64,000 nt of DNA from Nitrosomonas eutropha (GTDB lineage: Bacteria > Pseudomonadota > Gammaproteobacteria > Burkholderiales > Nitrosomonadaceae). Positions 1 through 64,000 of the stretch are shown here, piece after piece (within the stretch, counting starts at the first letter, position 1; every line of letters starts with the position of its first letter). Below the pieces are notes generated by a model. That model saw nothing but the letters and a program-made list of their open reading frames with translations. It searched no databases and had not been told where the DNA came from. The DNA is taken from positions 1 to 64,000 of the forward strand of contig NZ_QICQ01000014.1 of the NCBI RefSeq assembly GCF_003201195.1, given 5' to 3'. The translations under genes and the position numbers were made by a program.

Positions 1-160
1 TCGGTGCATCGTGGGTGAATTCCCGCTTCCGCCACTTCGCTACCGTTTTTGGATTAATCCCATGCCGCTTGGCCAGAACATTCAGACTCTCTTGACTATT
101 TTGTATCGCTCGACGCACCGCCGCTGTCGTGCGGGCGCTTCCGTGTAATATCTGTCCCAT
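1..160 (-). CDS. IS481 family transposase, N-terminal part
   Basis: This partial minus-strand reading frame starts at ATG 160-158 and continues out of the window. The 53 visible residues begin MGQILHGSARTTAAVRRAIQ and contain a helix-turn-helix (about residues 25-45) ending NPKTVAKWRKRE. This is the typical start of IS481-type DDE transposases, which cut and join the element's ends. A strong ribosome binding site (GGAGGGATG) lies just upstream. The visible part is intact; whether the whole gene is intact cannot be judged here. Confidence 0.8.
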   Translation of the reverse strand, partial: MGQILHGSARTTAAVRRAIQNSQESLNVLAKRHGINPKTVAKWRKREFTHDAP

Positions 161-216
161 AAATCATCCCTCCGTAGCTGGTTATATGTTACACCAGCAC
201 ACCGTGGGACTAAACA
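1..216 (-). mobile_element. IS481-type insertion sequence, one end only
   Basis: The 5' end of an IS481-family transposase lies on the minus strand at 160-1. It is preceded at about 178-216 by a sequence ending in a plausible terminal repeat (reading inward on the minus strand, TGTTTAGTCCCACGGTGTGC). The rest of the element lies outside the window, so the other end and target duplication cannot be seen. The edge at 216 is inferred from the family's TGT ends. Confidence 0.6.
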
Positions 217-220
217 TCTA

Positions 221-1032
221 GGGTCTGTTCCTATTTGATCTCAATATTGATTTAAAGAAGTAAGCTCGTATCTTCGTAGCTCTCACCAACAATACGAACT
301 TGCAATGCCCCGATTACTGCCCAATGCTGAGCTCTGGTCAAAGCCACTGACCATTTTGCTTCACAATCACCTCTACAACAAGCAAGATTTGCTGTATGAC
401 TGTCGAAGGCATACTGTACCGCAGTGGTACCGGTTCATTCGGGAGCTGGAGCAAGGTTTATAAACGATTCACCGCCTGATCTGCCAGCGGAAAATGGCTC
501 AAGGTATTTCAGGCTCTGGTGGTTGAGCCGGACATGGAGCGGGTTTTTATCGATGGTAGCTATCAAGGCTCACCAGCACAGTGTGAGCGGTAAGGATAAG
601 GCAGTCGGAAAAAGCCGGGGCGGTGCAAAATTCACATGGCGGTAGATACCCACGGACTTCCCCCATCGCATTCGATATTACCGGTAGTCAGATCAATGAT
701 TGCACACACGCATTGGCTTTGCGCTCCAGGCTGGGCGCGGCTCAATCCATTATCGCAGACAAAGGACTATGACAGTTAGGCCATTCACGATCAAAGCGAA
801 CAACAAGGTGCCAAGGCAGTCATTCCAGGGAAGGGGTAACTCCAAAACAGATAATGCAGATCCGGAGCGAGGACTATACCGGTACCGACACCTGGTAAAA
901 AATATTTTCGCACGGTTGAAACAGTGCCGGGCGGTGGTCCTGTGCTTTGATAAATTCAAACAAAACCACGAAAGCCTCGTGGCTATGGTTTGTACCTTCC
1001 TGTGGTTACCAATGTGAAATGGGAACAGGGCC
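221..1032 (+). mobile_element. Decayed IS5-type (IS427-like) insertion sequence
   Basis: Imperfect inverted ends bound this copy. The left end (221 onward) shares CTGTTCC-ATTT with the reverse complement of the right end (about 1013-1032). Between them lies a frameshifted IS5-type transposase. No clear target-site duplication is visible (cta on the left, ata on the right). The left end sits four bases from the IS481-type end, so the two insertions abut. The element should be unable to move by itself. Confidence 0.7.
306..1017 (+). pseudogene. IS5 family transposase, broken by frameshifts and a stop
   Basis: Homology to IS427-type transposases can be followed through several frames. It starts MPRLLPNAELWSK at 306, shifts to a frame reading VEGILYR then FGSWSKVYKRF, and meets an in-frame TGA near 476 where the family has Trp. 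It shifts again to KAHQHS...GKSRGG near 565-625, once more near 630, and ends YRYRHLVKNIFARLKQ...ESLVAMVCTFLWLPM at 1017. A short deletion removes the usual CPWRDLP segment. Part of the DDE catalytic core (IDGSY) is still recognisable, but no functional product is expected. Confidence 0.85.
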
Positions 1033-1463
1033 ATAGCAATCAAGAAAAAAACACAGCAGTAACAAACCACACTGCCTGTTGTGTAACTGTCCCGTAAAAA
1101 TTCCATGCTAAAATAAAAAGCAGTTACGGGCGTGCTATCGAGCCCAAACAATGTCAGCTTCCCTGTCTTCTCTGTACCTCGCAGCTGATGTGTTTTGCGC
1201 TGCAATAATTATTGCGTTCGCGAGAAAACCCGGTATTTTTGCCACTGGTACCTGACTGCAACCAATAATGAAGGCAGAAACAGGGATTGTTTATCTTTAC
1301 TGCCGATAGCATTCCGGACATCCCGAGAAACTTCACGGAGTCATTTTTCCTTGCCCATTTCTCAACTGATATTTCTGATATCAAATAATCATGCAGCTGA
1401 TACGCGCACTTCATTGATTCTTATAACGGCTTCCAGCCAACAAACACGATTACCGGTTCAGCC
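1033..1463. other. Intergenic region upstream of mgtE
   Basis: This 431-base stretch has no supported gene. Short frames here lack family resemblance and ribosome binding sites. It contains a small inverted repeat, CCCGTAA (1090-1096) with TTACGGG (1123-1129). I could not recognise a known magnesium riboswitch. It presumably holds the mgtE promoter and leader. Confidence 0.5.
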
Positions 1464-2906
1464 ATGACTGAAGAACATCACGAAAATCAGGACGAAAACC
1501 TGGAAAGCAAACTGCAGAAAATTATCTCCCTACTGCAAAGATACAAACTGGTAGAAGGTTTCGTTCGTCTGCAGGATACCCCAGAGCCAGAATTGATTGA
1601 ATCAATCATACAAAAACAGAATCTCGCCAATCTACGTGGAGCGCTGGATAAACTTCATCCGGCAGATATTGCCCGTATTCTGGAGATGATCCCACTCGAA
1701 GATCGCTTGATCGTCTGGAGATTTGTCAAGGCTGAGCATGATGGTGAGGTACTGCTCGAAGTCTCCGATGCCGTTCGCCAGACGCTGATCGAGGATATGG
1801 ACAGCGAGGAGCTGGTTGCCGCGGCAGAGCAGCTGGATGCAGACGAAATTGCCGATCTGGCACCGGATTTGCCCAGCGACGTCATGGAAGATGTTTTCCG
1901 GGCATTGCCCATGGAAGAACGTGAGCAACTGCGTGCAGCCATGTCCTTCTCTGAAGATGCAGTGGGCGCGCTGATGGATTTTGATGTCATTATCGTACGT
2001 GGAAATGTGCGTATCGAGGTTGTTCTCCGCTATTTACGCCGACTTGGTGAATTGCCGGATCACACCGATCAGCTGTTTGTAGTTGATCGTAACGAACACC
2101 TGCAAGGAACTCTGTTGTTGAACCGATTGCTGGTTAGCGATCCAAACACCACCGTAACTGAAGTCATGACGCCTAAAACAGTCAAATTCCTTCCAGATGA
2201 TAAGGCTGAACAGGCAACAGATGCATTTGAACGTTACGATCTGATAACAGCTGCAGTTGTTTCCCCGGAAGGAAAGCTGCTAGGCAGAGTAACTGTTAAT
2301 GCGGTCATTGATTTCATGCGTGAAAAGGCTGATCTTGAAGCACGCAATCAGGTCGGGTTAAGCGAAGAAGAAGATTTATTCGCTCCCGTCTGGAAAAGTG
2401 TCCGCAACCGGTGGGCCTGGCTAGCGATCAATCTGGTTACAGCATTCTTTGCTTCCCGCGTGATCGGACTTTTTGAAAATTCAATTGAAAAACTGGTTGC
2501 ACTGGCTGCCCTGATGCCTATCGTAGCCGGTGTTGGCGGTAACTCCGGCAATCAAACGATCACCATGATCGTGCGCGCCCTTGCACTGGGGCAGGTCAGT
2601 CAAGGCAGCACCCTCAAACTGATCACCAAGGAAATCAGTGTCAGTATCGTTAATGGTATCGTCTGGGGAGGGCTCGTAGGGGTATTTACTTATGCCATCT
2701 ATCAGAATATACAGCTCGGCCTGGTAATGTCGCTTGCCATGCTGTTAAACCTCCTTCTCGCTGCATTTGTCGGGGTACTCATCCCGCTGACACGCAAAAA
2801 ACTGGGGCGTGATCCAGCACTTGGCTCCAGTGTCATGATTACTGCCGTCACTGATAGTGGAGGATTTTTCATTTTTCTGGGGCTGGCAACACTTTTTTTG
2901 CTGTAA
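1464..2906 (+). CDS. mgtE: Magnesium transporter MgtE
   Basis: This 480-residue protein is a Mg2+ channel/transporter of the inner membrane. The order of domains is the family standard: an acidic cytoplasmic N-terminal superhelical domain (about 30-130), a pair of CBS domains (about 135-260, including FVVDRNEHLQGTLLL and VMTPKTVKF), a connecting helix and five membrane helices (about 300-480). The pore signature GVGGNSGNQT lies near residue 355. In this family the cytoplasmic domains sense Mg2+ and close the pore. The length is normal. No good Shine-Dalgarno precedes the ATG, but no earlier in-frame start fits the family. It stands alone, convergent with the gene at 2917. Confidence 0.95.
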   Translation: MTEEHHENQDENLESKLQKIISLLQRYKLVEGFVRLQDTPEPELIESIIQKQNLANLRGALDKLHPADIARILEMIPLEDRLIVWRFVKAEHDGEVLLEVSDAVRQTLIEDMDSEELVAAAEQLDADEIADLAPDLPSDVMEDVFRALPMEEREQLRAAMSFSEDAVGALMDFDVIIVRGNVRIEVVLRYLRRLGELPDHTDQLFVVDRNEHLQGTLLLNRLLVSDPNTTVTEVMTPKTVKFLPDDKAEQATDAFERYDLITAAVVSPEGKLLGRVTVNAVIDFMREKADLEARNQVGLSEEEDLFAPVWKSVRNRWAWLAINLVTAFFASRVIGLFENSIEKLVALAALMPIVAGVGGNSGNQTITMIVRALALGQVSQGSTLKLITKEISVSIVNGIVWGGLVGVFTYAIYQNIQLGLVMSLAMLLNLLLAAFVGVLIPLTRKKLGRDPALGSSVMITAVTDSGGFFIFLGLATLFLL

Positions 2907-2916
2907 TTTTCCAGAA

Positions 2917-4044
2917 TCACCCGTTCCGCCTGGCACGAGCGCTCTTACCAGGAAATACTGACAAATAAAACTTGTAGATCAGATGTGGCAACAGGCGATA
3001 CAACGGCATGCGCAGCCAGTGGCTGCGCAAGTAGAGCAACAAACGCGCGAGTTCCGCCCGTTTTGATGGCTGATCAGGATGTTGCGGCAGCAACGCCAGC
3101 GGCACGCAATTATGCATGATGCGTAATGCCAGCCAGCCAGGTTGATGATTTAACCGTTTTTTCAGTTGATCCGGAACCGATGAGTGCAGTAATAAACGAC
3201 TAAAATAGAGGCTGTAAAAAAGCGGTCTACCCAGCCCAAGCCGGTTGGCGCGATTGATCAGCTTCTCCTGGAAAGACAACTGTTGCTGGCTGAAAAATTG
3301 CAAAATTTCATGAAAATCCAGCAAGTGACGTAGATCATCGGCCAATTCATTGTTCTGAAACAGATTGACTGCGCAGTGTAACAGCATGTCTTCCGGACTC
3401 AGCACATAAACACCTTCATCCTCCACTTTGATCGCTGCTTCCTGGAACGGTAGCGGATCAATTTTCAGATTGCCCAGCGGTGAGGAAAGCGTGTGATGCA
3501 CATCCACCTCAACCCCGCGCTCAGGATGCACCAACGCAGGAATTTCATGGCTCCATTCACGGTAATAGCGTTCATCATAATTGGTGAGCGCGTGGTGCTG
3601 CCAGCCTTTTTCCGACAGCACAGATTCAATCTGACCAAGAGCTTCCTTCGAAACCAGTAAATCCAGATCAGCAAAGATGCGCCCGGCAGCGTTCGGCAAA
3701 TCTTGTAGCTGATACGCCATGCCTTTAAGTACGATGATCAGGATCTCTCGGCCATCGAGCGCCCACAGTATTCGACTCAACTCCCAATTTACCGATTGCT
3801 GCTGTTTTTTTACCTGAATCAAACTGGAGCGCAACAGATTGACAGCTCGCTGCGGAATTTTATCCAGCAATCCATCTTTTTCCAGCCAGGCAGCAAGGTA
3901 ACCAAGCAACTTTGCGCGTCTTGCCACTCGCAACAGCAACTCCCATTGCGAATTACTGTAATCGATCAGGACAGCAGGCCGGATAATCGCTTCCAGCAGT
4001 AACTGGTGATGATCCAGCCTGGTATCAACCTTAAACTCAGCCAT
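2917..4044 (-). CDS. Nucleotidyltransferase family protein (PF14907-like), HprK/PqqD cassette
   Basis: This 375-residue protein resembles the uncharacterised nucleotidyltransferase family. A conserved Lys-Gly (107-108), an Asp-Leu-Asp pair (126-128) and a third acidic site in EVDVHH (179-183) match the metal-binding core of the polymerase-beta-like nucleotidyltransferase fold. The C-terminal half is helical and rich in Leu, His and Arg. It is the last gene of the cassette and overlaps the kinase stop by 8 bases, so translation is probably coupled. Members of this family occur in lasso-peptide and related clusters, where they are thought to transfer a nucleotide to a product. The substrate here is unknown. 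Confidence 0.75.
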   Translation of the reverse strand: MAEFKVDTRLDHHQLLLEAIIRPAVLIDYSNSQWELLLRVARRAKLLGYLAAWLEKDGLLDKIPQRAVNLLRSSLIQVKKQQQSVNWELSRILWALDGREILIIVLKGMAYQLQDLPNAAGRIFADLDLLVSKEALGQIESVLSEKGWQHHALTNYDERYYREWSHEIPALVHPERGVEVDVHHTLSSPLGNLKIDPLPFQEAAIKVEDEGVYVLSPEDMLLHCAVNLFQNNELADDLRHLLDFHEILQFFSQQQLSFQEKLINRANRLGLGRPLFYSLYFSRLLLHSSVPDQLKKRLNHQPGWLALRIMHNCVPLALLPQHPDQPSKRAELARLLLYLRSHWLRMPLYRLLPHLIYKFYLSVFPGKSARARRNG

Positions 4045-4945
4045 CGGTCAGTTCATCCAATGCAGCCAATGCACTGTCAAAATCGGAATACACCAGTTTG
4101 CGACACTCGCAGCTCCGAACCAGTCGCGTCACCGCATCAAATGCAGTTTCCCCCAGCACTTCGTAGTTGAATGCGTTTGTTGCAAGCAACAGAAACGCCT
4201 CGGATTGTGGCAAAGACTCCAGCCGCAAAGCAGCACCAGCTACCCATTTCGGGAAAACAATCCAGCGGGGTTGGGCAGCCTCATCTACCCGCTCAATACT
4301 TTCTTGCGGTGGACGTATATGCGCAACCGTGCCCTTTAATGTGCCAGGTATTTCTGGCCCCAGTATGGCTTCTGGCAGATAATCACGAATGATTTTAATG
4401 GATTGATTTTTGAGCGGCATCAGCCGGGGAAGTGGAAAAAAATCACCGATTTCAGGAGCCATCAGTCCGAATTCATCAGAAAACAGACGATAACCACGGT
4501 GCATGAGCATAGCGCTCAAAGTTGTCTTGCCGCTGCCCGGCCAAGCCGGCAGCAGTAGCACATGGCCGTTACGTTCCACTGCGGCAGAATGAAACAGCAA
4601 CAGATGATTGATGCGCATGGCAATGACAAGATTCACTCCCCATTCCAGGGTCGCCAGTGCCTGCTCTACGGAAACAGGCGGAAACGGGGAGCGGCCATCA
4701 ACTTCGAATCGGATCAATCGCGCAAATGGCTGTCTGATCGAGCGCTTGGGAATGACTCGGACATGAAATTCAACAATCTCGTCCTCATCCGCCAGTGAAT
4801 AGTGAGCATACATCTGGTGAAGCTGATGAATAAGTGATGGTAACCGGGTTTGAACAGATAGGTTGAACGGACCCATCTTTACCCGCAGACCTTGGCCAGC
4901 AAGCAATACACGCAATTCATCCAGTGAAAGCTGTTCGACCTTCAC
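4037..4945 (-). CDS. HprK-related kinase A
   Basis: This 302-residue protein resembles the C-terminal kinase domain of HPr kinase/phosphorylase. Visible motifs are FHSAAVERNG (118-127), a Walker A loop PGSGKTT (136-142) and SDEFGL (156-161), the counterpart of the catalytic acidic region. It lacks the HprK N-terminal domain; the first 100 residues are distinctive of the HprK-related A group. It starts with GTG, and the GTGA overlaps the stop of the PqqD-like gene, so the two are translationally coupled. HprK relatives in RiPP clusters phosphorylate a Ser of the precursor. No PTS-type HPr gene is nearby, so HPr itself is an unlikely substrate. The assignment to the family is firm; the target is unknown. 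Confidence 0.85.
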   Translation of the reverse strand: MKVEQLSLDELRVLLAGQGLRVKMGPFNLSVQTRLPSLIHQLHQMYAHYSLADEDEIVEFHVRVIPKRSIRQPFARLIRFEVDGRSPFPPVSVEQALATLEWGVNLVIAMRINHLLLFHSAAVERNGHVLLLPAWPGSGKTTLSAMLMHRGYRLFSDEFGLMAPEIGDFFPLPRLMPLKNQSIKIIRDYLPEAILGPEIPGTLKGTVAHIRPPQESIERVDEAAQPRWIVFPKWVAGAALRLESLPQSEAFLLLATNAFNYEVLGETAFDAVTRLVRSCECRKLVYSDFDSALAALDELTDG

Positions 4946-5229
4946 TCGTTTTCTTTTACCCTCTCGATCAGCCCTAGCGCCTCATAACGCTGTAAGGTCT
5001 GGGCAATTTTCCCGAAAAATTGAGTATCAGGCTGTAATGAAAAATGTACTGATAACTCCTGACAGATTGTATTGAGCCTGAGGGGAGAGCCATCAAGTAT
5101 CGTCAGAATATGCAACCCCATTTCATTCAAAAAATGGGTTTTCCCGGATTCAGGCTGGAACACGGTAAATTCACCATCCCAGTTTTCTATATACAGTGAC
5201 GAAAAATGAGATGAATACCAGCTATTCAT
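4942..5229 (-). CDS. PqqD-like peptide chaperone, HPr-rel-A type
   Basis: This 95-residue protein has the size and pattern of PqqD-type RiPP recognition elements: a beta-rich N-terminal half (FTVFQPESGKTHFLNEMG) followed by helices (ILTILDGSPLRLNTICQEL, GKIAQTLQRYEALGLIE). In this fold a winged helix-turn-helix binds the leader part of a substrate peptide and presents it to a modifying enzyme. It lies 24 bases after the small exported protein and overlaps the kinase gene by 4 bases. The natural inference is that it delivers a peptide, perhaps the product of 5254-5691, to the kinase and nucleotidyltransferase. No radical-SAM enzyme is present. Confidence 0.75.
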   Translation of the reverse strand: MNSWYSSHFSSLYIENWDGEFTVFQPESGKTHFLNEMGLHILTILDGSPLRLNTICQELSVHFSLQPDTQFFGKIAQTLQRYEALGLIERVKENE

Positions 5230-5253
5230 TCAATTTACCACTATTGCCAATTA

Positions 5254-5691
5254 TTATAAATCGCTGAAAAAACCTCTGCCTTGAAGAGATTGAAACGCAG
5301 TCACTGAAATCAGAATGCCTCCGCCTGTTTGGCAATTCTCTGCCTGTGTTGCCAAATCTTGCGATGCATCACCCAAGGCTGCTGTCGGATTCATGCCTAA
5401 ATCATAAGTGGAGCTACTTTCTTCAATAGGACCATCTCCGGGATTGACACACACGATTCGTGCTTGTTCCAGATCATTCATCTTCTTCGCCGCCGAATCC
5501 AGATCTGTAACCGCGCCTACCAGATTACTCGTCCGTGCCAGTGCTGCCCCGCTATGTAAGGTCATGATGACGGGAATGGCAACAGTACTTTTGAGCAATC
5601 GTCTGCGAGCCGGTTGGGAAAGAAGAGCAGCCGTCGTCTGTTTACTAGCTGCATCCTGTTTCAATTGTTCCGGTATATTTTTTTCCGACAT
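5254..5691 (-). CDS. Small Tat-like exported protein, candidate substrate of the HprK/PqqD cassette
   Basis: This 145-residue protein has no enzymatic fold that I recognise. A hydrophilic N-terminal stretch (1-28) leads into a twin-arginine-like motif RRRLLK (29-34), a hydrophobic segment (35-52) and a plausible cleavage site after ALA (50-52). The predicted mature part has only two cysteines (C81, C120), a Ser/Thr-rich patch ESSSTYD (91-97) and a Gly-rich end. A good ribosome binding site (GAGAGGTGAC) precedes the ATG. It is the first gene of the four-gene cassette, which makes it a candidate substrate or effector of the PqqD/kinase/nucleotidyltransferase set. That role is inference from position alone. 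Confidence 0.7.
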   Translation of the reverse strand: MSEKNIPEQLKQDAASKQTTAALLSQPARRRLLKSTVAIPVIMTLHSGAALARTSNLVGAVTDLDSAAKKMNDLEQARIVCVNPGDGPIEESSSTYDLGMNPTAALGDASQDLATQAENCQTGGGILISVTAFQSLQGRGFFSDL

Positions 5692-5964
5692 GTTCAGTCA
5701 CCTCTCATGCAAAGTTTCAGGAAAAATCAGTTGCCAGTATAACAATAGCCGGCAAAAAATAAGTTCTTAATATGTCTTTAATTCTATAAACAAGCATATT
5801 TCATGCCATATCCAAACAGTATTTTTTATATCATAAAAAACAAAAAGATAAATTTATTTACCTATCTAAAAAATTCCTGGCTCACCGAGATGTAAAAAAA
5901 CTCGACACCCAAATGTTTCAAAAAATGGCAACTTGTCTCAACAATAGATCCGTCGGAAATAACC
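5692..5964. other. AT-rich intergenic region upstream of the HprK/PqqD cassette
   Basis: This 273-base AT-rich stretch separates the end of czcA from the start of the cassette; both are on the minus strand. It presumably carries the cassette promoter. Several AT-rich hexamers exist on the minus strand, but none pairs convincingly with a -35 box, so no promoter is called. No small gene is visible. Confidence 0.4.
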
Positions 5965-8900
5965 TCATCCGGCTTTTGCAGCCAGCAGCATTTCTGTTTT
6001 TAGCTGATGATCCGTTCCCCAGTGTTTGTAAAGCATATGGTACAACACTGGCAACACCAGTAATGTCAGGATAGTCGAGGAAAGGATGCCACCGATCACC
6101 ACTGTAGCCAATGGACGCTGCACTTCTGCACCCAGACCGGTTGCTAGCGCCATGGGAATGAAGCCAACTGCATCGGTGAGCGCAGTCATCAATACTGGCC
6201 GCAGCCGTGTCAGTGCACCAGTTTGGACAGCATCCATCAGCGCATGCCCATTCTGACGCAATTCCCGGATAAATGTCAGCATGACCAGCCCGTTCATCAC
6301 TGCAATTCCTGACAGGGCGATAAATCCGATTCCAGCAGAAATAGACAGCGGAATATCACGCAACCATAAAGCCAGTATTCCACCTGTCAGTGCGAATGGC
6401 ACGCCGGTAAATACCAGCATGCCATCCCGAAAATTACCGAACACAATGTAGAGCACAACAAAAATCAGCGTTAGCGCGACCGGCACCACAATTTGCAGAC
6501 GTTCCGCAGCTGAAATCATTTGTTCAAACTGCCCCCCCCACGCCAGCCAATACCCTGGGGGAATCTGTATTTCTTCATTCACCAGCGTCTGCGCTTCCTT
6601 GACGAAGGAACCAAGATCACGCCCGCGCACATTGGCAGATACCACCACCCGCCGCTTCCCGTTCTCACGGCTGATCTGGTTTGGCCCCTGCGCAATTTCA
6701 AAATCGGCCACCTCGCCCAGCGTCACAAAGGCAGCTGATCCAGCTGATGGCATCTGGCCAGCCAGCATCCCCTCCTGCACCCCAGACTGAACCGGCAGAC
6801 CAATCGGCAGGTAGCGTAATGCTTCAATATCCGTACGCAATGATTCGGGTAGCCGCACCTGCAGCTCAAAGCGGCGATCTCCTTCAAAAATCAAGCCTGC
6901 GCTTTTGCCACCAACCGCAATGGCCACAGTATCTTGCACATCTGCAACATTCAAACCATAACGTGAGATATTTGTGCGATTGGCTTGAATAGACAATACC
7001 GGCAATCCGGTTACTTGTTCCACTTTCACATCCGCAGCACCTGGCACGGTTGCCACCAACGCTTCAATACGTTTCCCCACAGCGAACAACTTATCCAGAT
7101 CGTCGCCGAATACCTTGATCGCCACATCGGCTCTCACACCGGCGATCAACTCATTGAAACGCATTTCAACCGGCTGGGTAAATTCATAATTGTTCCCTGG
7201 TACCTGCAATACTGCCTTTTCCATTGCAGCAATCAGCTCATCCTTGGTCCGGTAGCGGCCAGACCATTCCGATCGCGGTTTTAGCATGACAAAAATATCA
7301 GCCACACTGGGAGGCATCGGATCCGTTGCAACCTCTGCCGTTCCAATCTTGCTAAATACCCGCTCCACTTCAGGAAACGATTGGATTACTTTTTCCAACT
7401 CGCTTTGCATGGTGATAGCAGTAGAAAGGCTCGTCCCGGGAATCCGGATCGCGTGCAACGCAATATCCCCTTCATTCAGGTTAGGTACAAATTCGCTGCC
7501 CAGGCGGGTTACCAATAATATCGATAAAACCATGATGACTGCAGCAACGGTAATGGTTAGGCCCTGATTGCACATAACTGTCGCGAGCATCGGCTGATAG
7601 AAGCGTTTACACCACACAACGATCCAGCTTTCCTTTTCTGCCACTTTGCCAGTCAGAAACAGGGCTATCGCTGCCGGTACAAAAGTCACCGATAGAATCA
7701 ACGCACCCAGCAATGCTGCCACCACAGTAAACGCCATGGGATGAAACATCTTACCTTCGACACCAGACAAGGCAAAAATCGGCAGATAGACGATCATGAT
7801 GATCACCTGTCCGTAAATCAGCGCACGCCTTACCTGCTGAGTTGCTGTGAAAACCAGTTTCAGTCGTTCTTCCCGGCTTAACGTCCGTCCCAACCTGGCT
7901 TGTTCCTGGGAAAAACAGCGGATACAGTTCTCAATGATGACGATAACGCCATCCACGATAATGCCGAAATCCAGTGCGCCCAAACTCATCAGATTAGCGC
8001 TGACGTGATTAGCCGCCATGCCGCTAAATGTAAACAGCATCGATAACGGGATAACGAGTGCGGCAATTATCGCCGCACGAATATTGCCCAGAAACAGGAA
8101 CAAGACAACGATCACAAGAGAGGCCCCTTCAACCAGATTACTGGCCACGGTATGAATCGTGCCATCAATCAACGTGGTTCGATCGTACACCGGAACAGCC
8201 ACCACTCCAGCTGGCAGCGAACGGTTAATTTCCATCAGTTTATTGGCAACTGCATGCGCTACGGTACGGCTATTCTCTCCGATCAGCATATGGGCAGTTC
8301 CCAGCACCACCTCTTCACTATTACGGGTAGCAGCACCTGTACGCAACTCCTTGCCAATCAGGATATCAGCCACATCCTTGATGTGCAGCGGCGTACCTTG
8401 CCTACTACCCAGCGTAATCTCGCCAATCTCATCCAGATTGGTAACCTGCCCCGGTAAACGTACCAGGTACTGCTCGCCACGCTTCTCGATGTAACCCGCC
8501 CCCAGATTGAGGTTGTTGCGCTCCAGTGCAGTAACAATTTCCTGCAGGGTCAGGCCATAAGCGATGAGTTTTTCCGGATAGGGTGTGACGTGATATTGCT
8601 TGACGAATCCGCCGATGGTGTTGATCTCTGTCACCCCTTTCACCATGCGTAATTGCGGCCGGATGATCCAGTCCTGAATTTCACGCAGATCAGTGGATGT
8701 ATAGAGTGCGCCATCCGGTTTACGCGCGCCCGCAATACTTTCGACCGTCCACATGAATATTTCCCCTAAGCCAGTGGAAACAGGCCCCATTACCGGCTCG
8801 ACACCAACCGGCAATTGCCCTTTCGCCTCCTGGATACGCTGACCGACCAATTGACGGGCAAAATGAATGTCGGTTCCATCCTGAAATATCACCGTTACCT

Positions 8901-9174
8901 GGGATAACCCGTAGCGAGACAATGAGCGTGTGTAATCCAGCCCGGGCAACCCTGCCATAATGGTTTCTACCGGGAAAGTAATGCGTTGCTCGACTTCCAT
9001 GGGTGAATAGCCGGGTGCGGCCGTATTGATCTGCACCTGCACATTGGTAATGTCAGGCACGGCATCAATCGGCAATCGCTGGTAGCTATGCAAACCCAGC
9101 ACGGCCATAGCCAGAACGGCCAACAACACCAATCCGCGATGGCGAATCACGACATGTAGAATATGTTCAAACAT
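5965..9174 (-). CDS. czcA: CzcA-type heavy-metal efflux RND transporter
   Basis: This 1069-residue protein is an inner-membrane proton/cation antiporter of the heavy-metal efflux RND group. It has a first membrane helix near residues 13-30, two large periplasmic loops and the usual twelve-helix plan. The motif DFGIIVDGVIVIIEN near residue 400 is the HME1 form (DFGxxxDG...EN), which in characterised members goes with divalent Zn, Co and Cd rather than Cu or Ag. It would form a tripartite pump with the adaptor and outer-membrane genes just upstream. GGAG lies nine bases before the ATG, and the start overlaps the stop of a 37-codon ORF. The exact metal is not proven. Confidence 0.92.
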   Translation of the reverse strand: MFEHILHVVIRHRGLVLLAVLAMAVLGLHSYQRLPIDAVPDITNVQVQINTAAPGYSPMEVEQRITFPVETIMAGLPGLDYTRSLSRYGLSQVTVIFQDGTDIHFARQLVGQRIQEAKGQLPVGVEPVMGPVSTGLGEIFMWTVESIAGARKPDGALYTSTDLREIQDWIIRPQLRMVKGVTEINTIGGFVKQYHVTPYPEKLIAYGLTLQEIVTALERNNLNLGAGYIEKRGEQYLVRLPGQVTNLDEIGEITLGSRQGTPLHIKDVADILIGKELRTGAATRNSEEVVLGTAHMLIGENSRTVAHAVANKLMEINRSLPAGVVAVPVYDRTTLIDGTIHTVASNLVEGASLVIVVLFLFLGNIRAAIIAALVIPLSMLFTFSGMAANHVSANLMSLGALDFGIIVDGVIVIIENCIRCFSQEQARLGRTLSREERLKLVFTATQQVRRALIYGQVIIMIVYLPIFALSGVEGKMFHPMAFTVVAALLGALILSVTFVPAAIALFLTGKVAEKESWIVVWCKRFYQPMLATVMCNQGLTITVAAVIMVLSILLVTRLGSEFVPNLNEGDIALHAIRIPGTSLSTAITMQSELEKVIQSFPEVERVFSKIGTAEVATDPMPPSVADIFVMLKPRSEWSGRYRTKDELIAAMEKAVLQVPGNNYEFTQPVEMRFNELIAGVRADVAIKVFGDDLDKLFAVGKRIEALVATVPGAADVKVEQVTGLPVLSIQANRTNISRYGLNVADVQDTVAIAVGGKSAGLIFEGDRRFELQVRLPESLRTDIEALRYLPIGLPVQSGVQEGMLAGQMPSAGSAAFVTLGEVADFEIAQGPNQISRENGKRRVVVSANVRGRDLGSFVKEAQTLVNEEIQIPPGYWLAWGGQFEQMISAAERLQIVVPVALTLIFVVLYIVFGNFRDGMLVFTGVPFALTGGILALWLRDIPLSISAGIGFIALSGIAVMNGLVMLTFIRELRQNGHALMDAVQTGALTRLRPVLMTALTDAVGFIPMALATGLGAEVQRPLATVVIGGILSSTILTLLVLPVLYHMLYKHWGTDHQLKTEMLLAAKAG

Positions 9175-9280
9175 GAGTAGTATCTCCGCTCAATGTTGCC
9201 GCCAAAAACAAGATAAAACAGAAAACAGGCAATATGGCCCGGTTACGCAGACGATCAACCCATGTTTCCTCAATGCTCAT
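9167..9280 (-). CDS. Small single-span membrane protein between czcB and czcA
   Basis: This 37-codon reading frame encodes MSIEETWVDRLRNRAILPVF followed by CFILFLAATLSGDTTHV, with one hydrophobic helix at about residues 15-31. Its ATG lies inside the last codons of czcB, with GGAG six bases upstream, and its TGA overlaps the czcA start. Both junctions therefore look translationally coupled. The N-terminus resembles the cytoplasmic start of an RND pump subunit, so it may be an accessory peptide of the pump or merely a translational bridge. I recognise no family. A longer in-frame start at 9352 lies wholly inside czcB and is less likely. Confidence 0.5.
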   Translation of the reverse strand: MSIEETWVDRLRNRAILPVFCFILFLAATLSGDTTHV

Positions 9281-10766
9281 GTACTGCTCCAGCCTTCCCC
9301 AGCTCTGATTTAATGATGAAGCTGTTACTCGCTGCGTAGTCTTCGCCTGCAAACAAGCCTTCGACTACCTCAGCCATCTGGCTATCGCTGCGGCCTAGTT
9401 TGAGCGGACGCATTTCGAAATACTCTCCGTAGCGACCAAACACTACCGACTGGTCATTCAGTGTCTGTATCGCTTCCAGCGACACCGCCACCGGGACTTC
9501 GACTGCTTCGGTCTGCAAATCGGCCTTGACGAACATGCCAGGGCGCCATTGTTCATCCCGATTATCGAGCTGCACCCGGGCAATAGCTGTGCGTGTTTGC
9601 TCGTCAAGCAGTGTCGTCACGTAAATTACCTTACCTTCCCGCGTCAAATCATAGGCATTTGCCCGGATGACAGCCTGCTGACCTATGTGAACCTGATGCA
9701 GATTCCGGGGGAATACCCTGACAGCCGCCCAGACTGTGGAAATGTCAGCAACGATATACGCAGTCTTATCCTCCTTGACGACCTCTCCTGTAACAATTGC
9801 TTCATCAATGACAATCCCGGAAATAGGAGAACGGATTTTATAATGCGCAATATTTTCCCAAGACAACCCGGATTCTGGTTGTACGCCCAGCGCTCGCAAG
9901 CGCTCGGCTGCCAGCTGGGTTGCTATGCTGGCTTCTTCCCGTTGCTGTTGTGCCACAAGGTAATCCTGTTTTGCTGTGATTTTTTCCCGCCACAACTGCT
10001 CTTCCCGATCATAAATTGTTTGTGCCAGCACCAAGCGCTTGCGGGCAAGCAGGTATTGACTGCGCAAATCGGCCAGCATGGCACTTTCCATGATCGCAAG
10101 TACCTCTCCCTTTTTCACTCTTTGTCCGTGATGGCGTTTAATCGACACCACCATGCCGGGCAAACGCGGCACGACATGCACGATATGATGTTCATTGAAA
10201 ATAATTTCGCCCGGCAGCGTAATTTTAGAGTGAATGGCGGCAGGACCAGCTGTGGCCAGTTCAATACCGTTGCTTTGCATCGCCGTATCGGACATTTCTA
10301 CACGCGCCTCAACCTCGCTGTGATGCCAGCGATAGGTCTTGCCCTGATATTCAGCGACAATGATCAGCTCGAAAGAATGAGGTTCTCCCACTTCCTGATC
10401 GCTAACCAGATAGTCACTTTCCGGCCTGAAGTGAAACAGTTGCGCCGGCCTGCCAAGACGGGACAATACAATCGTTACCTTTACTTCAGTCGGTGCCAGT
10501 GGTTGTTTCTGTCGATATGGATAGAGCCTGAATTGTGGAAACGTGCCACTCTCATGAATAGTCAACTCAAGGCTTAAATCATCTTCCGAGAACAGCTCCC
10601 CGCCCTTCGGTCCGATTGTTGATTGATGTTCAGTTGTCCCTGCAAAAGAATGAGATGACTCTTCAGCATCCGGCAGCCTGAATTTATCCTGGATCAAAAG
10701 CAACGCCCCTAGCAAAATGCCAACCAGAATAACTGCCACAATGGGTAATCGTCCGCTAACGTTCAT
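9270..10766 (-). CDS. czcB: CzcB-type periplasmic adaptor (membrane fusion protein)
   Basis: This 498-residue protein links the CzcA pump to its outer-membrane channel. An N-terminal membrane anchor (about 8-26) is followed by an extra N-terminal domain (about 45-155) typical of Czc-type adaptors. Then come the barrel-sandwich/lipoyl half-motifs (PRLPGMVVSIKRHHGQRVKK near 200 and the matching IRSPISGIV near 315), a helical hairpin (about 225-300) and a beta-barrel end. A His at the C-terminal GAVHEH may bind metal, but this is speculative. The start overlaps the czcC stop by 4 bases. Next in the operon come the 37-codon ORF and czcA. Confidence 0.9.
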   Translation of the reverse strand: MNVSGRLPIVAVILVGILLGALLLIQDKFRLPDAEESSHSFAGTTEHQSTIGPKGGELFSEDDLSLELTIHESGTFPQFRLYPYRQKQPLAPTEVKVTIVLSRLGRPAQLFHFRPESDYLVSDQEVGEPHSFELIIVAEYQGKTYRWHHSEVEARVEMSDTAMQSNGIELATAGPAAIHSKITLPGEIIFNEHHIVHVVPRLPGMVVSIKRHHGQRVKKGEVLAIMESAMLADLRSQYLLARKRLVLAQTIYDREEQLWREKITAKQDYLVAQQQREEASIATQLAAERLRALGVQPESGLSWENIAHYKIRSPISGIVIDEAIVTGEVVKEDKTAYIVADISTVWAAVRVFPRNLHQVHIGQQAVIRANAYDLTREGKVIYVTTLLDEQTRTAIARVQLDNRDEQWRPGMFVKADLQTEAVEVPVAVSLEAIQTLNDQSVVFGRYGEYFEMRPLKLGRSDSQMAEVVEGLFAGEDYAASNSFIIKSELGKAGAVHEH

Positions 10767-12229
10767 TGATTACGCTCCTTCCCTTGAGTATTGAGCTTTG
10801 TGTAATCTGCAGCTGAATCAGCAAGCGGTGCTGCAATCAACTGCTCGATGATATTGACCAGACGTTGATAATTGGCCAGTGCCCGCACATAAAGAATACG
10901 ATTCTGGAAAAAAGCGCGCTGGGTATCCAGCATTTCCAGAAAACTGAATTTACCCAGCTGGTAACCCCGATTGGTAATCTCAAAGGCATTCTGCGCACCC
11001 GGCAACACCTCATCATGCAATACCCGAATCTCATTCCGGGCAGCCAGCAGATTCTCGTAGTTACGTGCAAATTCTGTTCTAAGTTGCAATTCAACGGACG
11101 CGCGTTCATCCATTGCTTTATTCAGGCGCTGGCGGGCTTCCAATTCATTTCCCTGATTACGATCGAAAATTGGAATAGGAATAGATATATCCAGCACAGC
11201 AGTAGTCTTGTTTAGACTGAAATAGCGCTGAATACCTGCACCAACTGTTACATCAGGAATTTTATTCGCTTTTTGCAACTCGACCATCGCCTCACGCTGC
11301 GCGATATTTTTAAGGCTTTGCAGCATAATCGGGTTTTCTTCAAGGCGTTTTACCAGCTGATCAAATTCCGGTATCTCAACAAATGATTCCAGTTCTCCCA
11401 AGGCCTGGCCGAAGCGCGGCTCCGCCTCCCCCCAGAGAAGCGCCAACTTTGCCCGCGCCGCTGACAAATTGCGCCTACCCTGTTCCAGTTCAATACTCGC
11501 AGCGGATAATGCTACCTTTGAACGAGTAGCTTCAATAGGCGGCGCTTTCCCCGCTTCGACCCGTTTCACAACTGTTTTCATTGCCTTTTGCATCAGACGC
11601 AAAGTGTCGTCCATCACGCTTACATGCACCTGATTTTCCAGCACATCAATAAAAGCATTAGCAGTACGGGCAACAACTTCCAACCGTTTGGCAGCATAAG
11701 CCTGATCGGCCAGCTCCTGCCCCAGTGTTGCCACATTCACCCGGGCAGATCGCTTACCACCAAGCTCAATCAACTGACTGATACGGAAAGTTGTAAACCT
11801 TTCTATATTCGGGTTAGAGGAATCAATACTTTCTGCCCCAACACTGAATTCAGGATTTTTCAGCAAACCGGCCTGTAATTTTGTCCCTTCATAAGCAGCC
11901 ACTTCTCTGGAAAAAGCTGCCAGTTCAGGATTATTCTGCAAAACCTGCTGCAACGCCTGACGCAAGGTCAGATCCTCACCTTTCTCAGCCGATATATTGA
12001 TGACTGGATGAGTATCGGCATAAGCCATACCATGCCCCAAGATAGGTATAATTCCCGCAAAGAATGATGCAAAGACCAGCACCATCTGCCTTGTACGAAG
12101 TTGTCGCAATATTGCCTTCGCTGTCTGATACTCAATCACGATGATTCCCCATGAACAGTCATGCCGTAAGTACACACCGGATATCACGAAAACAACCTCA
12201 ATATTCAAAATACAAGACTGTTTCTGCAA
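10763..12229 (-). CDS. czcC: CzcC-type outer-membrane efflux protein (TolC family)
   Basis: The frame encodes 488 residues of a TolC-like outer-membrane factor with two OEP repeats (about 85-270 and 290-470). These form the trimeric exit duct of the metal pump. The first codons do not look like a signal peptide. A later GTG at 12139 (GGGGAA six bases upstream) or ATG at 12085 gives MVLVFASFFAGIIPILGHGM ending in AYA, a clear signal sequence, so the true start is probably one of these. It is the first structural gene of czcCBA, overlapping czcB by 4 bases. Confidence 0.88.
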   Translation of the reverse strand: MQKQSCILNIEVVFVISGVYLRHDCSWGIIVIEYQTAKAILRQLRTRQMVLVFASFFAGIIPILGHGMAYADTHPVINISAEKGEDLTLRQALQQVLQNNPELAAFSREVAAYEGTKLQAGLLKNPEFSVGAESIDSSNPNIERFTTFRISQLIELGGKRSARVNVATLGQELADQAYAAKRLEVVARTANAFIDVLENQVHVSVMDDTLRLMQKAMKTVVKRVEAGKAPPIEATRSKVALSAASIELEQGRRNLSAARAKLALLWGEAEPRFGQALGELESFVEIPEFDQLVKRLEENPIMLQSLKNIAQREAMVELQKANKIPDVTVGAGIQRYFSLNKTTAVLDISIPIPIFDRNQGNELEARQRLNKAMDERASVELQLRTEFARNYENLLAARNEIRVLHDEVLPGAQNAFEITNRGYQLGKFSFLEMLDTQRAFFQNRILYVRALANYQRLVNIIEQLIAAPLADSAADYTKLNTQGKERNQ

Positions 12230-12295
12230 CAGCGTCGGACGGCATCCAGATAATCATCCGGCATGCCGAAACCGCCATACCGGTAAAAAATTGAC

Positions 12296-12691
12296 TCAGG
12301 AGAAAAAGCGGGGCGGACGAAAAAAAGGATCAGGAACCGATTCCGGGAAAGCGTTAACTACACTTTCGACCATCACCTCCCTGGTTGCAACAGTGACTAT
12401 CTGCAAAGCCGGGTGCAAATAGAAAGGTTGAAACTGGCCGGCAGCATGCAGGCACAAATGGGTAGCAGCATCCCAATCTATGGTGCTATCAAGCGTTTGA
12501 TGTAACTCAAGATGTTTATCGGGATACATCAGAAACAACTCCCCGTGATGCAGATGAGCCAGTTCGTGTGCGAATATCTTACTGTTGAATGACCATCCAA
12601 ATGTATTTGCCAGCATGCTGACAAGAAATGTCAGAACGATGAATCTGGCAGCAAGAGGTTTATTCATTTGAAAAATATTGGCATACATCAA
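12296..12691 (-). CDS. CzcI-like small exported protein upstream of czcCBA
   Basis: This 131-residue protein has an N-terminal hydrophobic signal (about 12-32, or 4-24 from the alternative ATG at 12667), a His-rich mature start (FAHELAHLHHGEL), a later HLCLHAAGQF segment and a Pro/Arg-rich end (PDPFFRPPRF). Position, size, His richness and the proline-rich tail resemble CzcI-type proteins found before czcCBA operons, which bind metal in the periplasm and tune expression. Sequence likeness is modest. It lies 66 bases before the longest czcC frame on the same strand, so co-transcription is likely. Confidence 0.5.
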   Translation of the reverse strand: MMYANIFQMNKPLAARFIVLTFLVSMLANTFGWSFNSKIFAHELAHLHHGELFLMYPDKHLELHQTLDSTIDWDAATHLCLHAAGQFQPFYLHPALQIVTVATREVMVESVVNAFPESVPDPFFRPPRFFS

Positions 12692-12804
12692 TTTAACAGC
12701 TGGTAATATAACACTAACACGTAAATTCGAGTATCCGTCATCTCAGGATTAACAGGAGAAAACCAGAAAAACCATTCGGCTTTCTCAAGTAAAAGCCCAA
12801 GTGG

Positions 12805-13446
12805 TTACAGTATCTCCACGCCTTCCATCATTAACATCTCTACCAGCGCTATTAACGGTAACCCGATCAACGCATTGGGATCTTCCCCGGTTATACGTTC
12901 GATCAGGGCAATACCCAATCCTTCCGATTTTGCACTGCCCGCACAATGGTAAGGCTGTTCTCTCGCGAGATAACGTTCAATCTGATCATCATTTAACTCA
13001 CGATACTTCACCGAGCAAGGAACAATACGCGCTTGCAGACAAGCTGTACGACTGTTAAATAAACATAGCGCCGTATGAAAAACAACCTCCCTGCCACGCA
13101 TCAAGCGCAGCTGCCGAACAGCATTTTCATGATTCAGTGGTTTGCCCAATTGTATTTTATCCAACGTAGCAACCTGATCCGCCGTGATAATGAGTGCATC
13201 AGGAAACTGCTTTACCAATGCATACGCCTTTTCTTTTGCCAGGCGCAGTGCTGTCACATCCGGCGTCTCTTCAGGCAAGGCAGACTCATCAATGGCCGGA
13301 TTTGCGGTTTCAAAAGGGATTTGTAAATGCTGAAGCAGTTCACGCCGATAAACCGAGCTGGAACCCAGCACAAGCCGGGGGTAAATAGTGCGACTTTTCA
13401 AAATATTATAGTAGTATACTGATTGGTAATTTTGACACTTTTCCAT
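12805..13446 (-). CDS. Maf/YceF family nucleotide pyrophosphatase
   Basis: This is a Maf-fold protein that hydrolyses a modified or canonical nucleoside triphosphate to its monophosphate. The YceF subgroup prefers 7-methyl-GTP. Visible motifs are [28 protein letters not shown] and the [15 protein letters not shown] segment typical of the YceF branch. The family normally begins about four residues before LVLGSSS, so the first 15-20 residues of this 213-residue frame are doubtful. TTG at 13401 is an alternative start. The listed ATG lies only 23 bases from the divergent yceD start and lacks a ribosome binding site. Confidence 0.82.
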
Positions 13447-13458
13447 AAAAAATATAAC
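13432..13458 (+). promoter_or_regulatory. Possible sigma-70 promoter for yceD-rpmF-plsX-fab
   Basis: TTGACA at 13432-13437 is a perfect -35 box, with TATAAC at 13453-13458 after a slightly short 15-base spacer. The expected start of transcription is within a few bases of the yceD ATG at 13470, which has no Shine-Dalgarno. The message may therefore be leaderless, or the real promoter may lie elsewhere. Confidence 0.35.
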
Positions 13459-13469
13459 ATGCGCGCCTT

Positions 13470-13973
13470 ATGTCTGACCAACTTGTTATCAATACGCTGG
13501 ATTTTGTCCGCAGCAACAGATTCCTTCAAGGAAGCATCCCTTTAGTTAACCTTGAACGACTGTACAGTTATCTGGCAAATACATCAGGAGAGCTAGTCTA
13601 TCTGATCTCCGGGCTGTTTGATGAGCACAACAGGCCTATGCTGAAAATATCAGTCAGCGGAAGCGTTGCTTTAAATTGCCAGCGCTGCCTGGGGAAAATG
13701 GAATATGAACTTGATCTGGAAACAGGACTGCTTCTGGCCAGAAGTGCAGATGAGCTGTCACGTTATGACGAAGATATTTTTGTGGATGCGATTTATGCTG
13801 CGAACGAACTGAGTGTTCTAACTCTGGTAGAGGACGAAGTCATTCTTGGCCTGCCGATATCTCCTCGTCATCAGGATACCGGGTGCTGCCTGTCAACCGA
13901 AACCGGAATACATGCAACCACCGCAAAAGAGCATCCTTTTACCATATTGGCATCGTTGAAACGAACACACTAA
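13470..13973 (+). CDS. yceD: YceD family protein (DUF177), 23S rRNA accumulation
   Basis: This 167-residue protein belongs to the DUF177/YceD family, which in proteobacteria sits before rpmF and is needed for normal 23S rRNA accumulation. Features are the central CQRCLGKMEYEL (a Cys pair near 71-74) and the acidic DEDIFVDAIY...LVEDEVILGLPISPRH segment that ends the family core. The extreme C-terminus is more degenerate than usual. It is followed 24 bases later by rpmF, as in most relatives. The start has no visible ribosome binding site. Confidence 0.88.
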   Translation: MSDQLVINTLDFVRSNRFLQGSIPLVNLERLYSYLANTSGELVYLISGLFDEHNRPMLKISVSGSVALNCQRCLGKMEYELDLETGLLLARSADELSRYDEDIFVDAIYAANELSVLTLVEDEVILGLPISPRHQDTGCCLSTETGIHATTAKEHPFTILASLKRTH

Positions 13974-13997
13974 ATTGATATTTTTGGGAGTTAAATT

Positions 13998-14180
13998 ATG
14001 GCTGTACAACAAAATAAGAAATCTCCTTCCAAGCGCGGGATGCATCGTTCCCATGATGCATTAACCAACCCGCCACTCGCGATCGAGCCGACTACCGGAG
14101 AAACACATTTACGGCATCACATCAGCCCGAACGGTTTTTACCGTGGGAAAAAAGTAATTAAAACTAAAAACGACGATTGA
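13998..14180 (+). CDS. rpmF: 50S ribosomal protein L32
   Basis: This 60-residue basic protein begins [20 protein letters not shown], the signature of bacterial L32. The middle [15 protein letters not shown] is also standard. A GGGAG box lies eight bases before the ATG. The position between yceD and plsX is conserved in proteobacteria and couples ribosome and lipid synthesis genes in one transcript. This copy lacks the four-Cys zinc motif, as is usual for proteobacterial L32. Confidence 0.97.
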
Positions 14181-14230
14181 TGACCCCAGCTGGTTCTTCA
14201 TCATATCTGCCGCCCACCCCTTTTTGACAC

Positions 14231-15277
14231 GTGAGCATAACAGTAGCAATTGATTGCATGGGTGGTGATCACGGCCCGCATGTCACGGTCCCGTCGGCTG
14301 TTGAATATCTGCGTCATGACCGCGACACCAACATTATCCTGGTTGGCAGGCCAGAGATCCTCACGAAGGAATTGAATGCGCTTAACATATCGCCTGACTC
14401 GCGACTCAGGCTGTATCCGGCAAGCGAGATCGTTGGTATGGATGAACATCCGGCTATCGCTCTACGCAACAAAAAAGACTCTTCCATGCGTGTAGCGCTT
14501 AACCTGGTCAAAAACGGTGAGGCGCAAGCATGCATCAGCGCAGGAAATACGGGAGCATTGCTGGCAACCTCACGCTTTGTACTCAAAACCATCCCGGGAA
14601 TAGATCGCCCCGCATTGGCAGTCGTTCTGCCTACTATTTCAGGACATACCTATGTGCTGGATCTGGGGGCTAATGTCAACTGCACGGCTGAACACCTGTT
14701 CCAGTTTGGTGTAATGGGTGCAACACTGGTTTCATCTGTCGAGAACAAGCCCAATCCAAGTATTGGACTCTTAAATATTGGTGAGGAAGATATCAAGGGT
14801 AATGATGTCGTCAAACAGGCAGCGGGATTATTCCGTAGCAGCGGCCTGAATTTTTACGGCAACATTGAGGGGGATGATATTTATCGCGGGACGACCAACG
14901 TCGTAGTATGCGATGGTTTCGTTGGCAATGTCGCGCTCAAGACTTCGGAAGGATTGGCTCAGATGCTGGCCAGCTACCTGCGTGAGGAATTCAGACGCTC
15001 TTTATTCAGCAAGCTAGCAGGGTTGGTAGCTCTGCCGGTAATCAATGCCTTCAGGCGGCGCGTTGATCATCGACAGTACAATGGCGCCAGTCTGCTGGGA
15101 TTGCGTGGTACTGTCATAAAAAGTCACGGATCTGCCGATAGCTTTGCATTTCGCTGCGCCATCAAACGTGCTGTAGATGAAATACGCGGTGGCACCTTGC
15201 GACGCATTGTCGAACATATTGAAACACTGCGATACAACATTGAGCAAAACATTACACAACCGGCATCAGTAGAGTGA
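14231..15277 (+). CDS. plsX: Phosphate acyltransferase PlsX
   Basis: This 348-residue enzyme converts acyl-ACP to acyl-phosphate, the acyl donor used by PlsY at the start of phospholipid synthesis. The N-terminus [16 protein letters not shown], the [11 protein letters not shown] loop and the [10 protein letters not shown] segment are diagnostic. It starts with GTG and lacks a strong Shine-Dalgarno. It lies between rpmF and fabH, the common order. It is a peripheral membrane protein in characterised species. Confidence 0.96.
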
Positions 15278-15287
15278 GCAACTGAAC

Positions 15288-16250
15288 ATGGCTATGTATT
15301 CACGCATAATTGGTACCGGAAGCTATCTGCCGGAAAAAATCCTGACCAACCTGGAGCTTGAATCCATGGTTGATACCAGTGATGAATGGATACAGGCACG
15401 GACTGGCATCAAACAACGTCATATTGCTGCGCCGGGCCAGATGGCCAGCGACCTTGCTTTGGAGGCCAGTCGAAATGCCATCGAGGCTGCAGGTATTCAG
15501 GCAAGTGATATTGATCTGGTAATTGTTGCAACCACAACGCCGGATATGATTTTCCCAAGCACAGCTTGTATTCTGCAAAATAAACTCGGCATATCTGGTA
15601 GCCCTGCATTTGATGTTCAGGCCGTCTGTAGTGGGTTTATTTATGCCTTGGCTACAGCGGATATGTTCGTCAGCTCCGGAAAATCCCGTAACGCACTGAT
15701 AGTTGGCAGCGAAGTATATTCCCGGATTATGGATTGGAACGACCGCAGCACTTGTGTTCTGTTTGGAGATGGCGCAGGTGCGGTAGTTCTTACCCGGGAT
15801 CAAAAACCGGGAATTCTCTCATCCCATTTACACGCAGATGGAAGCTATAGTCAGGTTCTTTCAGCCCCTGCCTCTATTCATTCCGGAAAGATACAAGGCA
15901 CACCCTTCATCACAATGGAAGGCAGCACGGTATTCAAATTTGCCGTTAAAGTCCTGGAAGAAGCGGTACTAGAAGCATTGCATGCAAATGATCTACAATC
16001 TTCCGATATCGACTGGCTGATCCCTCATCAGGCCAATATCCGTATTATCACCTCAACAGCGAAAAAGCTGGGTATACCTGAAGAGAAGGTAGTAGTGACT
16101 GTTACACAACATGGCAATACTTCAGCTGCTTCTGTGCCGCTGGCACTGGATCAGGCAGTTCGAGACGGGCGTGTCCAGTCAGGCCAGCATGTTGTGCTGG
16201 AAGGTGTGGGAGGTGGATTCACCTGGGGATCAGTTCTGGTACGCTGGTAA
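15288..16250 (+). CDS. fabH: 3-oxoacyl-ACP synthase III
   Basis: This 320-residue condensing enzyme starts fatty-acid synthesis by joining acetyl-CoA to malonyl-ACP. The catalytic triad is visible as Cys114 ([10 protein letters not shown]), His247 (IPHQANIRI) and Asn277 (QHGNTSA). The C-terminal [13 protein letters not shown] is typical. It lies 10 bases after plsX and 3 before fabD, so it is in the same operon. Confidence 0.97.
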
Positions 16251-16253
16251 AAC

Positions 16254-17192
16254 ATGAAGATTGCTTTTATTTTTCCCGGGCAGGGATCTCAGTCAGTCGG
16301 TATGATGGATGGTTATTCAGAACTTCCATCAATACGTGAGACGTTCAATGAAGCATCAGATATTCTGCAACAGGATCTGTGGTCGTTAGCCAGTAACGGA
16401 CCAGCAGACACTTTGAATCTCACAACCAATACCCAGCCTGTCATGTTAACCGCTGACGTGGCCATCTACCGTGCATGGCAGCAGGCAGGAGGTACCCAAC
16501 CACATTATCTGGCCGGTCATAGTCTTGGCGAATATGCTGCGCTGGTAGCTGCCGAATCGCTTAGTTTGGGTGATGCCCTGAAATTGGTTCGTCATCGCGC
16601 AGAAGTCATGCAAGAAACTGTTCCCGAAGGAACAGGAGGCATGGCAGCCATTGTCGGGCTGGATAATGACACCATTTCTTCAGTATGCGCTGAAGTAATA
16701 AATATGCTGCCAGATACATCACTGGAACCAGCGAACTTCAATGCCCCAGGCCAGGTCGTCATCGCTGGCCATTCTCAGGCAATTGCACAAGCAGTAACAC
16801 TCGCAAAATCAAAAGGAGCAAAACTGGCGGTTATACTGCCAATGAGTATTCCTTCACACTGCTCACTCATGCAACCAGCAGCCGAGAAATTTGCACTTCT
16901 GCTGGAAAAAATCACATTCCAACCTCCCCGGATTCCTGTTTTGCACAACGTCGATGTCCAGCAGCACCCAGAAATAGCTTCTATTCGTGAGATACTTGCG
17001 CACCAGCTCGATAATCCGGTTCGCTGGACAGAGACAATTCAAGCCCTTGCGGGACTAGGTGTAAGACATGTTGTGGAGTGTGGTCCAGGCAAAGTGTTAT
17101 CCGGACTGACGCGACGCATTGATAAGAATCTGGAGAATATTGCACTAACTGATTCTAACTCCTTTCTCAAAACGGTAGGAACGTTGAAATAG
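16254..17192 (+). CDS. fabD: Malonyl-CoA:ACP transacylase
   Basis: This 312-residue enzyme loads malonyl groups on ACP. The nucleophile is Ser90 in GHSLGEY, the partner His202 lies in IPSHCSLM, and the N-terminal FPGQGSQ is the family signature. The length is normal. The start lies 3 bases after the fabH stop, consistent with coupled translation. Confidence 0.97.
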   Translation: MKIAFIFPGQGSQSVGMMDGYSELPSIRETFNEASDILQQDLWSLASNGPADTLNLTTNTQPVMLTADVAIYRAWQQAGGTQPHYLAGHSLGEYAALVAAESLSLGDALKLVRHRAEVMQETVPEGTGGMAAIVGLDNDTISSVCAEVINMLPDTSLEPANFNAPGQVVIAGHSQAIAQAVTLAKSKGAKLAVILPMSIPSHCSLMQPAAEKFALLLEKITFQPPRIPVLHNVDVQQHPEIASIREILAHQLDNPVRWTETIQALAGLGVRHVVECGPGKVLSGLTRRIDKNLENIALTDSNSFLKTVGTLK

Positions 17193-17248
17193 TACGTCAG
17201 TAATACATCATTAGAAATAACCCTTCCATCAATTCATAAACTCTCGGA

Positions 17249-17992
17249 ATGATACTGGAACATAAAATTACACTGGTAACAGGAGCGAGTCGCGGCATCG
17301 GTAAAGCTATCGCTCTGGAGCTGGGAAAGTACGGTGCAACTGTTATTGGCACTGCAACTTCCGAGAGCGGAGCTGACCATATCAATCAGTATCTGGGTGA
17401 GGCTCATGTATCAGGTATGGGTCTGGTTATGGATGTTAGCAATATCGAGCATATTAATAATGGTATTGAAACCATACAAAAATCGTTGGGTGATGTTGCA
17501 ATACTGGTCAACAACGCCGGTATTACGCGTGACAACCTGCTTGCCCGCATGAAGGATGACGAATGGGATAGTGTCTTGCAGACCAACTTAAAATCCGTGT
17601 TTTGTTTAAGCCGCGCTGTCCTGCGCGCCATGATGAAAGCACGCAGTGGCCGCATTATTAATATCTCGTCAGTAGTCGGTACTACCGGGAATCCCGGGCA
17701 GACCAATTATGCAGCGGCCAAGGCTGGAATGATGGGCTTCAGCAAATCGCTTGCAAAAGAAATTGGTAGCAGAAACATTACCGTAAACTGTGTAGCCCCG
17801 GGGTTTATAGATACCGACATGACCCGTTCGCTCTCATCAGATCTGCAGCAATCACTCATCCAGCATATCCCTCTTGGGAGATTGGGTCGTCCGGAAGATG
17901 TTGCTGCGGCTGTTGTTTTCCTAGCCTCCCCAGCTGCAGACTATATTACTGGAGCCACACTACATGTAAACGGTGGAATGTATATGGAATGA
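17249..17992 (+). CDS. fabG: 3-oxoacyl-ACP reductase
   Basis: This 247-residue short-chain dehydrogenase reduces 3-ketoacyl-ACP with NADPH. The cofactor loop TGASRGIG lies at 11-18, NNAG at 88-91, and the catalytic Ser141, Tyr154 and Lys158 are in SSVVGTTGNPGQTNYAAAK. The gene starts MILEHK, 56 bases after fabD, and precedes acpP as in most proteobacteria. Confidence 0.97.
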   Translation: MILEHKITLVTGASRGIGKAIALELGKYGATVIGTATSESGADHINQYLGEAHVSGMGLVMDVSNIEHINNGIETIQKSLGDVAILVNNAGITRDNLLARMKDDEWDSVLQTNLKSVFCLSRAVLRAMMKARSGRIINISSVVGTTGNPGQTNYAAAKAGMMGFSKSLAKEIGSRNITVNCVAPGFIDTDMTRSLSSDLQQSLIQHIPLGRLGRPEDVAAAVVFLASPAADYITGATLHVNGGMYME

Positions 17993-18093
17993 CCTGATTT
18001 CTGATATTTTTAGCAAACCCTTTCAAGATTATGGAACATTCATTATTTTTTTGTAGCAGTAAATGGCATCTGGCCTATATGACCGGGTAGATT

Positions 18094-18121
18094 TTGCCGG
18101 TTGTTTGAAATTTGTTAAACT
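18094..18121 (+). promoter_or_regulatory. Possible promoter for acpP
   Basis: TTGCCG (18094-18099) and TAAACT (18116-18121) with a 16-base spacer lie 36 bases before the acpP ATG, in a 165-base gap after fabG. Each box matches four of six consensus bases. A separate acpP promoter would fit the high demand for ACP. A ribosome binding site AAGGATGGG precedes the start codon. Confidence 0.4.
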
Positions 18122-18157
18122 TGCGAGAGTTTTTTACCTGATAAGGATGGGTATTCA

Positions 18158-18403
18158 ATGGAAATTACTGAAATAGAACAGCGTATCAAGAAAATTGTAG
18201 CCGAGCAGCTAGGTGTTAACGAGTCAGAAGTTAAGAACGAATCCTCTTTCGTCAACGATCTGGGAGCGGATTCACTTGATACAGTTGAACTCGTCATGGC
18301 ACTGGAAGAAGAATTTGAATGCGAAATTCCTGATGAACAAGCCGAAAAAATCAATACAGTTCAAGAGGCTATTGATTTCGTAGCTGCTAATACAACTCAG
18401 TAA
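18158..18403 (+). CDS. acpP: Acyl carrier protein
   Basis: This 81-residue acidic four-helix protein carries growing acyl chains on a phosphopantetheine attached to Ser39 in [10 protein letters not shown]. Sequence and length match the house-keeping fatty-acid ACP. It lies between fabG and fabF. A second, quite different ACP is encoded at 26551-26805 in the sphingolipid-type operon. Confidence 0.98.
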
Positions 18404-18437
18404 GAATAATTTTTTTCAATGATTCAGCGGAGTCGTT

Positions 18438-19679
18438 TTGTCCAAGCGTAAAATAGCCATTACCGGGTTAGGCATTGTCTCACCTATCGGCAATACGGTT
18501 CCCGAAGCATGGGGAAACGTAATTGCCGGGAAATCCGGTATTACACAAATCACACATTTTGATACATCAGATTTTTCCTCAAAAATTGCTGGGGAGGTCA
18601 AAGAATTCGAGATAACAGAGTATCTCTCTGCCAAGGAAGCACGCCGTATGGATATTTTTATCCAGTACGGGATGGCAGCGGCTATTCAAGCTGTCAAGGA
18701 TGCCGGAATCAGTGATGTAACTCGATTCGATGCTGAGCGTATCGGTGTTAATATCGGCTCCGGAATCGGTGGCCTGCCCATGATTGAAAATACCAACGCA
18801 GCCTATCATGCGGGTGGCCCCCGAAAAATCTCTCCCTTCTTTATCCCCAGCACCATTATCAACATGGTGGCCGGTAATTTATCCATCATGTTTGGGTATA
18901 AAGGGCCCAATCTTGCCATTGTTACTGCCTGCACCACCGCTACACACTGCATTGGCAGCTCTGCCAGAATGATTGAGCACGGTGACGCGGATATTATGAT
19001 CTGTGGTGGTGCAGAATCATGCATAACTCCGCTGGCTGTTGGGGGATTTGCCTCCGCCCGCGCCCTGTCATCAAACAATGACGATCCGGCGACAGCAAGC
19101 CGGCCATGGGATCTCAAAAGAGACGGATTTGTCTTGGGAGAAGGTGCAGGCATCCTGGTTCTGGAAGAGATGGAACACGCCAAAAAACGTGGCGCAAAGA
19201 TTTATGCGGAGCTGGCCGGATTCGGCATGAGTGCGGATGCTTATCATATGACAGCCCCCTGTGAAGATGGTGAAGGTGCCGCTCGCTGCATGAAGAACGC
19301 ATTATCTGACGCGCAGTTGAATCTGGAAGATATCCACTATATCAATGCACACGGAACATCAACGCCTTTGGGCGACATTGCAGAAACAGTTGCAGTCAAA
19401 CGTTGCTTTGGAGCACACGCCGGAAGCCTGGCAATCAGTTCCACTAAATCGATGACCGGGCATTTGCTGGGTGCGGCAGGAGGTGTGGAAGCAATTTTCT
19501 CTACTCTGGCCATTTTCCATCAGATTGCTCCACCCACCATTAATCTTGATGAGCCTGATCCCGAATGTGATCTGGATTATGTACCCAACACTGCCAGAGA
19601 AATGAAAATTGACACCGCGCTGTCAAACTCATTCGGATTTGGTGGAACTAACGGTACATTAGTCTTTCGAAAAACCTGA
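18438..19679 (+). CDS. fabF: 3-oxoacyl-ACP synthase II
   Basis: This 413-residue condensing enzyme elongates acyl-ACP. The catalytic residues are Cys165 (VTACTTATH), His305 ([11 protein letters not shown]) and His342 ([13 protein letters not shown]). Translation starts at TTG 18438, since [12 protein letters not shown] is the family start and GCGGAG lies six bases upstream; no ATG fits. It follows acpP by 34 bases. Confidence 0.97.
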
Positions 19680-19806
19680 ATATCATTTCCCGTGTTTCTG
19701 GGATGTGGTATTTGGGAATAATCGAAATACATATGAGAATAACTGATTATGCTTTCCGGGGAAATATCTGGCATGATCAGTTAACCGAATACCTGAGTGT
19801 ACTGAC

Positions 19807-20823
19807 ATGCCTGAATCGACACGTTCACTACGACTTCTGAGTTTCGTTCTTTTAGTCATTCTGGTTGTCAGCACGCTATTTTCCATATGGTTCTACCGCC
19901 TGGTCACAACACCAGTAGAACTTCCAGTCATACCCTGCGAGTTTTCAATTGAACCCCGAGGTAGTCTGCGTAATATCGCTCAACAATTAACCGATGCGGA
20001 TATTCTCCCTAATGCATGGTCTTTCATACTTCTTGCACACATGACAGGATATAACGCATCGCTCAAAGCGGGTGAATATGAGCTTACCCAAAATTTGTCA
20101 CCACTGGATCTGCTGGAATACCTGACTCAGGGAAGAGTCAAGCAACATACGATTACTTTTCTTGAGGGATGGACTTTCTCGCAATTTAGAAAAGTACTGG
20201 ATGAACACCCGGCTATCCATCATGTATCAAGCGAATTCAGCAATTTAAAACTACTGGAGCTAATCGGGGCAAAAGAACCAGGAGTCGAGGGCATTTTTTT
20301 TCCGGATACTTATTTTTTTACCAAAAACAGCAGCGATCTGACAATTCTGAAACGTGCCTACCATGCCATGCAGCGACACCTTGAAACAGAATGGATTTCA
20401 AGACAAAAATCACTCCCGTTGAAGAACCAGTATGAAGGCCTGATTCTTGCTTCGATCATAGAGAAAGAAACGGGAAGAGACAATGAGCGCGCCTGGATTG
20501 CAGGTGTGTTTGTCAATCGTTTACGCCACAACATGAAACTCCAGACTGATCCAACAGTAATTTATGGCATGGGAGATAAGTTCGGTGGGAATCTGCGCAA
20601 GATCGATCTGCAGACCGATCATGCATACAATACCTATACCCGGCCCGGCCTGCCCCCCACCCCCATTGCCATGCCGGGACTGGCTTCCATCCGGGCAGCT
20701 TTTAACCCTGCTATTACTGATAAGCTCTACTTTGTTGCCAAAGGTGACGGAACTTCGCACTTCTCATCTACGCTTGAAGAACATAACCGTGCTGTTCTGA
20801 AATACCAGAAAAATCGTCCATAG
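19807..20823 (+). CDS. mltG: Endolytic transglycosylase MltG (YceG)
   Basis: This 338-residue protein is anchored by one N-terminal membrane helix (about 9-30) and cuts nascent glycan strands in the periplasm. A LysM-like region (about 45-100) precedes the YceG catalytic domain. ASIIEKETGRDNERAWIAGVF contains the catalytic Glu region, and LQTDPTVIYG and YNTYTRPGLPPTPI are typical. The order fabF-mltG without pabC between them is a variant of the usual proteobacterial order. Confidence 0.95.
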   Translation: MPESTRSLRLLSFVLLVILVVSTLFSIWFYRLVTTPVELPVIPCEFSIEPRGSLRNIAQQLTDADILPNAWSFILLAHMTGYNASLKAGEYELTQNLSPLDLLEYLTQGRVKQHTITFLEGWTFSQFRKVLDEHPAIHHVSSEFSNLKLLELIGAKEPGVEGIFFPDTYFFTKNSSDLTILKRAYHAMQRHLETEWISRQKSLPLKNQYEGLILASIIEKETGRDNERAWIAGVFVNRLRHNMKLQTDPTVIYGMGDKFGGNLRKIDLQTDHAYNTYTRPGLPPTPIAMPGLASIRAAFNPAITDKLYFVAKGDGTSHFSSTLEEHNRAVLKYQKNRP

Positions 20824-20931
20824 AATATCCTGATCCTGAATCAAGATGATCTTTCTCTAATACGTTGTCACCCCCCGGGAAGCCAACTCTAAACCCATGT
20901 CAACAGGCCCCGGGAATAACTTGAGCTTAAC

Positions 20932-23547
20932 ATGCAATTTTCACTCATTATTCCTACCCTGAACGAAGCTGGAAATATCGACCTCCTACTAACGAGTATT
21001 TTCTCTCATGATAACTTGGGAGATCAGTTTGAAGTCATTATCGTGGATGACAGTTCCACGGATGGCACTCCTGACAAAGTCAGAAAATGGCAAAACACTC
21101 ATAACGTACATTTGATTGAAAGGCATGCACGGCCCGATCTAACTGCTTCTATTCTCGACGGAACAGCAGCCGCCAAGTATGAAGTCATTGCAGTCATGGA
21201 TGCTGATTTGAGCCATCCGCCAGAACGATTGGCCTCACTGATCCAGCCGATTCTGGATGGCACTCACGACATAACGATCGGCAGTCGTTACATAGCTGGT
21301 GGCGATACTATCGGCTGGCCTTTCTATCGTCTCTGGCTGTCCCGGGCAGGGGGCTGGCTTGCACGCACTATTTGTGATGTAAATGACGCAACTTCGGGCT
21401 TCTTTGCTTTCCGAAAGGAGCTGATCAAAAATATTACAGAAAATGCTCGCGGCTATAAAATCCTACTGGAACTGCTGATGACAGGGCGTGAACAGCTGCG
21501 TGTAAAAGAAATCCCGATCCACTTTCACAATCGACTGCACGGAAGCTCCAAGCTCTCCCTTTCACATCATCTTACTTATCTGCAGCAACTCATTACACTG
21601 GCTGGTGGCACCGTCTCTTTCTACACAGCAAGCCGCTTTGCCATGGTTGGATTTTTAGGTGTCTTTGTCGATGTATTAATTTTTCAATGGATGACCGGGC
21701 AGGGTATCAGTCTGGCAACCGCACATATTTCCAGTTTCATCGCAGCAGCCAGCTTCAACTATGCTTTGAATACCAAATGGTCATTCCGGCTGCAGCATTC
21801 AGGACATTTACATTGGAGCCAGTTCTCTCGCTTTCTGATCGTTGGAATATTTGCAATGCTCCTGAGAGGAGCCGTTCTGGCCTGGCTGGTCTATACCTGG
21901 AACATATCAACTGAATGGGCTATTTTCCCTGCGATTATCGCGACAGCTATTGTAAATTACCTTGGATCTGCTTTTTACGTATTCCCACGAACCAAGCCCG
22001 CTGTTTCTACCGATACGCGATGGCGCATTGCTGCCGTAGGTATTGTCTGTTTCGTCATCCTGTTGCGCCTGGTTTACATGAGTGTGGCGCAGCTAATCCC
22101 CGATGAAGCTTATTACTGGCAATACGCACAACATATGGATTTGAGCTTTTTTGATCATCCGCCGATGGTGGCCTGGTTGATCTGGCTGGGAACCGCGCTG
22201 GCTGGCCAGAATGAATTTGGAGTAAGAATCGGCGCCTTCTTGTGCGGATTGATCGCAATGGCTTATTTATACGCCCTTGCACGCAACCTCTACGATAAAT
22301 CTACCGCTATGCGCTCAGTATTGCTGCTTGCCATCGTACCTTTTGGCTTTGCAGCAGGACTGGCAATGACACCAGATGCACCACTGGTTGCTGCTTGGGC
22401 AGCCACACTTTACTACATGGAGCGAGCCTTGCTCGCAAATCAGAATCGAGCATGGCTCGGGGTAGGTATTGCTTTCGGTCTTGGGATTCTGTCCAAATAC
22501 ACACTTGGACTGCTTGGCATCGCTGCACTGGTTTTCGCTATCCTGGATCCAGTTGCGCGCCGCTGGCTCTTGCGCCCACATCCCTATGTAGCTGTATTAA
22601 TTGCGCTGATATTGTTCAGCCCCGTGATCATCTGGAATATGGAAAATGACTGGGCTTCCTTCCTGTTTCAGACCAATAGAGTTGGCAAAACACACCACGA
22701 ATTTGCAACGCCTAAGTTAATACTTCAAATTGCAATTATGCTTACGCCAGTTGGACTGGCCGCAGCGGTACTTGCATTGCGTTCAGTTTTTCTGAGCTAC
22801 CCCCAGACAACCCGTAAATCTCTTTTCATTGGCGTATTCACTGGGGTTCCACTAATGGTCTTTCTGATAGCCAGTACCTTCGGTTCTTTGCGCTTCCACT
22901 GGACTGGTCCACTCTGGTTAGCGTTGATACCCACCATGGCCTGGATGATCGGACAAAAGAATATATTCAAGAATATCTCGGGATGGCTGAGCGCTGCCTG
23001 GCAGCCAATGATCACCGTGTCATTACTGACCTACGCCTTCATTTTGCATTATGTCACGCTGGGAATACCTGGACTCCCTTATCAATTTCTGAGCGAGCAT
23101 TATTTCTGGAGGGAAACCACAGCAGAAGTCGAAAAAATTGCTGATGAAATCAGGCAAACAACAGGAGAAGCACCAATTGTGGTCGGCATGAGCAAATGGT
23201 CAATAGCCAGTGCGCTTGCGTTTTACAATAATAATCACCCTGCCCTTGATATCCGATCCCGCAATCTGTTTGGCGAACACGCGGCCATGTACAGTTTTTG
23301 GTACCCGTCCGAATCCCCTACTAACCGGTCCATTCTGCTGATTGGAATGAAACGGCAGGCATTAGAATCAGGCTCGGCCGAAGGAAATTTTGAAAGAATA
23401 CTGATAAAACCTGGAAGTACGAATACTCGTGAAATCTATCGACATGATGGCGTTTTATTGCGTACTCTCTATTATCGTACTGCAGAAGGATATCGCGGCA
23501 ATAATCTCACTCCATCATCAACATCTGCTTCTGTAGAAAACAGGTAG
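20932..23547 (+). CDS. Fusion: GT2 polyprenyl-phosphate glycosyltransferase + GtrA + GT39-type transferase
   Basis: This 871-residue protein joins three normally separate modules. Residues 1-220 are a GT2 domain of the dolichol/undecaprenyl-phosphate mannosyltransferase type (IVDDSSTDGTP, and DAD at 90-92). Residues about 225-345 form a GtrA-like four-helix membrane domain. Residues about 360-871 are a GT39/ArnT-like polytopic glycosyltransferase with the catalytic-loop motif PDEAYYWQY (Asp391-Glu392) and FFDHPPM. A plausible reading is one polypeptide that charges a sugar on undecaprenyl phosphate, helps flip it, and transfers it in the periplasm to lipid A, glycan or protein. The acceptor cannot be deduced. 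The frame is uninterrupted across both junctions. Confidence 0.88.
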   Translation: MQFSLIIPTLNEAGNIDLLLTSIFSHDNLGDQFEVIIVDDSSTDGTPDKVRKWQNTHNVHLIERHARPDLTASILDGTAAAKYEVIAVMDADLSHPPERLASLIQPILDGTHDITIGSRYIAGGDTIGWPFYRLWLSRAGGWLARTICDVNDATSGFFAFRKELIKNITENARGYKILLELLMTGREQLRVKEIPIHFHNRLHGSSKLSLSHHLTYLQQLITLAGGTVSFYTASRFAMVGFLGVFVDVLIFQWMTGQGISLATAHISSFIAAASFNYALNTKWSFRLQHSGHLHWSQFSRFLIVGIFAMLLRGAVLAWLVYTWNISTEWAIFPAIIATAIVNYLGSAFYVFPRTKPAVSTDTRWRIAAVGIVCFVILLRLVYMSVAQLIPDEAYYWQYAQHMDLSFFDHPPMVAWLIWLGTALAGQNEFGVRIGAFLCGLIAMAYLYALARNLYDKSTAMRSVLLLAIVPFGFAAGLAMTPDAPLVAAWAATLYYMERALLANQNRAWLGVGIAFGLGILSKYTLGLLGIAALVFAILDPVARRWLLRPHPYVAVLIALILFSPVIIWNMENDWASFLFQTNRVGKTHHEFATPKLILQIAIMLTPVGLAAAVLALRSVFLSYPQTTRKSLFIGVFTGVPLMVFLIASTFGSLRFHWTGPLWLALIPTMAWMIGQKNIFKNISGWLSAAWQPMITVSLLTYAFILHYVTLGIPGLPYQFLSEHYFWRETTAEVEKIADEIRQTTGEAPIVVGMSKWSIASALAFYNNNHPALDIRSRNLFGEHAAMYSFWYPSESPTNRSILLIGMKRQALESGSAEGNFERILIKPGSTNTREIYRHDGVLLRTLYYRTAEGYRGNNLTPSSTSASVENR

Positions 23548-23553
23548 CCGCGC

Positions 23554-24366
23554 TTAGTGATTATGGCCAAAAAATAGCCCTATCAACCATATCGTACTGA
23601 TCCCCAGAACGATAAGCGTGACCTGTTGAACAGTTGCACCGATCTCGGGACGCTTATGCAAGCTGGGAATCAGATCCGACATTGCTACATAAATCATGCT
23701 TGCTGCAGCAATAGCAAGTATTGGAGCAATCAGATGATCCAATTGATTCAGCATAAAATACCCCAGCAACCCTCCAAACACAGTTGCTGTGCTGGATAGC
23801 AGGTTAGACCAGAGTGCTCCCGCTCGTGTAAACCCTGAATTGAGCAAAATAATAAAATCCCCTGCTTCTTGTGGAATCTCATGTGCAGTAATCGCAATAG
23901 CCGTAACCATTCCCAATTGAATATCAGCCATAAAGGCTGTTGCAATCAGGATACCATCTACAAAATTATGAAAAGTGTCACCCAGTATAATCATCATGCC
24001 ACTGCGGCCGTGATCGTGAACACCTACTACACCTCTGCCAGCTGTAGAAACTACCTGCGATGTGGGCTCATGTGCTTCACATTCTGATAAATGGCAATGG
24101 CGCCATAACAAAAGTTTTTCCAGAATAAAAAAAACAAGAATACCAAGTAACAAAATAAACGTCAGTTGTTTCGGTGTATCAGTGAGCTCCAATGCTTCAG
24201 GTAACGCATTCAGAAATGCCGCTCCAAGAAGCGCGCCGATAGCATATGAAATCAGTATATTGATCCATTTATCACTACGGACATTTAAAGCAAATAATGC
24301 TGCAAGTCCAATGCTCAGCAAACCACTTGCTACGCTGGCAAGCACAATCCAGGCTAACACCGACAT
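23554..24366 (-). CDS. ZIP family metal transporter
   Basis: This 270-residue polytopic protein belongs to the ZIP family, which moves Zn2+ and related divalent metals into the cytoplasm. The metal-site helices are clear: HNFVDGILIATAF (His133, Asn134, Asp137) and HEIPQEAGDF (His162, Glu163, Glu167). A variable loop (about 88-120) contains several His, Cys and Glu residues and may bind metal. It is closer to the GufA/ZIP-like group than to E. coli ZupT in length. It converges with the fusion glycosyltransferase and stands apart from the upstream pgeF gene by about 190 bases. Confidence 0.9.
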   Translation of the reverse strand: MSVLAWIVLASVASGLLSIGLAALFALNVRSDKWINILISYAIGALLGAAFLNALPEALELTDTPKQLTFILLLGILVFFILEKLLLWRHCHLSECEAHEPTSQVVSTAGRGVVGVHDHGRSGMMIILGDTFHNFVDGILIATAFMADIQLGMVTAIAITAHEIPQEAGDFIILLNSGFTRAGALWSNLLSSTATVFGGLLGYFMLNQLDHLIAPILAIAAASMIYVAMSDLIPSLHKRPEIGATVQQVTLIVLGISTIWLIGLFFGHNH

Positions 24367-24553
24367 AAATTATGTTTCCAGATGGGTCAGAAATATGCAG
24401 AACAGGCACACTATATCGCTCACGGATTATGTGCAATCGAGCATTAGTAAGGAAGAAAATTCGTCAAGATCTTTTAGGTAAATCCATGCTCAGGAACTGT
24501 AAAACAGGCGTGTTACTTCACATGCTCCCATCTTGGCGGGTATTAAACAAGAA

Positions 24554-25312
24554 TTACTTATCAGGAAACTGCGTCATCCACAATAAACCAGCCATCCTTC
24601 CCGTTTTACCATCACGACGGTACGAATAAAACTTTTCAGGATTGCTGTACGTACACAAATTACCACCATAGATTTGGGAGACCCCGGCATGAGACAGCCT
24701 TTGGCGTGCCAGTTCAAAAAGATCTGCATACCATTTTCCTTTTTCTTTTCCTGGAAAAAATGCCCGCGCTGCCTGACAATCATACTCGGTAAATGTCGTT
24801 CGCACCTCGTCACCGACTTCAAAGTGCTGTGAACTGATTGCCGGACCAAGCCATGCGATTATTTGATCACTATGGCTGAATTCGCGTAATGCCTGAACTG
24901 TGTTTTCGATAATTCCCTTGGCCAACCCACGCCACCCGGCATGGGCAACGCCCACTACACTACCTGCCATGTCACACAATAATACCGGGAGACAATCCGC
25001 CACCAGAACTGCACATACCACTCCGGGATATCGGCTCATTGCAGCATCCCCCTCCAGCGCTTCACTATCAGAATCTACCCAAATTGCCCTGGAACCATGA
25101 ACCTGGGTCAACCAGCGGGGATGATCGGGTAAATATTGACGCAACTGGTTTCGATTTAGTTGAACAACGTGTGGATTATCATCAACATGAACCGCCAGAT
25201 TCAAGCCAGTGTAAGCTCTTTTTTCAGTCGTAACCCTCCCAACATTACGGGTGGTAAACATGGCGCGAACATTTGCGGGAGAAGGCCAGTCCGGTACAAT
25301 CCTATCAATCAT
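24554..25312 (-). CDS. pgeF: Polyphenol oxidase family protein PgeF (YfiH)
   Basis: This protein belongs to the multicopper polyphenol oxidoreductase-like family, whose members act as purine-nucleoside enzymes or as peptidoglycan-editing factors. Metal-site motifs are visible: LTQVHGS, ADCLPVLLCD and HAGWRGLAKG. The ATG at 25312 gives 252 residues beginning MIDRIVPDWPSP, matching the family start. A GTG at 25363, immediately after the preceding stop, would add 17 residues. It is the last gene on the sphingolipid-type transcript; a functional link is not evident. Confidence 0.88.
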   Translation of the reverse strand: MIDRIVPDWPSPANVRAMFTTRNVGRVTTEKRAYTGLNLAVHVDDNPHVVQLNRNQLRQYLPDHPRWLTQVHGSRAIWVDSDSEALEGDAAMSRYPGVVCAVLVADCLPVLLCDMAGSVVGVAHAGWRGLAKGIIENTVQALREFSHSDQIIAWLGPAISSQHFEVGDEVRTTFTEYDCQAARAFFPGKEKGKWYADLFELARQRLSHAGVSQIYGGNLCTYSNPEKFYSYRRDGKTGRMAGLLWMTQFPDK

Positions 25313-25363
25313 TAACCAAGAATTCTTGTCATTACAGGATCTAAATTTAGTAATCGCATCCAC

Positions 25364-26551
25364 TCACTGCGTCACAGCTGGATACAGTTTAGAGAAGGTC
25401 TCACAAACCCGGCCAATTTGTTCAGCAGTATGCGCCGCATTAATGCTGCAACGTACCAATGATTTTCCTTCCGGAGCAGCAGGAGGCAACACCAAATTTA
25501 CATAGATATCGTGCGCCATCAATCCGTTCCACAGGGTCAGCGCCTGTTTAGGGCTGTCAAGTAAAACGGCTACTATAGGTCCGGGCTCTGGGCCCAGACA
25601 ATACCCAGTTTCTTTAAGGCAGGAATAAAGCTGGTGAGCATTCCTCCATAGCTGTTCACGTAATGAATACCCATCACGCAACAACTTCAAAGCAGCACGT
25701 GTGGAAGCAATTGTTGCTGGGGAAGGGGAAGCTGTAAATATGTACGGATGGCTTATATACCGAAGCTGATTAAGCTGGGGATGATTACTGACGCAAAAGC
25801 CGCCGATACCACACAGACTTTTACTAAAAGTTCCAGTTATAAAATCAACTTCGTCAATCATCCTGGCTTTTTCTACCAACCCCTGCCCGGTTTCTCCAAG
25901 AACACCGAGTGAATGCGCCTCATCAAGTAGCAGAGTGCTCTGGTAGACATTTTTCAATTTCACGATCTCAGCCAGAGGAGCCTGATCACCCAGCATGCTG
26001 TAAATACCCTCAATAACGATCAGTGTATTACGGCTGCGATCACCCAGCCTGCGAAGGCGTTTCTCAAGATCGACTACATCATTATGGCGAAAACGGATAA
26101 CATCCGCTCCACTTAGAATACATCCATCATAGATACTGGCATGTGCATCCCCATCAATCAGCACAACATCACCAACCCCCGCCAACCCAGAAATAGTTCC
26201 CAGATTAGCTTGATAGCCTGTTGTAAAAACAATACATTCGCGGCAGTGATAAAACTCTGCCAACTCGCGTTCCAGCGCCCGATGCCCGTAATAATTACCA
26301 TTGGCCATACGTGAACCGGTGGTACCAGTACCTTCCCGATCAATAGCCTTATGAGCAGCCTCTCTGCATTCAGAAGAAAAGCTGAGCCCAAGATAGTTGT
26401 TCGTACCCAGCATTAATACTCGACGCTCCCCGATTCTGGCTTCCGTCGCAGAGTAGGATTCATCTATGGGGATACCAAAAGCAGCGAGCCCCTCGGGTAA
26501 TTGTGCTTTCCTTGCTGCTGCAGCTGCATCAAGTTTTTCCAGCAGATTCAT
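25364..26551 (-). CDS. spt: Serine palmitoyltransferase-like alpha-oxoamine synthase
   Basis: This 395-residue PLP enzyme belongs to the family that condenses an acyl thioester with an amino acid. Its motifs match bacterial serine palmitoyltransferase closely: GTGTTGSRMANG, FTTGYQANLGTIS, DAHASIYDG (His137), EGIYSMLGD, LLLDEAH (Asp210, His213), GTFSKS with the PLP lysine at 244, then GGFCVSNHP and HPYIFTASPSP. The start overlaps the ACP gene as TAATG. With a dedicated ACP upstream it probably uses an acyl-ACP to make 3-ketosphinganine. BioF and KBL are the other members of this fold, but the neighbours argue for sphingolipid synthesis. Confidence 0.85.
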   Translation of the reverse strand: MNLLEKLDAAAAARKAQLPEGLAAFGIPIDESYSATEARIGERRVLMLGTNNYLGLSFSSECREAAHKAIDREGTGTTGSRMANGNYYGHRALERELAEFYHCRECIVFTTGYQANLGTISGLAGVGDVVLIDGDAHASIYDGCILSGADVIRFRHNDVVDLEKRLRRLGDRSRNTLIVIEGIYSMLGDQAPLAEIVKLKNVYQSTLLLDEAHSLGVLGETGQGLVEKARMIDEVDFITGTFSKSLCGIGGFCVSNHPQLNQLRYISHPYIFTASPSPATIASTRAALKLLRDGYSLREQLWRNAHQLYSCLKETGYCLGPEPGPIVAVLLDSPKQALTLWNGLMAHDIYVNLVLPPAAPEGKSLVRCSINAAHTAEQIGRVCETFSKLYPAVTQ

Positions 26552-26805
26552 TATGATGATGATTTAATTTTATAAATCAGATTGGCAAGATCCTGAACCG
26601 TCAGGACATCCACAAGTGCATTCAACGGAACTGAGATATCGAACTGATCTTCAATTTCCATTATGAGATTCAACAGTTTGACTGAATCAATCGCAAGATG
26701 TGTAATGAGATTAGTTTCTGGAGATATCTCTGCTTCAACATCTGTAAAACAAGCCAGACGCTGACAAAGCAGTCCAGTAATTTGTGTTTGGGTTATTTTA
26801 GACAT
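26551..26805 (-). CDS. Dedicated acyl carrier protein of the sphingolipid-type operon
   Basis: This 84-residue carrier protein has its phosphopantetheine site at Ser41 in HLAIDSVKLLNLI. The sequence differs strongly from acpP at 18158. Its stop overlaps the start of the serine-palmitoyltransferase-like gene (TAATG), which suggests that it delivers the acyl chain to that enzyme. Equivalent ACP genes lie next to spt in Caulobacter-type sphingolipid clusters. Confidence 0.88.
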   Translation of the reverse strand: MSKITQTQITGLLCQRLACFTDVEAEISPETNLITHLAIDSVKLLNLIMEIEDQFDISVPLNALVDVLTVQDLANLIYKIKSSS

Positions 26806-26916
26806 GAGATCAATCTCGGAACAGTGTATATGAACAAATTTATTTCCGGATCGAGAAACATGAAAGTCGCGTATTGTCGCATGAAGTATTTTCGAATGCT
26901 TCAGGAATAAATATTG

Positions 26917-27840
26917 TTACATTTTGACAAGTGATGGCAAGGCTGTTTGTAACTTGATTGTCGGATGCCAACCAACTAGCTCTTTCCTCAGGAAAGAAAT
27001 ATCACAGGTCCAGTCAGAATGCTGAAGTTCCATCACCTTTCCTGGTGTCAGCATTGGAGCGTAATTCAAAAGATGAGCCAACCACAAATTAAAACGAGCC
27101 AACATACATATACTGCTTGCCGGTATCTGGAAACAACGTACCGGCTTCCCTAGAACTTGCTGTGCAATCATGGCTATCGATGTATAGTTGTACCCATCTG
27201 ATGTGCCGTCATCAATTGCATAAATACCGCCCACGGGACGGGTTGTCTCAAGCCAGCAATAAATAGCAGCAACCAAATCATCAACATGTATCAAGCCGAA
27301 ACGATTATCCGGATTTCCAGGAACAGGGAGTATACCGTATCGCATAGATCGAAAAAAAGGTAGCATCGCTTTGTCACCAGGGCCGTAAACTGCAGCTGGC
27401 CTGTATATAACAGATGCTAACCGTCCAGAAAATCTCGGGATTTGTTCTTCGGCCTCAAATTTGCTTCGTGCATACCAGGAAAGAAGTGGTTCACGCGCTG
27501 CCAGAGAAGAAATGTGTAAAAATCTTGAGCAAGAAGTTGAGTCAGAAGCTACCCGTAATATATTTCTCGTTCCAATTACATTGGTCTGGTAGAAATCATC
27601 CCAAGATTTTCCTTTGACTACACCGGCACAATGTATAACAGCTTCAGCGCCAGAAACAAGGTCACGCAACGCATTATTACAACCAAGATCTCCAGAAATC
27701 CACTCTATGAATGGACTATCTTTTTGTGAAGATATACATCTTGCCAATGCACGGATTTTCCATCCAGATTCAGCCAACTTAGCAATAAGTATGCGGCCAA
27801 TAAATCCTGTAGCACCTGTTACTGCAACAGTTCTAACCAT
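26917..27840 (-). CDS. NAD-dependent epimerase/dehydratase-like reductase (CerR-like)
   Basis: This 307-residue extended short-chain dehydrogenase has the cofactor loop TGATGFIG (8-15), a serine pair at 111-112 and the catalytic YARSK (Tyr123, Lys127). It resembles sugar epimerases, but in the Caulobacter ceramide cluster the equivalent epimerase-like gene reduces 3-ketosphinganine. Its place between the acyl-activating enzyme and the ACP/SPT pair matches that arrangement. The specific activity is inferred from context. Confidence 0.8.
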   Translation of the reverse strand: MVRTVAVTGATGFIGRILIAKLAESGWKIRALARCISSQKDSPFIEWISGDLGCNNALRDLVSGAEAVIHCAGVVKGKSWDDFYQTNVIGTRNILRVASDSTSCSRFLHISSLAAREPLLSWYARSKFEAEEQIPRFSGRLASVIYRPAAVYGPGDKAMLPFFRSMRYGILPVPGNPDNRFGLIHVDDLVAAIYCWLETTRPVGGIYAIDDGTSDGYNYTSIAMIAQQVLGKPVRCFQIPASSICMLARFNLWLAHLLNYAPMLTPGKVMELQHSDWTCDISFLRKELVGWHPTIKLQTALPSLVKM

Positions 27841-27928
27841 AAAGTACTACCGGATGCGAGAAGAAATCTTTTGACTCCTTCCCCTAAAGAAATAAGCAGA
27901 TTTTACTGATGAAGGATTAGCTATTCTA

Positions 27929-29755
27929 TTAGCCGACTGTATAACTGGTAGCAGCAGGTTGTTCCATATTTGTACGCCGCAAAAACCCCTGTCGTGCCGC
28001 AAAGCGCGATAATTTTCCTGAAGATGTCCGTGGCAAAGTATGTGGGGGCACCAGCTCAACCAAACAACTTACCCCAAATGCCATATATACCATCTGCTGA
28101 AGCCTGTTAATGAGTGCTTGTCGATCTACTGCTGAAGCCAGCCTGCATTCCACAACCAAAACGACTGACGTCGAGCCATTTTCATCGCTGATTCCAAAAG
28201 CAGAAGCTTCACGGGTTCTGACTTCTGGCTGCTGTTCAGCCAGCTCTTCCACATCCTGCGCTCGAATATTTCTACCATTAACAATAATGACATCTGTTCG
28301 TCTCCCTGTGATATATAAATCACCTTCAAACAGAAAACCAATATCTCCAGTATCTAACCATCCATCTGATCTGATCGCTCTGGCAGTCTCTTCTGCGTTG
28401 TTAAAGTAGCCATTCATCACACTTTCCCCTTTAACTAGAATACTACCCACCATCAAATGGGGTACTTCCTGATCAGTGTCATCGACAACTCTGATTTCAT
28501 GGCCTGGCAACGGACGTCCGCAATTCACAAACTCATTAAATTTCCTGCCATCTGCCTGAACTCTTACTGCTATCTTTTTTTCGATCAAAGTCTTGGCATC
28601 TACACGTAAACTTTTCACCCCCTGATTGATATCAGGGAAAGACACAGCCAAAGTAGATTCAGCCAGACCATAACAAGGCAAGAAAGCATCTTCATTAAAT
28701 CCCGCTGCTGAAAACTTGGCTGAAAAACTTTTCAATGTATCGAGCCGGATCATCTCAGCCCCAACACCAGCGGCACGCCAGCAACTTAAGTCCAGATCCA
28801 TTAAATCAGAATCGCGTGCGCGCAAAGTGCATAACTTGAGACCAAAAGGCTGACTAAAGGCAATAGTACAGCGATTACGACTGATCAATTTAAGCCATTG
28901 CAAAGGACGAACAGCGAAATCCCGGGTTGCCAAATAATCAACGGATAACTGGGCAGCCAAAGGAGCCAACACCAAGCCAACCAAACCCATATCATGGTAA
29001 AAAGGCAGCCACGAAGCGCATCGATCACCGGGTCTCACATCAAGACCATTGCAAACGATACCACGCAGATTAGTCATTAAAGCCCGCTCAGTAATAACTA
29101 CTCCTCTCGGCAAACGAGTACTGCCGGAAGTAAATTGCAGATAAGCCGTTTCATCCGGGGTATTTGGAGAAAGCGCCACATCAGCTTCAGGTAGTAGATT
29201 CAATTGCTCAGGTGTGCCACTCCATTTGAGTTCACTGCTTCCCAGACTCTCAACTACCTCATTGAGAAACTCAATAAAATCAAGATTAGCTATTGCAACG
29301 CTTGCCCCACTGCCCCCAAGCATCCCTTTTAACTGCTGTACATAAATCGCACGGCTACCAAGATTAACGGGCACCGGCATGGCAAATGGAACAAGGCCCG
29401 CAAACCGGCAGGCAAAAAACAGCTCAACAAACTCCGGAGTAGTATCAGCGATCAGAGCAACGCGGCTGTTGCGTGCCAGCCCAAGGCCAGACAGCCGTCT
29501 TGCAATTATTTTTGCATTAGCGCATAAATTTTTATATGTAAGTACAGACTTGAGATTACCTTTTGCGTCATAGAAGTTATGTCCAGTTTCTCCTTGTGCT
29601 GCGTACTCAAGCGACTCCACCAATGTTGTAAAATCAGCTCTTCTCTGGCTCAACAAATTAATTGTGGGCGTTGCCGAAACAACACCTGCTTCGGAAGATA
29701 GGGAATTACCTTCTTGCGCCGGCAGAACATCCAATTTGGCTATTATCGAACTCAA
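27929..29755 (-). CDS. Fatty acyl-AMP ligase / acyl-ACP synthetase of the sphingolipid-type operon
   Basis: This 608-residue adenylate-forming enzyme activates a fatty acid with ATP. FTSGSTRLPRG near residue 207 is the AMP-binding loop, SWLPFYHDMGLVG is characteristic of fatty acyl-AMP ligases, YGLAEST binds adenylate, and the C-terminal LPRTSSGKLSR carries the late catalytic Lys. It lacks a fused carrier domain. The dedicated ACP downstream is the likely acceptor, which would feed serine palmitoyltransferase. It is the first gene of the operon, with an 88-base gap to the reductase. Confidence 0.88.
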   Translation of the reverse strand: MSSIIAKLDVLPAQEGNSLSSEAGVVSATPTINLLSQRRADFTTLVESLEYAAQGETGHNFYDAKGNLKSVLTYKNLCANAKIIARRLSGLGLARNSRVALIADTTPEFVELFFACRFAGLVPFAMPVPVNLGSRAIYVQQLKGMLGGSGASVAIANLDFIEFLNEVVESLGSSELKWSGTPEQLNLLPEADVALSPNTPDETAYLQFTSGSTRLPRGVVITERALMTNLRGIVCNGLDVRPGDRCASWLPFYHDMGLVGLVLAPLAAQLSVDYLATRDFAVRPLQWLKLISRNRCTIAFSQPFGLKLCTLRARDSDLMDLDLSCWRAAGVGAEMIRLDTLKSFSAKFSAAGFNEDAFLPCYGLAESTLAVSFPDINQGVKSLRVDAKTLIEKKIAVRVQADGRKFNEFVNCGRPLPGHEIRVVDDTDQEVPHLMVGSILVKGESVMNGYFNNAEETARAIRSDGWLDTGDIGFLFEGDLYITGRRTDVIIVNGRNIRAQDVEELAEQQPEVRTREASAFGISDENGSTSVVLVVECRLASAVDRQALINRLQQMVYMAFGVSCLVELVPPHTLPRTSSGKLSRFAARQGFLRRTNMEQPAATSYTVG

Positions 29756-30401
29756 AATCTTCCCCTAGAAATATTTTATGGCCAATTTGCTGAATAGATC
29801 GAATGCGCACACTAAAGAATTAATTAATTTAGCCAAGATAATCAAAAGCCTATCTTGCTCCACGCACCGTATTCACTTCATGATATGTATGGGCTGCGAG
29901 CTTATAGAAGCGCTGTTTAACTGTCAAGACAACACCGAATTTAGTGTTGTTTTATAGCAACAGTCACTTCCAAAATAAACGTTTACGCAGCATGCTTACT
30001 TGGTTCATCTATATGGTCACACTGGTCACACACTGCGTTCTGTGGAATGGGATGACTGCTGCAACGAAGGCAATAAATTCATATTCATAACCAGCGCAAT
30101 ATCACGGATCCATCCATGGAGTCCATTCCTCACGAATTTTTCTGTAATGTCTTGCAAAGGGCTTGATTAAAAACTCCTTCAGTAGTTAGATTTACCGCGA
30201 TTCATCAACGTTAAACAGATACATCTGTACATACTCATTTGTAGTATTCTCGCGAATATCATATAGACGATGTCATAAATTTTTATAACTAATCTGATGC
30301 TTCTAAATATTCGGCCAGTATAGGTAAAATAACCAACCTGCTATTCAAACGGAAATAAACTTAATGATGCTATCACCCTCAGGCAAACAACACGATATAA
30401 A
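29756..30401. other. 646-base divergent intergenic region
   Basis: The region lies between two divergent genes, the acyl-activating enzyme and the L,D-transpeptidase, and no protein gene was supported. It contains a terminator-like hairpin at 29929-29953 and a perfect tandem 9-mer (TGGTCACAC twice, 30014-30031). Promoters for both neighbours must lie here, but no convincing -35/-10 pair was found. It is AT-rich, especially at 30160-30330. Confidence 0.5.
29929..29953 (+). terminator. Terminator-like hairpin with no gene upstream
   Basis: ACAACAC (29929-29935) pairs with GTGTTGT (29944-29950) across an 8-base loop, and the plus strand then reads TTTA. No plus-strand gene precedes it, so it could end an unannotated short RNA or be chance. 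Confidence 0.35.
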
Positions 30402-31373
30402 ATGAAACAACAAAATATACAGACACTTAGAATCAGCTTATTGCTACTGTTCATGATGTTGTCACTCATGCCTTGTGTTTATGCTGGCAGCTGGGTACGC
30501 CCACCCGATGACATAGACATTCTTGGGCAAATTCAGACAGTCACAGCCAGTCGCTCTGAAACTCTACTCGATGTGGCGCGCCGTTATGACATTGGCCAAG
30601 ATGAAATGATGCTGGCCAACCCCAATGTAAATCGCTGGCTGCCTGAAGAAGGGGCAAAAGTTATTTTGCCACTGCGCTTTATCATTCCTCAGGCTGAACG
30701 TACCGGACTTGTAATAAATCTACCAGAAATGCGGCTTTATTATTTCCCCAAACCAATAAAAGGGCAGAAACCAGAGATTATTACTCATCCTGTCAGTATT
30801 GGCAGGATGGATTGGAACACACCGCTGGGCAAAACCACTATCGTCAGAAAACAAAAAGACCCTACATGGACCCCCCCCCAATCACTCCGGAAAGAAGCAA
30901 TAGAGGAAGGCAGACCTCCGTTATTGGATGTCGTTCCAGCCGGACCGGACAACCCTCTCGGGAAATATGCACTCTATCTGGGCTTGCCTGGATACCTCAT
31001 CCACGGCACCAACAAGCCGCTTGGTGTAGGGATGCGTGTCACACATGGCTGCATGCGTCTATATCCGGAAGATATCGAGGAACTGTTTAATCTTATTCCT
31101 ACAGGCACGCCGGTACAAATAGTCAATCAGCCTATCAAACTGGGATGGCAGGGTGATCTCTTATACATCGAGCTTCACCCACCACTGGAGGAAGAAAATA
31201 TTACACCTCTCGACTTTGAACAGGAAATCCATCGCACAATTTTGGAATTCTTTGAAAGAACATCGAAGGATACTGACGGTAGAATGACACGGAATATCAA
31301 AATCGACCAACAAGCTCTGGAGTCAGCAATTCAAGCCAGAGATGGTATACCCACTTTAATTTCTGAAGATTAA
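30402..31373 (+). CDS. L,D-transpeptidase (YkuD family)
   Basis: This 323-residue exported protein cross-links peptidoglycan or attaches proteins to it. A signal peptide (about 1-29, ending VYAG) is followed by a LysM-like segment (about 45-92) and a YkuD domain (about 100-245). The catalytic signature is complete: His201 in HGTNKP and Cys217 in THGCMRL. The arrangement matches the ErfK/YbiS group. It is a single-gene unit convergent with greA. Confidence 0.94.
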   Translation: MKQQNIQTLRISLLLLFMMLSLMPCVYAGSWVRPPDDIDILGQIQTVTASRSETLLDVARRYDIGQDEMMLANPNVNRWLPEEGAKVILPLRFIIPQAERTGLVINLPEMRLYYFPKPIKGQKPEIITHPVSIGRMDWNTPLGKTTIVRKQKDPTWTPPQSLRKEAIEEGRPPLLDVVPAGPDNPLGKYALYLGLPGYLIHGTNKPLGVGMRVTHGCMRLYPEDIEELFNLIPTGTPVQIVNQPIKLGWQGDLLYIELHPPLEEENITPLDFEQEIHRTILEFFERTSKDTDGRMTRNIKIDQQALESAIQARDGIPTLISED

Positions 31374-31387
31374 CAAGAGACTGATAC

Positions 31388-31864
31388 TCAAATATATTTA
31401 ACATCCAATATTTCATATTCCCGGATACCACCAGGAGCTTGAACTTCAGCCACATCTCCCGCATATTTACCAATTAATGCCCGCGCAATAGGAGAGCTGA
31501 TAGAGATTTTGCCTTCCTTAATATCAGCTTCATCATCTCCCACAACCTGATAGGTAACTGCTGTATTAGTATCCAGATCCACGAGATCAACAGTTGCGCC
31601 AAATACACATGCACCATCTGCATTCAATGCCGCAGGATTAATAATCTGAGCATTAGATAGCTTACTTTCCAACTCCGCAATACGTCCTTCTATGAATCCC
31701 TGCTTTTCTTTTGCAGCATCATATTCAGCATTCTCGGACAAATCTCCATGGGAACGAGCTTCTGCAATAGCAGCAATTATTGCAGGACGATGAACAGTCT
31801 TCATTTCATGCAACTCAGCACGCAACTTCTCTGCACCAGATTGCGTAATTGGAATAGCATTCAT
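31388..31864 (-). CDS. greA: Transcription elongation factor GreA
   Basis: This 158-residue protein rescues backtracked RNA polymerase by stimulating RNA cleavage. The N-terminal coiled coil carries the conserved acidic tip ([18 protein letters not shown]), and the C-terminal domain has the FKBP-like fold ([18 protein letters not shown]). It follows carB on the same strand after 184 bases, the usual carA-carB-greA order. Confidence 0.97.
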
Positions 31865-32048
31865 AACTTAATTTCTCTTTCTATGAAAAACAATAAAAAA
31901 CAGAATCTGTTGAATCTGTTAAATAATAACGAATCATTTTAATGTTACAAATTATGAATTCATAGCCACATCTGATTGAAGAAGCAAGGGATTAATTTCC
32001 AGAAATAGCTTTAAGCAGGAATTCATAAAACTTGAAGAGTATTGTTGC

Positions 32049-35000
32049 CTAGGAGACAAGATTTTGCAAACGATAAACCCGCAACTCCTGGCAATTTGCC
32101 ATGCCTGTACAGGCGGCACGCGCACCAGCTACCGTTGTGTAATAAGTCGTTCTGGCCTGTAAAGCGGCACGCCGAATCGAATATGAGTCACGCACAGCAC
32201 TCCTCTTATTGGAGACTGTATTGAGGATCAGAGAGATTTCATCATTCTTGATCATATCTACAATATGCGGCCGGCCCTCAGCCACTTTATTGACAGTCAC
32301 AACTGGCAATCCAGCCTGAGATAGGCTGTATGCCGTACCTTTCGTAGCATAAAGCGAAAATCCCAGTTTGATCAATCTCGCAGCGATCGAAACAACCTCC
32401 GGCTTGTCACCATCCCTGACACTGATAAACACATTGCCTGAAACAGGTAATTGAACACCTGCTGCAAGTTGTGATTTGAAAAATGCTTCTGCAAAGGTTT
32501 TACCGATTCCCATTACCTCACCAGTCGATTTCATCTCCGGCCCAAGTATGGTATCGACTCCTGAAAACTTAGCAAATGGGAAAACAGCCTCTTTTACTGA
32601 AAAATGGGCTAGGTGGACTTCTCTGGTAATACCCTGATCAGCCAATGTTCTTCCCGCCATACAACGGGCCGCAATTTTAGCCAGCTGCAAACCGGTCGCT
32701 TTAGAAACAAAGGGAACTGTGCGCGATGCTCTGGGGTTAACTTCCAGTACATATACAACATTATCCTGTATGGCGAACTGTATGTTCATCAGCCCTCTGA
32801 CATTCAGCGCACGTGCCATGGCCCCGGTTTGCCTACGCAACTCATCTTGCAAAGAAGTGGAAAGACTAAAAGGAGGTAACGAACAGGCAGAGTCGCCAGA
32901 ATGAACGCCAGCCTGCTCAATATGTTCCATAATCCCGCCTACCAGAACGGTTTCTCCGTCAAAAATCGCATCAACATCCACCTCAATCGCATTGTTAAGA
33001 TAATGATCCAACAGCACGGGTGAATCATTGGATACCTTCACGGCTTCCTGCATATAACGCTCCAGATCACGCGCCTCATGCACAATTTCCATAGCGCGTC
33101 CGCCCAATACATAGCTTGGTCTGACGACAAGTGGATAACCGATATTATCCGCTGCTGCCAAAGCTGTTTCTGGAGTACGCGCGGTAAAATTAGGAGGTTG
33201 CTTAAGCCCCAAACCCTGCAGCATCGCCTGGAATCGCTCACGATCCTCGGCACAGTCAATCATATCCGGGCTTGTACCAATAATAGGCACTTCATTTTCT
33301 TCCAGCTCACGCGCCAGCTTCAGCGGAGTCTGACCGCCATATTGCACAATGACACCAACCGGTTTTTCTACTGCGACAATTTCCAGCACATCTTCAAGCG
33401 TAAGGGGCTCAAAATACAGCCGATCCGAAACATCATAATCCGTTGAAACGGTTTCCGGATTACAGTTAATCATGATTGTTTCATACTGGTCTTCACGCAA
33501 TGCCAAGGCTGCGTGTACACAACAATAATCAAATTCAATACCCTGACCGATACGATTCGGCCCACCGCCCAGTACCATGATTTTCTTTTTATCAGATGGG
33601 CGAGATTCGCACTCTTCCTCATAGGTTGAGTACATGTAGGCTGTCTGCGTATCAAATTCGGCTGCACAAGTATCTACTCGCTTGTAGACCGGGCGCAAGT
33701 CCAGCTGATGTCGTCTGGCACGCACCTTGCTTTGGCTTGTATCAAGCAGCACCGCCAAACGCCGATCCGAGAAGCCACTGCGCTTCAATTGGCGCAGTTC
33801 GCTCCGGTCTAGCGTAGCCAGCTGCCTGCCCGTAAGTGCTTGCTCTTGCCTTACCAGATCCTCAATCTGCACCAGAAACCAGGGGTCAATTCGGGTAAGC
33901 GCATGAACCTCATCAAAAGGAACATTGCAACGGAAGGCATCAGCAACATACCATAACCGTTCTGGCCCCGGGTGGCCCAATTCAGCTTTAATGATCTCGG
34001 TATCTGCAGTTTTTTCATCCAATCCATCCACACCGGTTTCTAATCCGCGCAATGCCTTCTGTAGTGACTCCTGAAAAGTGCGGCCAATCGCCATGACCTC
34101 ACCTACTGATTTCATTTGTGTCGTCAGACGATCATTCGCCTGTGGAAACTTCTCGAACGCAAAACGCGGCACCTTGGTTACCACATAATCAATAGTCGGC
34201 TCAAACGAGGCCGGAATAACACCATCTGCTATATCGTTACCCAGCTCATTAAGTGTATAACCAACCGCCAATTTGGCTGCAACCTTGGCAATAGGAAAAC
34301 CCGTCGCTTTCGAAGCCAGCGCAGATGAACGTGATACCCGTGGATTCATTTCGATCACAAGCATGTTTCCATTTTCAGGATTAATGGCAAACTGGACGTT
34401 GGAACCACCCGTTTCCACTCCGATCTCCCTAAGCACCGCAATGGAAGCATCACGCATGCGCTGATATTCTTTGTCTGTCAGTGTCTGGGCAGGTGCAACA
34501 GTGATCGAATCGCCCGTATGAACACCCATAGGATCAACATTCTCGATGGCGCAGACAATGATGCAGTTATCCTGTTTATCACGGATAACTTCCATTTCAA
34601 ATTCTTTCCAGCCGATAACAGATTCTTCGATCAACAATTCCCGTGTGGGTGAAGCCTCCAGGCCACGCTCACAGATCTCTACAAATTCTTCCCGATTATA
34701 GGCAATACCGCCACCACTCCCCCCTAACGTAAAAGAAGGTCGGATAATTACCGGGTAACCAATCACTGCTTGCGCCCGCATGGCTTCTTCCATACTGTGC
34801 GCCATAGCAGAACGCGCCGATTGCAACCCTATCCGCGTCATCGCCTGCTTAAATTTCTCACGATCCTCCGCCATATCAATGGCTTCACGAGAAGCGCCAA
34901 TAAGTACCACACCGTATTTTTCCAGTACGCCATGTCGAACCAGGTCCAAAGCACAATTAAGTGCAGTTTGCCCACCCATAGTCGGCAGTAATGCATCCGG

Positions 35001-35246
35001 TCGTTCTATCTCGATTACCTTTTCTACTACCTGCCAAGTAATCGGTTCTATATAGGTAGCATCGGTCAACTCCGGATCAGTCATGATCGTCGCCGGATTG
35101 GAATTGATCAGAATGACACGATAACCTTCTTCTCGTAATGCCCGGCAGGCCTGCACACCAGAATAGTCAAATTCACATGCCTGACCGATAACAATCGGCC
35201 CGGCACCAATAATGAGGATGGATTTCAGATCGGTACGCTTAGGCAT
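32049..35246 (-). CDS. carB: Carbamoyl-phosphate synthase large subunit
   Basis: This 1065-residue enzyme makes carbamoyl phosphate for pyrimidine and arginine synthesis from bicarbonate, ammonia and two ATP. It has two homologous halves, each with an ATP-grasp domain. The N-terminal half begins [20 protein letters not shown] and the second repeats [15 protein letters not shown] near residue 560. The last 140 residues form the allosteric MGS-like domain. The length is normal. It is preceded by carA with a 25-base gap. Confidence 0.98.
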
Positions 35247-35271
35247 TTAAGTAGAAGATTGTTCTGATGAC

Positions 35272-36423
35272 TTAGGCTGGTTGCTTGTTTTCCGCCATCC
35301 GACTGACGAAACGACTGAATAAATAATCAACATCCTGAGGACCTGGACTTGCTTCAGGATGTCCTTGGAAACAGAAAACAGGATGATCTGTCAGTTCGAA
35401 ACCCTGAAGACTCCCGTCGAACAATGAATGATGAGTAACGCGTGCATTAGCAGGTAAGGTGTCGGTAGCGACTGCAAACCCGTGATTCTGGCTGGTAATC
35501 ATCACCCGATTGCTATCAACATCCAACACCGGGTGATTAGCACCATGATGACCAAATCGCATCTTGATCGTTTTGGCACCAATCGCTAAAGCAACCAGCT
35601 GATGGCCCAGACAAATTCCAAATACAGGAACTCCACTTTCCAGCAATGCACGTGTAGTAGCAATCGCATAACCACAGGCTTCCGGATCACCCGGGCCATT
35701 GGAAAGCACTACTCCATCAGGTTTGGCAGCAAGAATCTCCTCAATCCGCGTTTGAGCAGGATAGACAATAACGTGACAACCTCGCTCAACTAGTTTACGC
35801 AAAATCGTACGCTTGACACCAAAATCCAACACAACAACCCGGTATTGACGCTCACTTACAGTCTGATAGCCTGTTTTCGGATCCCATTCCCCTTCACTGA
35901 ATTCCCATGATTGGTTACAGCTAACCACGCGCGCCAGATCCATTCCAGTCAGACCGGGAAAAGTCCGTGCTTGTTGTAAAGCCTCGATTTCATCGATATG
36001 ACCAGCCATGATGCAACCTGCCTGAGCACCTTTGATTCTTAAAATACGTGTGAGCTTACGAGTATCGATCTCGGCAATCGCTGGAACATTATGCTGCTTG
36101 AGAAAATCTGGCAATAATTGGCGACTGCGCCAACTGCTGGCAATGAGCGGCAAATCTCGAATCACCAACCCTGCCACATGAATGACTTTGGAATCTATCG
36201 TAGATTCAATATCTTCGTCATTAACACCGGTATTGCCAATATGCGGATAAGTCAGTGTAACAATCTGACGGCAGTAAGACGGATCGGTAAGAATTTCCTG
36301 GTAGCCGGTCATAGCCGTATTGAAGGCCACTTCCCCGGTAGCCACACCTTCGGCACCAATTGAGTCCCCATGAAAAGCAGTACCATCAGCCAAAACGAGT
36401 ACAGCGCGCGGACGGTTAGACAC
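35272..36423 (-). CDS. carA: Carbamoyl-phosphate synthase small subunit
   Basis: This glutaminase subunit supplies ammonia to CarB. The class I glutamine amidotransferase triad is present: Cys in [11 protein letters not shown], and His and Glu in [11 protein letters not shown] choose GTG at 36423 because GGGGAG stands four bases upstream and the product (383 residues, [13 protein letters not shown]) matches the family. The in-frame ATG at 36492 would place 23 extra residues across the leader hairpin. Regulation by the leader hairpin at 36470-36496 is possible. Confidence 0.95.
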
Positions 36424-36469
36424 AGGACTCCCCAATGATTTGTAGCAAAACGCAGACAGACAGAAAAAA

Positions 36470-36496
36470 AGCGGTTCGAATTGATTCCGCACCGCT
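36470..36496 (-). terminator. Intrinsic terminator or attenuator in the carA leader
   Basis: On the minus strand AGCGGT pairs with ACCGCT, with four further inner pairs, and is followed directly by seven T residues (36470-36464). It lies downstream of a perfect TATAAT (36509-36504) and 40 bases before the carA GTG. It could attenuate carAB transcription or end a transcript from prlC. Confidence 0.6.
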
Positions 36497-36503
36497 AAAG
36501 TTA

Positions 36504-36530
36504 ATTATACATGAGTACGGGAGCTTTTCC
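36504..36530 (-). promoter_or_regulatory. Possible carA promoter
   Basis: The minus strand carries a perfect -10 box TATAAT at 36509-36504. TGGAAA, 16 bases upstream (about 36531-36526), is a weak -35. Predicted transcription would start near 36497, at the very base of the terminator-like hairpin. Confidence 0.45.
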
Positions 36531-36658
36531 AGAAACTGCTCGCCCTTTACACTGAGCATTGCGCTACCTGTCAGAGAAATAGCACTACTGTTTTCGGCAA
36601 AGCTTCTCACTAGATTATTTGACAACAATATTGAACACGCCAAAGATACAAAAATTAC

Positions 36659-38764
36659 TCAAACCACCATCCCATGATGGCGCAATAGCGCATCAATTTT
36701 TGGCTCGCGTCCGCGAAACGCAACAAATGACTCAAGCGCAGGACGGCTACCGCCTACAGCAAGAATTTCATGCCAGAAACGCTCGCCAGTCTTCGCATTA
36801 ACCACTTGGCCAACACCATTTTCCTCAAACAGGCTATAAGCATCGGCAGACAATACTTCTGCCCATTTATAGCTGTAATAACCAGCTGCATAACCCCCAG
36901 CAAATATATGTCCAAAGCTGCTCGGAAACCGGTGGAAAGCTGGCGGAATAATAACTGCTACCTGCTGACGGATTTTATCCAGACGCTGCAACACGGTCTC
37001 GCTGCCCAGCGGATCAAAATCAGTGTGCAGATGCATGTCAAACAAGGCAAATTCGATCTGACGTAAAGTTTGAAGACCGCTCTGAAAATTCTTGGCTGCG
37101 AGCATCTTGTCGAATAATGTGCGCGGTAACGAATCACCAGTTTCCACATGCGCAGCCATATCGCGCAACACCTCCCATTCCCAGCAAAAGTTCTCCATGA
37201 ACTGGCTTGGCAGTTCGACCGCATCCCACTCGACGCCGTTAATACCGGAAACCCCCAGTTCATCCATCTGCGTCAGCAAGTGGTGCAATCCATGACCAAA
37301 CTCGTGAAACAGTGTAATGACCTCATCATGCGTAAACAACGCAGGGCGCAAATGGCCATTGATCGTCACCGGCGCAGAAAAATTACAGGTGAGGTAAGCA
37401 ACTGGCACCTGGATTTCAGAACGGCCGATTTCTGGCACCTCAATTCGTCGCCGCGTTACGGCATCATCCATCCACGCTCCTCCACGCTTGCCAGGACGAG
37501 CATAAAGATCCAGATAGAATTGTCCCAACACATCGCCTTCACCGTCAGTAATATCGAAAAACCTTACATCCTGGTGCCAACGCTGAACATTACGCGCCTG
37601 CTCTGCTTCACTGATATGTATCCCGTACAGCGTTTCCACCAACCCGAACATACCGGATAACACCTTGTTTTCTGGAAAATATTGCTTGACTTCCTGATCA
37701 GAAAAAGCATAACGCTCGATCCGCAGCTTTTCACTAACATAGGCAATATCCCACGCCTCAAGTTGGGTCAGCTTTAGTTTATCAGCTGCAAACTGACGTA
37801 GTTCCACCAGATCTCTTTCCGCATAGGGTCTCGCTTTAGCAGCCAGTTCATTCAAAAAATCCAGCACCTGCTGCGGTGTTTCTGCCATCTTGGGGGCAAG
37901 AGATACCTGCGCATAGCAATCATAACCTAGCAATTTGGCTTCTTCCTGACGCAAACGCAGGATCTGTTCGATCAAAGGCATGTTGTCACGCTTCACAGTC
38001 TGATCTGGACTGACTTCAAGCTCACTGGCTCGCGTTGTATATGCCCGGTACATCTGTTCGCGCAAACTACGGTTATCTGCGTACTGCATAACCGGCAGAT
38101 AGGATGGAGCATGTAGCGTAAATTTCCAGCTCGGCACAGTAATTAAGGTATCTTTAGCTGCTGCTTCACTGGCTGCCTGCAATATATCTTCCGGAATCCC
38201 GGCCAGCTCACTCCGGTTTTCTATCAACAAGAAAAATGCATTGGTTGCATCAAGCAGGTTATCACTGAATTTTGCACTCAATGCTGACAGCTCTTCTTGA
38301 ATTTGCATAAACCGTGCTTTATCTTCAGGTGATAATTCAGCCCCCCCCAACCGAAAATCTCGCAATTGGTTTTCTACAATTTTCCTGCGTGCCTGACTCA
38401 AATTATTGAACGCCGAATCTGTTCGCAATTGCTTAAATTTCTCAAATAATACTGGGTCTTGTGATAACTCAGCATAGTACTGCGTAACACGCGGCAGATT
38501 GGCATTATAGATTTCACGCAACTCCGGATTATTCATGACTGCATTCAAATGTGTCACCTGCCCCCATGCACGCGACAGACGTTCATTCACATCCACCATT
38601 GGTTGCACAAAATCCTGCCAATTCGGGACTTCCGATGTATTTTTGACTGCATTCATCACTGCACGGCAATCACGCAATAGCTCATCTATGGCTGGCGCAA
38701 TATGTTCATTTCGGATTTCCTCATAATGTGGCAACGTGGAAAAATCAAGTAACGGGTTCTTCAT
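36659..38764 (-). CDS. prlC: Oligopeptidase A (M3 family zinc peptidase)
   Basis: This 701-residue cytoplasmic peptidase degrades short peptides, including cleaved signal peptides. The zinc site LFHEFGHGLHHLL lies near residue 485, and the downstream Glu and the GYAAGYYSYKWAEVLSADAY substrate-binding region are typical of M3A enzymes. The length is close to the E. coli protein (680). It is a monocistronic-looking gene between pyrC' and carA. Confidence 0.95.
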   Translation of the reverse strand: MKNPLLDFSTLPHYEEIRNEHIAPAIDELLRDCRAVMNAVKNTSEVPNWQDFVQPMVDVNERLSRAWGQVTHLNAVMNNPELREIYNANLPRVTQYYAELSQDPVLFEKFKQLRTDSAFNNLSQARRKIVENQLRDFRLGGAELSPEDKARFMQIQEELSALSAKFSDNLLDATNAFFLLIENRSELAGIPEDILQAASEAAAKDTLITVPSWKFTLHAPSYLPVMQYADNRSLREQMYRAYTTRASELEVSPDQTVKRDNMPLIEQILRLRQEEAKLLGYDCYAQVSLAPKMAETPQQVLDFLNELAAKARPYAERDLVELRQFAADKLKLTQLEAWDIAYVSEKLRIERYAFSDQEVKQYFPENKVLSGMFGLVETLYGIHISEAEQARNVQRWHQDVRFFDITDGEGDVLGQFYLDLYARPGKRGGAWMDDAVTRRRIEVPEIGRSEIQVPVAYLTCNFSAPVTINGHLRPALFTHDEVITLFHEFGHGLHHLLTQMDELGVSGINGVEWDAVELPSQFMENFCWEWEVLRDMAAHVETGDSLPRTLFDKMLAAKNFQSGLQTLRQIEFALFDMHLHTDFDPLGSETVLQRLDKIRQQVAVIIPPAFHRFPSSFGHIFAGGYAAGYYSYKWAEVLSADAYSLFEENGVGQVVNAKTGERFWHEILAVGGSRPALESFVAFRGREPKIDALLRHHGMVV

Positions 38765-38887
38765 ATCAGTTATATATTCAAAGGGTTTATTATTAATGTG
38801 CGGTCTCAGGGTATTTTGTTAGTTATCGAATCATCCTGATTTCAATATGATCTGGATGAAATCTATAGGCTTCAGGCATATGTGCTA

Positions 38888-40159
38888 CTAGCCATACACA
38901 ACATGCCCGCTAATCAACGTAAACCGGGTGCGACCACATAGCTCCATTCCAAGAAAAGGTGTATTCTTGCCCTGACTTTTCAACTCAGCATTACTGACAA
39001 CCCAGTACGCATCAGGATCAAAAATACATAAATCAGCTGGAGCACCTGCCACCAATCGCCCGGCATCAATTCCCAGTATACGAGCCGGATACGATGTAAT
39101 TCTTGCCAGCGCTTCTGGTAATGATAATCTGCTTTCCATTGCCCATTTCAGCGTAAGCGGCAGCAACAGCTCCAATCCGGTTGCGCCAGTTTCGGCCTGG
39201 GCAAAGGGTAGCAGCTTGGCATCATCATCCACGGGTGCATGATCCGAGCAGATCGTATCAATCGCCCCATCCATCAGCCCTGCGCGTAATGCATCCCTGT
39301 CCGCCAGACCTCTGAGTGGTGGCATAAGATGACAGTTCGCATCAAAAAAGCCAATATCCATATCAACCAGATGTACATGGTGGATGGAAACATCACAAGT
39401 TAGCGGCAAACCTTGCTGCTTGGCTGCACGTACCAGCGCTACGCCCTCGGCACTGGAAATACGGCATAGATGTGCGCTGGCACCAGTTTCTTTCATCAGG
39501 GACAAAATATCCGTGAGCGCAATTGTCTCCGCACATACAGGTATTGCTGGCAATCCTAAACGAGTGGCAACCTCCCCATCATGGGCAACACCATGATTGG
39601 CCAGATACATATCCTGAGGGCGCAACCAGACTTTGAAACCGAAAGTGGCAGCATACTGCATGGCTCGCATCAATACATGCAGGTTGGCAATCGGTGCATC
39701 TGCCTGGCTAAAAGCAACACACCCGGCATCATGCAACTCAACCATTTCCGTTAATCGTTCACCTTTAAGTCCTTGAGTCAGCGCTCCTACCGGGTAGACT
39801 CGTGCCCGATCAAGATTACGCGCACGATGCTTCAGCATCTCCACCAGACCCGGTTCATCCAATGGTGGATCTGTATCCGGGGGGCACGCGAGGCTGGTTA
39901 CTCCTCCCGCTACTGCGGCTTCCAGCTCCGACTCCAGGGTGGCCATATACTCAAGCCCAGGTTCGCGCAAACGTGCGGATAAATCAACCAAACCGGGGCA
40001 TACAACCAATCCGCTTGCATCAATCTCCCGATCGTCATGAAAATGTTCAGGCCGGGAATCGATTGATATAATCCTGCCTTCAGCCAGATAAAGATCGCCA
40101 ATACGATCCATACCGCTGTCAGGGTCAATCAGACGGCCATTTTGGATACAAATATGCAT
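38888..40159 (-). CDS. pyrC': Dihydroorotase-like protein PyrC' lacking the metal-binding HxH
   Basis: This 423-residue protein belongs to the dihydroorotase family but is probably not a catalyst. Active enzymes carry an HxH zinc pair after GLVD. Here residues 57-64 read LVDLSARL, with Ser61 and Arg63 in place of the histidines. The later DHAP motif is kept. Such proteins in Pseudomonas-type pyrBC' operons are structural partners that assemble aspartate transcarbamoylase into an active dodecamer. It lies 14 bases after pyrB, fitting that role. A catalytic PyrC must be encoded elsewhere. Confidence 0.9.
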   Translation of the reverse strand: MHICIQNGRLIDPDSGMDRIGDLYLAEGRIISIDSRPEHFHDDREIDASGLVVCPGLVDLSARLREPGLEYMATLESELEAAVAGGVTSLACPPDTDPPLDEPGLVEMLKHRARNLDRARVYPVGALTQGLKGERLTEMVELHDAGCVAFSQADAPIANLHVLMRAMQYAATFGFKVWLRPQDMYLANHGVAHDGEVATRLGLPAIPVCAETIALTDILSLMKETGASAHLCRISSAEGVALVRAAKQQGLPLTCDVSIHHVHLVDMDIGFFDANCHLMPPLRGLADRDALRAGLMDGAIDTICSDHAPVDDDAKLLPFAQAETGATGLELLLPLTLKWAMESRLSLPEALARITSYPARILGIDAGRLVAGAPADLCIFDPDAYWVVSNAELKSQGKNTPFLGMELCGRTRFTLISGHVVYG

Positions 40160-40173
40160 AGAGGATACGAGCG

Positions 40174-41124
40174 TTAATTTCCAGCGAGAATCGACATGAC
40201 TGCCATGCGAACAGCAATACCAAAACCTACCTGGGGTAGAATGACCGATTGAGAACCGTCAGCCACCTCCGAATCAATTTCCACACCGCGATTCATCGGA
40301 CCAGGGTGCATCACAATCGCATCAGATCTGGCCAACAAAAGTTTTCCCGGTGTTAGTCCGTAATACTTGAAATATTCTTCGGTGCTGGGTAAATGCGCAG
40401 ATTCCATACGTTCATGCTGCAATCGCAGCATCATCAGCACATCTACATCTTTCAAGCCTTGTGTCATGTTGTGGTAAACATGCACACCAAGCCGCTCAAC
40501 CCGGGCCGGCAACAACGTCTTGGGTGCAATAACACGGATTTCCGGTACTCCCAGTGTTGTCAGTGCGTGAATCTGTGAACGCGCCACTCGGGAATGCAGA
40601 ATATCTCCAATAATTGCCACACGCAGTGTATGAAAATCCTGTTTGTAACGACGGATGGTAAACATATCAAGCAATGCCTGCGTAGGGTGCGCATGCCATC
40701 CGTCACCGGCATTAATAACATGAATTTCCGGGCCGACATGACGAGCGATCAGATGCGCTGCACCACTCTGGTTGTGGCGTACCACAAACATATCTGCATG
40801 CATGGCAGACAGGTTGTTCACCGTATCCAGTAAAGTTTCCCCTTTGGTCTGGGATGAAACTGCCATACTAAGATTGATTACATCCGCTGAAAGGCGTTTT
40901 GCCGCAATTTCGAAAGTTGTGCGAGTGCGGGTACTCGGCTCAAAAAACAGGTTGAATACCGATTTGCCTCGCAGCAGAGGAATTTTCTTGACATCCCGCT
41001 CTGTCACACCAGTGAATGATTCCGCTGTATCAAGGATATGGCGCAAAATCGTAACAGGTAACCCCTCTGTCGTAAGCAGATGCTGCAGCTCCCCATTTTT
41101 ATTCAACTGCGGATGTATACTCAT
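40174..41124 (-). CDS. pyrB: Aspartate carbamoyltransferase catalytic subunit
   Basis: This 316-residue enzyme makes carbamoyl-aspartate, the committed step of pyrimidine synthesis. The carbamoyl-phosphate loop [12 protein letters not shown] and the aspartate-side motifs [11 protein letters not shown] and the [11 protein letters not shown]-like segment are present. No pyrI regulatory gene follows; the partner is PyrC'. The 187-base gap from pyrR may carry a second promoter. Confidence 0.97.
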
Positions 41125-41311
41125 TACGCAGGAATTCCGAAAGAATTACAACAATACATATTTGTTTTAAATATCAACAAATAAAATCTTTTCGCACAAA
41201 ACAGTCCGAGTCATCTGGATAACAACAGCATAATCCGCGATTTAAAGCAGACCGGCAATATTGATGAAAGTACAAGGGAGGTAATCTGCTGGTGGGCTCC
41301 CAGAATATGCA

Positions 41312-41815
41312 TTACTCAGTTACTATGCTACGCAAATCCAGGCTCAGTTTTCCATCATCCGCCTGTCTCAGTTCAAGCATGCTGCTTTCCGGCAAAGTCA
41401 GTACGGCTCCTGTATACCGTGCAGCAATCGGCAACTCCCGTCCGCCACGATCCACCAGAACAGCCAGATGGATACTGGCTGGCCGACCGTAATCAAACAA
41501 TTCATTTATCGCAGCACGGATGGTTCTACCTGTATAGAGCACATCATCCACCAGAATGATGCGACTATTTTCAGCTTCAAAAGGGAGCTGAGAAGGTCTG
41601 ACCTGTGGATGAAGGCCGATTTTACTGTAATCATCACGGTAAAAAGAAATATCCAGCACCCCTACCGGCTGCGTGATCTTCAATGCCTGATGAATACGCC
41701 TAGCCAGCCAGGCCCCCCCGGTATGAATACCCACAATAGTCGTTTTATCAGTGACATCCAATCGGATTTTTTCGATAAGCAGTGTCAGTAGCTGTTCGGC
41801 ATCAGGAAGCTGCAT
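41312..41815 (-). CDS. pyrR: PyrR bifunctional protein / uracil phosphoribosyltransferase
   Basis: This PRTase-fold protein has the PRPP loop ILVDDVLYTGRTIRA and the TGGAWLARRI motif. The ATG at 41815 gives 167 residues ([10 protein letters not shown]), the usual PyrR start. It overlaps the ruvX stop by 14 bases. In Gram-positive bacteria PyrR attenuates pyr operons by binding leader RNA; in Gram-negative ruvX-pyrR-pyrB-pyrC' operons the role is less clear. A terminator-like hairpin before carA is the only candidate target in the window. Confidence 0.92.
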   Translation of the reverse strand: MQLPDAEQLLTLLIEKIRLDVTDKTTIVGIHTGGAWLARRIHQALKITQPVGVLDISFYRDDYSKIGLHPQVRPSQLPFEAENSRIILVDDVLYTGRTIRAAINELFDYGRPASIHLAVLVDRGGRELPIAARYTGAVLTLPESSMLELRQADDGKLSLDLRSIVTE

Positions 41816-42275
41816 GAGATGAATCAAAGAAAGTTTGAAGGATATGTTGTGCTGCAATCTGATCAAGCATTGGCCGCTGTTTTCTGCCTGTAATGCCTAC
41901 TTCTTCCAACGTTAAACGAGCAATCGCTGTCGTATAACGCTCGTCTTCCATCACCACTGGAATTCCGAATCGTCCTTCCAGTCGCCTCGCAAAACGTTGG
42001 CATAATCGGGTTATCTCATGTTCAGCACCATCAGCATGAACCGATAACCCCACCACCAGCAAAACCGGTTGCCATGTCTCGATTAATTCGGCAATCTTTT
42101 CAAAACGGGGCTTAGTCATCGCCTGATCAATTGTCATCAAAGGATGAGCTAATCGCAATTCATATTCGCCAATAGCCACCCCTATACGTCGCACACCAAA
42201 ATCGAAAGCAAGCACAGTGCCGGATAAAATAACGCTTGCCATGTCAGATATAGTTTCTTCGGCAGAATCAGGCAT
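41802..42275 (-). CDS. ruvX: Holliday junction resolvase-like RuvX (YqgF)
   Basis: This RNase H-fold protein of 157 residues has [13 protein letters not shown] near the N-terminus, [10 protein letters not shown] in the middle, and [11 protein letters not shown] plus [11 protein letters not shown] at the end. The family acts in processing of the 16S rRNA 5' end and was first proposed as a resolvase. The ATG at 42275 overlaps the yqgE stop; the ATG at 42308 would add 11 residues. Confidence 0.93.
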
Positions 42276-42828
42276 GACCAACTTCATTGGACAAATTGAA
42301 AAAATCAATCCCCAGCAATTTCATGGCAGCAGGTAGTCGCTCTTCAAAAGAGAGTTCAAACAATATCCGGGATTGAGCGGGTACAGTCAGCCAGGCATTC
42401 TGCGCCAGCTCCTGTTCGAGTTGCCCAGCCGCCCAACCTGAATAACCAAGTGCAACCAGGATTTTCTCTGGCCCCTGACAATCAGCAACTGCTTGCAAAA
42501 TATCAATAGAAGCAGTCAGACCAGTCACCACATTGGAAGACAACGTAAACCTCCATGCTCCAACCGGTTCGTGCAATACAAATCCGTTATCGACTTGCAC
42601 CGGACCCCCCAACAATACCGGCAGATTGGAAAGAGCGGGATCCTGAGGGGACATACCTAATTGCGTCAGCAGTTTTTCTACCGATAAATCAGTCGATCGA
42701 TTCACAACCAGGCCCAAAGCACCTTGTTCATTATGCTCGCAAATATAGGTTAACGTTTTGGCAAAGAATGAATCCTCCAATCTCGGCATAGCAATCAGAA
42801 AATGATCGGTCAGGTTGATGGCTTGCAT
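42268..42828 (-). CDS. yqgE: YqgE/AlgH family protein
   Basis: This 186-residue protein matches UPF0301: it begins [21 protein letters not shown] and contains [18 protein letters not shown] and the [14 protein letters not shown] signature. Its molecular role is not established. The yqgE-ruvX-pyrR-pyrB order is conserved in beta- and gammaproteobacteria. It starts 33 bases after coq7. Confidence 0.95.
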
Positions 42829-42861
42829 TGCGATTGTGACATCTATAAAAATTTACCGTAC

Positions 42862-43488
42862 CTATACCCAGTATGCAGTACGTGTCATGATTCCAGAGCT
42901 GAATTTCATGACAGCTTTAATCGGCACAGGCAATGGGCCGCCTCCATACGAAACCGCCATGGTAGCATGGCATGCTTCATCGACTTTCATCTGTGACACG
43001 ATGGCCCGGCTGCGAACATCCTGATGAGGCAATCGCTGTAAATGGTCTGCCAGATGCGCTTCAACCTGACGCTCTGTCTCAGCCAGAAAACCGAGATTCC
43101 ATTTATCTCCAAGCACACCTGCCACCAATCCCAGCGCAAAGGATCCTCCATACCACAACGGATTCAGAAAACTTTTATGCCCGCCCAGCTCCGCAATTCG
43201 GCGCTCTGTCCAGGCAAGATGTTCCGTTTCCTCACGTGCAGCCTGATCCAGCGCTTGACGCACCTGTTCATTGCGTGCCGTCAGTGCCTGTCCCTGATAA
43301 AGCGCCTGGGCACAGACCTCACCGACATGATTGATACGCATCAGTGCTGCAGATTCACGTTTCTCAATCTTACTCAACTCATTCTCAGGCAGATCCTTCC
43401 CCGGAATAGGACGCAAAGTAGCTGCAGGAGCCAGTAATGTACGCAGAGCGTTATCAAAACCAATAATCAATTTATCAACATTCAACAT
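42862..43488 (-). CDS. coq7: 2-polyprenyl-3-methyl-6-methoxy-1,4-benzoquinone monooxygenase
   Basis: This 208-residue di-iron hydroxylase acts late in ubiquinone synthesis. Repeated ExxH motifs give the iron ligands: [33 protein letters not shown] and [12 protein letters not shown]. The length matches bacterial Coq7. It lies between glcF and yqgE on the same strand; the grouping with yqgE is close (33 bases) but functionally unrelated. Confidence 0.95.
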
Positions 43489-43541
43489 AAAATTCCTCCA
43501 CTAATCTCTTTTTCCCGTCTTGAGCCAGAACAATCTACTTT

Positions 43542-44822
43542 TCATTTTATACGCATTTGCCGAGCAAGCAACGTTACCGGATGCAAAACCTCTATATTTT
43601 TCCCTTTTCTCACCAACCCGTTAGCAATATGCAAGGCACAACCGATATTCGCCGTCACCAGGCAATCAGCCCTGGTCTGTTCGAAAGTTTGTAATTTTTC
43701 ATCAAGCAAAGCTCCTGCAAATTCTGGCTGATCAAGAAAATAGGTACCGGCCGCGCCGCAACACCGATCGTTACCAGGTAGTTCCACTACTTCAATTCCC
43801 GGAATATGTTGCAGCACAGAATACAGATAGCCTGAAGCACGCAGTGTATTACGCAACGTACAAGGCTCATGCACCGCTATTTTTCGCGACAAGGGCACAA
43901 AACTGATTTCATCCCATACCCGTGCATCGAGAAACTGACCAATATCCATTACCGGCACAGAAAACCCGGCATCTTCTAATCGTGACGAATATTCTGCCAA
44001 TTGAACACCACAACCGGAAGCAGTACTGATAATTGCCTGAATATTCAACCCCTCAAAAGCACGGAGATTTTGTTGAGCCAGCGACATTGCTGCATCAACC
44101 TGACCACTATGTTGATAAAGCGCTCCACAACACGTTTGTGCACTTGGCACATGCACTGTATAACCCAGCTGGTTCAATATAGATATGGTTGAAAGCAGTG
44201 TTTCGGTATCAACCAGCCTTGCAACACAACCCAGAAACAACGCCACCTCACCGCGCAGAAAACCCTTAGCCGGGTATGAGCCACGCCATATTTGCCCCGG
44301 TAGATTGCGTGTTGCCAGAAATAGCAGAGACTGAGCCAGGGCATTTCTTTTCAGTACATTCAACCGTAACAACAACGACAGCAAACCACTCCTGACCAAT
44401 AGACGCAACGCTGGCCGCAATATGTCAAATCGAGCAGATTTCGCAACCAGCTCTCGTTCCAGCAAATCCCTCAACCAACTCTTTCCACTTCGATTTTCTT
44501 TTTGAACAAAGGATGAGTTTTCATGAATCATGGCACGCGCATTATTAATCAAGCGGCCATAGGCGACGTTACTTGGACACACACTCTCGCAGGCACGACA
44601 AGTAAGACAGCGATCCATATGCTGAACAAATCTCTCATTCAATGGAATGTGCTTATTAGCAACCCCACTCATCAGTGCAATACGTCCTCGCGGAGAATCC
44701 GCCTCGGAATGCGTCAGGTGATAAGTAGGACAATGCGGCAAACACAATCCACATGCCACGCAACGATTGGCCTCTGCAAGTAGCTCTTTAATCAAGTAAT
44801 AACTATGATCTGAATTTTTCAT
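43542..44822 (-). CDS. glcF: Glycolate oxidase iron-sulfur subunit
   Basis: This 426-residue protein carries two [4Fe-4S] motifs, Cys21/24/27/31 and Cys72/75/78/82, followed by two CCG domains (CCGALYQHSG and CCGAAGTYF). In GlcDEF it passes electrons from the flavin subunits to the quinone pool as glycolate is oxidised. glcD and glcE are not adjacent in this window. The same architecture occurs in LutA- and GlpC-type proteins, but length and motif spacing favour GlcF. Confidence 0.9.
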   Translation of the reverse strand: MKNSDHSYYLIKELLAEANRCVACGLCLPHCPTYHLTHSEADSPRGRIALMSGVANKHIPLNERFVQHMDRCLTCRACESVCPSNVAYGRLINNARAMIHENSSFVQKENRSGKSWLRDLLERELVAKSARFDILRPALRLLVRSGLLSLLLRLNVLKRNALAQSLLFLATRNLPGQIWRGSYPAKGFLRGEVALFLGCVARLVDTETLLSTISILNQLGYTVHVPSAQTCCGALYQHSGQVDAAMSLAQQNLRAFEGLNIQAIISTASGCGVQLAEYSSRLEDAGFSVPVMDIGQFLDARVWDEISFVPLSRKIAVHEPCTLRNTLRASGYLYSVLQHIPGIEVVELPGNDRCCGAAGTYFLDQPEFAGALLDEKLQTFEQTRADCLVTANIGCALHIANGLVRKGKNIEVLHPVTLLARQMRIK

Positions 44823-45052
44823 GACTTTTACAGCTACCTTATTAGAATCAAACCATTGTATTGTTCACGATACACTTTTACTTGAATGATTATATTAATA
44901 TCACCGATTACCTTAATTTGGCCGATCCCTTTTTAAATACATAGTACATAGCCACCGGATTGCAATTTAATTTATTGCTTGCTAAGTATATGAAAATTGC
45001 CATAGAATTACAGGTTTTAGTTAACAAATAACCACTTTATACAAGGGGCAAC

Positions 45053-45310
45053 ATGGTAGTAGTAAGACTGGCACGAGGTGGTGCTAAGAAGCGTCCTTTT
45101 TACAATATGGTAGTGGCCGATTCCCGTCGCCATCGGGACGGAAAATTTATAGAACGCGTGGGATTCTACAACCCTCGGGCTACGGGTGGCGAAGAAAGTT
45201 TGCGTATTCAGATGGATCGCCTGAACCACTGGCAATCCCAAGGAGCACAGCTATCCAGTACCGTCTCCAGGCTCGTTAAACAGTTTGGCAGACAGCAAAA
45301 ACCCGCCTAG
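45053..45310 (+). CDS. rpsP: 30S ribosomal protein S16
   Basis: This 85-residue protein begins [20 protein letters not shown], the S16 signature, and keeps the [16 protein letters not shown] segment. AAGGGG lies five bases before the ATG. It heads the rpsP-rimM-trmD-rplS operon. The 230 bases upstream are AT-rich and presumably hold its promoter. Confidence 0.98.
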
Positions 45311-45350
45311 CCATCAGAGTGAAGCCGGGCTTCTCATAAACGAGGAGTTA

Positions 45351-45857
45351 ATGGTTGTGTTGGGTAGAGTTATTGGCCCACACGGGATTAGAGGCCAGAT
45401 CAAGGTTACTCCCTTCACCGAACACATTGATGGATTGATGGAATATCCTGTGTGGTGGCTCAGCAATGATGAGAAAAGCTGGCAAATAGTACATCCAACC
45501 TCTTTCTCTGTTCACGACAGCTTGCTGATTATTACGTTGGAAGAATATAGCGACCGGACGAATGCCTCTGGGCTGAAGGGGTGGCTGATTGCCGTACCAC
45601 GCAGTCAACTGCCTCAACTATCAGAAGATGGCAAAGAGGGATACTATTGGTCAGATTTGATTGGAATCAGTGTTGTTAACACGCAAGGTGAATTTATCGG
45701 AACTGTGGCCGGCTTATTTGAAACAGGGGCAAATGACGTATTGCGCATTCAGCTCCCCGGCGGCAAAGAAGAATTGATTCCTTTTGTAGATCAGGTTGTC
45801 AGGCAAGTAGATATGAGATCACGACAAATCATGGTGGATTGGGAGCTAGATTATTGA
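45351..45857 (+). CDS. rimM: Ribosome maturation factor RimM
   Basis: This protein binds S19 and helps assemble the 30S head. The N-terminal barrel begins [18 protein letters not shown], and the C-terminal PRC-barrel contains YYWSDLIG and LIPFVDQVV. The ATG at 45351 has GAGGAG five bases upstream and gives 168 residues. The earlier in-frame ATG at 45285 lies inside rpsP and is unlikely. Confidence 0.95.
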
Positions 45858-45864
45858 ATTTTGT

Positions 45865-46710
45865 ATGATGCCGTTTGAATTTGACGTCATTACGTTGTTG
45901 CCCGACATGTTTGATGCTGTCACACAACACGGAGTAACAGGCAGAGCAAAAAAAAATAACTTATATCGTCTGCATACCTGGAACCCTCGCGACTATGCCA
46001 CAAACCGTTATCGGACGGTAGATGATGCACCTTATGGTGGAGGTCCTGGCATGATCATGATGGCTGAACCGCTGGATCTGGCCATCACAGATGCAAAAAT
46101 TCGGCAGACCAGGAATGGAACCAGCAGAACCAGCGTCATTTACCTTTCCCCTCAGGGCAAGCGATTGGATCATAAAAAAATTCTGCAGATTTCCAAACTA
46201 GATGGAGTCATATTGCTCTGTGGTCGTTACGAAGGAATTGATGAAAGATTAATAGAAGATCAGGTAGACGAAGAAATTTCAATCGGGGATTACGTAATTT
46301 CTGGTGGGGAGCTGGCGGCCATGGTCTTAATTGATGCGGTGATCAGGCAATTACCTGGCGCATTGGGTGATACGCAATCAGCCAGCCAAGATTCCCACGT
46401 TGATCATTTGCTGGAATATCCACACTATACCCGGCCCGATATCTATAAAGAAAAACCAGTACCCGAAGTGCTGTTGTCCGGTGACCACGCAAAAATAGAG
46501 CGCTGGCGCCTGCAACAGGCAATTGGTAGAACTTGGCTAAAAAGGCCTGATTTGTTAGCAGAAAAATATCCAGAAGGCCTCCCTGGCAAGGAAAAGGAAT
46601 TACTGGAGGAGTTTAAGCAATTACAATGTTTGACGATTACCAACCAGGCGACAGATACAATAAAAGAACAGGAGCAACGAAATGAACTTGATCGAACAAC
46701 TGGAACGTGA
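45865..46710 (+). CDS. trmD: tRNA (guanine-37-N1)-methyltransferase
   Basis: This 281-residue SPOUT-class enzyme methylates G37 of tRNA. The knotted core ([41 protein letters not shown]) is complete. The C-terminal 20-30 residues extend past the usual end and overlap rplS by 29 bases. It starts at ATG 45865 or 45868, 7-10 bases after rimM. Confidence 0.97.
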
Positions 46711-47071
46711 AGAAATAGAAAGGCTGGGGAAAATAATTCCCGATTTTTCGCCGGGCGATACACTCGTGGTCAACGTAAATGTCGTAGAAGGTGATCGTAA
46801 ACGTACCCAGGCCTTTGAAGGGGTCGTTATCGCCAAACGCAACCGTGGACTCAATTCTTCATTTATTGTGAGAAAAATATCCAGTGGAGAGGCAGTAGAA
46901 CGCACATTTCAGACTTACTCCCCTCTCATTGCAAGCATGGAAGTCAAACGGCGCGGTGCAGTACGTCGAGCAAAACTCTATTACCTGAGAGATAGAACCG
47001 GCAAAGCTGCAAGAATCCGGGAAAAGTTACCTGCACGCAGAATTCAACAAAGAAGTGTTGCTGCAGATTAA
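46682..47071 (+). CDS. rplS: 50S ribosomal protein L19
   Basis: This 129-residue protein is the L19 of the large subunit, located at the subunit interface. [30 protein letters not shown] and [13 protein letters not shown] are typical. The ATG at 46682 lies inside the trmD reading frame, with GGAG about eight bases upstream. A long hairpin follows at 47081. Confidence 0.98.
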
Positions 47072-47080
47072 CCACCAGAC

Positions 47081-47118
47081 TTCGGAGCGCAGGCAATTCT
47101 AATTGCCTGTGCTCCGAA
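47081..47118. terminator. Long hairpin between rplS and arsC (probable bidirectional terminator)
   Basis: Arms 47081-47098 and 47101-47118 are complementary over 18 bases with a single mismatch. The two genes converge here, so a terminator is expected, but neither strand shows a T-run after the stem. It may act without a U tract. Confidence 0.55.
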
Positions 47119-47128
47119 AATTGAACCT

Positions 47129-47476
47129 TCAACCACCTAGTAACTTTTTTATCTTCTCAGGGGGTCGCCCCAGTACCGCACTATCCCCGCGAATCACAAT
47201 TGGGCGCTGAATCAGATCAGGATTGGCCGCCATCAGTTGTAATAATTCCTCATCATTCGCTGATTCCGAACCCTTAGCAAGTGGCTCATCCGCACGCAGC
47301 AAACCTCTTGCTGGAATACCCAACTTACGAACAATCTCGCGCAACATGTCGATGGTCAGTCGGGTATCGTAGTAATTAATACTGTCGAATTCATTACCAC
47401 TCTCCTTAAGAATAGTTAATGCTTCATGGCATTTACTGCAGGTGGGTTTTTGATAAATAGTTATTCTATCGCCCAT
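47129..47476 (-). CDS. arsC: ArsC/Spx-like thioredoxin-fold protein
   Basis: This 115-residue protein (ATG 47476) belongs to the ArsC family. It has a CxxC-type pair, Cys13 and Cys16 in KPTCSKCHEAL, then RGLLRADEPLAK and the RPIVIRGD loop with the conserved Arg. The glutaredoxin-dependent arsenate reductases have one catalytic Cys at this position; the CxxC form is commoner in Spx/YffB-like members. No ars operon neighbours are present, so a role in arsenate resistance is uncertain. Confidence 0.75.
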   Translation of the reverse strand: MGDRITIYQKPTCSKCHEALTILKESGNEFDSINYYDTRLTIDMLREIVRKLGIPARGLLRADEPLAKGSESANDEELLQLMAANPDLIQRPIVIRGDSAVLGRPPEKIKKLLGG

Positions 47477-47483
47477 AACCGCC

Positions 47484-48008
47484 TCATTTAATTCCGCATT
47501 CCCTGGAAATGGCAGCATAAGCCGCACTTGATCCTTTTAAACCGAAAGTATCAGTTGTTGCCGTCCCCTGCGCAGAAACCCCGTTAACCACCATCTGATT
47601 GCCCCCGCGTATCGCTGACATCAGTTTGTTATCTGTTGCTGAATCGGGTGCCCAGGCAGTTTCATTCTGAGTAAACAATTTGAAACGCTGGCCGCCGATA
47701 CTGACTGTCACCTCGCTGTTTGGTTTAAATGAGTAACCCGCAACGAAACTGAACACATTTTTGCTCTTCTCAGCGGGACGATGGGTGATCAGCGCATAAA
47801 CACTCCCGCGCTTGGTATAGTTACCTTCCTCCTTACTGGGTGTGCTGACCATATAACAAACCTTGTTACTTTCCTCCATGTACACATAGGCGATCCAATC
47901 ACCAAATTCTCCGATTGATTTTGGTTCAGCCGCATGCGCTGCAATACTCGTCATAAAAAAAACAGCTGAAGCTGACAGTATCAGTATTTTTGCGAATATC
48001 CATCTCAT
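47484..48008 (-). CDS. Invasion-associated locus B (IalB) family protein
   Basis: This 174-residue protein (ATG 48008, GGAG upstream) has a signal peptide ending AAHAAEP and an IalB-type mature domain: FGDWIAYVYMEE, KVCYMVSTPSKEEG, VYALITHRP and CGIK at the C-terminus. Members are periplasmic proteins of uncertain function, described in both pathogens and free-living species. It ends 7 bases before arsC. An upstream ATG at 48113 would overlap the DUF2024 gene and is less likely. Confidence 0.82.
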   Translation of the reverse strand: MRWIFAKILILSASAVFFMTSIAAHAAEPKSIGEFGDWIAYVYMEESNKVCYMVSTPSKEEGNYTKRGSVYALITHRPAEKSKNVFSFVAGYSFKPNSEVTVSIGGQRFKLFTQNETAWAPDSATDNKLMSAIRGGNQMVVNGVSAQGTATTDTFGLKGSSAAYAAISRECGIK

Positions 48009-48057
48009 CGTATAAAGCTCCATAATTATCGCAATACTTCGACTCGCCGATAATCTG

Positions 48058-48315
48058 CTAATCACACCCTTCCATTTTATAAATGTAATATCCTTTCTGC
48101 TTGATCGCTTCAATCACCTCATCAGGTGCTTTCTGGCTGTGGCAAAAACGACATTCCTCACTGGTTACCGTCGCATCCTCTTCTCCAATCGAAGCAAGCC
48201 ATTCCTTGGCAAATTCAATCGCTTTCTTATCATCCCTTACATCAGTAAACACATCAAAATGCATAGTGTGTCCGCGCTTGGATTTGACATAGGTATCGTA
48301 CACATGGATCTGCAT
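48058..48315 (-). CDS. DUF2024 family protein
   Basis: This 85-residue soluble protein matches DUF2024: it starts MQIHVYDTYVKSKRGHTMHF and has CRFCHSQKAPDEV with a CxxC pair in the second half. Its function is unknown. It starts about 50 bases after the O-methyltransferase gene on the same strand. Despite the Cys pair no redox or metal role has been shown to my knowledge. Confidence 0.85.
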   Translation of the reverse strand: MQIHVYDTYVKSKRGHTMHFDVFTDVRDDKKAIEFAKEWLASIGEEDATVTSEECRFCHSQKAPDEVIEAIKQKGYYIYKMEGCD

Positions 48316-48367
48316 AAAAGTTCTCCTTACTGATTAATAATAGAAAGACAAATAATTCAAAGCTGTA

Positions 48368-49057
48368 TTATGCCATTTTTCTGCGCGCCACGATAACGCC
48401 ATCACGCGTTGGATTGATAAAGGCATCAAACTCCGGATCCTTACAAATTAGCTGATTATGCTCTCTGATTGCTTCAGTCCAGCCTGGTTTAATATCTGCA
48501 GAGCCATCCACGGCCACTCGCCCACGCCATAATACGTTGTCGGCAATATATAACCCACCAGGGCGGATACGTTCTTTGGCCATGCGCCAGATATCCGGAT
48601 ATCCTCCTTTATCCGCATCGTTGTAGCAGATATCGAACATCCCATCAGTCTGTGCAAATATATCCTGAGCATAGCCCGTGCAAAATTTCACCCGCTCCCA
48701 TATTCCAACGGCAGCGAGATATTGCTCTGCCCTTTCCTGATTAACCGGATTGCTGTCTGTACAGACAATTTGGCCATCAGGTCCAACTGCCTTGCCAAAC
48801 CAATAGGCGGAATACCCGTACCCGCTGCCAAACTCAAAAACTCTATGTGCACCTATCATTTTTGCGAGGATTTCCAGCGAGATCCCAACGAGCCTGCCTA
48901 CAATCGGGAAATTTCTCACCCGGGCAAATGCTTCCATCTCATCGAGGATGGGATGATCAAACTGCTCTGTCAGAGTGTACATATAATGTTCAATCATCGG
49001 ATTAACAGGGATCAATCCATCTGGATTATCAACGACCGGTGGCTGCAGGATTGGCAT
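48368..49057 (-). CDS. SAM-dependent O-methyltransferase (caffeoyl-CoA type)
   Basis: This 229-residue protein has the class I methyltransferase core: VFEFGSGYGYSAYWFGKA binds SAM, DICYNDADKGGYPD carries the metal-site region, and LYIADNVLWRGRV closes the sheet as in OMT-3 family members. Catechol-type substrates are usual for the family, but the neighbours (O-antigen ligase and a glycosyltransferase) raise the possibility of a surface-glycan substrate. The start overlaps the ligase stop (TAATG). Confidence 0.85.
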   Translation of the reverse strand: MPILQPPVVDNPDGLIPVNPMIEHYMYTLTEQFDHPILDEMEAFARVRNFPIVGRLVGISLEILAKMIGAHRVFEFGSGYGYSAYWFGKAVGPDGQIVCTDSNPVNQERAEQYLAAVGIWERVKFCTGYAQDIFAQTDGMFDICYNDADKGGYPDIWRMAKERIRPGGLYIADNVLWRGRVAVDGSADIKPGWTEAIREHNQLICKDPEFDAFINPTRDGVIVARRKMA

Positions 49058-50343
49058 TATCGAGCCATACTGGAACGTTTACGAATTCCACCCTTGATTT
49101 GCGGACTCTTTCGATCGATTAGATCAAGGCTTCCTTCATACCTCTGCCAGCAAACAGCTATGGCCGTCACTGCGAGCAAAAATGGTGGAATTCTGCTGTA
49201 TAGTAAGAAAGTATCAGTCAAACCGGACAGAAAAGTGAAACACACAATTGCACCACCCAATAAAGCCATCTGATGTTGCTTGAATGTTTTGAACCAGCAC
49301 CATAATAAGAATATAAAAGCCAATATACCAAGCAATCCCAGATGTACGCCAATTTCAATTAGTTCATTATGGAAATGTTTTGCTTCATGAAACTCAGGCA
49401 AATCCTGGTAAATCCCTTCTTTATAGGACATAAAACTATTTTGGAGATAATGCTTCGCCATGCCAGAACCATGCCCTATGACAGGAGCGTCAACAAGACC
49501 GTGCAAACCAATATCCCAGATTGCCAGCCGATAACCTACGCTGGTTTGGTAATGCCCTTGCTGAAATAATTGAAGATCTGAGCCGATTGCTTCCAGTCTT
49601 TTATGAAAAACATCACTGCTCGCAGCGAACAATACAGTTACTGCAATAATTGAAGCTAGGTAACTCGCTAACACTTTACCTTTTACTTGATAACGCAGAC
49701 AAAACATTAACAAGAGTATCATTACGGTTGAGAGCAATATACCTCTTGCATTCTCACGAAACTGAAGAAATAGCAACAACAAAGCGGTTATCCATAACAA
49801 AGCCGATAAAAACCAGCGCATTCTGGACAAAGTAACCCATCCACCATAAACAGCCAAAATAACGCCGATTCCTAGTGCGGATGAGAAATTCAAATAAGAC
49901 ATACCAAACAAAGAAATTCCTTGCTCACCAAGTACTGCATACTGATAGCCACCCAACACAACCACTCCCAGATAACCACTAATCAGCGCCCCCGTCACCC
50001 AAGGTAAACGCTCTTTATTTAACAATGAAAAGAATGGGATAATTATCAGCAGAATAAAATATTTTTCCCATTTCCCTGTAAGGGATACAGAAAAATCACT
50101 CCAGAGCAAGCCAACTCCCCATACCCCACAAAAAACAAGAACGCCTTGTATTAAAGGCTCTTTTAACAGATCAGGAAATCTGGATAATCCTCCATCCACC
50201 AGCCAGGCAACAACCAGCAAACCTATTCCCCAATACACCAACCCACTGGGCCAAAGTGCAAGACAAAAAAACACCAATACAAACCGCACCAGCAACTCAC
50301 GCCAACTCAATACAATCCCACTACTCAAAATAAATCCTTTCAA
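49057..50343 (-). CDS. O-antigen ligase family membrane protein
   Basis: This 428-residue polytopic protein (about ten to twelve membrane helices) has the Wzy_C/WaaL pattern: a large periplasmic loop with RLAIWDIGLHGLVDAPVIGHG and the conserved FHNELIEIGVHLGL stretch. Such enzymes attach O-antigen or other glycans to lipid A core or to proteins. It lies between a glycosyltransferase and a methyltransferase gene, suggesting a short surface-glycan operon. Waa-type ligase and Wzy polymerase cannot be told apart by sequence alone. Confidence 0.82.
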   Translation of the reverse strand: MKGFILSSGIVLSWRELLVRFVLVFFCLALWPSGLVYWGIGLLVVAWLVDGGLSRFPDLLKEPLIQGVLVFCGVWGVGLLWSDFSVSLTGKWEKYFILLIIIPFFSLLNKERLPWVTGALISGYLGVVVLGGYQYAVLGEQGISLFGMSYLNFSSALGIGVILAVYGGWVTLSRMRWFLSALLWITALLLLFLQFRENARGILLSTVMILLLMFCLRYQVKGKVLASYLASIIAVTVLFAASSDVFHKRLEAIGSDLQLFQQGHYQTSVGYRLAIWDIGLHGLVDAPVIGHGSGMAKHYLQNSFMSYKEGIYQDLPEFHEAKHFHNELIEIGVHLGLLGILAFIFLLWCWFKTFKQHQMALLGGAIVCFTFLSGLTDTFLLYSRIPPFLLAVTAIAVCWQRYEGSLDLIDRKSPQIKGGIRKRSSMAR

Positions 50344-50396
50344 GTCAACCGGTTGACGAGCATTTACAATGCTTCCCTATTCTAACGATATTACAG

Positions 50397-51476
50397 TTAC
50401 TTCTTTAATATTGCTCCCTCAAAAGAAAGAGGAGATTCATCAAATGATAGCTTTTTGACTTCCAGCCTGAACACACGACCCCAGACGATTAGTAAGGTGC
50501 GTAATAAAAACGGGATATCATCCATCATCCAGATAGCCGAGATACGTCTGTCCGCACGCCACCAGTTTCTAAATGTTGTCCAGATTACCGCGGTTAAGCG
50601 CAGCGGCTGACTATACATTTGCAGACATAGCAACGTGGGTGATCGCGCCGAGGTAAACCAATGTACATAACCTCCTTTACGAAATACATTTTCAATTGTA
50701 ACCAGAACAGACGAAGGAAAATTTACAAGTGATCCGTTAGTCGAAAACAGCAGGATATTTTGTCGTGCATCAGGGTAACGTGAAAGATAAAAGGCACGGT
50801 TACGTCGTGAAAGTTGCTTCTGTGATCGTCCATTACCAAACGAACCCCTTCTCTTATGATAAATACAGACACCAGGATGTATGCCGAAACGCCATCCGTG
50901 AAGATCAAGCCGGCGGCCAAGATCAATATCTTCATAATAACCTCGCCCAAATGCTGGGTCGAAGCCTCCGATTTCCTGAAAAACATCACGGCGGATTAGT
51001 ATGGCGTGTCCACGAAGATAGTAATTGGGTATATAGCCTGCTTCCCGCAGCATATAGCGCCCAAGATCATATTGGGCGTAACTGTTACCGGCAGGAACAA
51101 TAGCCGCTAATTCAGGATCAGCAGTAAAGGCTGTGCATAACAACGGCAGGAAATCCTGGCTGACTTCGGTGTCTGAGTTAAGAATAAATACATAGGAAGC
51201 GTCAGATCGATTGACGGCTGCATTTACTGAAATACCAAAGCCCTGGTTTTTCTCCGCATGGTGAACGTCAACACAATCATACGACAGGTTATCCAGCATC
51301 TCCCTCGTTTCGTGGCCAGACGCATCATCCTGAACGATAATGCGTCTAATGGATTGATTAAGATGCGCGACAATGGAATCAATACAGCGCCGTGTCCAAT
51401 CGGGAGCGTTATAAACCGGAATAACGACATCTATTGTTTTGTCAGCAGGTATTGCAAATTTCCTGATATCTATCAT
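50397..51476 (-). CDS. Family 2 glycosyltransferase
   Basis: This 359-residue protein (ATG 51476, GGAG upstream) has the GT-A fold: DVVIPVYNAPDWTRRCIDSI, QDDASGHET, FILNSDTEV (the DxD-like acidic site) and RGYYEDIDLGRRL near the acceptor site. It resembles rhamnosyl- and other cell-surface sugar transferases. The C-terminal third is less conserved. It is the first gene of the set with the ligase (53-base gap) and methyltransferase. Confidence 0.87.
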   Translation of the reverse strand: MIDIRKFAIPADKTIDVVIPVYNAPDWTRRCIDSIVAHLNQSIRRIIVQDDASGHETREMLDNLSYDCVDVHHAEKNQGFGISVNAAVNRSDASYVFILNSDTEVSQDFLPLLCTAFTADPELAAIVPAGNSYAQYDLGRYMLREAGYIPNYYLRGHAILIRRDVFQEIGGFDPAFGRGYYEDIDLGRRLDLHGWRFGIHPGVCIYHKRRGSFGNGRSQKQLSRRNRAFYLSRYPDARQNILLFSTNGSLVNFPSSVLVTIENVFRKGGYVHWFTSARSPTLLCLQMYSQPLRLTAVIWTTFRNWWRADRRISAIWMMDDIPFLLRTLLIVWGRVFRLEVKKLSFDESPLSFEGAILKK

Positions 51477-51778
51477 CCTCTGTCTCCGGTATGTATCAGC
51501 AGCAGTCACAGGACAACAGAACCCAGATGACCTTTTGCCATAATGGTTGCATTGTTCAACAGCCTATTCAGCCAAGCAATAGCCGAAAGAGCTGCCAAAT
51601 AAACCTGTGTTATTATGCAAAATATTGACAAGGAAGGATTAAGGTTGACTGCAAAGTGGCATTATACACAGCGCATAATACCTATGAATCCAGCAAACCA
51701 GCCGCAGCACGCACTGCAAAAAATATTTTATTCGCCCCATCATATCTGCATATTTAACCAGTCACTTTTCCCATAACT
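51477..51778. other. Divergent intergenic region upstream of the kdsB operon
   Basis: About 300 bases separate the minus-strand glycosyltransferase from kdsB on the plus strand. The region is AT-rich and contains TTGACA (51627-51632) and TTGACT (51645-51650) but no well-spaced -10 boxes. Promoters for both directions are expected here; none is certain. No small gene was seen. Confidence 0.4.
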
Positions 51779-52537
51779 ATGAAAACAATCGCCATCATTC
51801 CGGCACGCATGGATTCTTCGCGTTTTCCCGGAAAACCGTTAGCGCAGCTGCTGGACTGCACCATGCTGGAGCATGTTTACCAGCGTGTTGCCATGAGCAA
51901 ATCGCTGAGCGCAACTTATATCGCCACCTGTGACGAAGCCATCCGGCAGGCAGCAACCGCTTTCGGAGCACCCGTCATCATGACTGCAGACAGCCACGAA
52001 CGGGCCAGTGACCGCATCGCGGAAGCAACCGCACACACCGATGCTGATCTGATCGTCATGGTGCAGGGAGATGAACCGATGACACATCCTTCCATGATCG
52101 ACACCGCCATCGCACCTTTCCACAATGATCCCAAACTGGAATGCGTCAATCTGACGAAGCGAATCGACGATGAAGCCGATTTTCGCAGCCCCAACACCAT
52201 CAAAGTGGTTACGGATCAGCAGGGAAATGCGTTATATATGACCCGTCAGCCGATTCCGACATTGGCTCCAGGTGGCTTTGGAGCAACTGCCACTTACAAG
52301 CAGGTCTGTATCATTCCTTTTACACGCACCTGTCTGCTCGAATACAGCCAGTTATCGCCCACCCCACTGGAATGCCTCGAATCAATTGATATGCTGCGCC
52401 TGCTGGAACACGGCCGCCGCGTCAGGATGGTGGAAACTGAATACGATACGCAGGCAGTTGATACCGAGGCAGATCTGGCCCGTGTTGCGCAGCTGATGGC
52501 TAATGATCCGCTACTGGGCAAATATCAAAGAATCTAA
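51779..52537 (+). CDS. kdsB: KdsB-type CMP-Kdo synthetase (cytidylyltransferase)
   Basis: This 252-residue enzyme activates a 3-deoxy-2-ketoaldonic acid with CTP. The start IAIIPARMDSSRFPGKPLA and the motifs VMVQGDEPMTHP and YSQLSPTPLECLESIDMLRL are those of the CMP-Kdo synthetase family. It heads a tight operon with an aldolase, a dehydrogenase, an epimerase and a phosphatase instead of the usual lpxK/waaA neighbours. It may be a paralogue acting on a different sugar acid, or the house-keeping enzyme placed here. Confidence 0.87.
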   Translation: MKTIAIIPARMDSSRFPGKPLAQLLDCTMLEHVYQRVAMSKSLSATYIATCDEAIRQAATAFGAPVIMTADSHERASDRIAEATAHTDADLIVMVQGDEPMTHPSMIDTAIAPFHNDPKLECVNLTKRIDDEADFRSPNTIKVVTDQQGNALYMTRQPIPTLAPGGFGATATYKQVCIIPFTRTCLLEYSQLSPTPLECLESIDMLRLLEHGRRVRMVETEYDTQAVDTEADLARVAQLMANDPLLGKYQRI

Positions 52538-52548
52538 CTGGAGCGCTT

Positions 52549-53310
52549 ATGTCACTGAAAGCCCGTCTCACCCATCATGAACTGACCATTGGCTCATGGA
52601 TCACGCTCGGACACCCCTCAATTGCTGAGATCATGGCCAAAGCCGGTTTTGACTGGCTGGTACTGGATACCGAACACAGCGTACTGGAGCTGAGCGAAGT
52701 ACAAGCACTTATTCAAGTGCTAGATAGCCAACAATGTCCGGCAATCGTACGATTGACCTCCAACCATCCCGATCAGATCAAACGCGTCATGGATGCCGGT
52801 GCAACCGGAATCATGGTGCCGATGATCAAATCTGCAGAAGATGCTCGCGCTGCAATCGATGCTGTTTATTATCCGCCTGAAGGAACCCGTGGTGTAGGGT
52901 TAGCGCGTGCTCAGGGCTATGGCACAAGTTTTCAGGCATACCGGCAATGGTTGCGTGACAATGCGGTTGTCATCGTGATGATTGAGCATATCCGCGCTAT
53001 TGAAAACATCGATGCCATTCTGTCCACTCCCGGCATTGATGCTTACATCATCGGCCCTTATGATCTATCTGGATCAATGGGGCAACCGGGTGAGCTGGAT
53101 CATCCTGATGTACAGGCAGCCATTCAGCAAGTATTGCAAGCTGGTATCCACCATCACAAAGCAGGTGGCATCCATGTCGTTGAACCCGACACAGCTGCGC
53201 TGCAACAACGGATCAAACAGGGATTTTCATTTCTGGGATACAGCCTTGATATCCGCATGCTTGATTCCCTTTGCCGCACCCATCTGAACATGATCAGAAC
53301 ATCTTCATGA
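52549..53310 (+). CDS. HpcH/HpaI family aldolase
   Basis: This 253-residue metal-dependent class II aldolase of the pyruvate-aldolase family condenses or cleaves 2-keto-3-deoxy acids. Motifs: SWITLGHPSIAEIMAKAGFD, VLDTEHS, DAGATGIMVPMIKSAEDAR and GPYDLSGSMG with the Mg2+/Mn2+-binding acidic residues. Relatives are HpaI and 2-dehydro-3-deoxyglucarate aldolase. No aromatic-degradation genes are nearby. Next to a KdsB-type gene, a synthetic role (building a ketoacid chain from pyruvate) is plausible but inferred. Confidence 0.85.
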   Translation: MSLKARLTHHELTIGSWITLGHPSIAEIMAKAGFDWLVLDTEHSVLELSEVQALIQVLDSQQCPAIVRLTSNHPDQIKRVMDAGATGIMVPMIKSAEDARAAIDAVYYPPEGTRGVGLARAQGYGTSFQAYRQWLRDNAVVIVMIEHIRAIENIDAILSTPGIDAYIIGPYDLSGSMGQPGELDHPDVQAAIQQVLQAGIHHHKAGGIHVVEPDTAALQQRIKQGFSFLGYSLDIRMLDSLCRTHLNMIRTSS

Positions 53311-54242
53311 GCAAGATCGTCGTTTCCACTTCCTCTTTCGATTTTGATCACAACCCCGCCATACAGCGACTGCAGGCACAAGGCTTCACCGTCACCGGCA
53401 ATCCTTACCGGCGCAAGCTCGCCGAAGATGAAATTATTGATTTACTCAGCACGGATACCGTCGCCCTGCTGGCGGGAGTTGAGCCGCTGACAGAACATGT
53501 GTTGACAAGCGCCAGTGCTTTGCGTGTCATTGCACGTTGCGGCACTGGCATGGATAGTGTTGATCTGAAAGCTGCCCAGCAAAGAAACATCAAGGTTTCC
53601 AATACCCCTGAAGCGCCCGCTCAGGCTGTTGCAGAACTGACACTAGGGCTGATGCTTGATTGCCTGCGCCAGATCAATCACACTGATCGTTCCGTACGCA
53701 AAGGTGAATGGCCACGCACACAGGGACGGCTGCTGGCTGCACGCACAGTGGGCATTGTTGGCCTGGGACATATTGGCCGACGGGTTGCTAAACTATGTCA
53801 GGCATTCGAGGCAAAGGTCATCGCACATGACCCTCATCTGCAGCAAGCACCCGGCGGCATCGAACTCGTTTCATTGAATACTTTGCTCGAACAGGCTGAT
53901 ATTGTGACACTCCACTTGCCCTACTCTCCGGATGTTCGCCATTTAATTAATGCCGAAGCCATTGCGCATATGCAACCCGGAACAATCTTTATCAACGCCG
54001 CCCGTGGCGGATTGGTCGATGAAACCGCTTTATGCACAGCGCTCAATTCAGGGCACATTGAAGCGGCTGCACTAGACAGCTTCGAACAGGAGCCCTACCA
54101 AGGACCTCTGCGCGAATGCAAACGGGCGATACTGACTTCTCATATCGGATCACTTGCGCGAGAAACACGGCAGCGCATGGAAATCGAAGCGGCTGAAAAT
54201 TTGTGGCGGGGAATGGTCGAGGCAGGTTTGATCAATGAGTGA
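53307..54242 (+). CDS. D-isomer-specific 2-hydroxyacid dehydrogenase (SerA-like)
   Basis: This NAD-dependent dehydrogenase of 311 residues has the Rossmann loop GIVGLGHIGRRVAKL, the catalytic-site Arg in INAARGGLVDE, the Glu in LDSFEQEP and the His in TSHIGSLARE. The ATG at 53307 overlaps the aldolase stop as ATGA, arguing for coupled translation. It resembles phosphoglycerate dehydrogenase without the ACT domain, and a house-keeping serine role is unlikely given the neighbours. The substrate is unknown. Confidence 0.87.
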   Translation: MSKIVVSTSSFDFDHNPAIQRLQAQGFTVTGNPYRRKLAEDEIIDLLSTDTVALLAGVEPLTEHVLTSASALRVIARCGTGMDSVDLKAAQQRNIKVSNTPEAPAQAVAELTLGLMLDCLRQINHTDRSVRKGEWPRTQGRLLAARTVGIVGLGHIGRRVAKLCQAFEAKVIAHDPHLQQAPGGIELVSLNTLLEQADIVTLHLPYSPDVRHLINAEAIAHMQPGTIFINAARGGLVDETALCTALNSGHIEAAALDSFEQEPYQGPLRECKRAILTSHIGSLARETRQRMEIEAAENLWRGMVEAGLINE

Positions 54243-55167
54243 AGCAATACAGCCGGGGCAAATTGCAGTTGTACTGGGTGCAGGCGGCTTTCTGGGCAGC
54301 CACGTTGCCGATGCCCTGTCCAATGCAGGCTATCAGGTGCGTCTGTTCGATCGCCATCTTTCCCCGTTCCGGCGGCCTGATCAGGAAATGATCATTGGTG
54401 ATCTGATGGATATCAACCAGGTATCCAACGCCGTTCAGGGTGCTGCGGTTGTCTATAATTTTGCCGCCATCGCTGATATTGATGAGGCCAATGATAAGCC
54501 TCTGGCCACAGCCAGCATCAATGTCATCGGTAACATGCATGCACTCGAATCAGCCCGACTGGCGGGTGTACGCCGTTTTATCTTTGCCAGCAGCATTTAC
54601 GTTTACTCTGAATCCGGCTCGTTCTATCGCGCCAGCAAACAGGCAGCCGAACGTTTCACTGAAACCTATCATGAACGCTACGGACTGGAATACACCATTC
54701 TGCGCTATGGATCGCTCTATGGCCGACGTTCGGACAAACGCAACGGTATCTATCGCATGCTGCACGAGGCCGTACAACAACATTCCATCACCTATCACGG
54801 CAGTGGGGAATCCATCCGGGAATACATTCATGTCGAAGACGCCGCCCGCATGAGCGTACAAGTACTTGCTTCGGAATTTGCCAACCGCCACCTGATTCTG
54901 ACCGGCCAGGAAAAAATGCGCATCCGCGACGTTATGACCATGATCTCGGAAATGATGCCGTGGGATGTCGCTCTGCATTTGGATCAGGACAAACCAGGGC
55001 ATCATTACCAGATTACGCCGTATGCATTTCAGCCCCGTGTTGGCCGCAAACTGGTACTCAATGAGCATGTTGATCTTGGGCAGGGATTGCTCGACTGTAT
55101 CCAGGAAATTCACCAGCAGATCAATCATGGCCAGGAAGAAGATGCAACCCCTTCTTCCGCAGTATAA
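54235..55167 (+). CDS. NAD(P)-dependent sugar epimerase/dehydratase
   Basis: This 310-residue extended SDR has VVLGAGGFLGSHVADAL at the N-terminus, ASSIYVYSESGSFYRASKQAAE holding the catalytic Ser and YxxxK, and TILRYGSLYGRRSD, IREYIHVEDAARM typical of nucleotide-sugar epimerases. The start overlaps the dehydrogenase by 8 bases. It could adjust the sugar before or after condensation by the aldolase. The precise reaction cannot be read from sequence. Confidence 0.87.
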   Translation: MSEAIQPGQIAVVLGAGGFLGSHVADALSNAGYQVRLFDRHLSPFRRPDQEMIIGDLMDINQVSNAVQGAAVVYNFAAIADIDEANDKPLATASINVIGNMHALESARLAGVRRFIFASSIYVYSESGSFYRASKQAAERFTETYHERYGLEYTILRYGSLYGRRSDKRNGIYRMLHEAVQQHSITYHGSGESIREYIHVEDAARMSVQVLASEFANRHLILTGQEKMRIRDVMTMISEMMPWDVALHLDQDKPGHHYQITPYAFQPRVGRKLVLNEHVDLGQGLLDCIQEIHQQINHGQEEDATPSSAV

Positions 55168-55173
55168 TCAGGC

Positions 55174-55830
55174 ATGAACATAACAAGCCGCCCGACTGAC
55201 TACTGGCAAGCCATTATCTTTGATTTCGATGGTGTCATCGTGGAATCCGGGGATATCAAGGCACAGGCCTTTGCTGAACTGTATCGCCATCATGGTGAAA
55301 CGATCGCACAGGCCGCAGTAGATTATCACCGCACCAACGGCGGTATGTCACGCTATCTCAAATTTCATTATTTCCAGCAAAATCTGCTAAATAACCCTCC
55401 CCTTACCAAGGAAGAAGAGCAGGAACTGGATCGGCGATTTTCCGAACTGGTCATGAATGCAGTCATTGCCTGTCAAGCGGTAGCCGGAGCGGAAACACTA
55501 CTGGATAAAATGGTAAACCAGATTCCATTATTCGTTGCTTCCGGTACGCCGGAAAATGAACTGCGCACAATTGTTGAACGGCGCAACCTGTCACGCTACT
55601 TCACCAGGGTACACGGCTCTCCCCGACTCAAGGAAGCGCTGGTGGCAGATATTTTGTCAGCCCACCCGCTTGATCCTGAGCGCGTGCTGATGGTCGGCGA
55701 TGCACTGGTGGATTATGAAAGTGCCCAGCAGAACGGCGTTATATTTCTTGGTCGCGTCCGCCCAGGCGATGACAATCCTTTTCCTAAATCAGTTGAAATT
55801 ATTCCTGACCTATGGCCACTAACCACTTGA
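55174..55830 (+). CDS. HAD family phosphatase
   Basis: This 218-residue HAD hydrolase has motif I IIFDFDGVIVES, motif II FVASGTPE and motif III RVLMVGDALVDYESAQ, with a helical cap inserted after motif I. It resembles phosphoglycolate phosphatase-like enzymes. In a Kdo-type pathway a phosphatase removes the phosphate left after condensation, so its place here (6 bases after the epimerase) suggests that role. It overlaps pgl by 19 bases. Confidence 0.87.
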   Translation: MNITSRPTDYWQAIIFDFDGVIVESGDIKAQAFAELYRHHGETIAQAAVDYHRTNGGMSRYLKFHYFQQNLLNNPPLTKEEEQELDRRFSELVMNAVIACQAVAGAETLLDKMVNQIPLFVASGTPENELRTIVERRNLSRYFTRVHGSPRLKEALVADILSAHPLDPERVLMVGDALVDYESAQQNGVIFLGRVRPGDDNPFPKSVEIIPDLWPLTT

Positions 55831-56498
55831 TCGAACGTCACGTTTTCAATGATCTTCCCTCGTTATCTGAAGCATTGGCAGAATCAGTTGCCGTCACATT
55901 ACGTAATGCAATCACACAGCACGGCCAAGCCAGTCTGGTGGTACCTGGTGGAAGAACACCCACTGTTTACCTTCCTCGGCTGGCACAAATAAACCTCCCC
56001 TGGCAACACGTCTTTGTAACGCTAAGCGATGAACGCTGGGTAGAACCAACCAGCGAGCAATCCAACGAACGGCTAGTGCGTGAGCATTTCCTGCAACACA
56101 TGCAGCAACAGCCTCATTTTATCTCCCTCAAAACCAAACACGCTCACCCTGATGAGGCAATTGCTGACCTCGATATGCGCCTGGCCGGGTTACCCTTGCC
56201 ATTCAGTCTGATCATCCTTGGCCTGGGGGCAGACGGCCATATTGCCTCTCTGTTTCCTGGCATGACGCTAGATATGAATTCAGCTAATCTGTGCCAGGCT
56301 GCTACACCTCCTGCTGCACCTTCCCCGCGTATCAGCCTGAGCTTGCAGGCACTTATCAACAGTAGCCGCATCATACTGGTCATTACAGGGAAAGAAAAAA
56401 GACAACTGGTTGATCAGCTCATTGCATCCCCTGATCCAGCCATACCGTTTGTACAGCTAATGCAATCCAGACCGGTAGAATTGTTCGAAACGGATTAG
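55812..56498 (+). CDS. pgl: 6-phosphogluconolactonase
   Basis: This 228-residue protein matches the DevB/Pgl family of the oxidative pentose phosphate path: VVPGGRTPTVYLP, FVTLSDERWVEPTSEQSN and ILGLGADGHIASLFPG, with the catalytic His in the last motif. Sugar isomerases of the NagB type share this fold, but the LSDERWV motif favours Pgl. glk lies nearby on the other strand. No zwf or gnd is in the window. Confidence 0.92.
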   Translation: MATNHLIERHVFNDLPSLSEALAESVAVTLRNAITQHGQASLVVPGGRTPTVYLPRLAQINLPWQHVFVTLSDERWVEPTSEQSNERLVREHFLQHMQQQPHFISLKTKHAHPDEAIADLDMRLAGLPLPFSLIILGLGADGHIASLFPGMTLDMNSANLCQAATPPAAPSPRISLSLQALINSSRIILVITGKEKRQLVDQLIASPDPAIPFVQLMQSRPVELFETD

Positions 56499-56517
56499 TT
56501 AGACACCGAATTTCATC

Positions 56518-56880
56518 ATGCGCGAAATTTGGCTTACAGTCGTATTGCTCTCTATCAGCAACGTCTTCATGACATTTGCCTGGTATGCGCATCTAAAGGA
56601 TTTAAGCAGTAAACCATGGCTGGTGGCAGCCCTTATCAGCTGGGGAATCGCCTTCTTCGAATATATGTTACAGGTACCGGCAAACCGCATCGGGTTCAGT
56701 GTTTTATCCCTCGGGCAGCTCAAAATCCTGCAGGAAGTCATCACCCTGTCTGTATTCGTGCCTTTCAGCTTGCTCTATATGGAAGAACCGCTAAAGCTTG
56801 ATTATCTCTGGGCGGGGCTGTGCATCCTTGGTGCGGTGTACTTCATTTTCCGCAGTGAGATAGTAGATATAGGTAACTGA
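56518..56880 (+). CDS. DUF486 (DMT-type) small membrane protein
   Basis: This 120-residue protein has four predicted membrane helices and matches DUF486: WYAHLKDL near residue 22, FFEYMLQVPANRIG and QLKILQEVITLSVF. It resembles one half of drug/metabolite transporters. No substrate is known. It follows pgl by about 20 bases. Confidence 0.87.
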   Translation: MREIWLTVVLLSISNVFMTFAWYAHLKDLSSKPWLVAALISWGIAFFEYMLQVPANRIGFSVLSLGQLKILQEVITLSVFVPFSLLYMEEPLKLDYLWAGLCILGAVYFIFRSEIVDIGN

Positions 56881-56920
56881 TCAACTGATCAATCAATCTC
56901 CAAAAGCCTAAAAAGACTTT

Positions 56921-57568
56921 TTATCCCCCCGGAGTATCATCATCAGCCACTACAGGAGGAGATATGATCCTCAGAAATCGGGCTGTTTTTATCAGCAATG
57001 CCCTGATCAGCTTCCATAGTTTTGGCAACAACCAGATTGCCAAGCCAACAAATATAATAAACAAGATCAGAAACAATATCGGATGATTTAGGGCTGTCCA
57101 CAGCCCACCAATCACTATTAAATCTTCACTGATCGAGGCAGTCCAGTTAGATACGGGTTCGGGCGAGGTGTTGATCATCAGACGTGTGCCGGTTTTGGCA
57201 GCATGGCTGGTTGTCGCTGCACCGCCACCGAGTATGCCCGCTGCAATTTCCAAGGCGGGAGAAACATCCCCCACTGCCCCTGCTGCCAGCATGGCACCCG
57301 CCGGGATACGCACGAAGGTATGCAGAGCATCTGAAATGCTATCCACACCCGGTATCTTGTCAGCAAAAAATTGAACAAGATACATGGTACCTGCCGCCCC
57401 GATAATAAAGGGATTTTCCAGTACTGCCAGTTCATACGGCAAAGCAATATTGCCAGTGACGCCGCCCAGGCCGAGTATCAGCAACGCAGCATACAGATTT
57501 ATCCCGCTTGCCCAGGAACTCCCCATGGTCAAGGCCAGTGTTGCGATCAGGCTTTCATAACTACTCAT
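56921..57568 (-). CDS. DUF4126 family membrane protein
   Basis: This 215-residue protein has several hydrophobic helices and the DUF4126 pattern: TMGSSWASGINLYAALLILG, the FADKIPGVDSISD loop, and PAGAMLAAGAVG. The function is unknown. It lies 14 bases after the glk stop on the same strand, so the two may be co-transcribed. Confidence 0.85.
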   Translation of the reverse strand: MSSYESLIATLALTMGSSWASGINLYAALLILGLGGVTGNIALPYELAVLENPFIIGAAGTMYLVQFFADKIPGVDSISDALHTFVRIPAGAMLAAGAVGDVSPALEIAAGILGGGAATTSHAAKTGTRLMINTSPEPVSNWTASISEDLIVIGGLWTALNHPILFLILFIIFVGLAIWLLPKLWKLIRALLIKTARFLRIISPPVVADDDTPGG

Positions 57569-57582
57569 TCAGCCAATCCCGG

Positions 57583-58590
57583 TTATTCCGCAAGAGATAT
57601 CGTTGACTGATGCAGCATGCGCTGTGCGAGCAACCCGGCACCCAGCAAACCAGCTTTCGGATTCATCACCACATAAACCGGAATCTCGCGCACCAGTTCA
57701 CTGTATCGCCCTTTGTTGCAGAATGCCTGGATAAAACCGGGTTGTTGCAAAATTTGGATAATGCGCGGCGCGATGCCGCCTGCAATATAGACGCCACCCC
57801 GGCATAACCCTGTCAGCGCCAGATTGCCTGCATAAGCACCATAAATCTCGGCAAACAGATCAAGCGCTTTTAGAGCAATCGGATATTGGTGCTCGAAAGC
57901 CAGCCGAGTAACGGTTGCGCCATCATCAGCATCCAGTTCAATACTTTTCAAGTGAGCGCCAGCTGCCGCATCAGCTTGCAAAAAATTAAAAATGTGAGTC
58001 AATCCCTGACCAGAAAGCAATCGTTCAATTGAAACCCTCTGATACTTTGTCATCAGATATCTGAGCAATTCAATCTGAATGGCGCTGGTCGGTGCAAAAT
58101 CAACATGACCTGCTTCGGTGGCAAGCGGTTCGTAAAATCGTCCACGCTTGATCAACCAAGCAACTCCCATCCCGGTACCCGCCCCCAGTACAACACGCAT
58201 CGCAGAAGAAGAAGGTTCCCCGGCTTGCAGCATAACCAGATCATCCTGCGGCAGTACTTCGATAGAAGCTGCCATCCCCTCAAAATCATTGACAATTTTC
58301 ACAGCAGAAATTGAAAATTTTTCCGCAAGGGCGGAGGCATTGATTGTCCAGGGCAAATTGGTCAGGCGCACCTGTTGATCAACAATCGGCCCGGCGACTG
58401 CCAGACAGACAGCAACCGGCTGACAGTCAGATTGCTTTAAGAAATCTTCCAGAATACTGTCAAAATCACCGTACTGACGACTATCGTAACGATGCTCATA
58501 ATGAAGCTCAACTTCCTCATTCTTGATCACAGCAGAGCGCAACAAGGTTTTGGTTCCACCAATGTCGCCATATAATAGATATTGATCCAT
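57583..58590 (-). CDS. glk: Glucokinase
   Basis: This 335-residue ROK-independent glucokinase phosphorylates glucose with ATP. LYGDIGGTKTLLR is the phosphate-1 motif, LTNLPWTINA binds substrate, VLGAGTGMGVAWLI is the adenosine site, and EAGHVDFAP contains the catalytic Glu/His. The ATG at 58590 has AGGAGG upstream; an extra seven codons from 58611 are unlikely. It converges with pgl. In an autotroph it may help reuse glycogen or sucrose. Confidence 0.93.
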   Translation of the reverse strand: MDQYLLYGDIGGTKTLLRSAVIKNEEVELHYEHRYDSRQYGDFDSILEDFLKQSDCQPVAVCLAVAGPIVDQQVRLTNLPWTINASALAEKFSISAVKIVNDFEGMAASIEVLPQDDLVMLQAGEPSSSAMRVVLGAGTGMGVAWLIKRGRFYEPLATEAGHVDFAPTSAIQIELLRYLMTKYQRVSIERLLSGQGLTHIFNFLQADAAAGAHLKSIELDADDGATVTRLAFEHQYPIALKALDLFAEIYGAYAGNLALTGLCRGGVYIAGGIAPRIIQILQQPGFIQAFCNKGRYSELVREIPVYVVMNPKAGLLGAGLLAQRMLHQSTISLAE

Positions 58591-58611
58591 CAGTTGCTTT
58601 CCTCCTGACAC

Positions 58612-58988
58612 ATAATGATGACAAGATCATTAAAACATGTAACCCCATTGAAACACAGACTCATAAAAAAGCCAGAAATCTCATAGTAGAAAAAGTAATG
58701 CGGGCAGGTACAATAGACCTCCTGTTTCTCCAGCTCTGCTGCCAACGGGTCAGGTTCATCCAGATATTACTAGCAGGTTTATTCCGGGTATCAATTCTCG
58801 GCTATTAATTCAGGGGTGTCCTTTGATCACAAGGACACCCCTGAAAATCCGGTAGTGCAAGATAAAAGCACACAGAGCGCAACAACGAAACATACCCAAT
58901 AAACAGACAAGGCGGCAAGGCATACAACGCCACGATCGCCTGAAGAGCCAATTTTAGAAGTGTCCACAATAAGAAACGGGGAGGTATT
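58612..58988. other. Divergent region between glk and cysE
   Basis: This 377-base region holds the promoters of glk and the serine acetyltransferase, though I see no clear boxes. Its main feature is the 15-base-pair perfect hairpin at 58809-58845. No gene was supported here; the minus-strand frame across it overlaps the cysE start and has no family likeness. Confidence 0.5.
58809..58845. repeat. Perfect 15-bp inverted repeat (hairpin)
   Basis: Arms 58809-58823 and 58831-58845 are fully complementary over 15 bases with a 7-base loop TGATCAC. No T-run follows on either strand. It lies about 145 bases before cysE in a divergent region, where a terminator is not needed, so a regulatory role (protein-binding site or leader structure) is possible. 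Confidence 0.6.
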
Positions 58989-59915
58989 GTGACAGATATC
59001 AATGGGGCAGGTGATTTACTGTTGAAAAGCACACACTTGCAGATCAACGACGTGGTAGCTGAATTACGGGATGTACGCACTACTGCACTGATCAACCGAC
59101 AAGGACATCTCAGACCGCCCCGGCTGCCTTCCCGCAAAGTGTTGGCCGGAATTATTGAAGGTCTGCGAACAGCATTATTCCCTAACCGCCTCGGCCCATC
59201 CGATCTGGCGGTGGAAGGCGTTGATCATTATGTTGGCCATATCCTGAATTCAACGTTACGCGCCTTGCTGATCCAGATTCAGCACGAACTGCACTTCAAT
59301 TCAGGAACCGAAGAACTCGATCAAGAAACTTACGCACAAGCAACGAAAATCACCCAAACGTTCGCCAAACGGCTGCCCGTAATCCGTCGACTGCTCGATG
59401 ATGATGTGCTCGCTGCCTATGAAGGTGATCCGGCTGCCCGCGGGATCGATGAAGTGCTGGTATGCTATCCCGGCGTCGCCGCCATTACCTGGCATCGGCT
59501 GGCGCATGAACTGTATCAGTTGGGAACCCCACTGATCGCACGCATGATTTCTGAAATCGCTCATTCACAAACCGGCATAGAAATCCATCCGGGTGCCCAA
59601 ATCGGCGGAAGCTTCTTTATTGACCATGGCACCGGCGTCGTTATTGGTGAAACCACGGTCATTGGCAACAACGTGCGCTTGTACCAGGCGGTGACTCTCG
59701 GTGCAAAAAGTTTTCAGGTGGATGAACACGGTTCGCTGGTAAAGGGAATCGACCGCCACCCTATTGTTGAAGATGATGTTGTCATTTATGCGGGAGCGAC
59801 TATTCTGGGGCGTATTACTATCGGCAAAGGCTCCACCATTGGTGGCAATGTCTGGCTGACACGCAGTGTGCCTCCTGGCAGCCGGATCACTCAGGCGCGA
59901 ACACATAACGACTGA
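58989..59915 (+). CDS. cysE: Serine O-acetyltransferase (EpsC/SrpH type)
   Basis: This 308-residue enzyme makes O-acetylserine for cysteine synthesis. The N-terminal 150 residues are helical, then the left-handed beta-helix hexapeptide domain starts at IEIHPGAQIGGSFFIDHGTG with catalytic His, and continues GETTVIGNNVRLYQAVTLGAK. Translation starts at GTG 58989 with GGGAGGTA upstream. The length and long N-terminus fit the SrpH/EpsC group better than E. coli CysE. Confidence 0.92.
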   Translation: MTDINGAGDLLLKSTHLQINDVVAELRDVRTTALINRQGHLRPPRLPSRKVLAGIIEGLRTALFPNRLGPSDLAVEGVDHYVGHILNSTLRALLIQIQHELHFNSGTEELDQETYAQATKITQTFAKRLPVIRRLLDDDVLAAYEGDPAARGIDEVLVCYPGVAAITWHRLAHELYQLGTPLIARMISEIAHSQTGIEIHPGAQIGGSFFIDHGTGVVIGETTVIGNNVRLYQAVTLGAKSFQVDEHGSLVKGIDRHPIVEDDVVIYAGATILGRITIGKGSTIGGNVWLTRSVPPGSRITQARTHND

Positions 59916-60015
59916 AACACAGCCAATCCATCACCTCTCCACAACACAGGCACCTCTTCCTTTTGTCGTATTCTATTTTCTGCAAACCGGTTTGCAGCAG
60001 CCAGCCAATATAAAA

Positions 60016-61266
60016 ATGAATAGTGCACAATCAGGAAATCTATTCTCACGGTTTTTCCCAGGAGAAACCAAGGCATACGCTCATCAGTGGTTTTTTACGG
60101 CAGCGTGCCTGCATGCGATATTAATCATCCCGCTAACCATACTGGCCAGGTATAGTTACGGACCGGTCATACTAGTCATGCCAGCAGGGCATGCGTTTGA
60201 AATGTTGTTCGGCCTGGCTCCGGCACTGATTGCCGGCTACTTATTGGGCCCCATGCCCGCCCGGCGGCTGGTCTGGTTTCTGGGCTTCTGGCTGCTGGCA
60301 AGAGTTGCTGACCTGATTGCTCCCTTTGCCTGGCCAACTTTGGCATTCAACGCGCTGTTTGCTATCCTGCTCGCTCGACAGTTGCTTCCCCGCCTGTGGG
60401 CTGCTAAAAAATGGCGTAACCGCTCACTTGTTCCTTTGCTCGGTTTAATCTGCGCCCTCACAACCGTAATCCTGCTGGCCGGGCGGCTGGATGCATATCT
60501 GCTGCATCGTTATTTAATCAATGAAAGCCTACAATTGTTCGCGTTGCTGATGTTATTTATCGGCGGCCGTATGCTGGCACCCGCTGCTGCGGGGGAATTC
60601 TATCGCCAGGGCATGGAGCTGACTGCGAGAGTGCAGCCCAATATCGAAGCCGGGTTGATTCTTACCATTGCCGCTGCATACATTCTGGCCCCTATTGCAG
60701 CGTCACTTTCCGGTGTTCTGCTGATCAGCAGTGGAATGCTGGCAGGCATCCGCCTGTTCCGCTGGCAATTATGGCACTGTCGGGCACGCCCGGATCTGCT
60801 CTGTCTCGGGCTGGGCTACGGCTGGTTGGCACTGGGCCTGATCCTGCTGGGGTGGACAAAACTGAATAGCGGCAACCATTTCAGCACCGCCGTGCACGCC
60901 ATTACCGTCGGCGCACTGGGTACGCTGGCAACAAACGTTATCGTGCGTGTCACGCTGCTGCACATCAAACAATATCCTTCACGCATCACGTTTATCGTGG
61001 TCATGACCGGATTCATGTCAATCGCCGCGATCACACGTATGGTGGCAGATTTTAGCAGCTACCGGGAAATATTACTGACAGTAGCTGCATCAACCTGGAG
61101 TATTGCCTTCCTGTTTGCGCTCTACATTGTATTAGCGGGGTTTACTGCCCCACGTATAAAACCGGCCAGAACCCCACCAGCCGATGACACCAGCAAAACC
61201 TTGCGTAGCGCACTTTCAGACGAGCAACGTAATACAACAAAAACAAATACTCACACTTCTTCCTGA
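60016..61266 (+). CDS. nnrS: NnrS family membrane protein
   Basis: The frame encodes a polytopic protein with about twelve membrane helices: AGHAFEMLFGLAPALIAGYLL near the N-terminus and FSTAVHAITVGALGTLATNVIVR near the end carry the conserved histidines of NnrS, a heme-containing protein linked to nitric-oxide response in denitrifiers. The ATG at 60016 gives 416 residues and begins MNSAQSGNLFSRFFPGE. An earlier ATG at 59866 lies inside cysE. No Shine-Dalgarno is clear. A role in NO stress fits an ammonia oxidiser. Confidence 0.9.
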   Translation: MNSAQSGNLFSRFFPGETKAYAHQWFFTAACLHAILIIPLTILARYSYGPVILVMPAGHAFEMLFGLAPALIAGYLLGPMPARRLVWFLGFWLLARVADLIAPFAWPTLAFNALFAILLARQLLPRLWAAKKWRNRSLVPLLGLICALTTVILLAGRLDAYLLHRYLINESLQLFALLMLFIGGRMLAPAAAGEFYRQGMELTARVQPNIEAGLILTIAAAYILAPIAASLSGVLLISSGMLAGIRLFRWQLWHCRARPDLLCLGLGYGWLALGLILLGWTKLNSGNHFSTAVHAITVGALGTLATNVIVRVTLLHIKQYPSRITFIVVMTGFMSIAAITRMVADFSSYREILLTVAASTWSIAFLFALYIVLAGFTAPRIKPARTPPADDTSKTLRSALSDEQRNTTKTNTHTSS

Positions 61267-62525
61267 AAGGCCTGGTCTATATCGGCAATCAGATCATCAA
61301 TATGCTCAATGCCGACGCACAAACGTACCAAATCGATACTGACACCAGCTTTGGCCAGCTCTTCATCATTAAGTTGGCGGTGAGTCGTGGTAGCCGGGTG
61401 GCAGGCCAGCGTTTTGGCGTCCCCGATATTTACCAGTCGTTTAATCAGCCCGAGCTTGTCCATGAAGCGAGCACAGGCATCACGCCCACCTTTAATGCCA
61501 AAGCTTAGAATTGATGATGGAATACCGCCATCCATGTATTTTTGTGCCAAAACATAGTCGCGGCTGTCTTCAAGACCGGCAAAGTTAACCCAGCCAACTT
61601 TTGGGTGTGCTTTCAAGTAACGTGCAATCTCCAAAGCATTGAAACAGTGGCGCTCCATTCTCAGTGGTAGCGTTTCAATTCCTTGCAGGATCAGGAAGGA
61701 ATTAAAGGGAGAAATAGCCGCGCCCATGTTGCGCAACGGAACAACGCGCGCACGACCAATAAACGCAGCCGGGCCAAATGCATCCACATATACCACGCCG
61801 TGATAGCTGGGATCAGGCTTGTTGAATTGTGGAAAACGCGGACTGTCTTTCCAGGGAAATTTGCCGGAATCCACAATGATTCCGCCAATGCTGGTACCGT
61901 GACCACCCATGTATTTTGTCAGCGCATGGACAACAATATCGGCGCCATGTTCAAAGGGACGGCACAATGCCGGGGAAGCCACAGTGTTATCCACGACCAG
62001 CGGCACACCCGCCGTGTGTGCCGCTTCAGCCAATGCAGCAATGTCCACCACATTACCGGCCGGGTTGCCAATCGATTCACAAAAAACCATCCTGGTCTTG
62101 TCATCGATCGCATCTGCAAAAGCAGCCGGATTACGGCCATCCACCATGCGCACTTCAATTCCCTGATTGGGCAGTGTATGACAAAAGAAATTGTAGGTTC
62201 CGCCATAAACCTGGCTGGTGGAAATGATGTTATCGCCCGCCCTGGCCAGCGTCTGGACACAGGCCGTAATAGCCGCCATGCCGGAAGCCAGCGCCAGCGC
62301 CCCCACTCCCCCTTCCAGTAATGCCACTCTTTCTTCCAGCACAGCAGTAGTCGGGTTCATGATGCGCGTGTAGATATTCCCTTGTACCTTGAGATCAAAC
62401 AGATCTGCCCCATGCTGGGTATCGTCAAAATAGTAGCTGGTGGTCTGATAAATAGGAACTGCGACCGAATGTGTCTGTGGATCACCGGCAAAACCACCAT
62501 GAATGGCAAGTGTTTCTCGCTTCAT
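61251..62525 (-). CDS. metY: O-acetylhomoserine aminocarboxypropyltransferase
   Basis: This 424-residue PLP enzyme makes homocysteine from O-acetylhomoserine and sulfide. TLAIHGGFAGDPQTHSVAVPIYQTTSY is the family start, YTRIMNPTTAVLEERVALLEGG binds PLP, and the lysine is in HALTKYMGGHGTSIGG. The ATG at 62525 has GAGGAAA upstream; 63 extra codons in front of it lack homology. Its end overlaps nnrS by 16 bases, tail to tail. The leader is structured (62550-62604). Confidence 0.95.
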   Translation of the reverse strand: MKRETLAIHGGFAGDPQTHSVAVPIYQTTSYYFDDTQHGADLFDLKVQGNIYTRIMNPTTAVLEERVALLEGGVGALALASGMAAITACVQTLARAGDNIISTSQVYGGTYNFFCHTLPNQGIEVRMVDGRNPAAFADAIDDKTRMVFCESIGNPAGNVVDIAALAEAAHTAGVPLVVDNTVASPALCRPFEHGADIVVHALTKYMGGHGTSIGGIIVDSGKFPWKDSPRFPQFNKPDPSYHGVVYVDAFGPAAFIGRARVVPLRNMGAAISPFNSFLILQGIETLPLRMERHCFNALEIARYLKAHPKVGWVNFAGLEDSRDYVLAQKYMDGGIPSSILSFGIKGGRDACARFMDKLGLIKRLVNIGDAKTLACHPATTTHRQLNDEELAKAGVSIDLVRLCVGIEHIDDLIADIDQAFQEEV

Positions 62526-62865
62526 TACATTTTCCTCTTTCAAAATAAACTGGAGTGCCGGCTGTTGGCCGGATAACATGCAGGCAATCTTAAAGGAACT
62601 CCAGAATAAATCCATATTCGTTATTGCGGATACGCTAGTCTTGCACAATTTTCCATATGCTTGTGAGTGCATGCAGGAGGATGATCCGTGATTGGAACTC
62701 TCTCTGCATATCAATCAGGGATGAAGAATAATAAGCTCATGATCTATCATATCTTTCCGGAATTTATGACTTTGTATTACTATGAATACTAACAGCCATA
62801 CAGGTGATGGTCGTGAAGAAGAATATAAATAACAAGTCCACCTTAAATAAAGCAGGGAGGGTAAG
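62526..62865. other. Divergent region between metY and the terminal hydrolase gene
   Basis: This 340-base region holds the metY leader structure and presumably promoters for both genes. I saw no other gene and no clear promoter boxes. Confidence 0.5.
62550..62604 (-). promoter_or_regulatory. Structured metY leader
   Basis: On the minus strand CTGGAGT (62604-62598) pairs with ACTCCAG (62556-62550), enclosing a CCGGC-CAACA-GCCGG hairpin (62572-62558). The structure ends about 25 bases before the metY ATG. It may control metY translation. I do not recognise it as a known SAM or SAH riboswitch. Confidence 0.35.
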
Positions 62866-64000
62866 ATGTTGAAATACAGTCGAATTACCTTAATTTCTAT
62901 ATTATTACTTTTCTTTTTTCCGGGAGTGTATGCGGCAGGGTGGGAAGAAGTGAAAGTGTCCGCACAAACCATTCTGGATGATGACGGTAACTATAAAGAT
63001 ATTCAACCTGGTTGTGCATTCAGTGATCCAACTGATCCACAGGAGCAGTTTCATTTTTACTACCGGAAAGGTACCAAGCCGCAAACACTCATTTATTTTA
63101 ATGGTGGGGGCGCCTGCTGGAATGGTGCAACCTGTCTGACTTCGCTGACTACCCCGGTCACCCCAACAACCCGGCCTGCCTATAATCCTTCACTTGCGGC
63201 TGAAAACAGCCCCGAAGGAGCGGGCGGGATAATGGATTACACGCGCCCAGATAATCCATTAAAAGACTGGAACATGGTTTTTATTCCTTATTGTACAGGT
63301 GATATACATATCGGCTCCAAAGATGAATTTTACATCGATCCTTTAGGGATTATTGGTGGAGGAAGTCCTGTGATAGTGCATCACCGCGGTTTTGACAACT
63401 TCATGGCCGTGCGTGAATGGTTGAAACAAAGACCGGATCGATCGAATACCAAGCAAGTGCTGGTATCAGGGTCCAGTGCAGGCGCTTATGCTGCCTTAAT
63501 GAATTTTCCCCGGATACATAGCATTTATCCGGGTAACACGAAAATATCACTCCTCTCCGACGCAGGGACAGGAGTCCTTACCAATAATTTTCTAGGCACA
63601 GTTTTCAAACCTGATGGCCCATGGGGTACTGAACACACGCTCGCAACCTGGGTACCAGGCATCAGCCAGATTAGCAACTATAATTCCCTTAATTTTTTCA
63701 CCAATCTGGCAACTGGCATCGAGCGCCATTTCACAAAAAGCAAGTTTGCATATATCACGACTGCCTGGGATAGCGCTCAAACGCTATTTCTCAACATCAT
63801 GAGAAAAACAGATCAGGGAATTAATGATCCCAATCAGTGGCCGGATGTGGGACCTATAACCGCTGTTGAGTGGCATTTAAGAATGCTGGCCACATTGAAT
63901 GCCAATGCGCTGATCAACAACAACTCGAAGTACTATATCAGCGCAGGAACCTATCACGTTGGATTACTGGATGCATTTGCCCCGGGTGTTTTCTACACTG
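62866..64000 (+). CDS. Secreted pectinacetylesterase-family hydrolase, 3' end outside window
   Basis: The reading frame stays open from ATG 62866 (GGGAGGGTAAG upstream) to the window edge, 378 codons. A signal peptide (1-23, ending VYA) precedes an alpha/beta-hydrolase of the pectinacetylesterase/notum type: LIYFNGGGACWN (76-86, oxyanion region), FIPYCTGDIHIG (139-150) and GSSAGAY with the nucleophile at Ser204. Catalytic Asp and His would follow; TYHVGLLDAF near the edge may hold the His. The substrate is unknown; vtpJ-like and polyester-type esterases of this superfamily are alternatives. Confidence 0.8.
   Translation, partial: MLKYSRITLISILLLFFFPGVYAAGWEEVKVSAQTILDDDGNYKDIQPGCAFSDPTDPQEQFHFYYRKGTKPQTLIYFNGGGACWNGATCLTSLTTPVTPTTRPAYNPSLAAENSPEGAGGIMDYTRPDNPLKDWNMVFIPYCTGDIHIGSKDEFYIDPLGIIGGGSPVIVHHRGFDNFMAVREWLKQRPDRSNTKQVLVSGSSAGAYAALMNFPRIHSIYPGNTKISLLSDAGTGVLTNNFLGTVFKPDGPWGTEHTLATWVPGISQISNYNSLNFFTNLATGIERHFTKSKFAYITTAWDSAQTLFLNIMRKTDQGINDPNQWPDVGPITAVEWHLRMLATLNANALINNNSKYYISAGTYHVGLLDAFAPGVFYT

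Follow-up and report, generated by a model that had tools for sequence, protein, structure and literature searches.

Four adjacent genes on the minus strand of a 64,000-nucleotide stretch of DNA from the ammonia oxidizer Nitrosomonas eutropha (contig NZ_QICQ01000014.1; hereafter the window) probably act as one stand-alone post-translational modification unit, in which, judging from their sequences, a kinase would phosphorylate a serine of a small Tat-signal protein, a nucleotidyltransferase would extend the phosphate, and the Tat system would export the product. The support at hand consists of a constant gene set, motifs around a conserved serine, intact catalytic residues, and kinase clades that match the kinds of substrate. 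In the mechanism that we propose, a PqqD-like protein would present the Tat-signal protein to an HprK-type kinase in the cytoplasm, and the kinase would phosphorylate a single conserved serine (Ser135 of the Tat protein encoded in the window; in a second kind of Tat protein, LONG, a CxxSGxxSGNxS-type serine). A nucleotidyltransferase of Pol-beta fold would then put a nucleotide or a sugar on the serine phosphate, and the finished, non-cyclised protein would leave by Tat, so that the usual RiPP exporter and a dedicated leader peptidase would be unneeded. We infer these reactions and their order, what the chaperone does, and where the product ends up and how it functions. More tentatively, and a little short of what we would call probable, the cassette may represent an undescribed, widespread RiPP-like pathway of Pseudomonadota, in which a serine is phosphorylated and then capped with a sugar or nucleotide, the Tat signal serves as leader and Tat as exporter, and two architectures differ in which end of the mature protein carries the modified serine. 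A cassette of unassigned function thereby gains a concrete proposed substrate, a residue at which it may be modified, and a reaction open to experiment; if true, the proposal would join RiPP-style modification logic to Tat export and offer a second independent setting in which to work out the role of the "nucleotidyltransferase" that is a puzzle in phosphorylated lasso peptides.

The set spans positions 2917-5691(-), and the ORF list bears out to the base both this placement and the spacing given in the initial annotation, with a 24-base gap (5230-5253) and overlaps of 4 (4942-4945) and 8 bases (4037-4044). The families named there likewise hold, all above their cut-offs: the PqqD-family peptide chaperone (4942..5229, 95 aa) matches TIGR04353 at 77.6 bits (cut-off 35), the HprK-related kinase A (4037..4945, 302 aa, GTG start) matches TIGR04352 at 346.7 bits (cut-off 200), and the NTP_transf_5 nucleotidyltransferase (2917..4044, 375 aa) matches PF14907 at 203 bits (cut-off 31.2). 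Kinase and chaperone, adjacent and overlapping by 4 bases, are thus members of both families of the HPr-rel-A system (TIGR04352 HprK_rel_A and TIGR04353 PqqD_rel_X), for which we found no NCBIfam model of the Tat protein or the nucleotidyltransferase. The chaperone scored slightly below the cut-off of Pfam PqqD (22.2 versus 23.4 bits), and its profile reached lasso B1 structures at E 0.18 only; against the PqqD equivalog of PQQ biosynthesis it scored well below the threshold (TIGR03859, 14.5 bits against a cut-off of 46). As noted earlier, no cyclase, protease, or radical-SAM gene adjoins the set, because its neighbors are an MgtE transporter, identified by family search, and three ORFs that we take, from the ORFs without a family search, to be a Cus-type RND efflux operon. 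Promoter and terminator scans gave no signal above shuffles.

The comparison with lasso peptide tailoring by a kinase and a nucleotidyltransferase, which the initial annotation had drawn, proved apt, and a closer cyclase-free precedent is found in the linear polyphosphorylated peptides (LPP) of Bacillota, described in 2026 with a discrete RRE, an HprK-like kinase, an NTP transferase, no cyclase, and variable precursors that each carry one phosphorylated serine (PMC13381572, in the parts available). The set resembles them in encoding an HprK-like kinase and an NTP transferase together and in the conserved serine of its Tat protein, and its PqqD-like protein may correspond to the discrete RRE. 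It differs in that the SpI-like peptidase and MsbA-like exporter of LPP clusters are not adjacent here (both are missing from the 25 most frequent families listed for the 114 flanking proteins of related loci), in that the [YW]xxP motif of lasso and LPP leaders, searched as [YW]xxPx[LVIFA], occurs in just 1 of 122 Tat proteins, where the Tat signal would serve as leader, and in that the hosts are mostly Pseudomonadota, with the serine either close to the C-terminus or directly behind the signal. In paeninodin and pseudomycoidin, a kinase acts on a C-terminal precursor serine, and the phosphate is in turn the substrate of a nucleotidyltransferase gene product (PMC9266682, PMC8498205); according to the available portions of these reports, PadeK and LppK phosphorylate one serine and PsmN puts a hexose on the phosphate (PMC9266682, PMC13381572). 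Lasso clusters, as far as those portions describe them, also encode a cyclase and a B2 protease and differ in export, whereas here neither gene adjoins the set and the host genome has no match to Transglut_core3 (lasso B2, PF13471), so the product is presumably not threaded. We found no paper under the family names, and among the papers listed on combinations of PqqD, HprK-like kinases, NTP transferases, RiPPs, and twin-arginine, the cassette was absent from titles and the beginnings of abstracts. A word search met neither "HPr" nor "kinase" in the RRE-Finder paper or in a 2025 RRE paper, and the small Tat protein seems to have gone unrecognized as a partner.

The proposed substrate (5254..5691, 145 aa) matches no family credibly in Pfam or NCBIfam, and a scan of 24 family members gave one weak TAT_signal match in Pfam and two weak unrelated ones in NCBIfam. 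Its twin-arginine signal region covers residues 29-52 (RRRLLKSTVAIPVIMTLHSGAALA; 5536..5607, minus strand), with R29, R30, and P40 invariant in 26/26 aligned proteins of its kind, and would be cleaved after A52. With this signal and a TatC encoded in the host genome (236.9 bits), the protein is a predicted Tat substrate; no second Tat protein of the same kind was found in its own genome up to E 1. Across loci, these proteins measure about 74-290 aa and fall into two kinds (one, from locus L173, belongs to neither): SHORT, the window's kind, has a C-terminal motif that closes with a nearly invariant serine, and LONG carries its CxxSGxxSGNxS-type motif directly behind the signal. In the window, the C-terminal motif is LISVTAFQSL (residues 127-136; 5284..5313), and we propose that its Ser135 (codon 5287-5289) is the residue modified. 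The only columns invariant in all 25 aligned LONG proteins are the two arginines of the signal and two serines. The LONG mature domain was found in 36/369 genomes of the class, of which 30 are kinase-positive with the match adjoining the kinase; the other six are five kinase-negative genomes and one (G015) whose match sits away from its cassette, and among these six, five match from model position 22 at least, past the serine motif, and one is spurious. Modeled at a pLDDT of 80.7, this domain had no credible PDB match by Foldseek and a repeated look gave none either, which is not proof of a new fold; the LONG profile likewise found nothing credible among PDB sequences.

Ser135 is invariant in 26/26 SHORT proteins, but the constancy of one serine counts for little by itself, since shuffled alignments also yielded a fully invariant column (4/60 for SHORT, 15/60 for LONG). 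After this control, single-column conservation was rejected as proof of the serine in favor of a motif-level test, which covers the SHORT motif only and on which the case rests. For 29 SHORT proteins, the best 9-mer found by expectation maximization (EM) scored 460, compared to 305 in 60 shuffles (SD 7.5, maximum 331; z about 21), where the starts were unequal (120 for the real set, 25 per shuffle), which is immaterial with 460 so far above 331. The motif picks lay 2-14 residues from the C-terminus in 28/29 proteins and had serine last in 27/29, and the resulting model was passed by 43/46 SHORT and 0/76 LONG-group proteins. We then applied frozen models to 53 new loci (2 of an original 55, L243 and L247, were dropped because they duplicate L157 and L124 of the training set), and the motifs were recovered in most of them: the models classed 25 of the 38 Tat ORFs found by profile, compared to 2/723 reverse-strand ORFs, and the remaining 13 passed neither model; 7 of the 53 loci yielded no Tat ORF. 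From these patterns, the conserved serine of the Tat protein is the likely target.

Alternatively, the C-terminal motif could serve as a tag by which the PqqD-like protein or the kinase docks on or recognizes the Tat protein, with the modified residue elsewhere in that protein, a reading that we regard as unlikely yet worth weighing. As would be expected of a binding tag, the serine lies within a 9-residue motif with conserved Cys or Ala and aromatic neighbors; and since [YW]xxP is nearly absent from these proteins, the binding site must lie elsewhere than in such a leader. Against this, no other position of the motif is as constant as the serine (0.88 in the EM profile) and the neighboring cysteine is replaced by alanine in the Nitrosomonas proteins, and it is one such conserved serine that the LPP and paeninodin kinases target in the available accounts of those systems.

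The kinase profile matches the HprK structures 1jb1, 2qmh, and 1ko7 (E 0.002-0.01), and in the 1jb1 match (E 0.0019) the histidine, P-loop, and acidic region align. The putative catalytic residues H119, K140, D157, and E158 are identical in 122/122 kinases, with K140 lying in the P-loop AWPGSGKTT (residues 134-142; 4520..4546). The fourth of these residues is Glu here and Asp in lasso kinases and the aligned HprK; HPr kinase/phosphorylase (HprK) also has other gene partners, and no canonical HprK model is among the five NCBIfam matches listed for the kinase. On the tree of the 122 kinases, the SHORT/LONG split corresponds to one branch (support 100/100; labels re-checked with models), a congruence that is also expected if linked genes merely travel together. 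The nucleotidyltransferase is of the Pol-beta type by its fold matches, its DxD (D126, D128; 3661..3669), and a third carboxylate (D181; 3502-3504), and K107, G108, D126, D128, and D181 are invariant in 35/35 nucleotidyltransferases; a search of PDB sequences gave nothing up to E 1.

This invariance of putative catalytic residues, in 122/122 kinases and 35/35 nucleotidyltransferases, also weighs against there being no modification pathway at all, with the kinase homolog using ATP either to chaperone the Tat substrate or to act as its quality-control gate, and the nucleotidyltransferase being regulatory. Cytoplasmic chaperones are common for Tat substrates, in favor of such a gate, but we know of no Tat chaperone that consists of a kinase plus a nucleotidyltransferase, and we consider this explanation improbable. 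The nucleotidyltransferase step is the least certain part of the modification pathway because LppN was inactive in its test host; deletion of lppN in that heterologous host left no detectable change, as a gate would allow (PMC13381572, in the parts available). A toxin-antitoxin or defense cassette built around a MenT/AbiE-type nucleotidyltransferase is very improbable: the best structural matches of the nucleotidyltransferase model include the toxins MenT1 and MenT3, and the cassette is patchily spread (12/61 genomes in the family, 41/369 in the class), but the fold is common to ANT(2'') and other non-toxins, and PADLOC matched 0/4 proteins at E 0.001. To our knowledge, such systems have neither a Tat-signal partner nor a PqqD chaperone.

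The initial annotation had staked its reading on the genes recurring together in other genomes, and they do so far beyond chance. Among 129 related loci (duplicates L097 and L100 left out), 122 carry the Tat gene, which strongly supports a stand-alone four-gene unit; the order Tat-PqqD-kinase-nucleotidyltransferase holds in 108, and in 10 the nucleotidyltransferase gene lies ahead of the Tat gene and is transcribed divergently. At L047, L114, and perhaps L168, the Tat gene is absent with no contig end to excuse it. The Tat protein is thus a constant partner of the chaperone and kinase, and the notion that its gene is an unrelated neighbor of a known chaperone-kinase pair, which the NCBIfam system name would suit in covering these two alone, is already contradicted by that presence, the single order, and the tracking of the kinase tree by the SHORT and LONG kinds, leaving it next to no probability.

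The cassette was found in 61/398 sampled Pseudomonadota genomes. No fusions of chaperone and kinase, kinase and nucleotidyltransferase, or Tat protein and chaperone occurred among the loci. Flanking genes were dropped as a functional clue, as no partner was shared among the 114 proteins from 42 loci. A trypsin-like domain was the commonest flanking Pfam family (7/114), followed by response regulators, and by a rough motif count just 2/164 flanking ORFs encode GDSGG-type proteases. A few polysaccharide-export and PEP-CTERM genes were also present among the 114 flanking proteins. Similar motifs occur in plasmid copies of the cassette from Sphingomonas and Vibrio, and the gene table of two plasmids examined annotates the upstream protein as "hypothetical".

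The cassette (window positions 2917-5691, minus strand) was recovered by ORF reading exactly as the initial annotation had described it, with four ORFs joined by a 24-base gap and overlaps of 4 and 8 bases: a gene for a twin-arginine-signal (Tat) protein (5254-5691), a PqqD-type chaperone gene (4942-5229), an HprK-related kinase gene (4037-4945), and a nucleotidyltransferase (NTase) gene (2917-4044). The chaperone and kinase far exceed the NCBIfam cut-offs of TIGR04353 and TIGR04352, respectively, a pair for which databases hold the name “HPr-rel-A system” and whose family names we found used in no paper in a literature search, while the last gene belongs to PF14907. The 145-aa Tat protein has a clear twin-arginine signal, and no credible family match was found for it. 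Next to the cassette, on the same strand, are three ORFs (5965-12229) interpreted as an RND efflux operon of the Cus type for heavy metals; several Nitrosomonas loci also have, upstream, an ORF about 1060 aa long.

The Tat-PqqD-kinase-NTase set is a unit. We combined the window with 50 loci that had flanks of up to 8 kb and 80 named ones obtained by scanning a genome collection (Nitrosomonas, Accumulibacter, Thiobacillus, Gallionellaceae, Chromatiaceae, Oxalobacteraceae, Zooshikella, Magnetococcales, and two Planctomycetes assemblies), which left 129 loci once two confirmed duplicates (L097 and L100) were dropped. The co-occurrence in other genomes that the initial annotation had raised was borne out, with the full order present in 108 of the 129 loci. 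At 10 loci the NTase gene is divergent and ahead of the Tat gene, 2 lack it (both near a contig end), 1 has PqqD placed after the kinase, 1 has no detected PqqD, and 7 are without a Tat gene; the Tat genes of L058, L065, L125, and L170, which the profile missed, were added by eye and count as present. In five of the seven Tat-less loci, at most 1.3 kb separates the kinase from a contig end; for L048, L088, L113, and L119 the expected Tat position falls off the contig, and the 1.2 kb upstream of the kinase in L168 held no Tat candidate. L047 and L114 are real exceptions. At L114, a transposase-like ORF (identified by eye) occupies the expected Tat site, some 350-1200 bases ahead of the kinase, and the rest of the locus yielded no Tat gene. 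Kinases above the TIGR04352 cut-off occurred in 41 of 369 class, 12 of 61 family, and 61 of 398 phylum genomes (at least 4 genomes being common to the class and phylum counts) and were absent from all 14 control genomes; the TIGR04353 cut-off was exceeded in 34 of the 369 class genomes.

The Tat proteins fall into two kinds, SHORT (including the window protein) with a C-terminal serine motif and LONG with a serine motif after the signal, for which we built models from 29 and 24 members, respectively. The LONG profile matched 75 of 76 LONG-labelled proteins, among which L173, fitting neither model, was entered by default, and none of 46 SHORT proteins; the C-terminal motif was passed by 43 of the 46 SHORT (it is off-register in L106-L108) and by 0 of the 76 LONG. 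In the SHORT alignment (n = 26, window included), the only invariant columns were Met1, the twin Arg, one signal Pro, and Ser135, the proposed modified residue. Because a single invariant column also arose in 4 of 60 shuffles, we ran a motif-level test: An ungapped EM 9-mer on 29 SHORT proteins scored 460 versus a shuffled mean of 305 (SD 7.5, maximum 331, 60 shuffles). Its picks lay 2-14 residues from the C-terminus in 28 of 29 and had Ser as the last position in 27 of 29, with L105 and L106 picked off the motif; the consensus reads approximately [hydrophobic][ST][AG][ST][CA][LWYF]xS, with a hydrophobic residue next. At 74 aa, the smallest Tat partner observed (L081:7332-7553) is barely more than a signal plus GSACISCNASLI and, for that reason, resembles a genuine precursor peptide.

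In LONG proteins (25 aligned), the signal is immediately followed by a CxxSGxxSGNxS-type stretch and then by a domain with PGYW, and their only invariant columns are two Arg and two Ser; a single invariant column arose in 15 of 60 shuffles, a weaker outcome than for SHORT, the kind to which the motif-level test applies. The LONG serine motif belongs to the cassette: The mature domain matched in 36 of the 369 class genomes, 30 of them kinase-positive with the match adjoining the kinase by coordinates, and of the remaining 11 kinase-positive genomes, 10 carry SHORT proteins and one (G259) is truncated at the end of its contig. Of the six other genomes with a match, five (G015, G080, G084, G099, and G215) have one that starts only at model position 22 or later, past the serine part; the sequence of three of the five (L179-L181) was inspected. 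The match in G022 was spurious, with internal stops. In L179, L180, and L181 (frames of 650, 290, and 207 residues), the GYW-type domain of LONG Tat proteins lies, without the serine motif, near the C-terminus of other proteins, and no Pfam family was found for this domain in 24 Tat proteins scanned. One cassette genome (G296:C20, locus L183) encodes a second Tat protein with a CTLSGMMSGNVS serine motif, unlinked to the cassette, which may mean that the machinery has more than one substrate.

Kinase phylogeny tracks the substrate kind. In a maximum-likelihood tree built from 122 kinases, the SHORT/LONG label switches a single time, at a branch with 100/100 support from a bootstrap that had not fully settled; shuffled labels switched 37 times on average. 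Linked inheritance alone could produce this congruence. The SHORT clade has hosts among the beta- and gammaproteobacteria and the Magnetococcales, as well as in a planctomycete assembly, and cassettes therefore appear to move as units.

The frozen models were applied to 53 of 55 further loci from the phylum search, two being identical to training loci. With the Tat profile, an upstream ORF was identified at 38 loci; of these ORFs, the SHORT motif accepted 20 and the LONG profile 5, compared to 2 of 723 reverse-strand ORFs from all 55 loci. One of the 20 (L248) scored through its signal peptide and has a similar SCLDS stretch near the protein end. Of the 13 ORFs passing neither model, 12 (all but L264) show on visual inspection a terminal CxxS-type motif below threshold. 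Inspection by eye added Tat proteins at 8 of the 15 loci without a profile match (46 of 53 in total); at 7, neither profile nor eye found one. Judged by eye, copies from plasmids that were not used for training fit the motifs as well, the Sphingomonas protein ending in TCFLSVQNPRT and the Vibrio protein having CSITSCMSGNAS after the signal. On a Vibrio alfacsensis plasmid, an 84-aa ORF (L185:4757-5011) missing from the incomplete gene table sits at the expected PqqD-like site between the Tat and kinase genes.

Tat transports folded, finished proteins. The Tat protein would be modified in the cytoplasm in an ATP-dependent manner and then exported, a coherent order given this property of Tat, with the reactions themselves predicted. 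The three helpers of the cassette (for the PqqD-like chaperone, probably) match those of paeninodin, pseudomycoidin, and the linear polyphosphorylated peptides (LPP) of Bacillota, and the cassette substrate has a conserved serine. In paeninodin, the precursor's C-terminal serine is the target of a kinase, and the nucleotidyltransferase PsmN adds hexoses to the phosphate in pseudomycoidin (PMC9266682, PMC8498205); for LppK, Ser3 is described as the sole phosphorylation site, with Thr no substitute, and LppN as inactive in the test host (PMC13381572). The cassette differs in having a Tat signal instead of a [YW]xxP leader, which occurs in 1 of 122 Tat proteins, and in having no adjacent peptidase or transporter gene in the window. 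The named chaperone-kinase pair and the helper logic from lasso and LPP peptides are already known; what is new, as far as our literature searches reach, is that the Tat protein is a constant partner, that it has two architectures, and that it carries a candidate serine. Sub-threshold HprK-like kinases (about 40-105 bits, under the TIGR04352 cut-off) were seen on G123:C423, G036:C77, G360:C15, G352:C7, and G256:C1, each with a PqqD-like ORF below the TIGR04353 cut-off a few hundred bases away; these may represent a sister system that acts on substrates of its own.
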